Shown: positions 1 through 50,768 of the stretch, in pieces | Position numbering within the stretch: position 1 is the stretch's first letter | Layout: each line of letters opens with the position of its first letter | NCBI GenBank assembly: GCA_009380095.1 | Contig: WHSL01000013.1 | Coordinates: 1 to 50,768, forward strand | Reading direction: 5' to 3' | DNA from: Streptosporangiales bacterium | Lineage (GTDB): Bacteria; Actinomycetota; Actinomycetes; Streptosporangiales; Streptosporangiaceae | DNA length: 50,768 nucleotides | Program-made: the position numbers and the translations under genes | The notes under the pieces: generated by a model | Told to the model about the DNA's origin: nothing | The model's input: only the letters and a program-made list of their open reading frames with translations | Database searches by the model: none

Positions 1-1
1 A

Positions 2-388
2 CGCCGACAAGGACTCCGCCGCGCACTGCGCCTCCCTCGTCGCGGCCCATCACCCACGTCCCGAAACGTCATCGACCTCACCACCGAACGAATCCGCCGC
101 CGCGAACGCCATCCCCGCCCCGGCCCCGGCCCCGGCAAAGGTCCTGGTCCTGGCCCTGGTCCTGGCCCTGGTCCTGGTCCTGGTCCTGGCCCTGGCCCTC
201 GACCTGGACCTGGACCTGGCCGACAAGGTCCAGGCAACGTGCGTCCAGACGACTCAAGGCCGGACGGCGCAGGTCCAGAGAGCAGCGGCCCACGGCGTAC
301 CGGATCGCGAGACACCAGGACCGAAGGTGCCATCAACGACGATTCCGGCCCGGACGGACCTCCCCCTGACCCCGACGAGCCGGCCTGA
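2..388 (+). pseudogene. 3' part of an unidentified, possibly frameshifted reading frame
   Basis: An open plus-strand frame enters from the left edge and stops at a TGA at 386-388. The first ~17 codons look coding (G/C third positions) in a different frame (frame 3, reading DKDSAAHCASLVAA). From about position 70 the coding-like frame is frame 2 (VIDLTTERIRRRER), followed by a Gly-Pro run and a charged tail. The change of best frame suggests one or two frameshifts, so this may be a decayed gene. No family is recognised. It could also be a non-coding junction where high GC keeps frames open. Confidence 0.25.
143..220. repeat. Hexamer repeat CCTGGT/CCTGGC, about 13 units
   Basis: Thirteen consecutive 6-bp units, mostly CCTGGT or CCTGGC and later CCTGGA or CCTCGA, run from 143 to 220. 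They follow a CCCCGG-rich stretch from about 115. In frame 2 they encode alternating Gly-Pro, in frame 3 Leu-Val/Ala/Asp, and on the minus strand Gln-Asp/Gly. Slippage expansion is the simplest origin. Confidence 0.8.
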
Positions 389-471
389 TCCGCCTTACGG
401 TGACCGGGTCTCGAATCGCGTTGGGCTTCTGGGGGCGGCGGGCTGGCCTTGGGAGGTCGCGGTGTCTCGGG

Positions 472-1530
472 TCAGGCGCGGGGGTGGGCGCGGCGGTAGG
501 TGGCGGTGAGGCGTTCGATGGAGACGTGGGTGTAGATCTGGGTCGTCGCCAGTGAGGAGTGGCCCAACATCTCCTGGACGCTGCGGAGGTCCGCGCCACC
601 CTCCAGGAGGTGGGTGGCGGCGCTGTGTCGCAGGCCGTGCGGTCCGATGTCGGGGAGGCCCGGCCGCCGGGCCAACAGGCCGTGAACGGCGCGGCGGGCG
701 CTGCGCGGATTGAGCCGGCCGCCACGTTCGCCGAGGAACAGCGCCGCACCGCTACGCGGGCCGGCGAACGACGGGCGACCCTGCTGCGACCAGACCTCGA
801 CGGCGCTGATGGCGGGGACACCGATCGGCACCGTCCGCTCCTTGGCGCCCTTACCGAGCACGCGGATCGTCCGGCGGTGCCAGTCGATGTCGTCGATGTC
901 CAGACCGCAGAGCTCGCTGACCCGGATCGCCGTCCCGTACAGCACCTCCGCCAGCGCAAGATCCCGCAGCGCCTTTGGCCCCCCGGGCCGCTGCTCGGCC
1001 CTCGCGGTCTCAGGATGGGCATGATCTGGCAGGGCGGGGTCGGGCGGTGCGGGATCTGGCGGTGCGGAGTCGGGCGGTGCGGAGTCGGGCGGTGCGGAGT
1101 CGGGCGGTGCGGAGTCGGGCGGTGCGGGGGCGAGGAGGGCGGCGGCCTCGTCTTGGCGGAGGACCTCGGGGAGGCGGCGGTGCGCCTTCGGGCTGCCGAT
1201 GAGCAGGCCGGGGTCGGTCTCCAGGAGACCGCGGCGGTGCAGGTGGGCGGTGAATCCGCGGGCCGCGGAGATGCGCCGTGCCTGCGTGGAGCGGGCCGCG
1301 CCGCCCGCGTGCAGGGCCGCGAGCCACGCGCGCAACAAGGGCAGGGTGAGACCGCGGAGATCCTCCACGCCGGCGGCGTACGCGTGCCGGAGCAGGCCCG
1401 TGACGTCACCGACGTAGGCGCGGACCGTGTGGGGGGAGCGGCCGCGATCCATCTCCAGGTGCCGGCCGAACTCCGCGAGGGCCCGCGTGAACGACTCGGG
1501 CAGATCGCCGCTTTCCGCACGCTTGGCCAT
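472..1530 (-). CDS. xerC: XerC/XerD-like tyrosine recombinase
   Basis: Site-specific recombinase of the chromosome-dimer-resolution family. The N-terminal SAM-like core-binding domain is at about residues 10-110 (motif SPHTVRAYVGDV). The catalytic domain follows, with Arg in GTAIRVSEL (R203), Lys in GKGAKER, HxxR in HGLRH (H298, R301), His in LGHSS (H324) and the nucleophile Tyr in TQIYTHV (Y333). All catalytic residues are present, so it is probably active. The start is ATG 1530, because residues upstream of it overlap dprA and do not match the family. The Shine-Dalgarno sequence is weak. It lies 31 bp after dprA, in the usual actinobacterial dprA-xerC order. Residues ~138-170, between the two domains, are an unusual PPDSA repeat insert. 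It could be a divergent integrase instead of the housekeeping XerC, but context favours XerC. Confidence 0.9.
   Translation of the reverse strand: MAKRAESGDLPESFTRALAEFGRHLEMDRGRSPHTVRAYVGDVTGLLRHAYAAGVEDLRGLTLPLLRAWLAALHAGGAARSTQARRISAARGFTAHLHRRGLLETDPGLLIGSPKAHRRLPEVLRQDEAAALLAPAPPDSAPPDSAPPDSAPPDSAPPDPAPPDPALPDHAHPETARAEQRPGGPKALRDLALAEVLYGTAIRVSELCGLDIDDIDWHRRTIRVLGKGAKERTVPIGVPAISAVEVWSQQGRPSFAGPRSGAALFLGERGGRLNPRSARRAVHGLLARRPGLPDIGPHGLRHSAATHLLEGGADLRSVQEMLGHSSLATTQIYTHVSIERLTATYRRAHPRA
1036..1125. repeat. 15-bp tandem repeat inside xerC, six units
   Basis: Units are GGAGTCGGGCGGTGC on the plus strand. Four identical copies span 1066-1125, preceded by two variants (1036-1050, 1051-1065) and a more degenerate unit at 1021-1035. 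On the coding strand each unit gives Ala-Pro-Pro-Asp-Ser. Because the unit is a multiple of three, copy-number change keeps xerC in frame. The repeat sits in the linker between the core-binding and catalytic domains. Confidence 0.9.
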
Positions 1531-1561
1531 GCCGCAACGGTGCGCAGCCCACTCCCCCAGG

Positions 1562-3154
1562 TCAAGCACCGCCACGCGGCCCCGCACCACCTCCCGCAGC
1601 TTCGCCGCCCCGGCCGCCTCTCTGCGGTGGGTCCACGGTGGTGCGGTCGGTGCGGACATGGGTGGTCGAGGGTGGGTGGAGGGCCGAGTCGGGGGTTGAG
1701 GGTGGATCGGGGGTTGAGGGTGGGTGGGGGCGGAGGCGCCAGCCGGTCTCGGTGTGGTCGATGAAGCCGGCGGCGGCGAGGAGACCGAGGCTGCGGAGGG
1801 TGTCCTCGATGGGGTGGCCGGCCGTGGTGGCGATCACCGCCGGGCCTGCGGAGCCGCGGGCGGGGACGGCGTCGAGGACGGACAGGCTGATCGGGCCGAG
1901 TTCGTCGCGGGGTAGCACCGGGCCGCGTGGGCGGGGGGTCGCATTGGTGCTGAGCGCGCCGACGTGGTCGAGGACGTCGGCGATGCCGGTCACGCAGCAT
2001 GCGGCCCACTCGCGCAGCAGCATGTGGCAGCCTTCGGAGTACTCCGAGGTGACCGGGCCGGGGACGGCCATCAGTGGGCGGCCGAGATCGCGTGCGTAGC
2101 GTGCGGTGTTGATCGCGCCGCTGCGGGCCGCGGCCTCGACGATCACGGTGCCGCGGCTGAGGGCCGCGATCACCCGGTTGCGGATCAGGAACTGCATGCG
2201 GCGCGGATGCCAGCCTGGTGGCCACTCGCTGATCAGCACGCCGCGGCTCGCCACCTCGGCGAACAGCCCTGCGTGACCGCGTGGGTAGACGACGTCCACG
2301 CCGCAGGCCAGCACCACCACGGTGGGGCCGCCCGCGGCGAGGGCGCCCCGGTGCACCGACCCGTCGATCCCGTAGGCGCCGCCGGACACGGGGGCCCAGC
2401 CGCGTTCGGCCAGGTCGGCACCGAGGCCGATCGCCACGTGGGCGCCGTAGGCGGTGCTGTTGCGTGCCCCCACGACCGACACCGACTCCAGGCAGGAGTG
2501 CCTCAGGTCGGCCGTGCCCCGCACCCAGAGCAGGTACGGCTGGGCGGTGCCCAGCGCCTCGAGCTGGGTCGGCCACTCGGGGTCGCCCGGCGCGACGAGC
2601 CGTGCCCCGGTGGCCCGGGCGACGACGAGCGGATCCGGGGCGGTGGCGCGGGCGGTGAGGCGGGAGCGCCAGCCCGACAGGCGGCGGGCGGCGGCGATCT
2701 CGTGGGCGTGCTCCGGGTCGTGCTCTCCGGCCAGCTCCAGGAGTTCGCCAGGCGTGGCCGTGCGGATCCGGGCCAGCACCTCGGTGGCGGGCATGCGGGC
2801 CAGCAATTCCCCCATCAGCCGATCCGCCGGCTCCGCCAGATGCGCGAGCACCGCCCGCGCCCGATGGTCGGACCACCGCCCCCGGACACGGCCCAGCGCC
2901 GCCGCCCCACCCCCTTCGGCCGCCCCACCATCACCGCGGCCCCCCGAGGCCGCACCATCACGAGACGCGGGCACGGAAGGCTCGGATGGTTGGCCGCCCG
3001 CGCCGCCACCGCCCGCCCGCGCCGTGCCATCGCCCGAGGTGGGCGCGGAAGGCTCGGGTGGATGGTTGCCCGAGGTGGGGGCGGTCCGGGGCGCACCGGC
3101 GTTCGAGGTGGGGATGGAAGGGTCTGTGGGGGGTGGGGGCGGGGGTGGGGTCAT
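1562..3154 (-). CDS. dprA: DNA processing protein DprA
   Basis: Binds single-stranded DNA and loads RecA in transformation; its role in actinomycetes is less clear. 530 residues. A Pro/Gly/Ser/Ala-rich, probably disordered N-terminus covers about residues 1-95. A helical SAM-like region follows, then the Rossmann-like DNA-binding core with VVGARNS and SGGAYGIDGSVHRGAL, and LRNRVIAALS-type segments. A winged-helix-like C-terminal domain lies around residues 420-490 (PIEDTLRSLGLLAAAGFI), then a low-complexity tail. Start ATG 3154 overlaps the comM stop by 4 bp (ATGA), indicating translational coupling. The family usually has about 300-400 residues; the extra length is all in the low-complexity ends. 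Confidence 0.93.
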   Translation of the reverse strand: MTPPPPPPPTDPSIPTSNAGAPRTAPTSGNHPPEPSAPTSGDGTARAGGGGAGGQPSEPSVPASRDGAASGGRGDGGAAEGGGAAALGRVRGRWSDHRARAVLAHLAEPADRLMGELLARMPATEVLARIRTATPGELLELAGEHDPEHAHEIAAARRLSGWRSRLTARATAPDPLVVARATGARLVAPGDPEWPTQLEALGTAQPYLLWVRGTADLRHSCLESVSVVGARNSTAYGAHVAIGLGADLAERGWAPVSGGAYGIDGSVHRGALAAGGPTVVVLACGVDVVYPRGHAGLFAEVASRGVLISEWPPGWHPRRMQFLIRNRVIAALSRGTVIVEAAARSGAINTARYARDLGRPLMAVPGPVTSEYSEGCHMLLREWAACCVTGIADVLDHVGALSTNATPRPRGPVLPRDELGPISLSVLDAVPARGSAGPAVIATTAGHPIEDTLRSLGLLAAAGFIDHTETGWRLRPHPPSTPDPPSTPDSALHPPSTTHVRTDRTTVDPPQRGGRGGEAAGGGAGPRGGA

Positions 3155-4671
3155 GGGTGGGCTCCTTGCCAGAGGGCTAGGCCGAAGGCGGTGTCTTCGG
3201 GGGTGGGGCGGTCGCGGCCGGCGAGGTCGGCGAGGGTCCAGGAGAGGCGGAGGACGCGGTCGACGCCGCGGGCGCTGAGTTGGCCGCGGTCGAGGGCGGT
3301 TTCGAGGCGGTGGATGGCGGCGTCGGCGGGGCGGTAGTCGCGGCGGAGGACCGGACCGGGGAGTTGGGCGTTGGATCGCCAGGGTGTGCCGGTGAGCCTT
3401 CGCGTCGCGCGGCGCCGGGCCTCCGCCACGCGCTGGGCGACCGTGGCGCTGGACTCGGCGAAGGCGCGGTCGGCCAGTAGCTCGGCGCGGCCCACCGGAT
3501 GGAGGGACACCTTCACGTCGATCCGGTCCAGCAGTGGGCCGGACAGTTTGGACAGGTAGCGCCGGCGCCGGTCGGGCGGGCAGAGGCAGCCGCGGGTGCC
3601 GGTGCGCGAGCACGGGCACGGGTTGGCCGCGAGCACCAGCATGAAACGGGCCGGCAGGCGCACCGACATCCACGCCCGGGCGAGGTGGATCTCGCCGGTC
3701 TCCAGGGGCTGCCGTAGCGCGTCGAGGGCGCCGCGGTCGAACTCGGGGGCCTCGTCGAGGAACAGGACGCCGTTGTGGGCGAGCGAGGCGGCGCCCGGCC
3801 GGACCCGGCCCGAGCCGCCGCCGACGATCGCGGGCTTGCTGGAGGTGTGGTGCGGGTCGCGGAACGGCGGCCGGTCGATCAGCGGATGCCCCCGTGGCAG
3901 CAGGCCCGCCACCGAGTGGATGGCGGTCGTCTCGATCGCCTCGGCGCGGCTCAGCGGCGGAAGGATCGTGGTGAGCCGCTCGGCGAGCATGCTCTTGCCG
4001 GTCCCCGGCGGGCCCAGCATCCACAGGTTGTGGCCACCGGCCGCGCAGATCTCCAGCGCGCGCCGGGCGAGCGGCTGCCCGAGCACGTCGGACAGGTCAC
4101 CGACGCCCCTCGCGGGCGGCCCGGGGAGCGGCTCCGCCGGAGGGTCGTCGGGGACGGACCGGCCGCTCAGGTACGCGAGCACGCCGGCCAGGGACGCGGC
4201 CGGGATCACCCGCACGCCCTCCACCAGCCGCGCCTCCGGCAGGCAGGACTCGGGCACCACCGCGCGGCGGCACCCGGCCGCGACCGCCGCCAGCACCGCG
4301 GGCAGCACGCCCGGCACCGGATGGAGCCGGCCGTCGAGGCCGAGCTCCCCCAGCAGCACCGCGTCGTCCAGCGACGACACCGGCACCGAGCCGGCGGCCG
4401 CGAGCACCGCCACCGCGATGGCCAGGTCGAACCCGCTCCCCCGCTTCGGCAGGCTGGCGGGGCCGAGGCTGACCGTGATCCGCGTGTCCGGCCAGTCCTC
4501 CGCGCTGTTGATCACGGCGGCGCGGATCCGGTCCCGCGCCTCGCGGAGCGCCGTGTCGGGAAGGCCCACGAGGTGGAGCCCGGCCAGGCCTGCGGCGATG
4601 TGCGCCTCGACCTCGACCATGTGGCCCTCGACGCCCACGAGGGCCACCGAGCGCGTGCGGGCGAGGCTCAC
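3151..4671 (-). CDS. comM: YifB/ComM-family Mg-chelatase-like AAA+ ATPase
   Basis: Hexameric AAA+ protein that promotes branch migration during natural transformation in other bacteria. 506 residues, the normal family length. The N-terminal Lon-protease-like ChlI fold spans residues 1-170 (LPDTALREARDRIRAA). The AAA+ core has Walker A GPPGTGKSM and Walker B FLDEAPEF. The conserved NPCPCS...GC.C Cys-rich segment and the C-terminal Mg-chelatase-like domain (RAYDRVLR type, here ARGVDRVLRLSWT) follow. The start is GTG 4671, overlapping the yraN stop by 4 bp (GTGA). An earlier in-frame Met at 4785 lies inside yraN and adds an Arg-rich segment unlike the family. It is co-transcribed with yraN and dprA. 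Confidence 0.95.
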   Translation of the reverse strand: MSLARTRSVALVGVEGHMVEVEAHIAAGLAGLHLVGLPDTALREARDRIRAAVINSAEDWPDTRITVSLGPASLPKRGSGFDLAIAVAVLAAAGSVPVSSLDDAVLLGELGLDGRLHPVPGVLPAVLAAVAAGCRRAVVPESCLPEARLVEGVRVIPAASLAGVLAYLSGRSVPDDPPAEPLPGPPARGVGDLSDVLGQPLARRALEICAAGGHNLWMLGPPGTGKSMLAERLTTILPPLSRAEAIETTAIHSVAGLLPRGHPLIDRPPFRDPHHTSSKPAIVGGGSGRVRPGAASLAHNGVLFLDEAPEFDRGALDALRQPLETGEIHLARAWMSVRLPARFMLVLAANPCPCSRTGTRGCLCPPDRRRRYLSKLSGPLLDRIDVKVSLHPVGRAELLADRAFAESSATVAQRVAEARRRATRRLTGTPWRSNAQLPGPVLRRDYRPADAAIHRLETALDRGQLSARGVDRVLRLSWTLADLAGRDRPTPEDTAFGLALWQGAHP

Positions 4672-5030
4672 GGCGACACCCCGCGCAGGTGCCGTAGCTC
4701 GGTCACGGTCTCGCCGCGCACGGCGAGGGCGACGAGGTCGATCCGCACCCGGGCGGCGCGCTCGGTCGGGTGCTCGGCGAGCCACACGCCGACGAGGGCC
4801 TGTAATCGGCGGAGCTTGGCCGGGGTGAGGACCTCGGTGAGCCCGCCGTACCGCGTGCCGCGGCGGGTCTTCACCTCACAGAAGACGAGGGTCGGCCCGC
4901 TGCGGGCGACGACGTCGATCTCGCCGTGCCGGCAACGCCAGTTGCGCTCCAGCACGACCATCCCGAGGGAGCGCAGATAGCGCACCGCGGTCTCTTCCCC
5001 GAACCGGCCCAGCATGTCCTTCGCGCGCAT
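4668..5030 (-). CDS. yraN: YraN/UPF0102 family endonuclease-like protein
   Basis: 120-residue protein of the UPF0102 family, a restriction-endonuclease-like fold usually next to comM or rnhB. Visible motifs are GRFGEETAVRYL, the core GEIDVVARSG, and FCEVKTRRG (the E-x-K of the PD-(D/E)xK fold), then RIDLVALA. I chose ATG 5030, preceded by GGAGG seven to eight bases upstream. The in-frame GTG at 5039 overlaps that ribosome-binding site and is unlikely. It is the first gene of the comM-dprA-xerC operon. Its biochemical role is not established. Confidence 0.92.
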   Translation of the reverse strand: MRAKDMLGRFGEETAVRYLRSLGMVVLERNWRCRHGEIDVVARSGPTLVFCEVKTRRGTRYGGLTEVLTPAKLRRLQALVGVWLAEHPTERAARVRIDLVALAVRGETVTELRHLRGVSP

Positions 5031-5095
5031 GGCGACCACCTCCGGGCATCACGTTGCCGGAGGGGGTGGGGTGGGAGGGGGGCCGAGCGGGGTTC

Positions 5096-5166
5096 TGTGG
5101 AGAACGGGCCCCGGGGACGGCGCCTGTGGAAAAGGGCGCGGGGCTCGGCTCAGGGCCTGTGGAGAA
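5096..5166 (-). promoter_or_regulatory. Three DnaA-box-like sites upstream of the yraN-comM-dprA operon
   Basis: Three 9-mers sit in the 186-bp gap in front of yraN: TTCTCCACA (5096-5104), TTTTCCACA (5125-5133) and TTCTCCACA (5158-5166), read on the minus strand. TTTTCCACA fits the general DnaA-box consensus TTWTNCACA, and the others differ from it by one base. They are spaced 29 and 33 bp, close to three helical turns each, so would lie on about the same DNA face. They share flanking sequence, so they may instead be an imperfect ~30-bp tandem repeat without DnaA function. Confidence 0.45.
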
Positions 5167-5216
5167 ACGGGCGCGGACCACGTACGGCCCGGGCGGCCGC
5201 GAACGGGGGCGAGCGG

Positions 5217-5600
5217 CTACGGAACCTCGTGCGGCGGCTCGACCCGCGGGTCCACCTCGCCGTCGGGACGGCCCGGGACGGCGTTGGAGGTCTCCGTCAC
5301 CCGCTCCACCTCGCCGTCCTCCGAGTCGGCCCGTACGGCCTGTACCGCGGGTGCGTCGGCGGGCGCGTCCACGGCGGGGACGGCGTCCGGCAGCGGGCTC
5401 GGCGACGGGGTGGGCAGGGCCGTGCCGGCGCCCTGCGAGCCGAGCTCCTCGTTGCGCCGTACGGCCAGCTGGTCCGGCTCCTCCTCGGGGCTCGCCGGGA
5501 TCGGCTCCTCACGCCGCTGGTTGGTCCTCGGGACTTCCTGCGTCATACCGGAGCCGTACCCGGCACCGGACGCGCCGAACGTCGCCGGGACCTTTTCCAC
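5217..5600 (-). CDS. Hypothetical Pro/Glu/Ala-rich acidic protein
   Basis: 127 residues from GTG 5600, or 109 from ATG 5546. GTG 5600 has a GAGG about ten bases upstream and starts 12 bp after the LURP-one-related gene, so I prefer it. The sequence is low in hydrophobics and rich in Pro, Glu, Asp, Ala and Arg, with no signal peptide or membrane segment. It looks intrinsically disordered. The codon pattern is coding-like in this frame. No family was recognised. It sits between the LURP-one-related gene and the yraN operon. Confidence 0.55.
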   Translation of the reverse strand: MEKVPATFGASGAGYGSGMTQEVPRTNQRREEPIPASPEEEPDQLAVRRNEELGSQGAGTALPTPSPSPLPDAVPAVDAPADAPAVQAVRADSEDGEVERVTETSNAVPGRPDGEVDPRVEPPHEVP

Positions 5601-5612
5601 CGACAGGCGGCC

Positions 5613-6191
5613 TCAGCGGGCCTGCAGCGCGTCCAGCGCGACGGCCATCGCGATCGCCAGCCGGCGGTCCAGGTACGGGTCCGCGATCTCCAGCAGGTAC
5701 GTGTCGCGCAGCGCGACCTTCCTGTCGATCCGCATCAGCGGCTGGCCCTGCCGCTCGAAGTCGAAGTGGAACGGGAACATGGCGGCGAAGTCGCTGAACC
5801 GGCGGAGCACGGCGAGCACACCGCTGCGCTCCTGGCCCTTGGCCGGCGGCTGGCCGGCCGGCTCCAGGTGCCACGTGGAGCGGAACAGAGATGCCTTGGC
5901 GTCCTTGCGGAACAGGCCGAGCGCCTCGTTCTGGGGGGTGAAGACGTCGTACGTGGCGCCGAAGTCGATCACGCTGCGGGCCTTGAACCGGAAGACCTCG
6001 TACCGCTTCGACTCGTCCGTGTAGAACGTGACCTCTTCCTTGAACTTGAAGCGGGCCTGCTCCACGTACGCGACCGTGGGGCCGGGCTTGCCGTCCGGGA
6101 GCGGCACCGACACCACGTACCGGTTCGCCATCGGGGTGATCTTCTGCTTGATCACGAACCGGGGCTGCTGTTGAACGTTGACCTGAGACAT
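5613..6191 (-). CDS. LURP-one-related / tubby-fold protein
   Basis: 192 residues resembling the LURP-one-related (LOR) family, whose 12-strand barrel around a helix is shared with tubby proteins and phospholipid scramblases. Visible features are the N-terminal FVIKQKITPMANRY strand pair, alternating charged strands with a KEEVTFYTDE turn, and a long hydrophobic C-terminal helix (LAIAMAVALDAL). The start is ATG 6191; upstream in-frame residues are Arg-rich and unlike the family. The bacterial function is unknown, possibly lipid or phosphoinositide binding. It lies downstream of DUF2469 and may be co-transcribed. Confidence 0.8.
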   Translation of the reverse strand: MSQVNVQQQPRFVIKQKITPMANRYVVSVPLPDGKPGPTVAYVEQARFKFKEEVTFYTDESKRYEVFRFKARSVIDFGATYDVFTPQNEALGLFRKDAKASLFRSTWHLEPAGQPPAKGQERSGVLAVLRRFSDFAAMFPFHFDFERQGQPLMRIDRKVALRDTYLLEIADPYLDRRLAIAMAVALDALQAR

Positions 6192-6259
6192 GCGGAAAAT
6201 CCTGGCATAACCCGACACCCCCCGGTCCGGATCGGGACGGACGGCCGGATGAGGCGCGA

Positions 6260-6586
6260 TCAGCCGCCGAAGTCGGACTTGTCCGGGGGCTCCAGGTCGC
6301 TCTTGGCGAGCTCCTCCACGTTCACGTCCTTGAACGTCACCACGCGCACGTTCTTCACGAACCGGGCGGGCCGGTACATGTCCCACACCCAGGCGTCCTG
6401 CATGGACACCTCGAAGAACACGTCCCCGTTGCCCGCGGTCTTCACCTGCAGATCCACCTGGTTGGTCAGGTAGAACCGCCGCTCGGTCTCCACGACGTAG
6501 GAGAACAGCCCGACGACGTCGCGGTACTCCCGATAGAGCTGGAGCTCCATCTCGCTCTCGTACTTCTCGAGATCCTCTGCGCTCAT
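6260..6586 (-). CDS. DUF2469 domain protein
   Basis: 108-residue protein very typical of the actinobacterial DUF2469 family. It opens MSAEDLEKYESEMELQLYRE and contains VGLFSYVVETERRFYL and DVFFEVSMQDAWVWD, ending in VVTFKDVNVEEL. The start ATG 6586 is preceded by GGAG at good spacing. It lies directly downstream of rnhB, its usual neighbour. The function is unknown. The sequence is unusually well conserved for a protein of no assigned role. Confidence 0.95.
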   Translation of the reverse strand: MSAEDLEKYESEMELQLYREYRDVVGLFSYVVETERRFYLTNQVDLQVKTAGNGDVFFEVSMQDAWVWDMYRPARFVKNVRVVTFKDVNVEELAKSDLEPPDKSDFGG

Positions 6587-6622
6587 CGGCCGTTCACTCC
6601 TCCCCGCCGGGCGGTCGGCGGC

Positions 6623-7363
6623 TCATGCCGCCCCCGCCTCGTCCTTGTCATGGAACACAGGCTCGTCATCGATCTTGGCGATCTCCACTGTGACCTCACC
6701 CGCCCCGCCGGCGGCCCTGGCAACGTTGACGAACGAGAACCGGTGCTCGGGGCAGGGGCCGTGCTCGGCCAGCGCGCGGCGGTGCTCAGGGGTGACGTAC
6801 CCCTTGTGCGCGTCGAATGCGTAGTGCGGATGCCGGTCGTGCAACTCCGTCATGATCCGGTCCCGGGTCACCTTGGCCAGCACCGACGCGGCGGCCACGC
6901 ACGCGGCGACCTGGTCACCCTTCCACACCGCGAGGCTCGGCACGTCGATGCCGGGCACCGGGAAGCCGTCGGTGAGCACGTACGCCGGCCGCACGTCGAG
7001 CCGGGCCAGCGCCCGCCGCATCCCCGCGAGGTTGCACTGGTGCAGCCCGAAGCGGTCCACGTCCCCCGGGGGGATCATCACCACGCTGTGCGCGACCGCG
7101 CGCTTCACCACCTCGTCGAAGACCCGTTCCCGCACCGGGGGCGTGAGCCGTTTGGAGTCGGCGAGGTCCGGCACCTGCCCGCGGCGCCCCGGCGGCAGCA
7201 CGGCGGCCGCGACCACCAGCGGACCGGCGCAGGCTCCACGGCCCGCCTCATCGGCCCCCGCGACGAGTTCGAAACCGCCCCGGCCCAGCGCACGCTCGTA
7301 CGCGTACAGCCCACCGTCACGGCGGACCACGAACCGGGTGCGGATTGTGGCCTTATCGGTCAT
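6623..7363 (-). CDS. rnhB: Ribonuclease HII
   Basis: Cleaves RNA in RNA-DNA hybrids and initiates removal of misincorporated ribonucleotides. 246 residues. The acidic active site is visible as DE in AGADEAGRGACAGPLV (D38, E39), D132 in LTDGFPVPG and D168 in AKVTRDRIM. The core and the family motifs HKGYVTPEH and HRFSFVNV are intact. The N-terminal ~33 residues are an extra actinobacterial lead-in. Start ATG 7363. It lies downstream of lepB, in the common order rplS-lepB-rnhB. Confidence 0.96.
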   Translation of the reverse strand: MTDKATIRTRFVVRRDGGLYAYERALGRGGFELVAGADEAGRGACAGPLVVAAAVLPPGRRGQVPDLADSKRLTPPVRERVFDEVVKRAVAHSVVMIPPGDVDRFGLHQCNLAGMRRALARLDVRPAYVLTDGFPVPGIDVPSLAVWKGDQVAACVAAASVLAKVTRDRIMTELHDRHPHYAFDAHKGYVTPEHRRALAEHGPCPEHRFSFVNVARAAGGAGEVTVEIAKIDDEPVFHDKDEAGAA

Positions 7364-7423
7364 GACAATGGGCAGCGTACGCCCATTCGGCGAGACGGGA
7401 GAGCCTCCCCGCGTATCCGGGAC

Positions 7424-8509
7424 TCAGCGGGCACGGCGACGGGCCCTGACCTGCCGTACGAGCCGCCGCCGTCCCAGGTTGACCGGCATCGCCGCGGCGA
7501 AGCCGAGGGCGAGCGGCAGCGCGGGCGCCGCGGCACCGGCGGCGCTCAGCGCGGGCTGCGCGAACGTCTCCGGGATCGGCAGCGTCGCCATCCGGTTGAC
7601 CGGCCAGACGATCACGAAGGCCCGCCCGATCACCCGGCTCTCCGGGATCGCGCCGCCCCCCGGGTCGCCCATGTGCTCCCGGGAGTCCTGGGAGACGCTG
7701 CGGTGGTCGCCCATCACCCACAGCTGCCCGGGCTGGACGGTGACCGGCCCGAAGCGGTTGGCCGAGGGGGCGTCCCCGGGATACAGGTACGAGCCCTCGT
7801 CGATCGCCACGTCGTTGACCGTGACCCGGCCCCGGTTGTCGCAGCAGGCGATCTTGTCGCCGGGCAGGCCGATGACCCGCTTGATGTAGTCCTTCTCGCC
7901 GGGCGCGACGCCGAACGCCGACGCCACCGACTGCAGGAAGCGCGAGATCGGGTTCGTCGCCTCGGGCATCGCGATGGTCTCCTCGTCCCAGGAGTCCAGC
8001 CCGTTGAACACGACGACGTCGCCGCGCTTGATGTCGCGGACGTGGTAGACGAGCTTGTTGACCAGCACGCGGTCGCCGATGAGCAGGGTGTTCTCCATCG
8101 ACTGGGACGGGATGAAGAACGCCTGGACGACCCAGGTCTTGATGACCAGCGCCAGCACCAGGGCGATCGCGATGAGCACCGGAAGCTCGCGCCAGAAGGA
8201 GCCGGCCTTCTCCGGCTTCTCCTCGGACTCCTCGCCCCCGGGGTCGCCGTCGTCCCCCTTGCCGGCGTCGCCGGCGCCCGGCCCGGGGAAGCCGGCCTCG
8301 CGGACGTCGTCGCCCTCGGTGGGGGAGGCGCCGCCCGTACGAGCCCAGGCTCTTCCTGTGGTCCCCTGCGGGTCGTCGCTCCCCCAGGGGGACCATCCGG
8401 CGGCGCCCCCCGGCGCGGGGGGCGTCTCACCGTTCAGCTCCTGGGGGGACCCTTCACCGGCGGTGGCCGGTCGTCGTCGTAGACCACGGTCGTCGTCACT
8501 CATCGACAT
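7424..8509 (-). CDS. lepB: Signal peptidase I
   Basis: Membrane serine protease that removes signal peptides of secreted proteins. 361 residues. A long acidic, Gly/Pro/Asp-rich cytoplasmic N-terminus covers about 1-105, then one membrane segment (~109-125). The catalytic Ser is S137 in IPSQSMENTL and the general-base Lys is K210 in DYIKRVIGLPGD. The GDHR-like box (VMGDHRSVSQDSR) is present. A second hydrophobic segment near the C-terminus (~320-343) precedes an Arg-rich tail, giving a two-membrane-segment topology. Two in-frame ATGs (8509, 8503) are equally possible starts. The N-terminal extension is longer than in most actinomycetes. Confidence 0.96.
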   Translation of the reverse strand: MSMSDDDRGLRRRPATAGEGSPQELNGETPPAPGGAAGWSPWGSDDPQGTTGRAWARTGGASPTEGDDVREAGFPGPGAGDAGKGDDGDPGGEESEEKPEKAGSFWRELPVLIAIALVLALVIKTWVVQAFFIPSQSMENTLLIGDRVLVNKLVYHVRDIKRGDVVVFNGLDSWDEETIAMPEATNPISRFLQSVASAFGVAPGEKDYIKRVIGLPGDKIACCDNRGRVTVNDVAIDEGSYLYPGDAPSANRFGPVTVQPGQLWVMGDHRSVSQDSREHMGDPGGGAIPESRVIGRAFVIVWPVNRMATLPIPETFAQPALSAAGAAAPALPLALGFAAAMPVNLGRRRLVRQVRARRRAR

Positions 8510-8602
8510 CGAGCCTAGCGGCGTGGACTCGGCCGTTACACGATGGACGCGCGGCCTGCTGTGGGCGGACTCTTCCGGGCACCCGAGCGGTACCGTGGAG
8601 GG

Positions 8603-8947
8603 TTAGCGCTTCTCCTTGATGCGGGCGGCCTTGCCGCGAAGCTCGCGGAGGTAGTAGAGCTTCGCCCGGCGGACGTCACCGCGGGTGACGACCTCGATCT
8701 TCTCGATGGCGGGGGTGTGCACCGGGAAGGTGCGCTCGACGCCCACACCGTAGCTGACCTTGCGGACGGTGAAGGTCTCGCGGAAGCTCTCGCCCTGGCG
8801 CCGGATCACCACACCCTTGAAGACCTGGATCCGGGAGCGGTTGCCCTCCTTGACCCGCACGTGCACGTTGAGCGTGTCGCCCGGACGGAAGTCGGGTACG
8901 TCGGAGCGCTTCTGGGCCTTCTCGAGCTCCTGGATAGCGGTGTGCAT
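8603..8947 (-). CDS. rplS: 50S ribosomal protein L19
   Basis: 114-residue ribosomal protein at the 30S-50S interface. It shows the typical [20 protein letters not shown] stretch, [13 protein letters not shown], the [13 protein letters not shown] segment and [15 protein letters not shown] near the C-terminus. Length and composition are normal. Start ATG 8947. It follows trmD in the conserved rpsP-khpA-rimM-trmD-rplS ribosome-maturation block. Confidence 0.98.
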
Positions 8948-9084
8948 CTCAGCGTTTCCTCATCACGAGCGCGCGCCGCTGCGACGTGCCGGTTTCGCGC
9001 GGGGCGGATCTGGTGGGGTCAATGGATCTCGTCGCCGCCCTGTCGCGGGCTCTCGGAAGTGCGCGTGTGGAGGCGGCGGCCGTT

Positions 9085-9873
9085 CTAGTCTGCCATATCT
9101 TCGGGACTGATCTGAAACCCGGCGTCGGCGAGCACCTCGCGGTCGCGGTCGCTCAGCGCGCCGGCGTCCAGCGCGGCCAGCAGGTCGGGGCGGTTCCGCG
9201 CGGTACGGCGCAGCGCCTCGTCACGGCGCCACCGGGCCACGGCGGCGTGGTGCCCGGACAGCAGGATCGGCGGCACCTCCCTGCCCCGCCAGACCGGCGG
9301 CTTGGTGTAGACGGGGCCCTCCAGCAGGCTCTCCATCTGCCCCGGGGCGAACGAGTCGTCGATCACCGAGTCGGCGTTGCCGAGCACCCCGGGCAGCAGC
9401 CGGGTCACCGCCTCCACGATGACGAGGACCGCGGACTCGCCGCCGGCCAGCACGTAGTCGCCGATGCTCACCTCGTCCACCGGCATCCGGCGGGCGGCCT
9501 CGTCGATCACCCGCCGGTCGATGCCCTCGTACCGGCCGCAGGCGAACGCCAGCCACGGCTCGGCCGCGTACGCGACCGCGAGCTCCTGCGTGAACGGGCG
9601 GCCGCTGGGGGTGGGCACGACGAGCCGCGGCACCGCGTCCGCACCGGGCGGGGCCACGGCGTCCAGCGCCTCCCCCCACGGCTCGGGCTTCATCACCATG
9701 CCGGGACCGCCGCCGTACGGGGTGTCGTCCACGGTGTGGTGCCGGTCGTGGGTCCACCCGCGGAGGTCGTGCAGGTGCACGTCGAGCAGGCCGGACGTAC
9801 GGGCCTTGCCGATCAGCGAGAGCCGCAGCGGGTCGAAGTACTCGGGGAAGATCGTGACGATGTCGATGCGCAT
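9085..9873 (-). CDS. trmD: tRNA (guanine-37-N1)-methyltransferase
   Basis: SPOUT-class, knot-forming methyltransferase that makes m1G37 next to the anticodon to prevent frameshifting. 262 residues. It starts [16 protein letters not shown] and has the [12 protein letters not shown] loop, the knot region with [10 protein letters not shown] and the SAM-binding segment [11 protein letters not shown], followed by the DSF...[11 protein letters not shown] stretch. The start ATG 9873 lies 6 bp after the rimM stop. All family hallmarks are intact. Confidence 0.98.
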
Positions 9874-9879
9874 GGCGGC

Positions 9880-10389
9880 TCAGCCGTTCAGGTCGAGGAG
9901 GCCGGGCGGCGGATCGACCACGAGGTGCCCGTCGTCGAGGTTCACCTCGGGCACCAGCGCGCGGACGAACGGGACCAGGACCTCGCCGTCCGGACCGTCG
10001 ATCACCAGCAGGTCCTGGCCGAGGTGCTGGATGTCGACGACCTCGCCGAGGGTCTCGCCGCCGGGCGTGCGGGCGGTGAGCCCGATGAGCTGATGGTCGT
10101 GGAACTCCTCGGGGTCCTCCGGCGGAGGGAGCGTGTCGGAGTCGATGACCAGGGCGAGCCCGCGCAGTTCCTCCGCGCCGGTGCGGTCCCGGACGCCGGC
10201 GAAGCGGACGAGCAGTCGCCCGGAGTGCCACCGAACGGTCTCGACCGTGAGCGGTCCCCGCTCCGGCTGCTGGACCTCCAGCGTCGTGCCGGGAGCGAAC
10301 CGCTCCTCCGGCGAGTCCGTGCGGACGTCGACGGTCACGTCGCCCCGGACGCCGTGCGCGCGCCCGATCAGGCCCACGACAAGCTGCAC
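9880..10389 (-). CDS. rimM: 16S rRNA processing protein RimM
   Basis: Ribosome-maturation factor that assists assembly of the 30S head around S19. 169 residues. The N-terminal RimM beta-barrel begins VVGLIGRAHGVRGDVTV and includes RFAGVRDRTGAEELRG. The C-terminal PRC-barrel domain has LGEVVDIQHLGQDLLVI and a VPFVRALVPEV strand. Start GTG 10389, with AAAGGGG upstream. It is next to trmD with a 6-bp gap, as usual. Confidence 0.96.
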   Translation of the reverse strand: MQLVVGLIGRAHGVRGDVTVDVRTDSPEERFAPGTTLEVQQPERGPLTVETVRWHSGRLLVRFAGVRDRTGAEELRGLALVIDSDTLPPPEDPEEFHDHQLIGLTARTPGGETLGEVVDIQHLGQDLLVIDGPDGEVLVPFVRALVPEVNLDDGHLVVDPPPGLLDLNG

Positions 10390-10452
10390 GTGGGAGCCCC
10401 TTTCCCAGACACCAGGATCCCACGTCCCGGCCGTTCGTCCCGGTGAACCGGC

Positions 10453-10476
10453 CCGTGCCCGCCGAAACCGGCACGG
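10453..10476. terminator. GC-rich hairpin between khpA and rimM
   Basis: A 7-bp perfect stem (CCGTGCC 10453-10459, GGCACGG 10470-10476) closes a 10-base loop that itself can pair. It sits in the 151-bp gap between khpA and rimM, inside an otherwise co-directional block. There is no T-run, as is common for actinobacterial hairpins. It may attenuate between rpsP-khpA and rimM-trmD, or do nothing. Confidence 0.35.
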
Positions 10477-10540
10477 TGCCGCACCCCGCGTGCCCCGGGT
10501 GGGGCCGCGGCGTACGGCACCGTCGGTAACGGGCCGCCGT

Positions 10541-10783
10541 TCAGCGGACCTCGTGCAGGTCGAGCAGGTCGACGCGGACGTACTTGCCGCCGGCGAGCGC
10601 GCCGATCACGGTGCGCAGCGCCTTGGCCGTACGGCCGCCACGGCCGATGACCTTGCCGAGGTCGTCGGGGTGGACGCGGACCTCAAGGATCTTGCCCTTG
10701 CGCAGCCTGCGCATGCGCACCCGGACGTCGTCGGGGAACTCGACGATGCCCTTCACCAAGTGTTCGAGGGCTTCCTCGAGCAC
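10541..10783 (-). CDS. khpA: KH-domain RNA-binding protein KhpA
   Basis: 80-residue single KH domain. The GxxG-type RNA-binding loop is seen in LGKVIGRGGRTAKALR, preceded by beta-strand ILEVRVHPDD. The start is GTG 10783, one base after the rpsP stop. It reads VLEEALEHLVKGIVEFPDDV, the usual N-terminus of this family. In other bacteria KhpA pairs with KhpB and affects small RNAs and cell division. Its position immediately after rpsP is strongly conserved. Confidence 0.94.
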   Translation of the reverse strand: MLEEALEHLVKGIVEFPDDVRVRMRRLRKGKILEVRVHPDDLGKVIGRGGRTAKALRTVIGALAGGKYVRVDLLDLHEVR

Positions 10784-10784
10784 C

Positions 10785-11381
10785 TCAGGCCTCGCCCTCG
10801 GTCTTCTCCGCGGCGGGGGCCTCGTCGGCCTGAGCCGCGGCCGGCTCGGCGGACTCCTCGGCCTTCGCGCCCTTCTTGTCGTCGGACTTCTCGGCCTTGG
10901 CGGCCTTCTTGTCCTCGGCCTTCTCGCCCTTGTCGGCCTTGTCGGCCTTCTCGCCCTTGTCGGCCTTGTCGGCCTTCTTCTCGGTCTTCTTGCCCTCGGA
11001 CCGCTTCTTCTTGGGCGTGGTGGCGGCGCCGGCGTCGTCACCCAGGACGTCCTTGGCGGCCTCGGCGTAGAGCTCGTCCTTGCTGGGCTTCGGCTCGGCC
11101 ACCTTGAGCGGTGGCGGGGCCTTCTCGCCCTTGAACTTCTGCCAGTCGCCGGTCAGCTTCAGCAGACGCTCGACGGGCTCGGTGGGCTGCGCACCGACGG
11201 ACAGCCAGTACTGCACCCGCTCGGAGTCGACCTGGATCAGGCTCGGCTCCTCCTTCGGGTGGTAGAGGCCGATCTCCTCGATCGCCCGGCCGTCCCGCTT
11301 GGTGCGGGCGTCGGCGATGATGATCCTGTAGTGCGGCGCACGCATCTTGCCCATGCGCTTGAGCTTGATCTTGACAGCCAC
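10785..11381 (-). CDS. rpsP: 30S ribosomal protein S16 with long Lys/Ala/Asp tail
   Basis: Residues 1-~85 are a canonical S16 ([47 protein letters not shown]). The family normally ends near 80-100 residues, and actinomycetes often add a modest tail. Here the protein is 198 residues. The tail has repeated [11 protein letters not shown] units followed by an Ala/Glu-rich end. It is highly charged, probably disordered, and could contact rRNA. Start GTG 11381. It is first of the rpsP-khpA-rimM-trmD-rplS block, downstream of ffh. Confidence 0.97.
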
Positions 11382-11565
11382 GGCTGTGGTATCTCCCAGG
11401 TAAGGCGTGGTGGAGAGGCCGGTTGAGTCACGTGGGGTTGTGACGCGGACTCTCTGCGACGTGCGGCGAGCGGAGAAGTAGAGGGCAGCCCACCCGCCGG
11501 TTAGTCGGGCTCCATTCTGCCAGACGCGGAGGCCTGCTCTGGCGCTCCCGTGCGGACCTGGTGCT

Positions 11566-13137
11566 CTACTTCTTCGGGAACTTCAGGTTCGACAGGTCCG
11601 GCATCTTCCCGCCGGGCGGCAGCGGCGGCATGCCCGGAGGCAGCTGGGGCATGCCGGGCGCGCCCGGAACGGCGCCCGGCTGCTCGCGCCGCGCCGCGCG
11701 CTCGGCCGCCTTCTGCGCCTCGCGCTCCGCGGCCTTCGCGGGGTTGCCGCCCTTGCGCTTCTTCTTCTTGTCCTGCTTGCCCTTGCCCTTGGCGCGCTTC
11801 CCCATGCCCGGCATGCCCGGCATGCCGGGCATGCCGCCGTTGGCCATCTGGCGCATCATCTTCTGCGCCTCGGCGAACTTGGTGACGAGCGCGCTGACCT
11901 CGCCCACCGCGGTGCCGGAGCCGTTCGCGATGCGGGCGCGGCGGGAGCCGTTGAGGATCTTGGGGTTGGCCCGCTCGGCCGGCGTCATGGAGCGGATGAT
12001 GGCGGCGAGCCGGTCCAGCTGGTTGTCGTCCACCTGGGAGATCTGGTCCCGCATCTGCCCCATGCCGGGCATCATGCCGAGCAGGTTGCCGATCGGGCCG
12101 AGCTTGCGGACCATCATCATCTGCTCGAGGAAGTCCTCGAGGGTGAAGTCCTCGCCGGAGGCGAACTTGGTCGCCATCTTGGCGGTCTGCTCGGCGTCGA
12201 AGGTCTTCTCGGCCTGCTCGATCAGGGTGAGGATGTCACCCATGTCGAGGATCCGGGAGGCCATCCGGTCCGGCTGGAAGACGTCGAAGTCGGCGAGCTT
12301 CTCACCGGTGGAGGCGAACATGATCGGCCGGCCGGTGACCTGCCGGATGGACAGCGCCGCACCACCGCGGGCGTCGCCGTCGAGCTTGGTGAGCACCACG
12401 CCGTCGTAGCCGACGCCGTCCATGAAGGCCTGCGCGGTGTTCACCGCGTCCTGGCCGATCATGGCGTCGACCACGAAGAGGATCTCGTCCGGGGAGACGG
12501 CGTCGCGGATGTCCGCCGCCTGCTTCATCATCTCCTCGTCGACGCCCAGGCGGCCGGCGGTGTCGATGACGACGACGTCGTGGTTGTTGCGCCGCGCGTG
12601 GTCGATGGACTCCCTGGCCACCGCGACCGGGTCGCCGACGCCGTTGCCCGGCTGCGGCGCGAACACCGCGACCTCGGCGCGCTCGCCGAGCACCTGGAGC
12701 TGGCCGACGGCGTTGGGCCGCTGCAGGTCGGCGGCGACGAGCAGCGGCTCGTGCCGCTGGTCGCGCAACCACTTGGCGAGCTTGCCCGCCAGCGTGGTCT
12801 TACCGGCGCCCTGCAGACCGGCCAGCATGATGACGGTGGGCGGCGTCTTGGCGAACCGCACCATGCGGGTCTCGCCGCCGAGGATCTCGATGAGCTCCTC
12901 GTTGACGATCTTGACGACCTGCTGCGCCGGGTTGAGCGCCTGCGAGACCTCGGACCCGCGGGCCCGCTCCTTGACGCGCTCGATGAACAGCCGGACGACG
13001 GGCAGCGCGACGTCCGCCTCCAGCAGCGCGATGCGGATCTCGCGCGCGGTGGCGTCGATGTCGGCCTCGGACAGCCGCCCCTTGCTGCGGAGCGTCGTGA
13101 AGACCGTTGTGAGCCGGTCGGAGAGGGTCTCGAACAC
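11566..13137 (-). CDS. ffh: Signal recognition particle protein Ffh (SRP54)
   Basis: GTPase that binds 4.5S RNA and signal sequences and delivers ribosomes to FtsY. 523 residues. The helical N domain is at 1-~85. The G domain has [28 protein letters not shown] and a DARGGAALS loop. The Met-rich M domain follows from about residue 325 ([20 protein letters not shown]). The C-terminal extension from about 425 contains [11 protein letters not shown] repeats and a Lys-rich stretch, then a Pro-rich end closing in NLKFPKK. Start GTG 13137. Confidence 0.97.
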
Positions 13138-13238
13138 GAGTCTGGTCAGTCCTCATGCAGGCGGCGATGCGGGTTCCCGACAAGCCTACCGGCCTCGGCC
13201 GCTGATCCCCGCCGCCGTACGGGACCGTACGGCTCGGC

Positions 13239-13502
13239 TCAGCGGCCGGAGCCGACCGGGGCCTGGCGGTCGATCTCCACCGCGAGCGCGGTCACGGCCG
13301 CGTCGCAGGACCGGGCGTCCCGATCGCGCAGCCCGGCCAGCACACCGCTCACGGTGGCGTCCTTCAGCAGCGTGGTGAGGGTGACGTGGTGCACTGAACG
13401 GCCGGCCTCGAACTCCTCGTACGCGTACCGGGCGCGGCGCATCAGGTCGGGGTGGGCGGCGGAGCCCTCGAGGATCTTCAGCGCCGCGTCCTTCAGTTCC
13501 AT
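13239..13502 (-). CDS. Small conserved-looking hypothetical protein, helical
   Basis: 87 residues, soluble, predicted mostly helical (RRARYAYEEFEAG, VSGVLAGLRDRDARS, AAVTALAVEIDR). Start ATG 13502. It lies 9 bp after the glnD stop on the same strand, so is probably the last gene of amtB-glnB-glnD. Third-position G/C content supports coding. No motif was recognised. Confidence 0.65.
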   Translation of the reverse strand: MELKDAALKILEGSAAHPDLMRRARYAYEEFEAGRSVHHVTLTTLLKDATVSGVLAGLRDRDARSCDAAVTALAVEIDRQAPVGSGR

Positions 13503-13511
13503 GCCCGCAGT

Positions 13512-17474
<3,963 letters not shown>

Positions 17475-17530
17475 GCGGGCTCGACCCTCCGTTCGGGGAT
17501 GAAGCGACCTGCTCAATCTCGCGCGCGGCC

Positions 17531-17599
17531 GTTTCGCGTCCCGTCTCCTCGCGTTTCGGCCAGATGAAACCCGGTGGCGGTGTGTTTCGCGCGTGTTTC
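17531..17599 (-). promoter_or_regulatory. GlnR-type half-site ladder upstream of amtB
   Basis: On the minus strand the half site GAAAC occurs at 17595-17599 and 17584-17588, exactly 11 bp apart, and at 17553-17557 and 17531-17535, exactly 22 bp apart. The first pair matches the actinobacterial GlnR box a-site/b-site arrangement (GnnAC-n6-GAAAC). AGACG fills the middle of the second pair. GlnR is known to activate amtB-glnK-glnD in Streptomyces. The link here is inferred from spacing and context. Confidence 0.55.
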
Positions 17600-17721
17600 G
17601 GACACGCGCCGGTACGACTTGCGGTCGCTCCGCCGTACCGGAAGCCGCGAGATTCCCCGCGGGCACCGGAACGTGGCCCGATCCGTCACAATCGGACGCG
17701 ACCGGCCGAGGAGTGTGGCGC

Positions 17722-19650
17722 GTGCAGGACCTTTCCCCCGTGGAGCGACGGCTCTGGGCTGCCTATCCACGTGGTGAGCTGATCGACTTCCGTGGCGACG
17801 GCGCCGCGCCCGAGGTACGGGCCGAGGTGCTCGCCGCGTTGCTGCTGGGCGGCGGGCCGGAGGTGGTGCCGGGCCGCGTCCCCGCACTGCGGTTCGCCGG
17901 GGCCCGGGTGACCGGGGCGCTCGACCTCTCGTACGCGCACGTGAGCGCGCCGATCCTGATGCACGACTGCGTGTTCGAGCGCCCGCCGGCGCTGCTCGAG
18001 GCCACCACCCGGGCCGTCGACCTGACCGGTTGTGCGCTGCCCGGGCTGGAGGCGCGGGGGTTGCGCAGCGACGGGGGCGTGGTGCTCAGCGGCTGCCGGA
18101 TCACCGGTGAGCTGACGCTGCGGGGTGCGCGCATCGGCGGCTCGCTGCACATCCGGCAGGCCCGGCTGAGCAACCCCGGCGACCGCGCCATGGTGGCGGA
18201 CAACGCGGTCATCGACGGCGACCTCGCGATGCACGAGGCGGAGGTGCGGGGGCAGCTGCGGATACAGAACGCCCGGGTCGGCGGCCGGATGCTGATGACC
18301 GCCGCCCGGCTGGTGAACACCGACGGCCACGCGATCTTCGGCGGCGGGCTCACCGTGGAGGGTGGCGCGTTCCTCGTGCAGGGCTTCTCAGCGGACGGGG
18401 AGATCCGGCTGATCGGCGCCCGGTTCCGGGCCAACCTGACCATGCGGAACGTGCGGTTGAGGGCGCCCGGTGGCTGTGCGCTCAACCTGGACCACGCGGT
18501 GATCGGCAGCGTCCTCGACGGGGGCGAGGGGTTCACCGCCGAGGGAGAGGTACGGCTGATCGGGGCCCAGGTGGCGGGCCCGCTGAACCTGAACGGGGCG
18601 CGGCTGAACGGGAGTGAGCCGAGCCCGGCGGCGCCCGAAGGGGCGGGCGGCAGCGGGCCGGACAGTACGGCGCCGGACGGCGGCGGGCTGGCGCTCACCG
18701 CCGACTCGCTCACCGTCGGTGGCAACATGGAGATGCAGCACGGGTTCCACGCCACCGGCGCGATCCGGATGCCCACCGCCCGCATCAACGGGCGGCTGGA
18801 GATGCACCGCGCCCGGGTGGAGAACCCCGATGGGGTCGCGCTGCGGCTGTCGCGTGCGGAGATCGGCTCCGACTTCTTCTGCAGCGAGATGACGGTCGAC
18901 GGCGAGCTCCGGCTCGCCGGTACCCGGATCGGCGGCCGCGCCGACATGCGCGACGTCGCCGTGCACAACCCCGGCGCCGCGGCGCTGATCGCGCCGTTCC
19001 TGGACGTGAGCGAGCTCGACCTGATGCCGAGGAGCGTGCGCGGGAAGGTCGTGCTGCGGCATGCCCGCGTCGGGGTGCTGCGGGACAACGCGGTCGTGCG
19101 CGGGGCGGCGGTGGAGCTCGACGGGCTCACGTACGAGGCCCTGGAGCCGCGGCTGCGCGCGCGGGAGCGGCTGAGCTGGCTGGGCCGGGACGCGCGCGGC
19201 TATCAGCCGCATCCGTACGAGCAGCTCGCCGCGCTGTACGAACGCCTCGGCGACCAGACCGACGCGCGCCGGGTGCTGCTGCAGCGCGAGCGGCTGCGGC
19301 GCCGTACGCTCACCTCGCTCGGTCGCGTCTGGGGCCTGCTGCAGGACGGCACCGTGGCGTACGGGTATCAGCCGTGGCGGGCCGCGCTCTGGCTGGTGCT
19401 GCTGGTCACCGCCGGTTCGGTCGCGTACGGGATGAACGAGCCGCGCCCCCTCAAGCTCGACGAGGCCCCGCGGTTCAACCCGGTCGGCTACACGCTCGAC
19501 CTGCTGCTGCCGTTCGTGGACCTCGGGCAGGAGCGGGCGTTCGACCCGGTGGACGGGTGGCAGTGGCTCTCCTACGGCCTCGTCGCCGCCGGCTGGGTCC
19601 TCGTCACCACCATCGCCGCCGGCGCCGCCCGCGTCCTCACCAGGCGCTAG
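17722..19650 (+). CDS. Beta-helical membrane-anchored protein (oxidoreductase-annotated actinobacterial family)
   Basis: 642 residues. Residues ~45-440 consist of repeated ~20-residue units with a G-x-L-x-L-x-G-A-R/I-G-G pattern (GELTLRGARIGGSLHI, GEIRLIGARFRANLTM, GEVRLIGAQVAGPLNL), suggesting a right-handed beta-helix like pentapeptide-repeat or bactofilin folds. A Gly/Ser/Pro-rich interruption lies near residue 305. The C-terminus has a helical PYEQLAALYERLGDQTDARRV segment and two membrane helices (about 550-570 and 615-637). Similar Streptomyces proteins are often called membrane-associated oxidoreductases, but I see no redox cofactor motif. Start GTG 17722 has GAGGAG eight bases upstream. 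Divergent from amtB. Confidence 0.8.
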   Translation: MQDLSPVERRLWAAYPRGELIDFRGDGAAPEVRAEVLAALLLGGGPEVVPGRVPALRFAGARVTGALDLSYAHVSAPILMHDCVFERPPALLEATTRAVDLTGCALPGLEARGLRSDGGVVLSGCRITGELTLRGARIGGSLHIRQARLSNPGDRAMVADNAVIDGDLAMHEAEVRGQLRIQNARVGGRMLMTAARLVNTDGHAIFGGGLTVEGGAFLVQGFSADGEIRLIGARFRANLTMRNVRLRAPGGCALNLDHAVIGSVLDGGEGFTAEGEVRLIGAQVAGPLNLNGARLNGSEPSPAAPEGAGGSGPDSTAPDGGGLALTADSLTVGGNMEMQHGFHATGAIRMPTARINGRLEMHRARVENPDGVALRLSRAEIGSDFFCSEMTVDGELRLAGTRIGGRADMRDVAVHNPGAAALIAPFLDVSELDLMPRSVRGKVVLRHARVGVLRDNAVVRGAAVELDGLTYEALEPRLRARERLSWLGRDARGYQPHPYEQLAALYERLGDQTDARRVLLQRERLRRRTLTSLGRVWGLLQDGTVAYGYQPWRAALWLVLLVTAGSVAYGMNEPRPLKLDEAPRFNPVGYTLDLLLPFVDLGQERAFDPVDGWQWLSYGLVAAGWVLVTTIAAGAARVLTRR

Positions 19651-19663
19651 GTAGGGCCGGGCG

Positions 19664-20818
19664 CTAGTCGGCGAGGATGGCGTCGATGAAGGTCTCGGGG
19701 TCGAAGGGGGCGAGGTCGTCGGGGCCCTCGCCGAGGCCGACGAGTTTGACGGGGACGCCGAGCTCGCGCTGGACCTGGACGACGATGCCGCCCTTGGCGG
19801 TGCCGTCGAGCTTGGTGAGCACGATGCCGGTGACGTTGACGACCTCGGCGAACACCTGCGCCTGGCGGAGGCCGTTCTGACCCGTGGTGGCGTCGAGCAC
19901 CAGCAGGATCTCGTCCACCTCGCTCTGCTTCTCGATGACCCGCTTGACCTTGCCGAGCTCGTCCATCAGCCCGGTCTTGGTGTGCAGGCGGCCGGCGGTG
20001 TCCACGATCACCGTGCTCACCTTGCCGGCGATGCCGCTGGAGACGGCCTCGTACGCGACGCTCGCCGGGTCCGCCCCCTCCGGGCCGCGGACGATGGTCG
20101 CGCCGACCCGGGAGCCCCAGGTCTCCAGCTGGTCGGCGGCGGCGGCACGGAACGTGTCGGCCGCGCCGAGCACAACGCTGCCGCCGTCGCCGATGAGCAC
20201 CCTGGCGAGCTTGCCGCAGGTGGTGGTCTTGCCGGTGCCGTTGACGCCGACGACCATGACCACGGCCGGGCGCTCGCCGTGCGGCGCGGTGTGCAGCGTG
20301 CGGTCCAGGTCGGTGCCGAGCTGGGTGAGCAGCTCGGCCTTGAGCAGCCCGCGCACCTCCTCGGGGTCGCGGGTGCCCGCCACCTTGACCTTGGTGCGCA
20401 GGTCCTCCACGACCGCGCGGGCCGACGCCACGCCCACGTCCGCGGTGATCAGCGTGTCCTCGATCTGGTCCCAGGCGTCGTCGTCGAGCGCGTCCCGGGA
20501 GAGCAGGTTGAGCAGGGTCTTGCCGAAGCCGCTCTGCGACCGGGCCAGCCGGGCGCGCAGCCGCACCATCCGGCCCGCGGACGGCGGCGGGGTCTCCACC
20601 TCGGGGGTGGGCGGCACCCCCGGCCGGTCGAGGATCCCCACCCCGGCGTCGTCGGCCTCGTCCTGCCCTGCGCCGGTGGCGGTCGCGCCGTCGGAGACCG
20701 TGCTGTCGGCCTGCTCGGCGGGCGGCGCCGCGGTGCGGCGGCCCGGCCGCAGCAGCGCCACCGCCCCGGCCAGCACCACGACGATCAGCAGGATCACGGC
20801 GAGAATCACGTAGTCCAT
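19664..20818 (-). CDS. ftsY: Signal recognition particle receptor FtsY
   Basis: SRP receptor GTPase that docks the Ffh-ribosome complex at the membrane. 384 residues. It begins with a membrane segment (YVILAVILLIVVVLAGAVAL), followed by a disordered acidic linker to about residue 85. The NG domain has GVNGTGKTTTCGKLA, DTFRAAAADQLETW, VDTAGRLHTK and TKLDGTAKGG. The N-terminal anchor is common in actinobacteria. Start ATG 20818. It converges on the beta-helix gene with a 13-bp gap. Confidence 0.97.
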   Translation of the reverse strand: MDYVILAVILLIVVVLAGAVALLRPGRRTAAPPAEQADSTVSDGATATGAGQDEADDAGVGILDRPGVPPTPEVETPPPSAGRMVRLRARLARSQSGFGKTLLNLLSRDALDDDAWDQIEDTLITADVGVASARAVVEDLRTKVKVAGTRDPEEVRGLLKAELLTQLGTDLDRTLHTAPHGERPAVVMVVGVNGTGKTTTCGKLARVLIGDGGSVVLGAADTFRAAAADQLETWGSRVGATIVRGPEGADPASVAYEAVSSGIAGKVSTVIVDTAGRLHTKTGLMDELGKVKRVIEKQSEVDEILLVLDATTGQNGLRQAQVFAEVVNVTGIVLTKLDGTAKGGIVVQVQRELGVPVKLVGLGEGPDDLAPFDPETFIDAILAD

Positions 20819-20863
20819 AGCGCACCCCAGTCTTCCAGACCCCGCGTATCCCGCGGTACGGCC

Positions 20864-21544
20864 TCACCGAGCGGTGCGCCACTCATCGCTGAGTGCGCCC
20901 GCTTTGACGGCCGCGTGGACGGCCCGGGCGAGCGGCGCGCCCCAGCGGGAGCGCGGCCCGCCGAACGGGTCGGGCACGCCGCCGGTACGGGCCGCCACAC
21001 AGATCGCGTCGGAGGCCGTCCCGGTGCAGGCGAGGCCCGCGTCGAGCAGCCCCTGCACCTTCGCCTCGGTGGCGGTCGCGGCGGCGTTGACCAGCGCGGC
21101 GTCGCTCAGAGCCGCGGGCACGGCCACGACGATGTTGATCGTCCCGGGCACGTACCGTTCCGGCAGGCCGAGGCGGAGCTCGTCGAGCTCCGGGGAGGCG
21201 GCGGCCCAGGTGGGGCGGCCCAGGCCGACGGTCACCGCGGCCGCCACGCCGCCGTCCGTACGGACCCGTACGCGATCCACGGAGGCGGCGGTCATCATCG
21301 CCACCCCTGGCCCCTCCAGCCCCGCCCCCGCGGCGATCTCCCGCAGGTGCTCGTCCGGGTCCAAGCGCGCGTAACCCCCGCTCACCTGCGCGTTGAGCAC
21401 CCAGGACCGCTCACCGAGCCCACCCCCCACCAAGGAGCTCGCGACCACTCGCCACCCGGGACCGGCCCGCCAGGCCAGCGCGGCGAACCACGCGCCGTCC
21501 TCCTCGCGCTCGAACCGCTCGAGCCGCACCACAGCCTCCTTCAC
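20864..21544 (-). CDS. cbiZ: Adenosylcobinamide amidohydrolase CbiZ
   Basis: Hydrolyses adenosylcobinamide to adenosylcobyric acid, allowing imported incomplete corrinoids to enter cobalamin synthesis. 226 residues. The family-typical motifs are GGGLGERSWVLNAQV near residue 40, PGTINIVVAVPAALSDAALVNA in the middle, and CTGTASDAICVAA. GTG 21544 overlaps the ABC ATPase stop by 4 bp (GTGA). The upstream genes are a corrinoid-type ABC transporter under a B12 riboswitch, which supports the call strongly. Confidence 0.93.
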   Translation of the reverse strand: MKEAVVRLERFEREEDGAWFAALAWRAGPGWRVVASSLVGGGLGERSWVLNAQVSGGYARLDPDEHLREIAAGAGLEGPGVAMMTAASVDRVRVRTDGGVAAAVTVGLGRPTWAAASPELDELRLGLPERYVPGTINIVVAVPAALSDAALVNAAATATEAKVQGLLDAGLACTGTASDAICVAARTGGVPDPFGGPRSRWGAPLARAVHAAVKAGALSDEWRTAR

Positions 21545-22320
21545 CCGCCGGGGCGGACCAGGCGGACTTGAGGACGTCCGTCGGGATCGGTCTCCACGCG
21601 TACGCGAGCACCGTAGTGCCGGGCGATGGTGGCCGCCTCCAGCACCCGCGCCGGCGGGCCTTCCGCCACGGTCCGGCCGTCGACGAGCAGCAGCAGGCGG
21701 TCCGCGTACTGTCCCGCCAGCGTCAGGTCGTGCAGCGTGGAGATCACGGTGAGCCCGTCGTCCCGGCGCAGCCCGTCGATCAGCTCCAGCACCTGCTGCT
21801 GGTGCCCGAGGTCGAGCGCGGTGGTGGGCTCGTCCAGCAGCAGCACCGCGGCCTCCTGGGCGAGCGCCCGGGCGATCAGCACGCGCTGCGCCTCCCCGCC
21901 GGACAGCGCGCCCATCCGCCGGCCGGCGAGCCCGGTGAGGTCGAGCCGGCGCAGCACGTCGCGGGTGACGTCCCTGTCGTGCCGCCCCTCCCGGGCCAGG
22001 TAGCCGAGGTGCGGCGTCCGCCCGAGCAGCACGTAGTCGAAGACCGCGACCTCGGAGGGCAGGACCGGCTGCTGCGGCGCGTACGCGATCCGCCGCGCCC
22101 GCTCGCGCGGCGACATGCCGCCCAGCGGGGCGCCGTCCACGGTCACCTCGCCCTCGTGCCGCAGCACCCCGGCGAGCGTCCGCAGCAGGGTGGACTTGCC
22201 CGCGCCGTTCGGCCCGATCACGGCCAGCCACTCCCCCGCGCCGGCGGACGCGTCGACCCCGGTCAGGATGCGGTTGCCGTCCAGCGTCACCACCACCCCG
22301 CGGGCGCTTATCACGGTCAT
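21541..22320 (-). CDS. btuD: Corrinoid ABC transporter ATP-binding protein
   Basis: ATPase of the FecCD/BtuCD importer class. 259 residues. Walker A is GPNGAGKSTLL, the Q-loop AYAPQQPVLPS, the signature LSGGEAQRVLIARALA, Walker B VLLLDEPTTALD and the switch His STLHDL. ATG 22320 overlaps the permease stop by 4 bp (ATGA). Similar siderophore ATPases exist; the riboswitch and cbiZ point to corrinoids. Confidence 0.93.
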   Translation of the reverse strand: MTVISARGVVVTLDGNRILTGVDASAGAGEWLAVIGPNGAGKSTLLRTLAGVLRHEGEVTVDGAPLGGMSPRERARRIAYAPQQPVLPSEVAVFDYVLLGRTPHLGYLAREGRHDRDVTRDVLRRLDLTGLAGRRMGALSGGEAQRVLIARALAQEAAVLLLDEPTTALDLGHQQQVLELIDGLRRDDGLTVISTLHDLTLAGQYADRLLLLVDGRTVAEGPPARVLEAATIARHYGARVRVETDPDGRPQVRLVRPGG

Positions 22321-23336
22321 GGCGTGACCACCCGGGTGGCGCGGAGCACCAGCACGAAGATCGGCGCGCCGACGAACGCGGTGACCACGCCGATGGGCAG
22401 CTCGGCCGGCGAGACGAGGGTGCGCGCGGCCACGTCGGTGAGCATCATGAACGCCGCGCCGCCGAGCGTGGAGAGCGGGATGACGATCCGGTTGCCGCCG
22501 CCGGCGAGCCGCCGCACGATGTGCGGCACGACGATGCCGACGAAGCCGATGAGGCCGCTCACCGCGACGGCGGACGCGGTCGCCAGCGAGGCCGCGACGA
22601 GCACCGCCAGCCGGACCCGTACCGGGTGCAGGCCGAGCGCCGCGGCCTCGTCGTCGCCCACCGACAGCACGTCCAGCAGCCGCGCGTGCATCAGCAGCAC
22701 GACGATGCCCACGAGCGCGTACGGGGCCACCATCGCGAGCTGCCCCCAGTCCGCGATGAGCTGCCCCATGATCCAGGAGTAGATGCGCCGCAGCTCGTCG
22801 ACCCGCGCCTGCTGCACGAAGGTCTGCGCGGCGGCGAGGAAGGAGGACACCGCGACCCCGGCGAGCACCAGGTTGGCGGTGCCGCGCCGGCCGGCGGCCG
22901 TACCGAGGAGGTAGGCCAGCGCGACCCCGGCGAGCGCGCCGACGAACGCCGCCACCGGGACCAGCGCCTCGGTGCCGCCGAAGTAGCCGATCACCACGGT
23001 GGCGCCGAGCCCCGCCCCGGCCGCCGCGCCGAGCAGGTACGGATCCGCCAGCGGGTTGCGGAACACGCCCTGATACCCCGCGCCGGCCACGGCGAGCAGC
23101 CCGCCCACCAGCGCGCCACACAGCACCCGCGGCAGCCGCAGCTCGATGAGCAGGCTCTCCTGCACCGGCAGCAGCCCGGTGTCCAGGGACACCAACGGCA
23201 GCCGGTCCAGCAGCACGGCCGCGACCTGGCCCGGGGAGATCCGCGCCGCCCCGGTGACCATGCCCACCACGAAGGACACGGCCACCAGGGCGAGGACCAC
23301 GACGAGGTGGACCGGGCGCAGCCTGGCCGAGGTCAC
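22317..23336 (-). CDS. btuC: Corrinoid ABC transporter permease
   Basis: FecCD-family permease, 339 residues with about ten membrane helices. The family motifs are RLPRVLCGALVGGLLAVAGAGYQGVFRNPLADPYLLG near residues 68-105, and the ATPase-contact loop SVGDDEAAALGLHPVRVR, then GLIGFVGIVVPHIVR and the C-terminal ELPIGVVTAFVGAPIFV segment. GTG 23336 overlaps the btuF stop by 4 bp. Confidence 0.93.
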   Translation of the reverse strand: MTSARLRPVHLVVVLALVAVSFVVGMVTGAARISPGQVAAVLLDRLPLVSLDTGLLPVQESLLIELRLPRVLCGALVGGLLAVAGAGYQGVFRNPLADPYLLGAAAGAGLGATVVIGYFGGTEALVPVAAFVGALAGVALAYLLGTAAGRRGTANLVLAGVAVSSFLAAAQTFVQQARVDELRRIYSWIMGQLIADWGQLAMVAPYALVGIVVLLMHARLLDVLSVGDDEAAALGLHPVRVRLAVLVAASLATASAVAVSGLIGFVGIVVPHIVRRLAGGGNRIVIPLSTLGGAAFMMLTDVAARTLVSPAELPIGVVTAFVGAPIFVLVLRATRVVTP

Positions 23337-24274
23337 CGTCCGGCCGCCGCCTTGTTCACGGCGGCGGACACGGCGCGGGCGAAGTCGGCCACGCGCGGCC
23401 CCCAGCGGGAGGCGATGTCGTCGTCCAGCTCGACCACGTCACCGTTCTTGACCGCCTTGAGCTCGTCCCACGACGGCCGCTCGGCGACGGTCTTCGCGTC
23501 CTGCCCGCAGCACTTGGTGTCCGCGAGGAAGATCATGTCGGGGTCGGACTCGAGCACGTACTCCGAGGACAGCTGCGGATAGTCGCCGACCTGCTTCTTG
23601 GCCTTGTCGGCGATGTTGGTCAGCCCGAACATGCCGTAGACCTGGCCGACGAAGGTCTTCGAGGTCGCGGAGTACAGCGAGTTGTCCAGCTCGTGGTAGT
23701 AGGTCAGCGGCTTCGCCGGCTTCTTCGTCTCGTTGACGATCTTCGTCAGCTCGGCGCGCAGGTCCCGCGCGACCTTGTCCGCCTCGGCGGTGTGGCCGGT
23801 GGCGGTGCCGAGGTCGCCGAGCTGGTCGTACGTCTCGTCGAGCCTGGTCGCGGCGGGCACCTGCACCACCGGCACCTTCAGCTTGGTGAGCGAGGCGACG
23901 ATGCCGTCCGCGTCGTCGGCCAGCACCACGAGGTCGGGCGACTGCCCGGCGATGGCCTCGACGTTGGGCTTGAAGCCGGACAGCTTCGTCCGGGGCGCCT
24001 GCTTCGGGAAGTCGGACTGGTCGTCGACCGCGATGACCTGCTTTCCGGCGCCGATCGCGTACAGCATCTCGGTGCCGGTGGGGGTCAGCGAGACGATGCG
24101 CTCGGGCCGCTCGTCGATGGTGATCTTGCCGTTGGCGGCCTGCACGGTGGCGGGGAAGCCCCCGCCGGATGATTTCGGTCCGGCCTTGTCGCCGGTTGAG
24201 CCGGCGTCACAGCCGCTCAGAACGAGGGCGCCGAGCAGCGCGGCCACGACGGGGGTACGGAGGGTGGGCCTCAT
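23333..24274 (-). CDS. btuF: Corrinoid ABC transporter substrate-binding lipoprotein
   Basis: 313 residues. Lipoprotein signal with the lipobox LSGC (Cys at about 22), then a cluster-A-3 helical-backbone binding protein fold: RIVSLTPTGTEMLYAIGAG, the second-lobe LYSATSKTFVGQVYGMFG and VLESDPDMIFLADT. The Asp/Lys-rich lobe surfaces should dock on BtuC. Start ATG 24274 is inside a hairpin downstream of a B12 riboswitch, with GGGAG five bases upstream. First gene of btuFCD-cbiZ. Confidence 0.92.
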   Translation of the reverse strand: MRPTLRTPVVAALLGALVLSGCDAGSTGDKAGPKSSGGGFPATVQAANGKITIDERPERIVSLTPTGTEMLYAIGAGKQVIAVDDQSDFPKQAPRTKLSGFKPNVEAIAGQSPDLVVLADDADGIVASLTKLKVPVVQVPAATRLDETYDQLGDLGTATGHTAEADKVARDLRAELTKIVNETKKPAKPLTYYHELDNSLYSATSKTFVGQVYGMFGLTNIADKAKKQVGDYPQLSSEYVLESDPDMIFLADTKCCGQDAKTVAERPSWDELKAVKNGDVVELDDDIASRWGPRVADFARAVSAAVNKAAAGR

Positions 24275-24298
24275 CTGATCTCCCAGATGCCGATGAGG
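24269..24298 (-). promoter_or_regulatory. Start-codon hairpin, expression platform of the B12 riboswitch
   Basis: On the minus strand CCTCATC (24298-24292) is the exact complement of GATGAGG (24275-24269), which contains the btuF ATG. An alternative hairpin pairs CATCT with AGATG around GGGAGATC. In both, the ribosome-binding GGGAG is in the loop and the ATG is in the stem. This fits translational control by start-site sequestration. Confidence 0.6.
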
Positions 24299-24349
24299 TG
24301 GCGAGACCCGTAAGACGGATCACCCTTACCTCGAGGGTCGATGTCGTCG

Positions 24350-24495
24350 GCGGAGGCGAGGCGACCTGGCTCGTCCCCAGGGCATGACCTGGGGCTTCAC
24401 AGTTGCGGGACAGCGCCGGGATGAGAACCGGACTTCGCTCGCGCACCACCATCGGCTCGGCGACCAGCGCCGATGCCGATGGAACGGTATCAACA
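24350..24495 (-). ncRNA. Cobalamin riboswitch
   Basis: On the minus strand the conserved riboswitch core is readable: the CCGGTTCTCATCCCGG hairpin region (24420-24437), then CTGTCCCGCAACTGTGA (24413-24397), the P-stem CCCCAGG...CCTGGGG (24394-24375), and the B12-box-like GAGCCAGGTCGCC (24373-24361). Order and spacing match the AdoCbl-type family. It precedes btuFCD-cbiZ by about 80 bp. The exact 5' boundary is uncertain. Confidence 0.88.
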
Positions 24496-24590
24496 AGACA
24501 CGCCGATGGGTCCCTCGGAGGCACCTCCAAGCCCGCCGCCGGGGGCGTACCCTCGCTGGCACCCGGACGGACGGACCGAGGAGAGGCCCA

Positions 24591-25277
24591 ATGGCGCAAC
24601 CGGTGCGTGAGTTCGCACGCGGAGATGGACCCGGCGTCATCACCCCCGATGGCTGTGCTGTCGAGTTCTACTCGTTGCTGCACGCGGAGGGAGAGCCGGA
24701 GATCGTGCACAGGGCGGCCGGCGACGGCGCGTCCATACTCGAGCTCGGCTGCGGAGCCGGGCGGATGACCCACCCCCTCATCGATCTCGGGCACGCCGTC
24801 ACCGCCGTGGACGAGTCGCCCGAGATGCTGGAGAAGGTGCACGGCGCGACGAAGGTGCGCAGCTCGATCGAGAACCTGCACCTGTCCCGCCGCTTCGACG
24901 CCGTGCTGCTGGCATCGCAGCTGGTGAACGTGCCCGACGACGCGCTCCGCCGCGAGCTGCTCGCGGCCTGCCGCCGGCACGTACGGGACGGCGGCCACGT
25001 GATCGTGCAGCGCTCGCCCGCGTCGTGGTTCGACGTGAAGCCGCGCACCCGGATCCGCGGCGGCATCGCGTACCGGATCGCCGAGCTGGAGCCGCTGGAC
25101 GGCGGGCGGATGAAGATGACGATGATCTACACGGTGGGCGACAGGTCGTGGACCCACGCCTTCACCACCCGCGTGCTGGAGGACCCGGAGCTGGAGACGG
25201 AGCTCAAGTCCACCGGCCTGACCCTGGAGGAGTACCTCACCCCCGACCACTCCTGGCTGAGCGCCCGCCCCATCTGA
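24591..25277 (+). CDS. Class I SAM-dependent methyltransferase
   Basis: 228 residues. Motif I is SILELGCGAGRMTHPL, motif II VTAVDESPEMLEKV, and a later FDAVLLASQLVNVPD strand matches motif IV. The fold resembles methyltransferase-25 domains. The start ATG 24591 has GAGGAGAGG just upstream. It is divergent from btuF, starting about 100 bp beyond the riboswitch 5' end. The substrate is unknown; a corrinoid link is possible only by position. It converges with the next gene with a 21-bp gap. Confidence 0.85.
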   Translation: MAQPVREFARGDGPGVITPDGCAVEFYSLLHAEGEPEIVHRAAGDGASILELGCGAGRMTHPLIDLGHAVTAVDESPEMLEKVHGATKVRSSIENLHLSRRFDAVLLASQLVNVPDDALRRELLAACRRHVRDGGHVIVQRSPASWFDVKPRTRIRGGIAYRIAELEPLDGGRMKMTMIYTVGDRSWTHAFTTRVLEDPELETELKSTGLTLEEYLTPDHSWLSARPI

Positions 25278-25298
25278 CCGGAGCCCGGCGCGCCCGGC

Positions 25299-26132
25299 TC
25301 AGTGTTCGTAGAGGGCGGTGCGCAGGGCCCGGGCGGTGGCCAGGGCCTCGCCCGCGACCATGAAGAACAGCGGCCGGCGCTCGCCGTCGCGGGCCCGGCC
25401 GAGCAGGATCGCCACGTCGCCCACGCTGGCCGGGGCGACCTCCGGCAGCGAGCCCTCGCGGAACGGCACCCGCAGGTGGTACGACTCGCCCCAGGCGGCG
25501 TCGTCCTCCGGGGCCTGGATGAACACCAGGGCGCCGGGCCCGGCGAGCAGGGTGCCACGCCGCGGCCCGGAGTCCGGCCGCGGATGCGGCAGCGGCCCGT
25601 GCAGCACGCCGGTGAGCTCCAGCCGGGGCCGCCACTCCGGCGCGCTGCGCCGGGACAGCTCGCGGCTGAGCACGGCGGCGCCGGGCAGCCGGCCGTACGG
25701 CACCTTCGGCGCGTCCTCCGGCACGCTCTCGCTGGCCGGGAAGATCCACGGGTCCGGCATCTCCGGCCGGGGGCGGCGCTGCCGGGGCCGTACGCCCTCG
25801 CGCAGCCAGCGCGGCCGCAGGAAGCGCGGCATCCAGAACACGAACAGGAAGGCCAGCACGACCAGCACCAGCGCGGTGCCGACGAGACCCCACACCACCG
25901 GGCCCCACACCGTGCCGGTGGACGGCGCCAGCGCCGCGCCGCCGAGGAGCAGCGCGGCGACGCCGTACCAGGCCAGGGCCGGGCCGGTGAAACGGATGAA
26001 GGGGCTGCCCGACCACGCTCTCCAGCGGCCCGTGTACGCGAACATGCCGGCGAGCAGGGCGAGCAGCCCCACCCCGAACAGCACGGCGGCGAGCACGGGA
26101 CCGCTGGACAACGCGGCCGAAGGAGATGTCAC
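25299..26132 (-). CDS. Membrane protein of unknown function, three N-terminal helices
   Basis: 277 residues. Three hydrophobic segments lie at about 12-30, 47-69 and 78-101, followed by a basic stretch (RPRWLREGVRPRQRRPRP) and a soluble cytoplasmic domain of ~160 residues. The soluble part ends with a beta-rich region (TLLAGPGALVFIQAPEDD, YHLRVPFREG) and a helix. No family was recognised. Start GTG 26132. Downstream of smc on the same strand, with a ~100 bp gap. Confidence 0.75.
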   Translation of the reverse strand: MTSPSAALSSGPVLAAVLFGVGLLALLAGMFAYTGRWRAWSGSPFIRFTGPALAWYGVAALLLGGAALAPSTGTVWGPVVWGLVGTALVLVVLAFLFVFWMPRFLRPRWLREGVRPRQRRPRPEMPDPWIFPASESVPEDAPKVPYGRLPGAAVLSRELSRRSAPEWRPRLELTGVLHGPLPHPRPDSGPRRGTLLAGPGALVFIQAPEDDAAWGESYHLRVPFREGSLPEVAPASVGDVAILLGRARDGERRPLFFMVAGEALATARALRTALYEH

Positions 26133-26234
26133 GACCGGGATTCTGTCATCGCCGGACCACCACCAATGCCAGATGGGTCACATTTCGGATCAAGACCTTA
26201 CGCAGCAGGTCAGAACGCTGCACGCCGGACGGGA

Positions 26235-29200
26235 TCAGACGGCCTCCGCCTCGCGCATCCGCTGGCTGATCACGTTGGAGATGCCGTCGCCGCGCATGCT
26301 CACCCCGTACAGCGCGTCGGCGCACTCCATGGTGCGCTTCTGGTGCGTGATCACGATCAGCTGGGAGCTCTCCCGCAGCTCCTCAAGGATCATGATCAGC
26401 CGCTGCAGGTTCGTGTCGTCGAGCGCCGCCTCGACCTCGTCGAGCACGTAGAACGGCGACGGGCGGGCCTTGAAGATCGCCACCAGGAAGGCCACCGCGG
26501 TCAGCGACCGCTCCCCGCCGGACAGCAGCGACAGCCGCTTCACCTTCTTGCCCGGCGGCCGCGCCTCCACCTCCACCCCGGTGGACAGCATGTCCTCGGG
26601 GTCGGTGAGCACCAGCCGGCCCTCGCCGCCCGGGAACAGCCGGGCGAATATCTTCTCGAACTCCCGCTCCACGTCCCCGTACGCCGCCGTGAACACCTGC
26701 TCGACCCGCTCGTCCACCTCGGCGACCACGGTGAGCAGGTCGCGCCGGGTCTTCTTGAGGTCCTCCAGCTGGGTGGAGAGGAAGGCGTGCCGCTCCTCCA
26801 GCGCCGCGTACTCCTCCAGCGCCAGCGGGTTCACCTTGCCGAGCTGGGCGAGCTGCCGCTCGGCGGTCTTGGCCCGCTTGGCCTGCACCTCGCGCACGTA
26901 CGGCAGCGGCACCGCGTCCTCGGCGTCCGGCGGGGGCGGCACCGGAACGCTCGGGCCGTACTCCCGGATCAGCACCTCGACCTCGACGCCGAGCTCCTCG
27001 ATGGCGCGGGTCTCCAGCTGCTCCAGCCGCAGCCGCTGCTCCGCCCGGGTCACCTCGCTGCCGTGCACGACGCTGACCAGCTTCTCGTGCTCCACCGAGA
27101 GCTCCCGTACCCGCGTACGGACCACCTTCAGCTCGGCCTCGCGGTCCGCGCGCTCCCGCTCCGCGGTCTCCCGCCACTCGCCGGCCACGGCCAGCGAGCG
27201 CTCGATCCGGCGCAGCGCCTCCCTGCCCGCCGCGACCACGTCGGCCGCCACCTCGGCGTGGCGGCGGCGCCGCAGCCGCCGCTCCGCGGCCTGCTCGCGG
27301 GCCTCCCGCTCGCGCGCGGCGGCGCGCAGCAGCCCGTCCGCCCGGCCCGCGATGGCGCGGACGCGCTCCTCCGCCGTACGGACAGCGAGCCGCGCGTCCA
27401 TCTCCGCCGCGCGGGCGGCGGCACAGCGCTCGGCCAGCTCGTCCCGCATCGCGGTGTCGAGGGAGATCTCCTCGTCCGGTTCCGCCTCGGCGACCGCGAG
27501 CCGTTCCTCCAGCTCGGCGAGGCGCCGCAGGTCCTCCTCGCGGCCGGCCTCCGCCTTGGCGATGGACGCCTCGAGCCGCTCGGCCTCCCCGGCGGCTCCG
27601 CGCGCCTGCCCGCCGAGCCGGCCCACCAGCTGCGCGATCTCCGAACGCCGCCGCTCCGCCTCGCGGCGCCGGCCCGCGTACCGCTCGGCCTCGGCGACCG
27701 CCTGCGCGCGCTGCTCCTTGGCCTCGGCGAGCTCGGCGCGGAGCCGCTCGCTGTCGGCCGTCGCCTCGGCGAGCCGGGCGGTGGCCTCGTCCACGGCGGC
27801 CTGCACCTCGAGCAGGCTCGGTACGGCCGCGGTGCCGCCGTGCGCGAAGCCGCGGCCCAGCACGTCGCCGTCGCGTGTCACCGCCCGTACCCCGGGCACC
27901 GCCGCGACCAGGTCCGCCGCCGCGTCGAGGTCCTCCACCACGGCCACCCGGTCGAGCAGCACGGCCACGGCGGCGGCGATCCCCGGCGGGGCGGTCACCG
28001 CGTCGAGCGCGTACCGGGCGTGCCCGGGGAGCCGGGGCCAGTCGTCTCGGGGCGGCCCCGCGTGCGGGCCGGGGGGACCGCCGACGAGCAGGGCGGCCTG
28101 GCCCGCGTCCTCCTTCTTGAGCAGCCGCAGGGCCTCCGCCGCCGGCTCCGGGCCGGCCACGGCGACCGCGTCGGCGGCGCGGCCCAGCGCGGCGGCGACC
28201 GCCTCCCGTACGCCGGGTTCCACGGTGAGCAGCGCGGCGAGGGTGCCGAGCACACCGGACAGCCGCGTCCCGGCGGCGAGCAGTGTGCCGGTGCCGTCCT
28301 TGCGGTTCAGGGCCGGCTCCAGCGCGTCCTTGCGGGCGGCGAGGGCGGCGCGCTCGCGTTCCGCCAGCCGCTCCGCCTCGCGCAGCGTGTCCCGCCGCTC
28401 CTCGGCGGCGGTCACGGCCTCGCCGGCGGCGGCGATGGCGGCCTCCAGCTCGGCGTCGCCGTCCTCGGCGCCGTCGGACTCGGCGACCGCGCCCTCGTAC
28501 TCCGCCTGTGCGGAGGCGGCGCGGGATCGCGCCTCGGCGGCGGCCTCGGCGAGCCGGCCCACCTCGGACTCGCTCGCGGCGAGCCGGCTGCGCAGCGCGT
28601 CGACCCGGCCGCGCAGCTTGGCCAGGCCCTCGCGGCGGTCGGCGGCGGCCCGCTGGGCGGCGGAGACCCGGCGCTCCTCGGCCTGCAGCGCCTCTTCGGA
28701 GGTGGTGCGCTCGTCGACCACCGCGGCGGCGGCCTCGCGGGCCAGCTCCAGCCGCTCGGTGAGCTCCTCCTCCTGCTCGCGGATCTCCGCGGCCTCCCGC
28801 TCCAACTCCTCGGGGTCGCGGCCGCGCCGCTCGTCGGCGGGCTCGGCGGCGAGGTTGCGGTGCCGCTCGGCTGCGAGGTCGGTGCTGCCGCGCAGCCGCT
28901 CGCGCAGCTGGGAGAGGCGGTGGTACGTGTCCTGCGCGCGGCTCAGCTCGGGGGCCGCGGCGGTGGCCCGCTCGTCCAGCTCGGTCTCGCGCCGCTGCGC
29001 CTCGGCGAGGTCGCGCTCCACGTTCTGCCGGCGCTCCCGTACGGCCGCCTCGTCCGCCTCCTCCCGCTCCAGCCTGGTGCGCAGGGAGAGGACGTCGTCG
29101 GCGAGCAGCCGCAGCCGGGCGTCACGCAGCTCCGCCTGGATGATCGCGGCGCGCCGGGCGATCTCGGCCTGCCGGCCCAGCGGCTTCAGCTGACGGCGCA

Positions 29201-29792
29201 GCTCGGCGGTGAGGTCGGTGAGCCGGGTCAGGTTCGCCTGCATCGCGTCGAGCTTCCGCAGCGCCTTCTCCTTGCGCTTGCGGTGCTTGAGGATGCCGGC
29301 GGCCTCCTCGATCAGCGCCCGCCGCTCCTCCGGCCCGGCGTGCAACACCGTGTCGAGCTGCCCCTGCCCGACGATGACGTGCATCTCCCGCCCGATACCG
29401 GAGTCCGACAACAACTCCTGAACGTCGAGCAGACGACAGTGATCACCATTGATCGCGTACTCCGAGCCCCCACTACGGAACATCGTCCGCGTAATGGTCA
29501 CCTCGGTATAGTCGATGGGCAGCGCACCATCATGGTTGTCAATGGTGAGACTGACCTCGGCACGGCCCAGCGCAGGACGCGAAGACGTCCCCGCGAAGAT
29601 GACGTCCTCCATCTTGCCGCCGCGCAGCGACTTGACGCCCTGCTCCCCCATCACCCAAGCGAGCGCGTCAACCACGTTCGACTTACCGGACCCATTGGGC
29701 CCGACCACACACGTGATCCCCGGCTCGAAACGCAGGCTGGTGGCGGACGCGAAGGACTTGAAGCCGCGAAGCGTGAGGTTCTTCAGATACAC
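26235..29792 (-). CDS. smc: Chromosome partition protein SMC
   Basis: Condensin ATPase for chromosome organisation. 1185 residues, normal length. The N-terminal head starts VYLKNLTLRGFKSFASAT with Walker A VGPNGSGKSNVVDAL. Coiled coil runs from about 170 to 500, the hinge sits around 510-660 with its Gly-rich turn (RDGDVLGRGFAHGGT), then the returning coil to about 1010. The C-terminal head has the signature LSLLSGGERSLTAVAFL and Walker B FYVLDEVEAALDD. Start GTG 29792 with GGGAG upstream; the in-frame ATG at 29843 adds an Arg-rich lead unlike the family. Confidence 0.97.
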   Translation of the reverse strand: MYLKNLTLRGFKSFASATSLRFEPGITCVVGPNGSGKSNVVDALAWVMGEQGVKSLRGGKMEDVIFAGTSSRPALGRAEVSLTIDNHDGALPIDYTEVTITRTMFRSGGSEYAINGDHCRLLDVQELLSDSGIGREMHVIVGQGQLDTVLHAGPEERRALIEEAAGILKHRKRKEKALRKLDAMQANLTRLTDLTAELRRQLKPLGRQAEIARRAAIIQAELRDARLRLLADDVLSLRTRLEREEADEAAVRERRQNVERDLAEAQRRETELDERATAAAPELSRAQDTYHRLSQLRERLRGSTDLAAERHRNLAAEPADERRGRDPEELEREAAEIREQEEELTERLELAREAAAAVVDERTTSEEALQAEERRVSAAQRAAADRREGLAKLRGRVDALRSRLAASESEVGRLAEAAAEARSRAASAQAEYEGAVAESDGAEDGDAELEAAIAAAGEAVTAAEERRDTLREAERLAERERAALAARKDALEPALNRKDGTGTLLAAGTRLSGVLGTLAALLTVEPGVREAVAAALGRAADAVAVAGPEPAAEALRLLKKEDAGQAALLVGGPPGPHAGPPRDDWPRLPGHARYALDAVTAPPGIAAAVAVLLDRVAVVEDLDAAADLVAAVPGVRAVTRDGDVLGRGFAHGGTAAVPSLLEVQAAVDEATARLAEATADSERLRAELAEAKEQRAQAVAEAERYAGRRREAERRRSEIAQLVGRLGGQARGAAGEAERLEASIAKAEAGREEDLRRLAELEERLAVAEAEPDEEISLDTAMRDELAERCAAARAAEMDARLAVRTAEERVRAIAGRADGLLRAAAREREAREQAAERRLRRRRHAEVAADVVAAGREALRRIERSLAVAGEWRETAERERADREAELKVVRTRVRELSVEHEKLVSVVHGSEVTRAEQRLRLEQLETRAIEELGVEVEVLIREYGPSVPVPPPPDAEDAVPLPYVREVQAKRAKTAERQLAQLGKVNPLALEEYAALEERHAFLSTQLEDLKKTRRDLLTVVAEVDERVEQVFTAAYGDVEREFEKIFARLFPGGEGRLVLTDPEDMLSTGVEVEARPPGKKVKRLSLLSGGERSLTAVAFLVAIFKARPSPFYVLDEVEAALDDTNLQRLIMILEELRESSQLIVITHQKRTMECADALYGVSMRGDGISNVISQRMREAEAV

Positions 29793-29925
29793 GCGGCGGT
29801 CTCCCCTCCCCGAGCGCTCGTGCCAACCCCTCCGCACCCACACGCAAGGCCATCACGGCACACAACCAAGGGCTAAACCTTACCGGCGTGGGTCCCCATC
29901 GGGGCCGGACATCTGGGGCGGGGGG

Positions 29926-30016
29926 TGTCGGGGGGCGAAGCCCCCTGACATCGGGAGGTCCGGGGGGTCGTCCCCCCGGGAAGACATCGCGGGCACCGGC
30001 GAAATCGCGAAGCGAT
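29926..30016. repeat. Cluster of three palindromic elements between smc and the coiled-coil gene
   Basis: Three hairpins lie within 91 bp. (1) 29926-29950: an 11-bp stem (one G-T pair) around GCGAAGC, core GGGGGCGAAGCCCCC. (2) 29960-29979: CCGGGGGG, TCGT loop, CCCCCCGG. (3) 30004-30016: ATCGC-GAA-GCGAT. Elements 1 and 3 share the heptamer GCGAAGC, known from DNA biochemistry as an exceptionally stable mini-hairpin. They lie in the 294-bp gap between smc and the coiled-coil gene, so could be a terminator, a dispersed REP-like element or both. Confidence 0.7.
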
Positions 30017-30086
30017 GAGCAGCCGAAGCCGCCTCGGGCAAAAGGGAAGGCGGCGATGGCCACCGAACAGGCCTCGCCGCCCCGGA

Positions 30087-30284
30087 TCAGGTGAGGACAG
30101 GCTCGCGTTCCTGTGCGCTCACGGTGAGCACCTCTTCCGCCTGCGCGGCCGAGAGGGCCTCGTTCTGCTCCTGCAGGCGTACGAGCTCGTCTTCGAGATC
30201 GCGGACCCGCCGCTGGAGACGTCGCATCTCCGCGACCATTCGAGGGTCGGGACCGCCCACGTGGCCGTAAAGAGCCTTCGCCAT
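30087..30284 (-). CDS. Small coiled-coil protein
   Basis: 65 residues. It starts MAKALYGHVGGPDPRMVAEM and continues in a heptad-like helix (RRLQRRVRDLEDELVRLQEQNEAL) before a short acidic tail. The start is ATG 30284 with GGAGG ten bases upstream. Short proteins with this MAKALYGHVG opening are familiar from actinomycetes as conserved hypotheticals. The coil suggests oligomerisation or partner binding; the location upstream of smc is suggestive but proves nothing. Confidence 0.8.
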   Translation of the reverse strand: MAKALYGHVGGPDPRMVAEMRRLQRRVRDLEDELVRLQEQNEALSAAQAEEVLTVSAQEREPVLT

Positions 30285-30423
30285 AATTGTGGGTCCTCCA
30301 CGCTGAGTGACCAGATTTGGTTCGCGCACGAAGCTGCGGGAGGGTGCGCGCGGTAGCACTCCTAAGAGTCCCACCGTGGAGAGAAGCGGTCAAGTTGAAA
30401 GTCACGTCGAGGTAACACTGCGT

Positions 30424-30436
30424 GATCATAATGATC
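30424..30436. promoter_or_regulatory. AT-rich palindrome GATCAT-A-ATGATC
   Basis: A perfect 6-bp-arm palindrome with a single central A sits in an AT-rich island (30415-30485), the only such island in this part of the window. It lies between the acyP stop and the small coiled-coil gene. A TTGACC at 30396-30391 on the minus strand could be a -35 element for the coiled-coil gene. Operator function is inferred only. Confidence 0.35.
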
Positions 30437-30489
30437 GCTTTTTACTTCGACGCGGTTCTACGCCGCTCCTGTCGTGACTTCTAGAGTAC

Positions 30490-30786
30490 TCAACGTTCGA
30501 CGAATCCGCGCAGTCCCCCGCGGGATTGGTCCCATCGATTCGTCACACCCGTCACACGCCCCGGGGCCCCCGGACCGCTGAGCAGCGCCAACAGTCGCTC
30601 GCAGGATTCCCGTGTGCCCTCCGCCACGATCTCCACCCGGCCGTCGTCGAGGTTCGTGGCGGCGCCCACGAGGCCGAGCTCGAGCGCCCGGGCCCGTACC
30701 CACCAGCGGAACCCCACGCCCTGCACGTGCCCGCGCACCCAGGCGGTCAGCCGTACGGGGGCTCCGTCCGTCTCGCCGTCGTTCAC
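30490..30786 (-). CDS. acyP: Acylphosphatase
   Basis: Hydrolyses acyl phosphates such as carbamoyl and 1,3-bisphosphoglycerate. 98 residues from GTG 30786. The signature [12 protein letters not shown] supplies the phosphate-binding loop and catalytic Arg. The catalytic Asn lies in [17 protein letters not shown] shorter start a few codons downstream is possible. The family usually has about 90 residues. Lies between mutM and smc, as in many actinomycetes. Confidence 0.94.
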
Positions 30787-30993
30787 CAGGCCGAGGCTAC
30801 CGTCCGGCCGATCATTGGCGGTTCTTGCCGATGGACCGCGCCGGCGTTCCGGGGGAAGATCACGGCGAGGCCACCTTCCCGACCGACGCCGAGTCCGCCT
30901 CCGACGCCGAGCCCGCCCACGCCGAGTCCCCCGCTCCGAGCCCGCCACGCCGAGTCCTCGACGCCGAGCCCGACCCGACTCGAGAGGGACGCC

Positions 30994-31863
30994 ATGCACC
31001 GCCGGTCGCTCGCCGCCTGCCTCACCGCCGCGTTCGTCCTCACCGCCACCTGCGTGTTCACCGTGGTCACCGCGACCCCCGCGCACGCCGCCCCGGCGCG
31101 CGGGAACGGCGACCGCGAGCCCGTCTACCTCGTGTACGGCCACAGCGGCTCCGGCGTCCGGCACTGCACGCCGGCCTGGCGCGACGCCAAGGCCGCGTTC
31201 CGCCGCTGGGGCTGGGACGGCCCGCTGATCACCTGGGGCTACTACCGCGGCGGCACCGACTGCACGCGCTACTACCGGGGCACGACGAACACCCGCCTGA
31301 TCACCCTGGGCAAGGCCCTGGCCCGCGACATCTACCGGTACCACACGTCCCGGGGCCGCTCCGTGGACGTGCTCGCCCACTCGATGGGCGGCCTCGTCGT
31401 ACGGGCCGCGCTCACCGGCGTCCGCAAGTACCACGGCCGCGACGGCTGGCCGCCGTACCTGTACATCGAGGACGTCGCCACCCTCGGCACCCCGCACAAC
31501 GGCACGCCCTGGGCGCTGAACTGCCGTGATACCTCCCGTCAGTGCACCGACATGCTCCCCGGGAGCGCGTTCCTGCGGTGGCTGACGGACGAACCGCAGT
31601 CCGCGCAGCGCACCGACTGGACGCTGATCGGGTCCGGCGACGACCGCGTGGTGCCGCCGGTCTCCGCGCTCGGCATGACCTCGCGGCACAAGATCCTCTT
31701 CACGCCCGGGCAGGACATGGGCCACTCCACGCTGCGCACCGAGGACTCCGGCCGGTACCGCTGCCTGTACAAACACGGCGGCGTGCGGTGGAAGTCCACG
31801 ACGGCGTGCCGGCCGCCGCTACTGCTCGGCCGGCACGCGCTCTACCACGCGTCGGCCTGGTGA
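30994..31863 (+). CDS. Secreted lipase/esterase-like alpha/beta hydrolase
   Basis: 289 residues. A signal peptide ends at AHA-A near residue 31. The nucleophile elbow is AHSMGGLVV, the acid is probably in [10 protein letters not shown] and the His in DMGHSTL. The oxyanion region [11 protein letters not shown] replaces the more usual HG. The C-terminal half has several Cys residues, consistent with secreted disulfides. Start ATG 30994 with GAGAGGGA upstream. It converges on mutM; their 3' ends overlap by 22 bp. Substrate unknown; similar to triacylglycerol-lipase and PGAP1-like proteins. Confidence 0.82.
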
Positions 31864-32762
31864 GCGCCGCGCGGGCGGCGCGAGCGCGGCACCGGCTGGC
31901 AGACCGGGCAGAAGTACGACGACCGGTTCATGAACGTGACCCGGCGGATCGGGGTGCCGCAGCGGCGGCACGGCTCGTCGCGGCGGCCGTACGCCTCCAG
32001 TGACCGGTCGAAGTACCCGCTCTCGCCGTTCACGTTCACGTACAGGCTGTCGAACGAGGTGCCGCCCTGGTCCAGGGCCAGCGCCATGACCCCGCGGATC
32101 GCGGCCACCAGGCGGCCGGTCTCGGGCCGCGTGAGGTTCGCGGTGAGCCGGCCGCCGTGCATCCGCGCCCGCCACAGCGCCTCGTCCGCGTAGATGTTGC
32201 CCACCCCGCTGATCAGCGACTGGTCCAGCAGCGCCCGCTTGAGCTCGGTACGCCGCCGGCGCAGCGCCGCGTGGAACGCGTCCACGTCGAACGCGTCCTC
32301 CATCGGGTCCGCCGCGATGTGCGCGATGGGCTCGGGGACGGGCTCGCTGCCGACCACGGCCGGGGCGAGCGGCGCCACCATGAGGTGACCGAACGTCCGC
32401 TGGTCGGCGAAGCGCAGCTCCGGCCCGTCGTCGTCGAAGACGTACCGCACCCGCAGGTGCTTCTCGTCCGGCTCGCCGGCGGATCGCAGCAGCAGCTGGC
32501 CGCTCATCCCGAGGTGGGCGAGGAGCGCGTCCGCGGGGGGCTCCGCTGAGTCCGGGCGGGCCAGGGGCAGCCACAGGTACTTGCCGCGGCGCCGTGGCGG
32601 CTCCAGCCGCAGGCCGGTCTGCCGGCGCGCGAAGTCCACCGGGCCGGCCACGTGCCGCCGTACGGCGCGGGGGTGGTAGACGTCGATGCGCGTGACCGTA
32701 CGGCCCGCCGCCCAGTCCGCGAGGCCGCGCCGGACGACCTCCACCTCGGGAAGCTCGGGCAT
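31842..32762 (-). CDS. mutM: Formamidopyrimidine-DNA glycosylase
   Basis: Removes 8-oxoguanine and formamidopyrimidines and cleaves abasic sites. 306 residues. The mature N-terminus [13 protein letters not shown] supplies the catalytic Pro and Glu. Lys in GKYLWLPL and the H2TH region ([15 protein letters not shown]) are present. The C-terminal zinc finger is [10 protein letters not shown]...FCPVCQ. A tail of about 18 residues follows the finger and overlaps the lipase gene. ATG 32762 starts 3 bp after the rnc stop. Confidence 0.97.
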
Positions 32763-32765
32763 GAC

Positions 32766-33506
32766 TCAGCCGGTGGGGGCGTCGCCGGCGGAGGCGCGCT
32801 CCCGGATGGCCGTCCAGGCCGCCTCGGCGGCCTGCTGCTCGGCCTCCTTCTTGCTGCGCCCCTCGCCCGCGCCGTAGACCTCGCCGGCCACCTTCACCTG
32901 GGCACGGAACGTCTTCTGGTGGTCGGGCCCGCTCTCCTCCACCTGATACTCGGGCACGCCGAGCATCTCCGCGGCGGTGAGCTCCTGCAGCGACGTCTTC
33001 CAGTCGAGCCCCGCGCCCAGCCCGGAGGCGCGGCGGATCAGCGGGTCGAACAGGCGGTGCACGAGCTCCGAGGCCTGCCCCAGCCCGAGGTCGAGGTAGA
33101 CGGCGCCGATCAGCGCCTCCAGCGTGTCGGCGAGGATGGACGCCTTGTCCCGGCCGCCGGTGCCCTCCTCGCCCCGGCCCAGCCGGATGTAGGTGCCGAG
33201 CCCCAGCGAGCGGGCCACGCCGGCCAGCGCGCGCATGTTGACCACGGCGGCGCGCAGCTTGGCGAGCTGCCCCTCGGGCAGGTCGGGGTGGCCACGGAAC
33301 AGCGTGTCGGTCACCACCAGGCCGAGCACCGAGTCGCCGAGGAACTCGAGCCGCTCGTTGGTGGGCAGGCCGCCGTTCTCGTAGGCGTAGGAACGGTGGG
33401 TCAGGGCGCGCTCGAGCAGGTCGGGCGCGACCCGGACGCCGATGGACTTCTCCAGTTCGGCGCTGATCGCCACGCTGTCGTACGGTTTGTCGTTCGCGAC
33501 GCTCAC
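32766..33506 (-). CDS. rnc: Ribonuclease III
   Basis: Double-strand-specific RNase for rRNA and mRNA processing. 246 residues. The signature is [16 protein letters not shown], with the second acidic site in [15 protein letters not shown]. The C-terminal dsRNA-binding domain ends with [17 protein letters not shown] chose GTG 33506, with GGAG seven bases upstream. The longer in-frame extension is Gly/Arg-rich and unlike the family. Preceded by a 335-bp gap, rpmF being the next gene upstream. Confidence 0.96.
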
Positions 33507-33841
33507 ATCAGTCTCCTCGCGGACCCGGCGAGGCGAGACGCCGGGACGAGGGCCGCCCCCCGAGGCGGTGATCCCATCTCCCCGGCCGGCGGACGGCACG
33601 CGTCCGGCCGCACTGGGCCCGCATGTTCACGAGGTGCCGGCGACCCGTCCGGAGGGCCGGGCGAGGCGGCGGAACCACCTGACTGGCACCAGGGTGAACG
33701 AGGCGGTGAACATCCGCGAAAACGAGGTGAGCGTCGGGGTCGGTGTCGGCGACACCGGCATCCACCACGGCCTCGGGACGGTCTCCGCTCCGCCACCCGT
33801 ACCCGCCGGAGCGGCCGCTGGGCCGCCCCGGCACGCGAAAC
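33507..33841. other. 335-bp gap between rpmF and rnc; weak coding signal only
   Basis: No recognisable gene. On the plus strand a GTG at 33694 opens a 54-codon frame to 33858 (VNEAVNIRENEVSV...) with very high third-position G/C for its first ~30 codons and no ribosome-binding site. It ends inside rpmF. Some bacteria carry plsX and acpP at this position; neither is visible. I treat it as leader or decayed sequence. Confidence 0.5.
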
Positions 33842-34018
33842 TCAGGCGGGGTCGATGACCTGGCGGCGGTTGTAGGTGCCGCAGGTCGGGCAGGCCGTAT
33901 GAGGCAGCTTCGGGTCCCGGCACTGCGGGCAGCGGATGAGCGCCGGAGCCGACGTCTTCCACTGCGAACGCCGGTGACGCGTATTGCTGCGCGACATCTT
34001 CCGCTTTGGGACGGCCAC
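33842..34018 (-). CDS. rpmF: 50S ribosomal protein L32 (zinc-ribbon form)
   Basis: 58 residues from GTG 34018: [19 protein letters not shown], then CPQC (30-33) and CPTC (43-46), giving a four-Cys zinc ribbon, ending NRRQVIDPA. This is the C+ paralog type. It begins one base after the DUF177 stop, the conserved DUF177-rpmF pair. Because the four Cys are present it probably needs zinc; a zinc-free paralog may exist elsewhere. Confidence 0.97.
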
Positions 34019-34019
34019 T

Positions 34020-34601
34020 TCAGCCCTCCTGGTCGTGTTCTTGGTCGGTCGTGTTCTTCAGGTCGAACAGACGGGCCCAACGGGGGTCGACCTGCTCGTC
34101 GTGGTCGTGCTCCGGCCCCGCGACCGCCAGCCGCGCCCCGCACACGGGGCACAGCCCGGGACAGTCGTCCCGGCACAGCGGCGAGAGCGGGAGCGTGAGC
34201 ACCACCGCGTCACGCACCACCGGCTCCAGCGCGATCATGTCGCTCTCGAGTCGGTGGTCGTCTTCCGTGGCGTCCTCCGGGTCGTAGACGAAGAGCTCCT
34301 GGAACTCCGCCTCGACGTCATAGTCGAGCGGCTCCAGGCAGCGCGCGCACTCGCCGGTCAGCGGCACGCGCACCGTGCCCGAGACGAGAACGCCCTCCAT
34401 CACCGCCTCGAGCCGGATGTCCAGCTCGAGCTCGGATCCCTTGGGAACACCGACCATCCCGGCACCCAGATCCGCGGGCGCGGGCACGGTACGAGAGATC
34501 CGTCGCATCGACCCGGGGGACCGCCCCAGCGGCCGGGTGTCGACCACAAAGGGGTCTCGGGGGTCGAGCGATGTCAGCGGATTCCTGCTTCCGTACGTCA
34601 T
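34020..34601 (-). CDS. yceD: YceD/DUF177 family protein
   Basis: 193 residues. The conserved motif is [17 protein letters not shown], and the C-terminal Cys cluster is [17 protein letters not shown]177 proteins are linked to 23S rRNA accumulation and almost always sit before rpmF, as here (1-bp gap). Start ATG 34601; a shorter start is possible because the family usually begins near [12 protein letters not shown]. The extra acidic tail is ordinary. Confidence 0.93.
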
Positions 34602-34781
34602 GCCTGCGGACCTCGGGTGACGCCGTGACGGCCATCACCGAGACCCCGCTCACCGACGAACCGCCGGGCGGCAACCGGAGAACAAGGTCAGAGGGAGAGC
34701 TTACCGAACGAATGAGGGTGTCCCAACTCGGAGGACCCCGTTCGGCTGGTTACCCGCCGGTCACCCGCGGCCGGACGGCGG

Positions 34782-35261
34782 TCACTGGGCGGACAGCCGC
34801 TCCCGCAGCCTGACCTCGATGGACTCGGGGACCAGCGAGGACACGTCGCCGCCGTACTGCGCGACCTCCTTGACCAGGCTGGAGGAGAGGAAGGAGTACT
34901 GCGGGTTGGTCGCCATGAACAGCGTCTCCACGCCGGAGAGCCGGTAGTTCATCTGCGCGATCTGCAGCTCGTAGTCGAAGTCGCTGACCGCGCGGAGGCC
35001 ACGCACTATCGCCGGAATGTCGTTATCTCGGCAGAAGTCGACCAGCAGCCCGTGGAACTTCTCCACGCGCACGTTGCCGTAGTCCTTGGTCACCTCGGTG
35101 AGCATCTCGACGCGTTCGTCGACCGTGAACAGGCTCTTCTTGGACACGTTGATCAGTACCGCCGTGACGACCTCGTCGTACTGACGCGAGGCCCGGCTGA
35201 TGATGTCGAGATGGCCATTGGTCACCGGGTCGAAAGATCCTGGGCAAACGACACGACGCAC
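34782..35261 (-). CDS. coaD: Phosphopantetheine adenylyltransferase
   Basis: Penultimate step of coenzyme A synthesis. 159 residues. The nucleotidyltransferase motif is [17 protein letters not shown]. The substrate-binding [19 protein letters not shown] and [15 protein letters not shown] motifs are complete. Start GTG 35261. It lies 33 bp after the rsmD stop, the standard rsmD-coaD pair. Length is typical. Confidence 0.98.
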
Positions 35262-35294
35262 GAGGCGACCCCTTCGGGTTAGGCAACGGGGCGG

Positions 35295-35873
35295 TTACCT
35301 TTCCTTATCTGCGGCGTGACCGTACCAAAGCGATGCTTCGCCATAGCGACGGGCCCTGTCGGGTGCATACCCGCTGGGCCAGGAGGGCTCACCATCCCGG
35401 GTGGCCCGTTCCACCACGACCAGCGCGCCGGGGGCGGCCCAGCCCTGGTCGCGCACCGACTCCAGCACGGTGGTCAGCTCCGCGCCGGAGACCGCGTACG
35501 GCGGGTCGGCGAAGACCAGGTCATAGGGTTCACGCTCGCCCGGGCCACGGGACAGTACGCGCTCCACCCGGCCGGTGACCACCTCCGCTCCCGGCAGCCG
35601 CAGCGTGTCGACGTTGCGCTTGATCACCTGGACGGCGCGTGGATCCAACTCGATCAGCAGGGCGTGCGCGGCGCCGCGGGACAGCGCCTCGAGGCCGACC
35701 GCGCCCGACCCCGCGTACAGGTCGAGGACGCGGGCGTCGGTGAGCGAGCCCAGCTCCGAGAGGACCGTGCCGAACAGGCCCTCGCGCGCCCGGTCGCTGG
35801 TCGGGCGGGTGGTGCGGCCCGGTGGCACGGACAGCCTGCGGCCTCCCGCGGCGCCGGCGATGATCCGGGTCAC
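35295..35873 (-). CDS. rsmD: 16S rRNA (guanine-966-N2)-methyltransferase
   Basis: 192 residues. It begins TRIIAGAAGGRRLSVPPG, with the RPTSDRAREGLF motif. SAM motif I is VLDLYAGSGAVGLEALSRGA and the catalytic motif is LVFADPPYAV. Start GTG 35873. The pairing with recG upstream and coaD downstream is conserved across actinobacteria. All family hallmarks are present. Confidence 0.96.
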   Translation of the reverse strand: MTRIIAGAAGGRRLSVPPGRTTRPTSDRAREGLFGTVLSELGSLTDARVLDLYAGSGAVGLEALSRGAAHALLIELDPRAVQVIKRNVDTLRLPGAEVVTGRVERVLSRGPGEREPYDLVFADPPYAVSGAELTTVLESVRDQGWAAPGALVVVERATRDGEPSWPSGYAPDRARRYGEASLWYGHAADKER

Positions 35874-35932
35874 GCCGGTGCCGCCTCTGCGCGCGGTGCG
35901 GCCGTCGGGCGGGCTTCTCGGTGGTCCACGCG

Positions 35933-38215
35933 TCAGGCCTTCTCCAGGTAGTCGGCGCGTTCCTCGTCCAGCACCTCGGCGAGCGCGCCGGCGACGCCGG
36001 GGTGCCGGTCCAGCTCCGGGTCGTCCGCGACGAGGGTGGTCGCCTCGCCGCGGGCCTCGTGGATGATGTCCTCGTCGCGGAGCAGGGTGAGCAGGCGCAG
36101 CGAGGAGCGGCGCCCGGACTGGGAGGCCCCCAGCACGTCGCCTTCGCGGCGTTGCTCCAGGTCGATGCGGGAGAGCTCGAAGCCGTCGGTGGTGGAGGCG
36201 ACGGCCGCCAGCCGCTCCCGCGCCTTGGACTCCTCGGCCGCGTCCGTCACCAGCAGGCAGAGGCCCGGCACGGATCCACGGCCGACCCGGCCGCGCAGCT
36301 GGTGCAGCTGGGAGACGCCGAACCGGTCCGCGTCCATTACGACCATCACCGAGGCGTTCGGCACGTCGACGCCCACCTCGATGACGGTCGTCGCGACGAG
36401 CACGTCCAGCTCGCCCGCGGCGAAGGCGCGCATCACCCTGTCCTTCTCGTCGGGGTGCAGCCGCCCGTGCAGCACGGCCGTGCGGAGCCCGGCCAGCGGC
36501 CCGTCCGCCAGCATCGGGGCCACGTCGAGCACCGCGAGCGGGGGACGCCTTGCCTCGTCACCGCCGTCGGCGCCGTCGTCGAGCGCCCCGAAGTCGAAGA
36601 CCTCGTCGTCCAGGTCACCGGGCCCCGGGCCGCCGGACCCGGCCGCCGCGCCTCTGCCCCCCGCCGGGGCGCCGCCCGCGGGGCCGTCGCCGGACGCACC
36701 GTCGCCGATGCGCGGGCAGACCACGTACGCCTGATGGCCCTTGCCCACCTCCTCCCGGATGCGCTCCCACGCGCGCTCCAGGTAGTGCGGCTTGTCCGCG
36801 GCGGGAACCACGTGCGTCGCGATCGGCGAACGGCCCGCCGGGAGCTGGCCGAGAACGGCCACGTCCAGATCGCCGTACACGGTCATGGCCACGGTGCGCG
36901 GGATCGGCGTGGCGGTCATCACCAGCACGTGCGGGCGGCGGTCCCCCGCCTTCTCCCGCAGCGCGTCACGCTGCTCCACTCCGAACCGATGCTGCTCGTC
37001 CACCACGACGAGGCCGAGGTCGGCGAACTGCACGTGCTCCTGGAGCAGGGCATGCGTGCCGACCACGATGCCGGCCTGGCCGGACGCCGCTTCCAGCAGT
37101 GCCTCGCGCCGCGCCGCCGCACCCTGCGAACCGGTCAGCAACGCGACCCGCGTCGCGTCGTCCGCGCCGCCGAGCCTGCCCCCATCGGCCATCGGCCCGA
37201 GCAGATCGGTGATGGACCGGTAATGCTGCTGCGCGAGCACCTCCGTGGGCGCCAGCAACGCCGCCTGCCCCCCGGAGTCCACCACCTGCAACATCGCCCG
37301 CAAAGCCACCACGGTTTTCCCCGCGCCAACGTCGCCTTGGAGGAGGCGGTGCATGGGGTGGGTGGCGCGGAGGCCTTCGGCGAGGCTCTCGCCGACCTCG
37401 CGCTGGCCTTCGGTGAGGTCGAAGGGGAGCTGCTTGTCGAAGGCCTCGAGGAGGCCGTCCGCGCGGCCGGGGCGGGGGGCGGCGGGCAGCGCCTCCGCGG
37501 CCAGCCGCCGCTGGGCGAGCGCCACCTGCAGCACGAACGCCTCGTCCCACTTCAGCCGGCTCTGCGCGCGGCCGATCTGGTCCCAGCCCTCGGGGCGGTG
37601 GATCCAGGTCAGCGCCTCGCGCAGGCTCGCCAGCCGGTGCCGCGCGCGCAGCTCCACCGGCAGCGGGTCGTCGTCGATCTCCACCACGTCGAGCACGACG
37701 CCGACGGCCTTGGCGATCTGCCAGGAGGGCAGGCCCTGGGCGGACGGGTAGACCGGGATGATCTGGTCGGCGAAGTCGGCGGCGCGGCGCGCGCCCGTCT
37801 CGTCGTCGGCGAAGAACTGCATCTCCGGGTGGGCGAGCTGGCGCTTCCGCCCGTACAGCGAGACCTTGCCGGCGAACAGGCCGCGGCGGCCCTTCCACAG
37901 CTCCTTCTCGAAGTAGGCCGCCTTGTGGAAGAACATCAGCGACAGCTGCCCGTGCCCGTCGGTCACCACGACCTCGAGCATGTTGCCGCGGCGGGACCGC
38001 ATCGGCCGCTTGTCGATGGTCTTGACCTCGGCGAGCACCGTGACGTCGTCGCCCTCGGTGAGTGAGGCGAGGTCGGTGAGCTCGCCGCGGCGCTGGTACC
38101 GCCGGGGATAGTGCCGGACCAGGTCGCCGACGGTGTCGAGGCCCAGCTTGTCGTGCAGCACCTTCGCCGTCTTGGGCCCGGTCAGCTTCTTGAGCGGCTC
38201 GTCGAGCGTGGCCAC
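35933..38215 (-). CDS. recG: ATP-dependent DNA helicase RecG
   Basis: Remodels stalled replication forks and branched DNA. 760 residues. The N-terminal wedge/OB domain is at about 60-170. Helicase motifs: GDVGAGKTVVALRAM (I), TEVLAQQHY (Ia), DEQHRFGVEQR (II), TATPIPRT (III), TTVIEVGVDVPNASVMVV (V) and QLRGRVGRG (VI). A Gly/Ala/Pro/Asp-rich insert of about 55 residues (36545-36710) lies between motif III and the HGRLHPDEK segment, and is not part of the usual family core. Start GTG 38215. Confidence 0.96.
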   Translation of the reverse strand: MATLDEPLKKLTGPKTAKVLHDKLGLDTVGDLVRHYPRRYQRRGELTDLASLTEGDDVTVLAEVKTIDKRPMRSRRGNMLEVVVTDGHGQLSLMFFHKAAYFEKELWKGRRGLFAGKVSLYGRKRQLAHPEMQFFADDETGARRAADFADQIIPVYPSAQGLPSWQIAKAVGVVLDVVEIDDDPLPVELRARHRLASLREALTWIHRPEGWDQIGRAQSRLKWDEAFVLQVALAQRRLAAEALPAAPRPGRADGLLEAFDKQLPFDLTEGQREVGESLAEGLRATHPMHRLLQGDVGAGKTVVALRAMLQVVDSGGQAALLAPTEVLAQQHYRSITDLLGPMADGGRLGGADDATRVALLTGSQGAAARREALLEAASGQAGIVVGTHALLQEHVQFADLGLVVVDEQHRFGVEQRDALREKAGDRRPHVLVMTATPIPRTVAMTVYGDLDVAVLGQLPAGRSPIATHVVPAADKPHYLERAWERIREEVGKGHQAYVVCPRIGDGASGDGPAGGAPAGGRGAAAGSGGPGPGDLDDEVFDFGALDDGADGGDEARRPPLAVLDVAPMLADGPLAGLRTAVLHGRLHPDEKDRVMRAFAAGELDVLVATTVIEVGVDVPNASVMVVMDADRFGVSQLHQLRGRVGRGSVPGLCLLVTDAAEESKARERLAAVASTTDGFELSRIDLEQRREGDVLGASQSGRRSSLRLLTLLRDEDIIHEARGEATTLVADDPELDRHPGVAGALAEVLDEERADYLEKA

Positions 38216-38318
38216 GGTGTCATTCCCCTCCCCGTCGCGATCGGTGCCGCCGTAGGTTCCCCATTACAGCGGATACCGGTGACAGTCGCGGCGTACGGCG
38301 GCCCGGCCGGCCGGCGCG

Positions 38319-39890
38319 TCACTCCACGCCGATGAGCAGGGCGTGGTGCGGCTGGCCGCCGGGGTAGACGACGGTCTCCACGCCCGGCGCCCGTTCGGCC
38401 ATCCGGGCGCAGAGCGCCTCGGCGAGCTCGGCGCCGCCGTCCGCGCCGGTGACGAACGTGACGAGCTCGCCGCCGGCGGCCAGCATGGCGTCCAGTACGG
38501 CGGCGGCGACCCGGTGCGGGTCCGCGCCGATCACCGACACGTCGCCCTCGATCATGCCCAGTACGTCGCCGGGCTCGCACAGCCCCGCCGAGGTCATGGC
38601 GCGTTCCACGGCCACGGTCAGCTCGCCGAACCGGGTCGCGCCCGCGGCCGAGGTCATCGCGACCACGTCGTCGTCGAAGCGGCGCAACGGGTCGTGTACG
38701 GCGAGCGCGGCGAGCCCCTGCACGGACGCGCGGGCCGGGACCACGGACACCCGGATGCCCTCCTCTCTGGCCCGCTCGGCCGCCGCCTCCGCGACCGGGA
38801 GCACCGCGTCGTCGTTGGGCAGCAGCACCACCTCGCCGCCGGTCTCCCGTACGGCCTCCAGCAGCGCGGTGACCGACGGGACCGTCCCGGGCGCGCGGCG
38901 CAGCACCCGGGCGCCCGCCTCGGCGTGCAGCGAGCCGAGCGCCTCCCCGACCACCACGGCCAGCACGCCGCGGCTCGGGGGGTCGGCCGGGACCGCGGTG
39001 TCCAGGTGTGTGACCCGGATCCGGTACGGCCGTCCCGCCGCCAGCCCCGCCTCGATCGCGGCCCCGGCGTCGGAGACGTGCACGTGGACGTTCCACAGCC
39101 CGGCGCCGCCCACGACGACGAGGGAGTCGCCCAGGTGGTCCAGCGTGTCGCGGAGCGCTTGGACGGCCGCGTCGTCGGCGTCGAGGAGGTACATGACCTC
39201 GTACTGGAAGGGCGAGGAGATGGGCGGGGGCGCGTGCCGGCGCGGCGCGGCGGGGACGGAGAACGGCTCGGGATAGGTGTCGGAGGCCACCGCGGCGAGC
39301 GCGTCCAGCACCACGCAGAGCCCGGCCGCGCCCGCGTCCACGACCCCGTTGTCGGCGAGCACGGCCAGCCGCTCCGGCGACGCGTCACGAGCCGCCCGCG
39401 CGGCCACGGCCGCCGCCGCGGCGACCTCGGCGAGCCCGTCTCCCGCACTCGCCGCTCCGTCTCGGGCCGCGTCGGCGGCCGACAGCAAGGTGCCCTCGAC
39501 GGGATGCGCGACGGCGGCCCGTGCCAGCGCGCCGGCATACGCGAGCGCCTCCCGCAATCGCGGGCCATCGCTTCCCCGGCCGTCGCTGAGGATGTCGGCG
39601 AGGCCGCGGAGCCATTGGCTCATCATGACGCCGGAGTTGCCGCGGGCCCCGAGCAGCGCACCCTTGGCCAGGGCGGCCCAGACCTCCGCCGGGGCCGCCT
39701 CGGCGGGCAGCTCCTCGGCGGCCTCCAGCGCCGCGCGCATGGTGAGGTGCAGGTTGGTCCCGGTGTCACCGTCGGGAACCGGGAAGACGTTCAGCGTGTC
39801 GATCGCGCGGTGACTGCGGCCGAGCTCGCGGGCGGCGACGTCACACCACCGCCGGACCGCCGCGGCGTCGAGGATCTCCAGCCGGGCCAC
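38319..39890 (-). CDS. fakA: DAK2-domain fatty-acid-kinase-like protein (FakA/YloV family)
   Basis: 523 residues. The N-terminal DhaL-like kinase domain has NVFPVPDGDTGTNLHLTM and LLGARGNSGVMMSQ, the ATP- and Mg-binding loops. The middle and C-terminal FakA domains follow (FQYEVMYLLDADD). In Firmicutes FakA phosphorylates FakB-bound fatty acids. I chose GTG 39890, with GGAGG eight bases upstream; an earlier in-frame start at 39944 lies in the tandem repeat. Located between rpmB and recG as in Streptomyces. Divergent from rpmB. Confidence 0.9.
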   Translation of the reverse strand: MARLEILDAAAVRRWCDVAARELGRSHRAIDTLNVFPVPDGDTGTNLHLTMRAALEAAEELPAEAAPAEVWAALAKGALLGARGNSGVMMSQWLRGLADILSDGRGSDGPRLREALAYAGALARAAVAHPVEGTLLSAADAARDGAASAGDGLAEVAAAAAVAARAARDASPERLAVLADNGVVDAGAAGLCVVLDALAAVASDTYPEPFSVPAAPRRHAPPPISSPFQYEVMYLLDADDAAVQALRDTLDHLGDSLVVVGGAGLWNVHVHVSDAGAAIEAGLAAGRPYRIRVTHLDTAVPADPPSRGVLAVVVGEALGSLHAEAGARVLRRAPGTVPSVTALLEAVRETGGEVVLLPNDDAVLPVAEAAAERAREEGIRVSVVPARASVQGLAALAVHDPLRRFDDDVVAMTSAAGATRFGELTVAVERAMTSAGLCEPGDVLGMIEGDVSVIGADPHRVAAAVLDAMLAAGGELVTFVTGADGGAELAEALCARMAERAPGVETVVYPGGQPHHALLIGVE

Positions 39891-39908
39891 GGGCCGTCCC
39901 TCCTTCGC

Positions 39909-40029
39909 GTCTCCACCATCGAACGCGGATCGGGTCTCCACCATCGGTGCGGATCACAGTCCCCACATCGGAGCGGATCACGTCTCCACATCGGTGCGGA
40001 TCGCGGTCTCGCATCATCGGGCGCGGATC
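39909..40029. repeat. Five imperfect ~24-bp tandem repeats upstream of fakA
   Basis: Units start at 39909, 39934, 39959, 39982 and 40006 and follow the pattern GTCTCCA(C)CATCG..GCGGATC. They end 19 bp before the chosen fakA start. Spacers are only 2-3 bp, so this is a tandem array and not a CRISPR. Each unit contains GGATC near its end. The array could be a multi-site operator or a slippage product. Confidence 0.8.
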
Positions 40030-40228
40030 ACTGCCTACCGCCGCCGGGCGCCCGGCAACACCCAGGCGCGCGGATCGTGCCGAGTTCGGTACGTTCCGCC
40101 CGCGCGGCCTCCCCGCGGTCCAGCCGCACGGACCGGCCGCACACCGCACGGCCCGGCCGGTGGTCCCGCCGGTACGGCCACGGCCGCCGATCCGAGGCTG
40201 TAGCATGAACGCGCCCGGCCTGCGCCGA

Positions 40229-40259
40229 TTGGCGGGGCACTGCGATCGTCCGATACTCT
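40229..40259 (+). promoter_or_regulatory. Possible rpmB promoter
   Basis: TTGGCG (40229-40234) and TACTCT (40254-40259) are 19 bp apart, about 120 bp before rpmB. They lie in one of the few less GC-rich stretches of the fakA-rpmB gap (GATACTCTTAGACGG). Similarity to the vegetative consensus is modest. Confidence 0.3.
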
Positions 40260-40377
40260 TAGACGGTTGGACCGTGCGTTCGCCCGCCGGGCCCGCATCG
40301 CTGATCTTCGGTAGGTAGGACTCTTCGGTGAGACCTGTGCGCCCTGCGCAGGCCCCGAATCTTCGATTGGAGTTACC

Positions 40378-40563
40378 GTGGCTTCCGTCTGCGACGTCTG
40401 CGGCAAGGGGCCGACCTTCGGCAACAGGATCTCGCACTCGCACCGCCGCACCCGTCGCCGCTGGAACCCCAACATCCAGACCGTGCGCACGCTGGTCGGC
40501 CGCACGCCGAAGAAGCTGAACGTGTGCACGTCCTGCCTCAAGGCCGGCAAGGTGGCGCGCTGA
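40378..40563 (+). CDS. rpmB: 50S ribosomal protein L28
   Basis: 61 residues. It begins [20 protein letters not shown] and ends [14 protein letters not shown], with two CxxC pairs (zinc-binding C+ form). The [14 protein letters not shown] core is normal. Start GTG 40378 with GGAG six bases upstream. It is followed by a strong hairpin terminator. Position next to fakA-recG is conserved. Confidence 0.98.
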
Positions 40564-40584
40564 CCCGGCGCCCCTGAGCCTTCC

Positions 40585-40617
40585 AAGGTCCGCCCCGCCC
40601 CGCGCGCGGCGGACCTT
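40585..40617 (+). terminator. Terminator of rpmB
   Basis: A perfect 10-bp stem, AAGGTCCGCC (40585-40594) with GGCGGACCTT (40608-40617), closes a 13-base GC loop 22 bp after the rpmB stop. Its symmetry lets it serve the convergent M20 remnant as well. There is no T-run. Confidence 0.8.
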
Positions 40618-40649
40618 CGCATGTCCGGAGTCGGCACCGGTGACGGCGG

Positions 40650-41366
40650 TCAGGCGGCGAGCCGCCGCAGCGCCAGCTCGGCGAGGACGGCCGCACCGTC
40701 GGGAAGCACCCCGTCGTCGTACCGCGCGTACGGCGAGTGGTTCATCGGCGCGTCCAGCGGATCGGCGTCCGGCGGGCAGGCGCCGAGCATGATCATGGCC
40801 CCGGGCACCTCCGCGAGCACCCGGCTGAAGTCCTCTGAGGCGGGCATCGGGTTCGGCATCGGGCGGTACCGCGCGTCGCCGAGCAGCCCACGGACCGTAC
40901 CGGCGGCGAACTCCGCCTCCACCGCGTCGTTCACGGTCGGCGGATAGATCTCCACGTACTGCGCGTCCCCCTCGAGCCCGTGCGCTGCCGCGATGCCCTC
41001 GCACACCCGCCGCGCGCCCTCCCGCAGGATCCGCTGCGTCGCCACCGAGAAGGACCGCACGGTCGCGGTGAACTCGGCCGTCTCCGGGATGATGTTCTGC
41101 AGCGTGCCGGCCCGCAGCAGGCCGACGGTGAGCACCGCGGGGTCGAAGACCGGCACGTTGCGGGTGATGAAGTTCTGCAGCGCCAGCACCATCTCGCACG
41201 CCACCGGCACCGGGTCCTTGGCGAAGTGCGGCATCGAGCCGTGCCCGCCCCGGCCGCGCACCGACATCAGCACCATGCCGCACACGGAGAGCGCGAGCAG
41301 GGCGGCGGCGAGCAGGCCGAGGCTCCAGAGCCGGCGCGCGGTCCGTACCGGGGCAGTCGCGGTCAC
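40650..41366 (-). pseudogene. M20-family peptidase remnant fused to an unrelated membrane-anchor N-terminus
   Basis: 238-residue frame. From about residue 37 it matches the second half of M20D amidohydrolases: the lid domain (GRGGHGSMPHFAKDPV, NIIPETAEFTATVR) and the last zinc-ligand segment (NHSPYARYDD). The ~180-residue N-terminal half of the catalytic domain, which carries the other zinc ligands, is missing. In its place is a 30-residue leader with one membrane segment (LWSLGLLAAALLALSVCG). GTG 41366 overlaps the DUF3515 stop by 4 bp, so the leader probably belongs to an original operon gene and was joined to the peptidase by a deletion near 41255-41280. Peptidase activity is very unlikely. 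Confidence 0.78.
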
Positions 41367-41836
41367 AGCACTCCGGCGGGCTTGGACGGGATCACGGCGC
41401 TGATCGTGTCGCTCAGCGTGACCAGCACGTCCGGGGCCCGGTAGTCGCCGGGGAGCGTCACCTCCACGTACGCCTCGCGCCCCACCGCCGTGTAGGAGGT
41501 GGGCTTGTCAGGGGGCAGCGGCAGCCAGGAGATGTCGTTGACCACGGTCAGCTCCGAGGTGGGCATCAGCCCCTCCGGCCGGGGCACGCCGCAGCGCAGC
41601 GCGATGGCCGGGTCTCCCCAGACCATCGTGTACTCGGACGCGGGCTCGGTACGGCCCCGCGCCGCGCCGGCCAGCGTCTGCGGCAGCCGTTCCTGCAGCC
41701 GCCCGCAGAGCACGCCGGTCGCGGCGTCCGGCGTGGGCGGCGGCACCTCCACCGCGCCTCCCGAGCAGGCCGCCAGCAGGGCGGCCGAAATTATCGCGGC
41801 GAGCGGAGGCGCGGCGCGGGAGACCTTACGGAACAT
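41363..41836 (-). CDS. DUF3515 lipoprotein
   Basis: 157 residues. Lipobox LAAC with the Cys near residue 24, then a DUF3515-like domain (VLCGRLQERLPQTLAG, MVWGDPAIALRCGVPRP, ISWLPLPPDKPTSYTAVGR). This actinobacterial family normally neighbours ddl, thiL and an Lrp-like gene. Start ATG 41836 overlaps the upstream stop by one base (TGATG). Function unknown; exported and lipid-anchored. Confidence 0.88.
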   Translation of the reverse strand: MFRKVSRAAPPLAAIISAALLAACSGGAVEVPPPTPDAATGVLCGRLQERLPQTLAGAARGRTEPASEYTMVWGDPAIALRCGVPRPEGLMPTSELTVVNDISWLPLPPDKPTSYTAVGREAYVEVTLPGDYRAPDVLVTLSDTISAVIPSKPAGVL

Positions 41837-42069
41837 CAAATGTGCACGATCGGACACGTCAGGGTGCGGGTGATGCCCTCCACCGTCTGGATCCGGGCGA
41901 CGACGAGCTTGCCCAGCTCGTCGACGTCCTTCGCCTCGGCGCGCACGATCACGTCGTACGGCCCGGTGACGTCCTCGGCCTGCGTGACGCCGGGCAGCAC
42001 GGCGATGTGCCGTGCCACGTCGGCGGCCTTGCCGACCTCGGTCTGGATCAGGATGTAGGCCTGGACCAT
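41836..42069 (-). CDS. Stand-alone Lrp/AsnC ligand-binding (RAM) domain protein
   Basis: 77 residues with no helix-turn-helix. It is a beta-alpha-beta-beta-alpha-beta RAM domain (VQAYILIQTEVGKAADVARH, GPYDVIVRAEAKDVDELGK, VEGITRTLTCPIV). Such small proteins bind amino acids or oligomerise with full-length Lrp regulators. Start ATG 42069. Divergent from thiL with a 64-bp gap and translationally linked to DUF3515. Confidence 0.9.
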   Translation of the reverse strand: MVQAYILIQTEVGKAADVARHIAVLPGVTQAEDVTGPYDVIVRAEAKDVDELGKLVVARIQTVEGITRTLTCPIVHI

Positions 42070-42133
42070 CGTGTCCTCCCGACAGGGGCGTCCGATGATC
42101 GGAGTGTGGACGGCCCACCGTACCCTGACGAGG

Positions 42134-43300
42134 GTGTCGATCACTATCGGGGAGGTCGGCGAGTTCGGGCTCATCGCCCGGCTGGTGGCGGATCTGCCCC
42201 GTACGTCCGATCTTGTCCTCGGTCCCGGAGACGACGCGGCGGTGCTCCGGGCTCCGGACGCGCGTGTCGTCGCCACCACCGACCTGCTGGTGGACGGCCG
42301 TCACTTCCGCCGCGACTGGTCGTCGCCCCGCGACGTGGGGCACAAGGCCGCCGCGCAGAACCTCGCCGACGTGGCCGCGATGGGGGCCCGGCCGACCGGG
42401 CTGCTGCTCGGCCTCGCCGCGCCGCCGGACCTTCCGGTGGCCTGGGCGGAGGAGATGATGGCCGGCCTCGCCGCGGAGGCCGCCGCGGCCGGCGCGGTCG
42501 TCGCGGGCGGGGACGTGGTGGCCTCGCCGGTGCTCACCCTGGCCGTGACCGCGCTCGGCGACCTGGGCGGCCGGCAGCCGCTCACCCGGTCCGGCGCCCG
42601 GCCGGGCGACGTGGTGGCCGTCGCCGGGGACCTGGGCCGCTCCGCCGCCGGCCTCGCCCTCCTCGCCGCCGCAACCCCCGACCCCCATCGGCCCGACCAC
42701 CCCGGCAGCCCCGGCCACCCCGACCACCCCGGCAGCCCCGGCAGCCCCGGCCACCCCGATCATCCCGGCAGCCCCGGCCCCGGCCCCGGCCCCGGCGGTG
42801 CCGATAGCCCCGCCGACCCCGTTGGCCCTGGCAGCGTCGGGGGCCGCGGCGACGCCGGTGGCCGCGATGGCCCCGGCGACGCCGGTGGCCTCGGTGAGGC
42901 GTACGAAGGGCTGGTCGCGGCGCATCGGCGGCCGCGGCCGCCGTACGCGGAGGGCCCGCGGGCGGCGGAGCTCGGCGCGACCGCGCTGATCGACGTCAGC
43001 GACGGCCTGCTGCAGGACCTCGGCCACATCGCCACCGCCTCCGGCGTCGGCGTGGACCTGTTCCCCGAGGTCGCCGAGCCGTCCCCGGAGCTGGCGGCGG
43101 CTGCCGAGGCGCTCGGCGCGGACCCCGTCGCGTGGCTGCTGGGCGGCGGCGAGGACCACGCGCTGCTCGGTACGTTCCCGACCCCTCCCCTCGCCCCCTG
43201 GCGGGTGATCGGACGGGTCAGGGAAGGCACGGGCGTGAGCGTTCCGGGCGTCTCGGGACAAGGCGCCCCACCGACCGGCTGGGATCATTTTCGCGACTGA
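42134..43300 (+). CDS. thiL: Thiamine-monophosphate kinase with collagen-like insert
   Basis: Phosphorylates thiamine monophosphate to the diphosphate cofactor. 388 residues. Motifs: [59 protein letters not shown], then [17 protein letters not shown] and [12 protein letters not shown]. Between GLALLAAA and [12 protein letters not shown] there is a ~70-residue insert (about residues 183-254) of [14 protein letters not shown]-type repeats and Gly-rich sequence. The two flanking segments are adjacent in ordinary ThiL, so the insert sits in a loop and may be tolerated. Start GTG 42134; ATG 42095 is an alternative. Confidence 0.93.
42694..42797 (+). repeat. Pro/Gly-encoding tandem repeats inside thiL
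   Basis: Imperfect 9-bp-based units (CACCCCGGC, AGCCCCGGC, CACCCCGAC) repeat in phase, ending in CCCCGG hexamers. They encode PGS/PGH/PDH triplets and then PGPGPG. A looser echo (GGCGACGCCGGTGGCC repeated) continues to about 42895. All units are multiples of three, keeping thiL open. Confidence 0.85.
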
Positions 43301-43443
43301 CGGCAACGGCCCGTACCCCCTGCGTAGTATCGCCTCCGGGGGCCGAATACGCCCCTGACCAGCGGCGTGTCGGGGGTTGGCCGCGTCGGGTGGCGACGGG
43401 CCCGAAAGTGTTGGTATACATCCCCGGACACGGGGAGGGACCC

Positions 43444-44160
43444 ATGAGACGCCATGGCGTACAGGATCCATCGCCGGCGCGCCCGCGCCGCGTGGATGAT
43501 CGGCACCTGTCGTGGAAGCGACGTGCCGCCTCCGCCGTGACCACGTCCGCCGTCATCGTCGGCCTCGGCACCCTCGCGTACGGAAGCACGCACACCTACC
43601 TCGGCTTCATCTCCGATCCGCCGCGACACGAGTCCGCCGGCACGCCACCGTTCCCACGGCCGCCCACCGCTCCGCCGTCGGCGGACGTCTACCGCTCGGC
43701 CTCGCCCGCGCCCGAGCGGGCCACCAGAGAGGCCCGCGACACCGCCCGGCCGGCCGGGCCCGCGCCGCGCGACACGCCGCGCATGCGGACCACCGCCACG
43801 CCGGAGGCGAAGATCCCGCCCCGCCCGCCGTACGCGACCCGCACGCCCCGGCCGGTGACCTTCGACTACGAGACCCACCCGGGCGAGGGCGGCGACTTCA
43901 CCGGCAGCGTGACCATCCACAACGTGGGCGAGGGGCCGATCGAGCAGTGGCGGCTGGCGCTCGCCTTCTCGGACGCCCGGGTCAGCAGCGTGCTCGACGC
44001 GCTCGGCGAGCCCACGCTGAACGGCCTGATCGCGGGCGGCCTGCTCGGTCCCCCGCGAATAGACCCCGGCGAGTCGCTCACCGTGACCTTCACCGCCGAG
44101 GGCGACGCCTCGGGCGGCGTTGCCTGCCGATTCAACGGCGACCCGTGCACACTCCACTGA
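43444..44160 (+). CDS. Membrane-anchored protein with CBM2-like domain
   Basis: 238 residues. A short basic N-terminus precedes one membrane segment (about 30-50), then a Pro/Ala/Arg/Thr-rich linker (~60-135). The C-terminal ~100 residues resemble a family-2 carbohydrate-binding module: [21 protein letters not shown], a variable middle, [15 protein letters not shown], ending CRFNGDPC. It lacks the N-terminal Cys of classical CBM2s, and only one aligned surface Trp is visible. Start ATG 43444 with GGGGAGGG upstream. Probably displays the domain outside the membrane; the ligand is unknown. Confidence 0.65.
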
Positions 44161-44191
44161 GCGCTCGGTGAGTACGCCGTAATCTGGGCGC

Positions 44192-44989
44192 ATGACGCAG
44201 ACCCCGCCATGCGTGCTCACCGTCGCCGGCTCGGACTCCGGCGGCGGCGCGGGCATCCAGGCCGACCTCAAGACCATGCAGGCCTTCGGCGTGCACGGGA
44301 TGAGCGTGATCGCGGCCGTCACCGCGCAGAACTCCCTCGGCGTGCAGGGCTACTGGGAGCTGCCCGCCGAGGCCGTACGGGCCCAGCTCGACTCCGTCCT
44401 GTCCGACATGGGCGCGCGGGCCGTGAAGACCGGCATGCTCGCCTCCAGCACGCTCGTCGAGACGGTCGCCGAGGTCCTCGGCGGGCTCGACGTCCCGGTG
44501 GTGATCGACCCGGTCGGGGTCTCCAAACACGGCGACCCGCTGCTCGCCCCGGACGCGGTCGGCGCGCTGCGCGAGCGGCTCATCCCCACCGCCACCGTGG
44601 TCACCCCCAACCTGTGGGAGGTCGAGCAGCTCACCGGGGTCAAGGTCACCGAGGAGTCGGAGCTGCGCCGCGCCGCCGAGGCGATGCACGCGCTGGGCCC
44701 GCGGTGGGTGCTGATCAAGGGCGGGCACCTCAGCGGCGATCCGGTGGACCTGCTGTTCGACGGCGACCACGAGTACCGCTTCGGCGCCGAACGGCACGAC
44801 AACATGCACACGCACGGCACCGGCTGCACGCTCGCCTCCGCGATCGCCTCCGGGCTCGCCCTGGGCCGTGACATGGTGGGCGCCGTGGAAGACGCGAAGG
44901 CGTACACCACCGGTGCGATCGCGCACGGCTACCCGCTCGGCGCGGGCATCGGCCCGGTCGACCACGCCTGGCGGCAGCGGGCTCATTGA
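44192..44989 (+). CDS. thiD: Hydroxymethylpyrimidine/phosphomethylpyrimidine kinase
   Basis: Two-step kinase supplying HMP-PP for thiamine synthesis. 265 residues, normal length. It starts [21 protein letters not shown], with [15 protein letters not shown] and [13 protein letters not shown]. The active-site motif [20 protein letters not shown] is complete. Start ATG 44192. On the same strand as thiL; together they cover two thiamine steps although a CBM2-like gene lies between them. Confidence 0.96.
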
Positions 44990-45024
44990 CCGAGCGCGCA
45001 TCGACACGAGGAGGAGGGCGGGAG

Positions 45025-46626
45025 ATGGCCGTACGCCGCCCTTCGCTGATCATTTCGGTGTCGGCGGTGGTCGGCCTCGTCACCGGTCTCTTGTCGGTGC
45101 CCGCGCGGGCACCGCTCGCCGGTGCCGGCGCCTCCGGGGCGGCGGCCCGGCTGCCGCTCGGCGCGCCCGGGTTGCCGGAGGTCCGGCACGAACGCCGGCT
45201 CGCGCCCGGCGTCACGCTCACCACCGTCGTACGGGGCCGGCTCTCCCCCGGTGACCGATGGACCCTCACCGTGCCGGTGCAACCGGGGCGCCCCGGCGAC
45301 GACCGCGACCTCGGCCCGCCCGCGGCCGCGCAGGCCATGGCCGAACGGGTCCGCAAGGCCGGGCTGGAGCCGCGGATCGAGCCGGTCACCCCGCCGCGCC
45401 GCACCGACCTGGGCACGCCCACCGTGGAGTACGGGGTCCGCGTCGGCCTCTACCGGGACGCGGCGGCGGCCCGCGCCGACCGGGACAGGCTGGCCCACGC
45501 CGGACTCCGCCCCGCCTTCCGGATGGTGGACCGCGAGGGCGCCCCCACCACCGGCCCCTGGCGCGTCGCCGTGCTGACCGTGGATCCGGAGGCGTTCCAC
45601 GGCTCCGTGGTCGCGGAGCTGGGCGATTCCGTCCGCGACCCGGAGAAGGTGACCGAGACGGCCCGCCGTACCGCGGCGGTGGCGGCCGTGAACGGCGGCT
45701 TCTTCGTGCAGCACGACGCCGACGGGGCACCCGGGGATCCGGTGGGCATCGCGGTGTCCCGGGGACGGCTGCTCAGCGAGGCGGTGGCCGGCGCGCCGGC
45801 CTTGGTGCTCCGGGCGGACGGCCGCCCGTCCATCGCCGAGCTCGCCACCACCGGCGAGGTACGGATGGGCAGCGCGCTGCGCGAGCTGGACGGCGTGAAC
45901 CGGGAGCCGGGCAAGATCGTCGGCTGCGGCGGGCGCGGCGGCGACCGGCCCACCGAGCGGCCGCTCCGCGAGACCTGCACCGACGACAGCGAGCTGATCT
46001 CCTACACGCCCGAGTACGGCCCGCGCACCCCCGGCGGCGACGGCACCGAGGCCGTGATCGGCGCGGACGGACGGGTCATCGACGTACGCGAGCGCGGCGG
46101 GACGATCCCGGCCGGCGGCAGCGTGCTCGCCGGCACCGGGTCGGCCGCGGCGTGGCTGCGCGAACCGGGGCACTCGGGGACCGCGGTGACCGTACGGCAC
46201 GGGATCACCGGCCCACGCGGCCGGCCGTACGCGATCGGCCCGCGCGACTCGGTGGTTTCCGGCGGGCCGCGGCTGGTCACCGGCGGGCGGGTGCTGGTGG
46301 AGGCCCGCGCCTCGGGGCTGGCGAGCGACGACCCAGGCTACTCGTACCTGGGGCTGGTGCGGCGGGACCCGCGCACGATGGCCGGGATCGACGCCTACGG
46401 CAGGCTGCTGCTGGTGACGGTGGACGGGCGGGACGGGCAGAGCGTCGGCGTGTCGTTCACCGAGGGCGCGGAGCTGATGCGCTCGCTCGGCGCCGTCGAG
46501 GCGCTGAACCTCGACGGCGGCGGCTCCACCACCATGGCCGTCGGCGGCCGGCTGCTCAACCGCCCGTCGGAGGAGAAGGGCGAGCGCGCCGTGGGCGAGG
46601 CCCTCCTCGTCCTCCCCGCCCGCTGA
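45025..46626 (+). CDS. Secreted phosphodiester glycosidase (NAGPA) family protein
   Basis: 533 residues. Signal peptide of about 28-35 residues. A SPOR-like segment (VEYGVRVGLYRDAAAARADRDRLAHAG, shortened here: YGVRVGLYRD) lies near 140-175. The NAGPA domain follows, with VAAVNGGFF, ELISYTPEYG, RRDPRTMAGIDAYG and the ending NLDGGGSTTMAV. The human relative uncovers mannose-6-phosphate; bacterial members act on cell-wall or teichoic-type phosphodiesters. Start ATG 45025 with GGAGG upstream. Begins 35 bp after thiD. Confidence 0.88.
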   Translation: MAVRRPSLIISVSAVVGLVTGLLSVPARAPLAGAGASGAAARLPLGAPGLPEVRHERRLAPGVTLTTVVRGRLSPGDRWTLTVPVQPGRPGDDRDLGPPAAAQAMAERVRKAGLEPRIEPVTPPRRTDLGTPTVEYGVRVGLYRDAAAARADRDRLAHAGLRPAFRMVDREGAPTTGPWRVAVLTVDPEAFHGSVVAELGDSVRDPEKVTETARRTAAVAAVNGGFFVQHDADGAPGDPVGIAVSRGRLLSEAVAGAPALVLRADGRPSIAELATTGEVRMGSALRELDGVNREPGKIVGCGGRGGDRPTERPLRETCTDDSELISYTPEYGPRTPGGDGTEAVIGADGRVIDVRERGGTIPAGGSVLAGTGSAAAWLREPGHSGTAVTVRHGITGPRGRPYAIGPRDSVVSGGPRLVTGGRVLVEARASGLASDDPGYSYLGLVRRDPRTMAGIDAYGRLLLVTVDGRDGQSVGVSFTEGAELMRSLGAVEALNLDGGGSTTMAVGGRLLNRPSEEKGERAVGEALLVLPAR

Positions 46627-46714
46627 CCTCGGGGTCATGCGGACGGCCGTGGCCTCATCCGGCCATCCCGCGTCCGTCCATCGATCATGCCCGGAGCATG
46701 CGGAAAGCCGCTGA

Positions 46715-46730
46715 TTTGGGGGCCCCCAAA
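46715..46730. terminator. 16-bp perfect palindrome between convergent genes
   Basis: TTTGGGGGCCCCCAAA is self-complementary over 16 bp. It lies about 90 bp after the glycosidase stop and 100 bp before the lyase stop, so suits a bidirectional terminator. A short CATGC/GCATG hairpin lies at 46686-46700. Poly-A follows 8 bp later (46736-46740), giving a T-run for the minus-strand reading before the palindrome and not after it. Confidence 0.55.
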
Positions 46731-46828
46731 GACCCAAAAATCGATCGCCGCTGGCCGGTACACCGGCGACTCGGGCGGTCGCGCGGTCGGGCGGTGGCGT
46801 GGTCGCGCCGTCGCGCCGTCGCGCGCCG

Positions 46829-48325
46829 TCAGGGACGGCGGCGGGCCGGGATGGTCCCGGCGGCCAGGCGCGGAAGGAGGCGTTCGGCGGCGGCCAGGTC
46901 CGGGGTGAGCGGGCGGTCTCCGGCACCCTCCGGCAGGGCCGCCGCGACGGCCGCGTACAGCCGCCCGACCGGCGCCGGGGCCAGCGACTCCGGCGTCACC
47001 TCGCGCAGCCGCATCGCCCGCACCGCGCAGACCAGCTCGGCGGCCAGCACCGTACGGAGCGGCGCCACCGAGCCGGTGGTCAGCTCGGCGGCCAGCGGCG
47101 CGAAGCTCGCGTGGTCCTCCACGCCCTGGGACAGCACGACCGTGCCGAGCACCGCGGGCGCGGCGGCCTGACGGAGCCGGGACAGCGCGCCCTGGGACAC
47201 GTATTCCATGGTCATCGCGCCGGAGCTGCCCGCGGGGCCCTGCGCGAGGAACGCGGGCGCGCCGGACAGCTCGGGGTCGAGCAGCGCGGTCACCCGGGCC
47301 GCCGACAGCGACGCCGGGCCGAACAGGGCGAGCCGGAGCGAGTCCAGCGCGACCGCCAGGGGTGCGGCGTGCCAGTTCCCGTTGTGCAGCACGTCGCCGG
47401 AGATGACCAGCGGGTTCTCTGCCGCCGCGTTCAGCTCGATGAGCAGCGCGTCGTAGAGCCGGTGGGCCGCCTCCCAGGCCGGGCCGTGCACCTGCGGCAG
47501 CGCGCGCAGCCCGAACGGGTCCTGCACCCGCCGCGGCACCAGCGGCGCGCCGGCGAGCAGCGCGCGCAGCCGGGCCGCCGCCTCCGCCTGGCCCGGGTGC
47601 GGGCGGGCGCGGTGCACGCGGGGGTCGTACGCCTCGGTGTTGCCGGACAGCGCGACCACCGACAGCGCGCCGACCGCCTCCGCGGCGGTCAGCAGCTCCG
47701 ACAGGTCGAGCAGCGCCAACGCGGCCTCCGCCGTGGTGACCGCGTTGGAGGAGAGCAGCGGCAGCACGTCGGAGTCGCGCAGCCGGACCACCGGCGCGCC
47801 CCGGTCTCGCCACGGCGCGCCGCCGGACAGCGCCTGCCCCAGCTCGGCGAGCGCGGTCAGGTCGCCGGTGCCGAGCCCGCCGCCGCGGTGCAGCACCGGT
47901 ACGGCGCCGGCGCGGGCCGCGGCGGTCAGCGCGTCCACCACGGCCGGGGACACGCCGGAGCCGCCGGCGGCGAGCTGGTTGGCCCGTACGACGAGCGCGG
48001 CGCGGCCCACCTCGGCGGGGTACGGCTCCCCCGCGCCCGCGGTGTGGCTGTCCAGCAGCCGGCGGCCGTGGCCGGTGGGGTCGGCGGTGACGTCACGGTT
48101 GGCGCCGACGCCACTGTTGCGGCCGTACACGACCCGGCGGCGGGCGGCGGCCTCGGCCGCGGCGGCGGAGCGGGCCACCCGGCGGCGCGCGGTGGGCGAC
48201 AGCCGTACGCCGCTGCCGCGGCGCGCCACCGCCGCCACCGACTCCGGCGTGAGCGACCGGCCGTCCAGCTCCACCTCGGACATGAGGGAGCGCCGCGTCA
48301 CCGGTGGTGCCGCGTCGATGCTCAT
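46829..48325 (-). CDS. HAL/PAL-fold aromatic lyase-like protein with non-canonical MIO triad
   Basis: 498 residues of the histidine/phenylalanine ammonia-lyase fold. Compared with Pseudomonas histidine ammonia-lyase (numbers recalled): Tyr53 is Y67 (VVYGRNSGVG), His83 is H94 (DSHTAGAGEP), Gln277 is Q268, Arg283 is R274 (VQDPFGLRALPQVHG), Glu414 is E403 (SQGVEDHASF). The cofactor triad Ala-Ser-Gly is Gly152-Thr153-Gly154 (GGGLGTGDLTAL), Asn195 is Ser192 (PLLSSNAV), Tyr280 is Phe271 and Phe329 is Trp318. The scaffold is intact, so it is not a decayed gene. Whether MIO forms is doubtful. Start ATG 48325 with a GGGGGG ribosome-binding region. Last gene of an operator-controlled operon with a thiol dioxygenase and an amidohydrolase. 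Confidence 0.85.
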   Translation of the reverse strand: MSIDAAPPVTRRSLMSEVELDGRSLTPESVAAVARRGSGVRLSPTARRRVARSAAAAEAAARRRVVYGRNSGVGANRDVTADPTGHGRRLLDSHTAGAGEPYPAEVGRAALVVRANQLAAGGSGVSPAVVDALTAAARAGAVPVLHRGGGLGTGDLTALAELGQALSGGAPWRDRGAPVVRLRDSDVLPLLSSNAVTTAEAALALLDLSELLTAAEAVGALSVVALSGNTEAYDPRVHRARPHPGQAEAAARLRALLAGAPLVPRRVQDPFGLRALPQVHGPAWEAAHRLYDALLIELNAAAENPLVISGDVLHNGNWHAAPLAVALDSLRLALFGPASLSAARVTALLDPELSGAPAFLAQGPAGSSGAMTMEYVSQGALSRLRQAAAPAVLGTVVLSQGVEDHASFAPLAAELTTGSVAPLRTVLAAELVCAVRAMRLREVTPESLAPAPVGRLYAAVAAALPEGAGDRPLTPDLAAAERLLPRLAAGTIPARRRP

Positions 48326-48361
48326 CTTCGTTCCCCCCTCGGCGTGCGGTCCGGTCTCCGC

Positions 48362-48958
48362 TCACCGGACGTCTTCGAGCGGGCGCAGCTCGTCGGCGTA
48401 GGACACCGATACGCGCCGCAGCACGCCCGTACGGCTCAGCGCGTACTGGCCCATCCGCCACAGCGGCGGGGAGTACGCGTGGATGGACACGGCGGTCGCG
48501 CTGTGCCCGGTGAGCCGGTGGATGTGCTCCGGCCCGAAGCAGAACGCGTTGCCCTCCCCGACCACGGTGGCGAGCGTGGGCCTGCCGATCGCCAGGTTGT
48601 GTTCCACCAGCTCACCGGCGACCACGGCCACCGCTCCGGAGGATACGTCGTGATCGTGCCAGCCGGTGTCGTCCTGCGGGCGCCAGCACAGCAGCCAGAC
48701 GTCCACGTGCGCGTCCCGATGCAGGTTCGCGTAGTACCGGCCGGTCGCGTGCTCGTCGAAGGTGACCTCGCCGGCCCAGAGCTCGGGGCGCCGCGCCAGG
48801 GACACCGCGAGCCGGCGCAGCTCCCGCCGGTCCAGCTCGCGGCCTGGGAGGTCGCCGAGCTCGAGGCCAGCGGGCACGCCGGAGAACTTCATGGCGAGCT
48901 CCGCGGGAACCGGGTCGAACTCGGGGCCGGGGAAGGCGACGGCGTCGGCGGCGGTCAC
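48362..48958 (-). CDS. Cysteine dioxygenase family thiol dioxygenase
   Basis: 198-residue cupin that oxidises a thiol to a sulfinate with a single iron. The three-His site is WHDHDVSSGAV (H101, H103) and H147 in PEHIHRLTG. The typical SIHAYSPPLWRMGQY segment follows. Start GTG 48958 overlaps the amidohydrolase stop by 4 bp and has a perfect AAGGAGG six bases upstream, the best ribosome-binding site of the operon. The natural thiol could be cysteine, 3-mercaptopropionate or another small thiol; the operon partner suggests an unusual one. Confidence 0.9.
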   Translation of the reverse strand: MTAADAVAFPGPEFDPVPAELAMKFSGVPAGLELGDLPGRELDRRELRRLAVSLARRPELWAGEVTFDEHATGRYYANLHRDAHVDVWLLCWRPQDDTGWHDHDVSSGAVAVVAGELVEHNLAIGRPTLATVVGEGNAFCFGPEHIHRLTGHSATAVSIHAYSPPLWRMGQYALSRTGVLRRVSVSYADELRPLEDVR

Positions 48959-49914
48959 GGTTGTCCTCCTTCGAGCAGGCGCCGGGGGTTGCTCCGGCGG
49001 ATGGCGTGGGTGGCGGCGTCGCCGAGGCAGAGCTCGGCGGGTTCCGCGTACGGTCGGTCGGTGCCGTTGACGATCACATCGATGCCCAGCACGCGGGTGA
49101 GCGCGTCGATGCCCTGGCGGCCGTACGACGAGGTGTCGGCGAACACGCCGGGGTCGACGGTGAGCCGGCCGCCGCCGCGCGCGGCGTACCGCTCGTGGTG
49201 GACGGGCGCCAGGCCCGCGCCGGCCACGAAGCAGACCCGCAGGTCCGGGGCGACGTCGCGGCCGGCAACGTGCCAGCTCCACCAGGCGGCCTGGAGCTGG
49301 GCCACGTAGTCGACGACCGCGGCCCACCAGCCGGGGCGGTCCGCGGCGTCGCGCGCCGGGCCGGGGTGGATCATGACGGGCCTGCCGGCCGCGTCACAGG
49401 CCTGGAGGAGCGGGGCGAGGCGTTCCAGGTCCGCCGGTGCGGCGAGGGCGTCGGCGGGGAGCTGCAGCCCGGCGCAGCCGGCGTCGAGGGCGGCGGTCAC
49501 GGTCGCGGGGTCGGGTTCGCGGACGTTCGTCGCGGCCCAGACCCGGTACGGCTCGCCGAGCGCGAGGGCGCCCGCGTGCCAGGCGTCGATGAGCGGCTCG
49601 GCCTCCTCCGGCGGGAGCCACTCCAGCCCGAGCGGACTCGACGGGCCGATCACGATCACATCCGCCCCGCGGGCGGCGGTGCCGGCCCCACGCCCGGCGG
49701 GGCCGGTCTCGGCGGTGCCGGTGTCGGCGGTGCCGGTCTCGATGGCGAGGCGGCGGGCGGGGTCGTGGTCGGCGGGGTCGATCCGCTGGGCGGGTTCGCC
49801 GTTCAGGTGCAGGGTCCAGCCGTCGAGCCGTGGCGGCTTGGCACGGCGTCGCAGCGCCTCGATGAACTCGGCGGGCCAGAGGTGCTGGTGTACGTCGATG
49901 ATCGGGGGTTCCAA
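48955..49914 (-). CDS. Amidohydrolase-2 family metal-dependent hydrolase/decarboxylase
   Basis: 319 residues, TIM-barrel metalloenzyme of the ACMSD/amidohydrolase-2 type. Metal ligands: H9 and H11 (IIDVHQHLW), H183 (PVMIHPGP), probably H239/H240, and D286 (IVNGTDRPYAEP). A Thr/Gly/Ala-rich insert is at about 59-83. The only reasonable start is TTG 49914, with GGAAGG seven bases upstream; a stop lies six codons upstream in frame. The TTG and the adjacent operator imply low, regulated expression. First gene of the three-gene operon. Members hydrolyse amides or lactones or decarboxylate aromatic acids. Confidence 0.88.
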   Translation of the reverse strand: MEPPIIDVHQHLWPAEFIEALRRRAKPPRLDGWTLHLNGEPAQRIDPADHDPARRLAIETGTADTGTAETGPAGRGAGTAARGADVIVIGPSSPLGLEWLPPEEAEPLIDAWHAGALALGEPYRVWAATNVREPDPATVTAALDAGCAGLQLPADALAAPADLERLAPLLQACDAAGRPVMIHPGPARDAADRPGWWAAVVDYVAQLQAAWWSWHVAGRDVAPDLRVCFVAGAGLAPVHHERYAARGGGRLTVDPGVFADTSSYGRQGIDALTRVLGIDVIVNGTDRPYAEPAELCLGDAATHAIRRSNPRRLLEGGQP

Positions 49915-49930
49915 GTACCACCTTCCACTC

Positions 49931-49972
49931 GTTTAACCGGTTCACTGAACGGTTTCAGTGAACCGGTTAAAC
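49931..49972. promoter_or_regulatory. Operator: perfect inverted repeat, 18-bp arms
   Basis: Arms GTTTAACCGGTTCACTGA (49931-49948) and its exact reverse complement (49955-49972) flank ACGGTT. Each arm contains the palindrome AACCGGTT (49935-49942, 49961-49968; centres 26 bp apart). The middle TGAACGGTTTCA is a third, imperfect copy of the same box. AACCGGTT with a central CG is typical of LacI-family operators, though GntR or others cannot be excluded. It ends 4 bp from the ribosome-binding site of the amidohydrolase gene. A TTGACT (-35-like) lies just outside at 49986-49981, so binding would block the promoter. Confidence 0.8.
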
Positions 49973-50093
49973 CCGCTCCGAGTCAAGCCCATCCGTCTCA
50001 TCCGTACCAACCCGGCACGCCACACGAAACCCGCGGGTCTTTCGTCGTGATCGCTCAGCGCGGACAATGCCGGGGACGTGAAGGGAGACCCAG

Positions 50094-50648
50094 ATGCGAG
50101 CAGAGGAGAACGTCAGGCTGACCCGGACCGGGCCGGGCACACCGGGCGGCGCCTGGATGCGCCGGTACTGGCAGCCGATCGCGCTCGCCGAGGAGCTGGA
50201 CGGCCTGCGCCCGCTGGTGACGCCACGGGTCCTCGGCCAGGATCTCGTGCTGTTCCGCGATGAGCGCGGCGAGCTGGGCCTCGTCGACCGGGGCTGCCCG
50301 CGCCGCGGCCACAACGCCTTCGCCACCGCGCCGCCGGCCGCCACCGCGCCGGACGGGCCAGGCAAGCCGGGCAAGCCGGGCGGGCGGGGCGGGCCCGGCG
50401 AGCCGGAGCCCGTGGGTGGGGCGCTGTCCGCGCACGGACGCGCGTACCTCGGCGGTCTCCTCGCCCACGCCCGCGGCGCGACCGCGTTCAGCACCCCCAC
50501 GATCAACGGCTACAAACGCTTCCGCCCGAACTCGCTGGCTCCCGACCGCGCGGTGTGGGGTCGCGACAACCGCCCGCTTCGAGCGCGAGGTCACCGACTG
50601 GGAGCACCGCGAGTACTTCCGCCTCTACTAGAGCGCGGCCGGCCGTGA
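50094..50648 (+). pseudogene. Chimeric remnant: Rieske oxygenase N-terminus joined to glutamine synthetase fragments
   Basis: Residues 1-~68 match the start of phthalate-type Rieske dioxygenases (RTGPGTPGGAWMRRYWQPIA, LGQDLVLFRDERG, LVDRGCP). At the cluster-binding CxH the frame reads CPRRGH, so the His is lost. From HNAFA (residue 73) to WGRDNR (160) it matches glutamine synthetase (ALSAHGRAYLGGLLAHA, STPTINGYKRFRPNSLAP), interrupted by a PGKPGKPGGRGG insert. After position ~50573 another junction changes frame: EVTDWEHREYFRLY, a GS-like C-terminus, is read in a different frame and stops at 50631. The ATG-started frame stops at 50648. At least two deletions are needed. Not a functional oxygenase or synthetase. 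Confidence 0.8.
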
Positions 50649-50768
50649 CCGAGGCGGCCCGCCCGGGGGCGCCGCGAGCGAGCCGCGCGGGCGGGATCGC
50701 GGGGTGTACCGCTTGAGGCGGCTCTTCTTGCCGTCCTCCACGGCCCGCATCACCCGCGTGGTGAGCGT
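50628..50768 (-). CDS. 3' end of an unidentified gene, truncated by the window edge
   Basis: A minus-strand frame enters from the right edge and stops at TAG 50630-50628. Its first ~28 codons (TLTTRVMRAVEDGKKSRLKR) have very high third-position G/C. The last ~18 residues are Pro/Arg/Gly-rich. It overlaps the tail of the Rieske/GS remnant convergently. Too short to identify; could also be chance. Confidence 0.35.
   Translation of the reverse strand, partial: TLTTRVMRAVEDGKKSRLKRYTPRSRPRGSLAAPPGGPPRSRPAAL

Follow-up and report, generated by a model that had tools for sequence, protein, structure and literature searches.

The window, a 50,768-nucleotide stretch of DNA from a Streptosporangiales bacterium, encodes a HAL-fold lyase that is probably, at about two chances in three, a betaine lyase working without the MIO cofactor, a relative of ergothionase whose most likely substrate is hercynine (N-alpha-trimethylhistidine). 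Its gene is the last of a three-gene operon, following first an amidohydrolase and then a thiol dioxygenase (Table 1).

Table 1. Features of the proposed hercynine operon, in positions of the window
Feature	Position	Strand	Family, score or remark
Proposed hercynine trimethylamine-lyase (HAL fold, GTG clade), 498 aa	46829..48325	-	PF00221, 379.8 bits (cut-off 27.3)
Alternative internal ATG start of the lyase, residue 15	48283	-	
G152-T153-G154 codons, shortened loop	47864..47872	-	Gly-Ala-Ser-Gly there in MIO enzymes
G72-V-G-A-N76 codons	48098..48112	-	GVGWN in ergothionase; GFG and other letters in canonical HutH rows
S192-S-N-A195 codons, Ser at the Asn195 position	47741..47752	-	S-C-N-A in ergothionase
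Thiol dioxygenase, 8qfl type	48362..48958	-	PF05995
Amidohydro_2 protein (proposed ergothioneine-sulfinate desulfinase)	48955..49914	-	PF04909
LacI-type operator-like site CGGTTCACTGAACGG	49938..49952		1 mismatch to CGGTTCANTGAACCG
Second operator-like site GGTTTCAGTGAACCG	49951..49965		2 mismatches; offset of 13 bases from the first

The initial annotation of this DNA had reported that Gly152-Thr153-Gly154 stands in the lyase where related enzymes carry the self-cyclising Ala-Ser-Gly. These letters are present in the 498-residue ORF, and the HutH-type Ala/Cys-Ser-Gly triad, which cyclises to MIO, is absent. The change is not, however, a residue-for-residue swap: the protein reads GGLG-T-G-DL around the triad, and in an alignment with canonical enzymes Gly152 corresponds to the conserved Gly that precedes Ala-Ser-Gly, one residue is deleted, and the triad has become Thr-Gly. 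The annotation had named a sequencing error as an objection to its own reading; both this and a frameshift around the triad are ruled out, because the identical G-T-G-D motif recurs in other genomes and the frame has a third-position GC content of 0.96. On the HutH equivalog model TIGR01225 the lyase scores 303.2 bits, below the cut-off of 539.15.

The shortened loop is shared by a large group of proteins. Among 33 loci, made up of three from the window's own genome and the 30 best of a whole-protein search covering that genome and its relatives, 18 carry G-T-G-D (two of them being the window's own gene), 14 carry ASG or CSG, and the remaining one is a divergent paralogue of another kind. A tree of 52 selected proteins, built with the motif columns included, places all 36 shortened-loop proteins (two of which read GTSD) together, separated from canonical HutH by a branch with an SH-aLRT of 99; with the motif columns removed, a tree of 32 proteins joins the clade and an Arthrobacter protein (T-A-D) with support of 100/100. 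The annotation's question whether Ala-Ser-Gly occurs within the same clade was answered in the sample chosen by similarity, in which no member has it. A single-protein query against genome contigs found no relative; a pattern-and-profile scan of named genomes found many, with at least 541 stretches encoding relatives, of which 80 loci were kept, among them loci of Kribbella, Streptomyces, Amycolatopsis and Pseudonocardia. GTGD is present in 92 of 107 aligned rows (the window counted twice), most of which come from the scan that had GTGDL among its patterns, so conservation of the motif itself was judged on the similarity-chosen loci; the alignment leaves out the five of 98 loci at which no lyase gene was called. 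The loop variants seen are TGD, TSD, TAD, EGD, EAD and QAD, the third loop residue being Ser in two loci (L098 and L123) and Ala in Arthrobacter.

Within the 92 GTG rows, the loop Thr is always present, the equivalents of Tyr53, His83, Gln277 and Arg283 are invariant, and that of Glu414 is found in 91, with a gap in the remaining one. The window lyase carries these five as Tyr67, His94, Gln268, Arg274 and Glu403, in agreement with the annotation, which had listed them as retained. It had also named two active-site changes. The replacement of Asn195 by Ser (Ser192 in the lyase) is borne out, as all 92 rows have Ser at this position and ergothionase has it too. The replacement of Tyr280 by Phe is correct for the lyase itself (Phe271) but is not a feature of the clade, in which Phe occurs in 70 rows and Tyr in 22. 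A dead paralogue is thought unlikely, since the active-site residues are invariant except at position 280. The size of the clade and the retention of the substrate-binding residues support the annotation's view that the scaffold is under selection, and the placement of the clade on one branch, together with a loop shortening in common with ergothionase, supports, at the level of sequence, its suggestion of an altered or missing MIO and possibly a different chemistry. The clade is a large bacterial family, so far uncharacterised, whose members are predicted to do without the built-in catalytic group of related enzymes and probably break down hercynine.

Two further observations were made within the clade. 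The locus L090 was found in a metagenome bin labelled Candidatus Saccharibacteria and is possibly a misbinned actinobacterial contig. In addition, several members (in genomes G022, G032, G040, G122, G148 and G188) contain one TGA or TAG codon inside the matched stretch.

The lyase resembles HutH (EC 4.3.1.3) in its PF00221 fold and in the five retained residues, but it differs from HutH in having neither Ala-Ser-Gly nor Cys-Ser-Gly, in the loss of Asn195, and in a score far under that required of curated HutH. Ergothionase (the ergothioneine trimethylamine-lyase of Treponema denticola, PDB 6s7j) is like the lyase in its HAL fold, in having one residue fewer in the loop that replaces the MIO triad, in the motif GVGxN, and in the motif S-x-N-A, whose Ser occupies the Asn195 position; its loop, G-E-G-D, has Glu where the lyase has Thr153, and the two proteins share 26-27% identity. 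With a profile of the loop region, 6s7j is the second match and aligns without a gap (SIGEGDI versus AIGTGDL), whereas the lyase chain 9eq5, which has an explicit Ala-Ser-Gly, needs an insertion in the loop alignment; a longer profile aligns GVGWN of 6s7j with GVGAN, and S-C-N-A with S-S-N-A. The branch uniting the clade, ergothionase-like rows and 6s7j has support of 87/83, with 6s7j entered as a fragment covering 27% of the columns. Homologues from Paracoccus (E-A-D) and from a Sinorhizobium plasmid (Q-A-D) keep the ergothionase-type features. Whole-protein comparisons give a different order, HAL scoring 172.6 bits and ergothionase 124.1 bits.

An AlphaFold2 model of the lyase (27 sequences; pLDDT 90.9, pTM 0.91) matched 6s7j first in Foldseek, with an E-value of 2.9e-29, and HAL next with 1.0e-28, which is a small margin. 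The VIA-align 2 Z scores (43.1 for tyrosine aminomutase, 42.2 for HAL 7tqr and 42.0 for ergothionase 6s7j) are not separable, and with values so nearly equal the rank of the fold was rejected as a means of discriminating among ergothionase, HAL and aminomutase.

Departure of trimethylammonium without an MIO is general chemistry, and it is the mechanism of ergothionase. One paper describes ergothionase as lacking MIO (PMC13405746), and another reports that phenylalanine ammonia-lyase loses practically all activity on phenylalanine when the Ser of its triad is changed to Ala (PMC3903478). Because the lyase fails the tests for HutH, and because its loop residue and gene context differ from those of 6s7j, the clade is regarded as a variant of the ergothionase-like kind, which probably works as ergothionase does on another substrate.

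Within the operon, the GTG start of the dioxygenase gene overlaps the stop of the amidohydrolase gene (GTGA), and 36 bases separate the dioxygenase gene from the start of the lyase gene. The dioxygenase scores 231 to 235 bits against the group of 8qfl, versus at most 29.3 bits for the other 21 of the 25 matched chains. 8qfl is labelled a cysteine dioxygenase in the PDB table and is presumably the ergothioneine dioxygenase of Thermocatellispora tengchongensis; the paper on it, from the Seebeck group in 2024, reportedly also describes a metal-dependent ergothioneine-sulfinate desulfinase that yields hercynine. The CDO-like dioxygenase and the metal-dependent amidohydrolase of the window match the types of that actinobacterial pair, and since the pathway so described stops at hercynine, the window lyase would be the next step. 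The amidohydrolase has a weak match to the decarboxylase 4hk5 (E 0.00077); its gene adjoins a dioxygenase match in all six loci examined, the dioxygenase of L136 having been left uncalled by the gene caller. (It should be noted that a review uses "ergothioneine dioxygenase" for the step that yields trimethylamine (PMC11818489), which is taken for a mix-up with ergothionase.) The ORF at 50094-50648, at the end of the contig, joins what by eye is a Rieske-like N-terminus to a piece of glutamine synthetase (PF00120); a gene fusion, decay and an assembly joint are all consistent with it.

The two operator-like sites in front of the amidohydrolase gene have counterparts elsewhere. In 12 of 13 loci (those holding a LacI, amidohydrolase or dioxygenase gene), the palindrome CGGTTCANTGAACCG, with at most two mismatches, stands where the amidohydrolase or dioxygenase gene begins, giving 18 sites versus 0.4 expected from single-base shuffles, a count that is partly circular because the consensus was derived from three of the counted loci (L042, L046 and L086). 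The pattern occurs at 16 sites per strand in the window's own genome versus 7 for a reversed control, and single operator-like sites therefore mean little. A LacI gene of one cluster flanks the lyase gene in 12 of the 98 loci; an orthologue of it, with 53% identity, lies on another contig (C225) of the window's own genome.

The association of lyase and dioxygenase extends through the family of the window organism. Among 150 genomes of this family, 58 have a clade lyase (called by profile score, at least 364 bits, the next match having at most 331) and 71 have an 8qfl-type dioxygenase. The dioxygenase is present in 49 of the 58 lyase genomes, and in 42 of these the two genes are at most 12 kb apart; nine lyase genomes have no dioxygenase, and 22 of the 71 dioxygenase genomes have no lyase. 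The association has a Fisher p of 1.4e-13 when kinship is ignored; at the level of genera, both genes are found in 19 of 27 and lie within 12 kb in 16. Canonical HutH served as a control. Among the matches listed, 43 genomes have it together with the dioxygenase; the two are at most 12 kb apart in 8 of them, and seven of these eight also carry the lyase. Of 31 genomes that have both canonical HutH and the lyase among the matches listed, 12 have them no more than 25 kb apart. These HutH counts, taken from 90 listed genomes, are lower bounds. Outside the family, 17 genomes of the named loci gave a dioxygenase of at least 207 bits in six and of 156 bits in one more.

In the proposed pathway, the dioxygenase would oxidise ergothioneine to its sulfinic acid and the amidohydrolase would convert ergothioneine sulfinic acid to hercynine and SO2. 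The lyase would then act on hercynine by 1,2-elimination to give urocanate and trimethylamine, with Tyr67, His94, Gln268, Arg274 and Glu403 predicted to grip the imidazole and the carboxylate and to abstract the beta proton. The MIO electrophile would be dispensable because a quaternary trimethylammonium group leaves far more readily than ammonia, and once it was dispensable the triad could have been shortened to Thr-Gly; the protein itself is thus predicted to contain no MIO. The urocanate would pass into the Hut pathway, for which the window's own genome has HutH and HutU together on another contig (C294). A search of the literature, with subscription journals mostly outside its reach, found no hercynine lyase and no naming of the GTG clade.

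Gene neighbourhoods were compared at the 98 loci, which include the five without a called lyase. A urocanase or HutF gene is present in 20, all of which hold urocanase; a betaine-type transporter gene lies in the flank of 25, and an amidohydrolase or dioxygenase gene in that of 12. In 60 of the 98, Hut, transporter and dioxygenase/amidohydrolase context are all absent from the examined flank. Canonical HutH also flanks the lyase in 11 of the 20 urocanase loci (ten of them from Kribbella), and the HutU there may therefore serve HutH alone. Model scores were obtained for five of these 20 urocanases (L036, L050, L082, L100 and L129), and all five are HutU, with 895 to 931 bits and a cut-off of 375; on the thiourocanate hydratase model they reach 644 to 670 bits, under its cut-off of 930. 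The HutU of L100 adjoins a canonical HutH, and the transporter ATPase of this locus is nearest to ProV, at a score under the ProV cut-off; the binding protein of L036 has similar scores to Lmo1422, ProX, OsmF and EgtUC.

Genes of ergothioneine biosynthesis are found near the lyase at some loci. In two Actinoallomurus loci (L086 and L100) they lie between the lyase and LacI genes on one side and the amidohydrolase gene on the other, as EgtB and EgtA in L086 (EgtA scoring 369.1 bits, just below the cut-off of 370.8) and as EgtA, EgtC and EgtD in L100. In the genome G001, EgtD adjoins the dioxygenase near the lyase; this genome has the lyase and no urocanase match, and the fate of the product therefore differs between genomes. 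EgtD is above its cut-off in 11 of 11 lyase genomes tested. In the window's own genome, a match to the EgtD family (PF10017) stands close to EgtA, and a class III lanthionine synthetase (LanKC) is encoded in the neighbourhood of both (L153:5650-8286, on C216).

The main rival to hercynine as substrate is ergothioneine or its sulfinate. The lyase would then be an actinobacterial ergothionase, converting ergothioneine or its sulfinic or sulfonic acid to thiourocanate (or an oxidised form of it) and trimethylamine, a reading that is possible though distinctly the less probable. The loop deletion, GVGxN and S-x-N-A held in common with 6s7j speak for it, as do the ergothioneine genes that surround the lyase at some loci; yet the five flanking urocanases score as HutU rather than as thiourocanate hydratases, and the upstream enzymes, if rightly named, would strip the sulfur before the lyase step. 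The operon with dioxygenase and amidohydrolase, and HutU at some loci, also set the lyase apart from ergothionase. Where ergothionase has its loop Glu, the 92 GTG rows have Thr, but the Paracoccus E-A-D homologue adjoins a true HutU, and Glu alone therefore does not fix the substrate. (This homologue is encoded on a plasmid of Paracoccus saliphilus (L166:5770-7458), directly behind hutH, hutG and the hutU, and proteobacterial hut operons may thus have a hercynine or ergothioneine lyase of their own.) It is improbable, on the other hand, that the protein cleaves some other betaine or an N-methylated histidine, or that it has no lyase activity and serves as a binding scaffold. Such a reading would fit the 60 loci whose flanks hold none of the expected genes, the absence of the dioxygenase from most of the 17 genomes tested outside the family, and another divergent HAL paralogue of the window's own genome, whose gene likewise adjoins a betaine transporter; conservation of the active-site residues over long divergence counts against a dead scaffold, however, and the operon in the window organism's family points to hercynine rather than to another betaine.

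It is very unlikely that the protein acts as a histidine ammonia-lyase by means of an unusual cofactor, formed by cyclisation of Gly152-Thr153-Gly154 and dehydration of the Thr to an ethylidene-imidazolone. Gly-Thr-Gly could cyclise in principle, and the histidine-binding residues of HAL are kept, but the loop is one residue short, its third residue is Ser or Ala in some relatives, Asn195 is lost, and ergothionase, with a loop of equal length, is reported to be without MIO. Canonical HutH, by score, accompanies the lyase in 19 of 21 genomes examined, and simple replacement of HutH is accordingly unsupported for most of them. Actinomycetospora termitidis (G063, locus L082) was left as a candidate for it: it has EgtD as well as the GTG lyase with HutU and HutF beside it, and this genome, of unstated completeness, gave no other PF00221 protein and no dioxygenase match, a context that would also suit an ammonia-lyase with the unusual cofactor. 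Since the lyase is the sole PF00221 protein found together with HutU, HutF and EgtD, the genome therefore allows histidine breakdown by way of prior methylation. It is conceivable, if rather doubtful, that some actinobacteria degrade histidine without MIO in this manner, EgtD trimethylating the amino group and the GTG lyase expelling trimethylamine to leave urocanate for HutU.

Other divergent HAL-fold proteins were seen alongside the clade. The window's own genome encodes three PF00221 proteins, namely the canonical HutH, the window lyase and a divergent one on C93 (L003; L154:8297-9913). The triad of this third protein reads G-S-A-G-E, with the middle Ser lost, and Arg, Gln and Val stand for His83, Asn195 and Tyr280; its gene and an operon for a ProV-type betaine ABC transporter are divergently arranged, and the protein is a candidate for a second MIO-less betaine lyase in the genome. 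In Sciscionella (L074:9175-10989 and L087:9301-10992), a second HAL-fold gene overlaps the end of the called GTG gene; its loop reads GSVGYLGP, with no Asp after the triad, and Asn195 is kept. This copy was rejected as an ergothionase, HAL chains being better matches to it.

Taken together, these comparisons favour a hercynine lyase, and if this is true, the large actinobacterial HutH-like group to which the window protein belongs (at least 541 stretches) would consist of MIO-free betaine lyases, not of histidine ammonia-lyases. Oxidative ergothioneine breakdown stops at hercynine, and the lyase would bridge the gap between it and the Hut pathway. The group would also be a bacterial source of trimethylamine besides ergothionase, and it would provide a natural test of the need for MIO in ammonia lyases, in which a new leaving group was taken up and the cofactor was lost.
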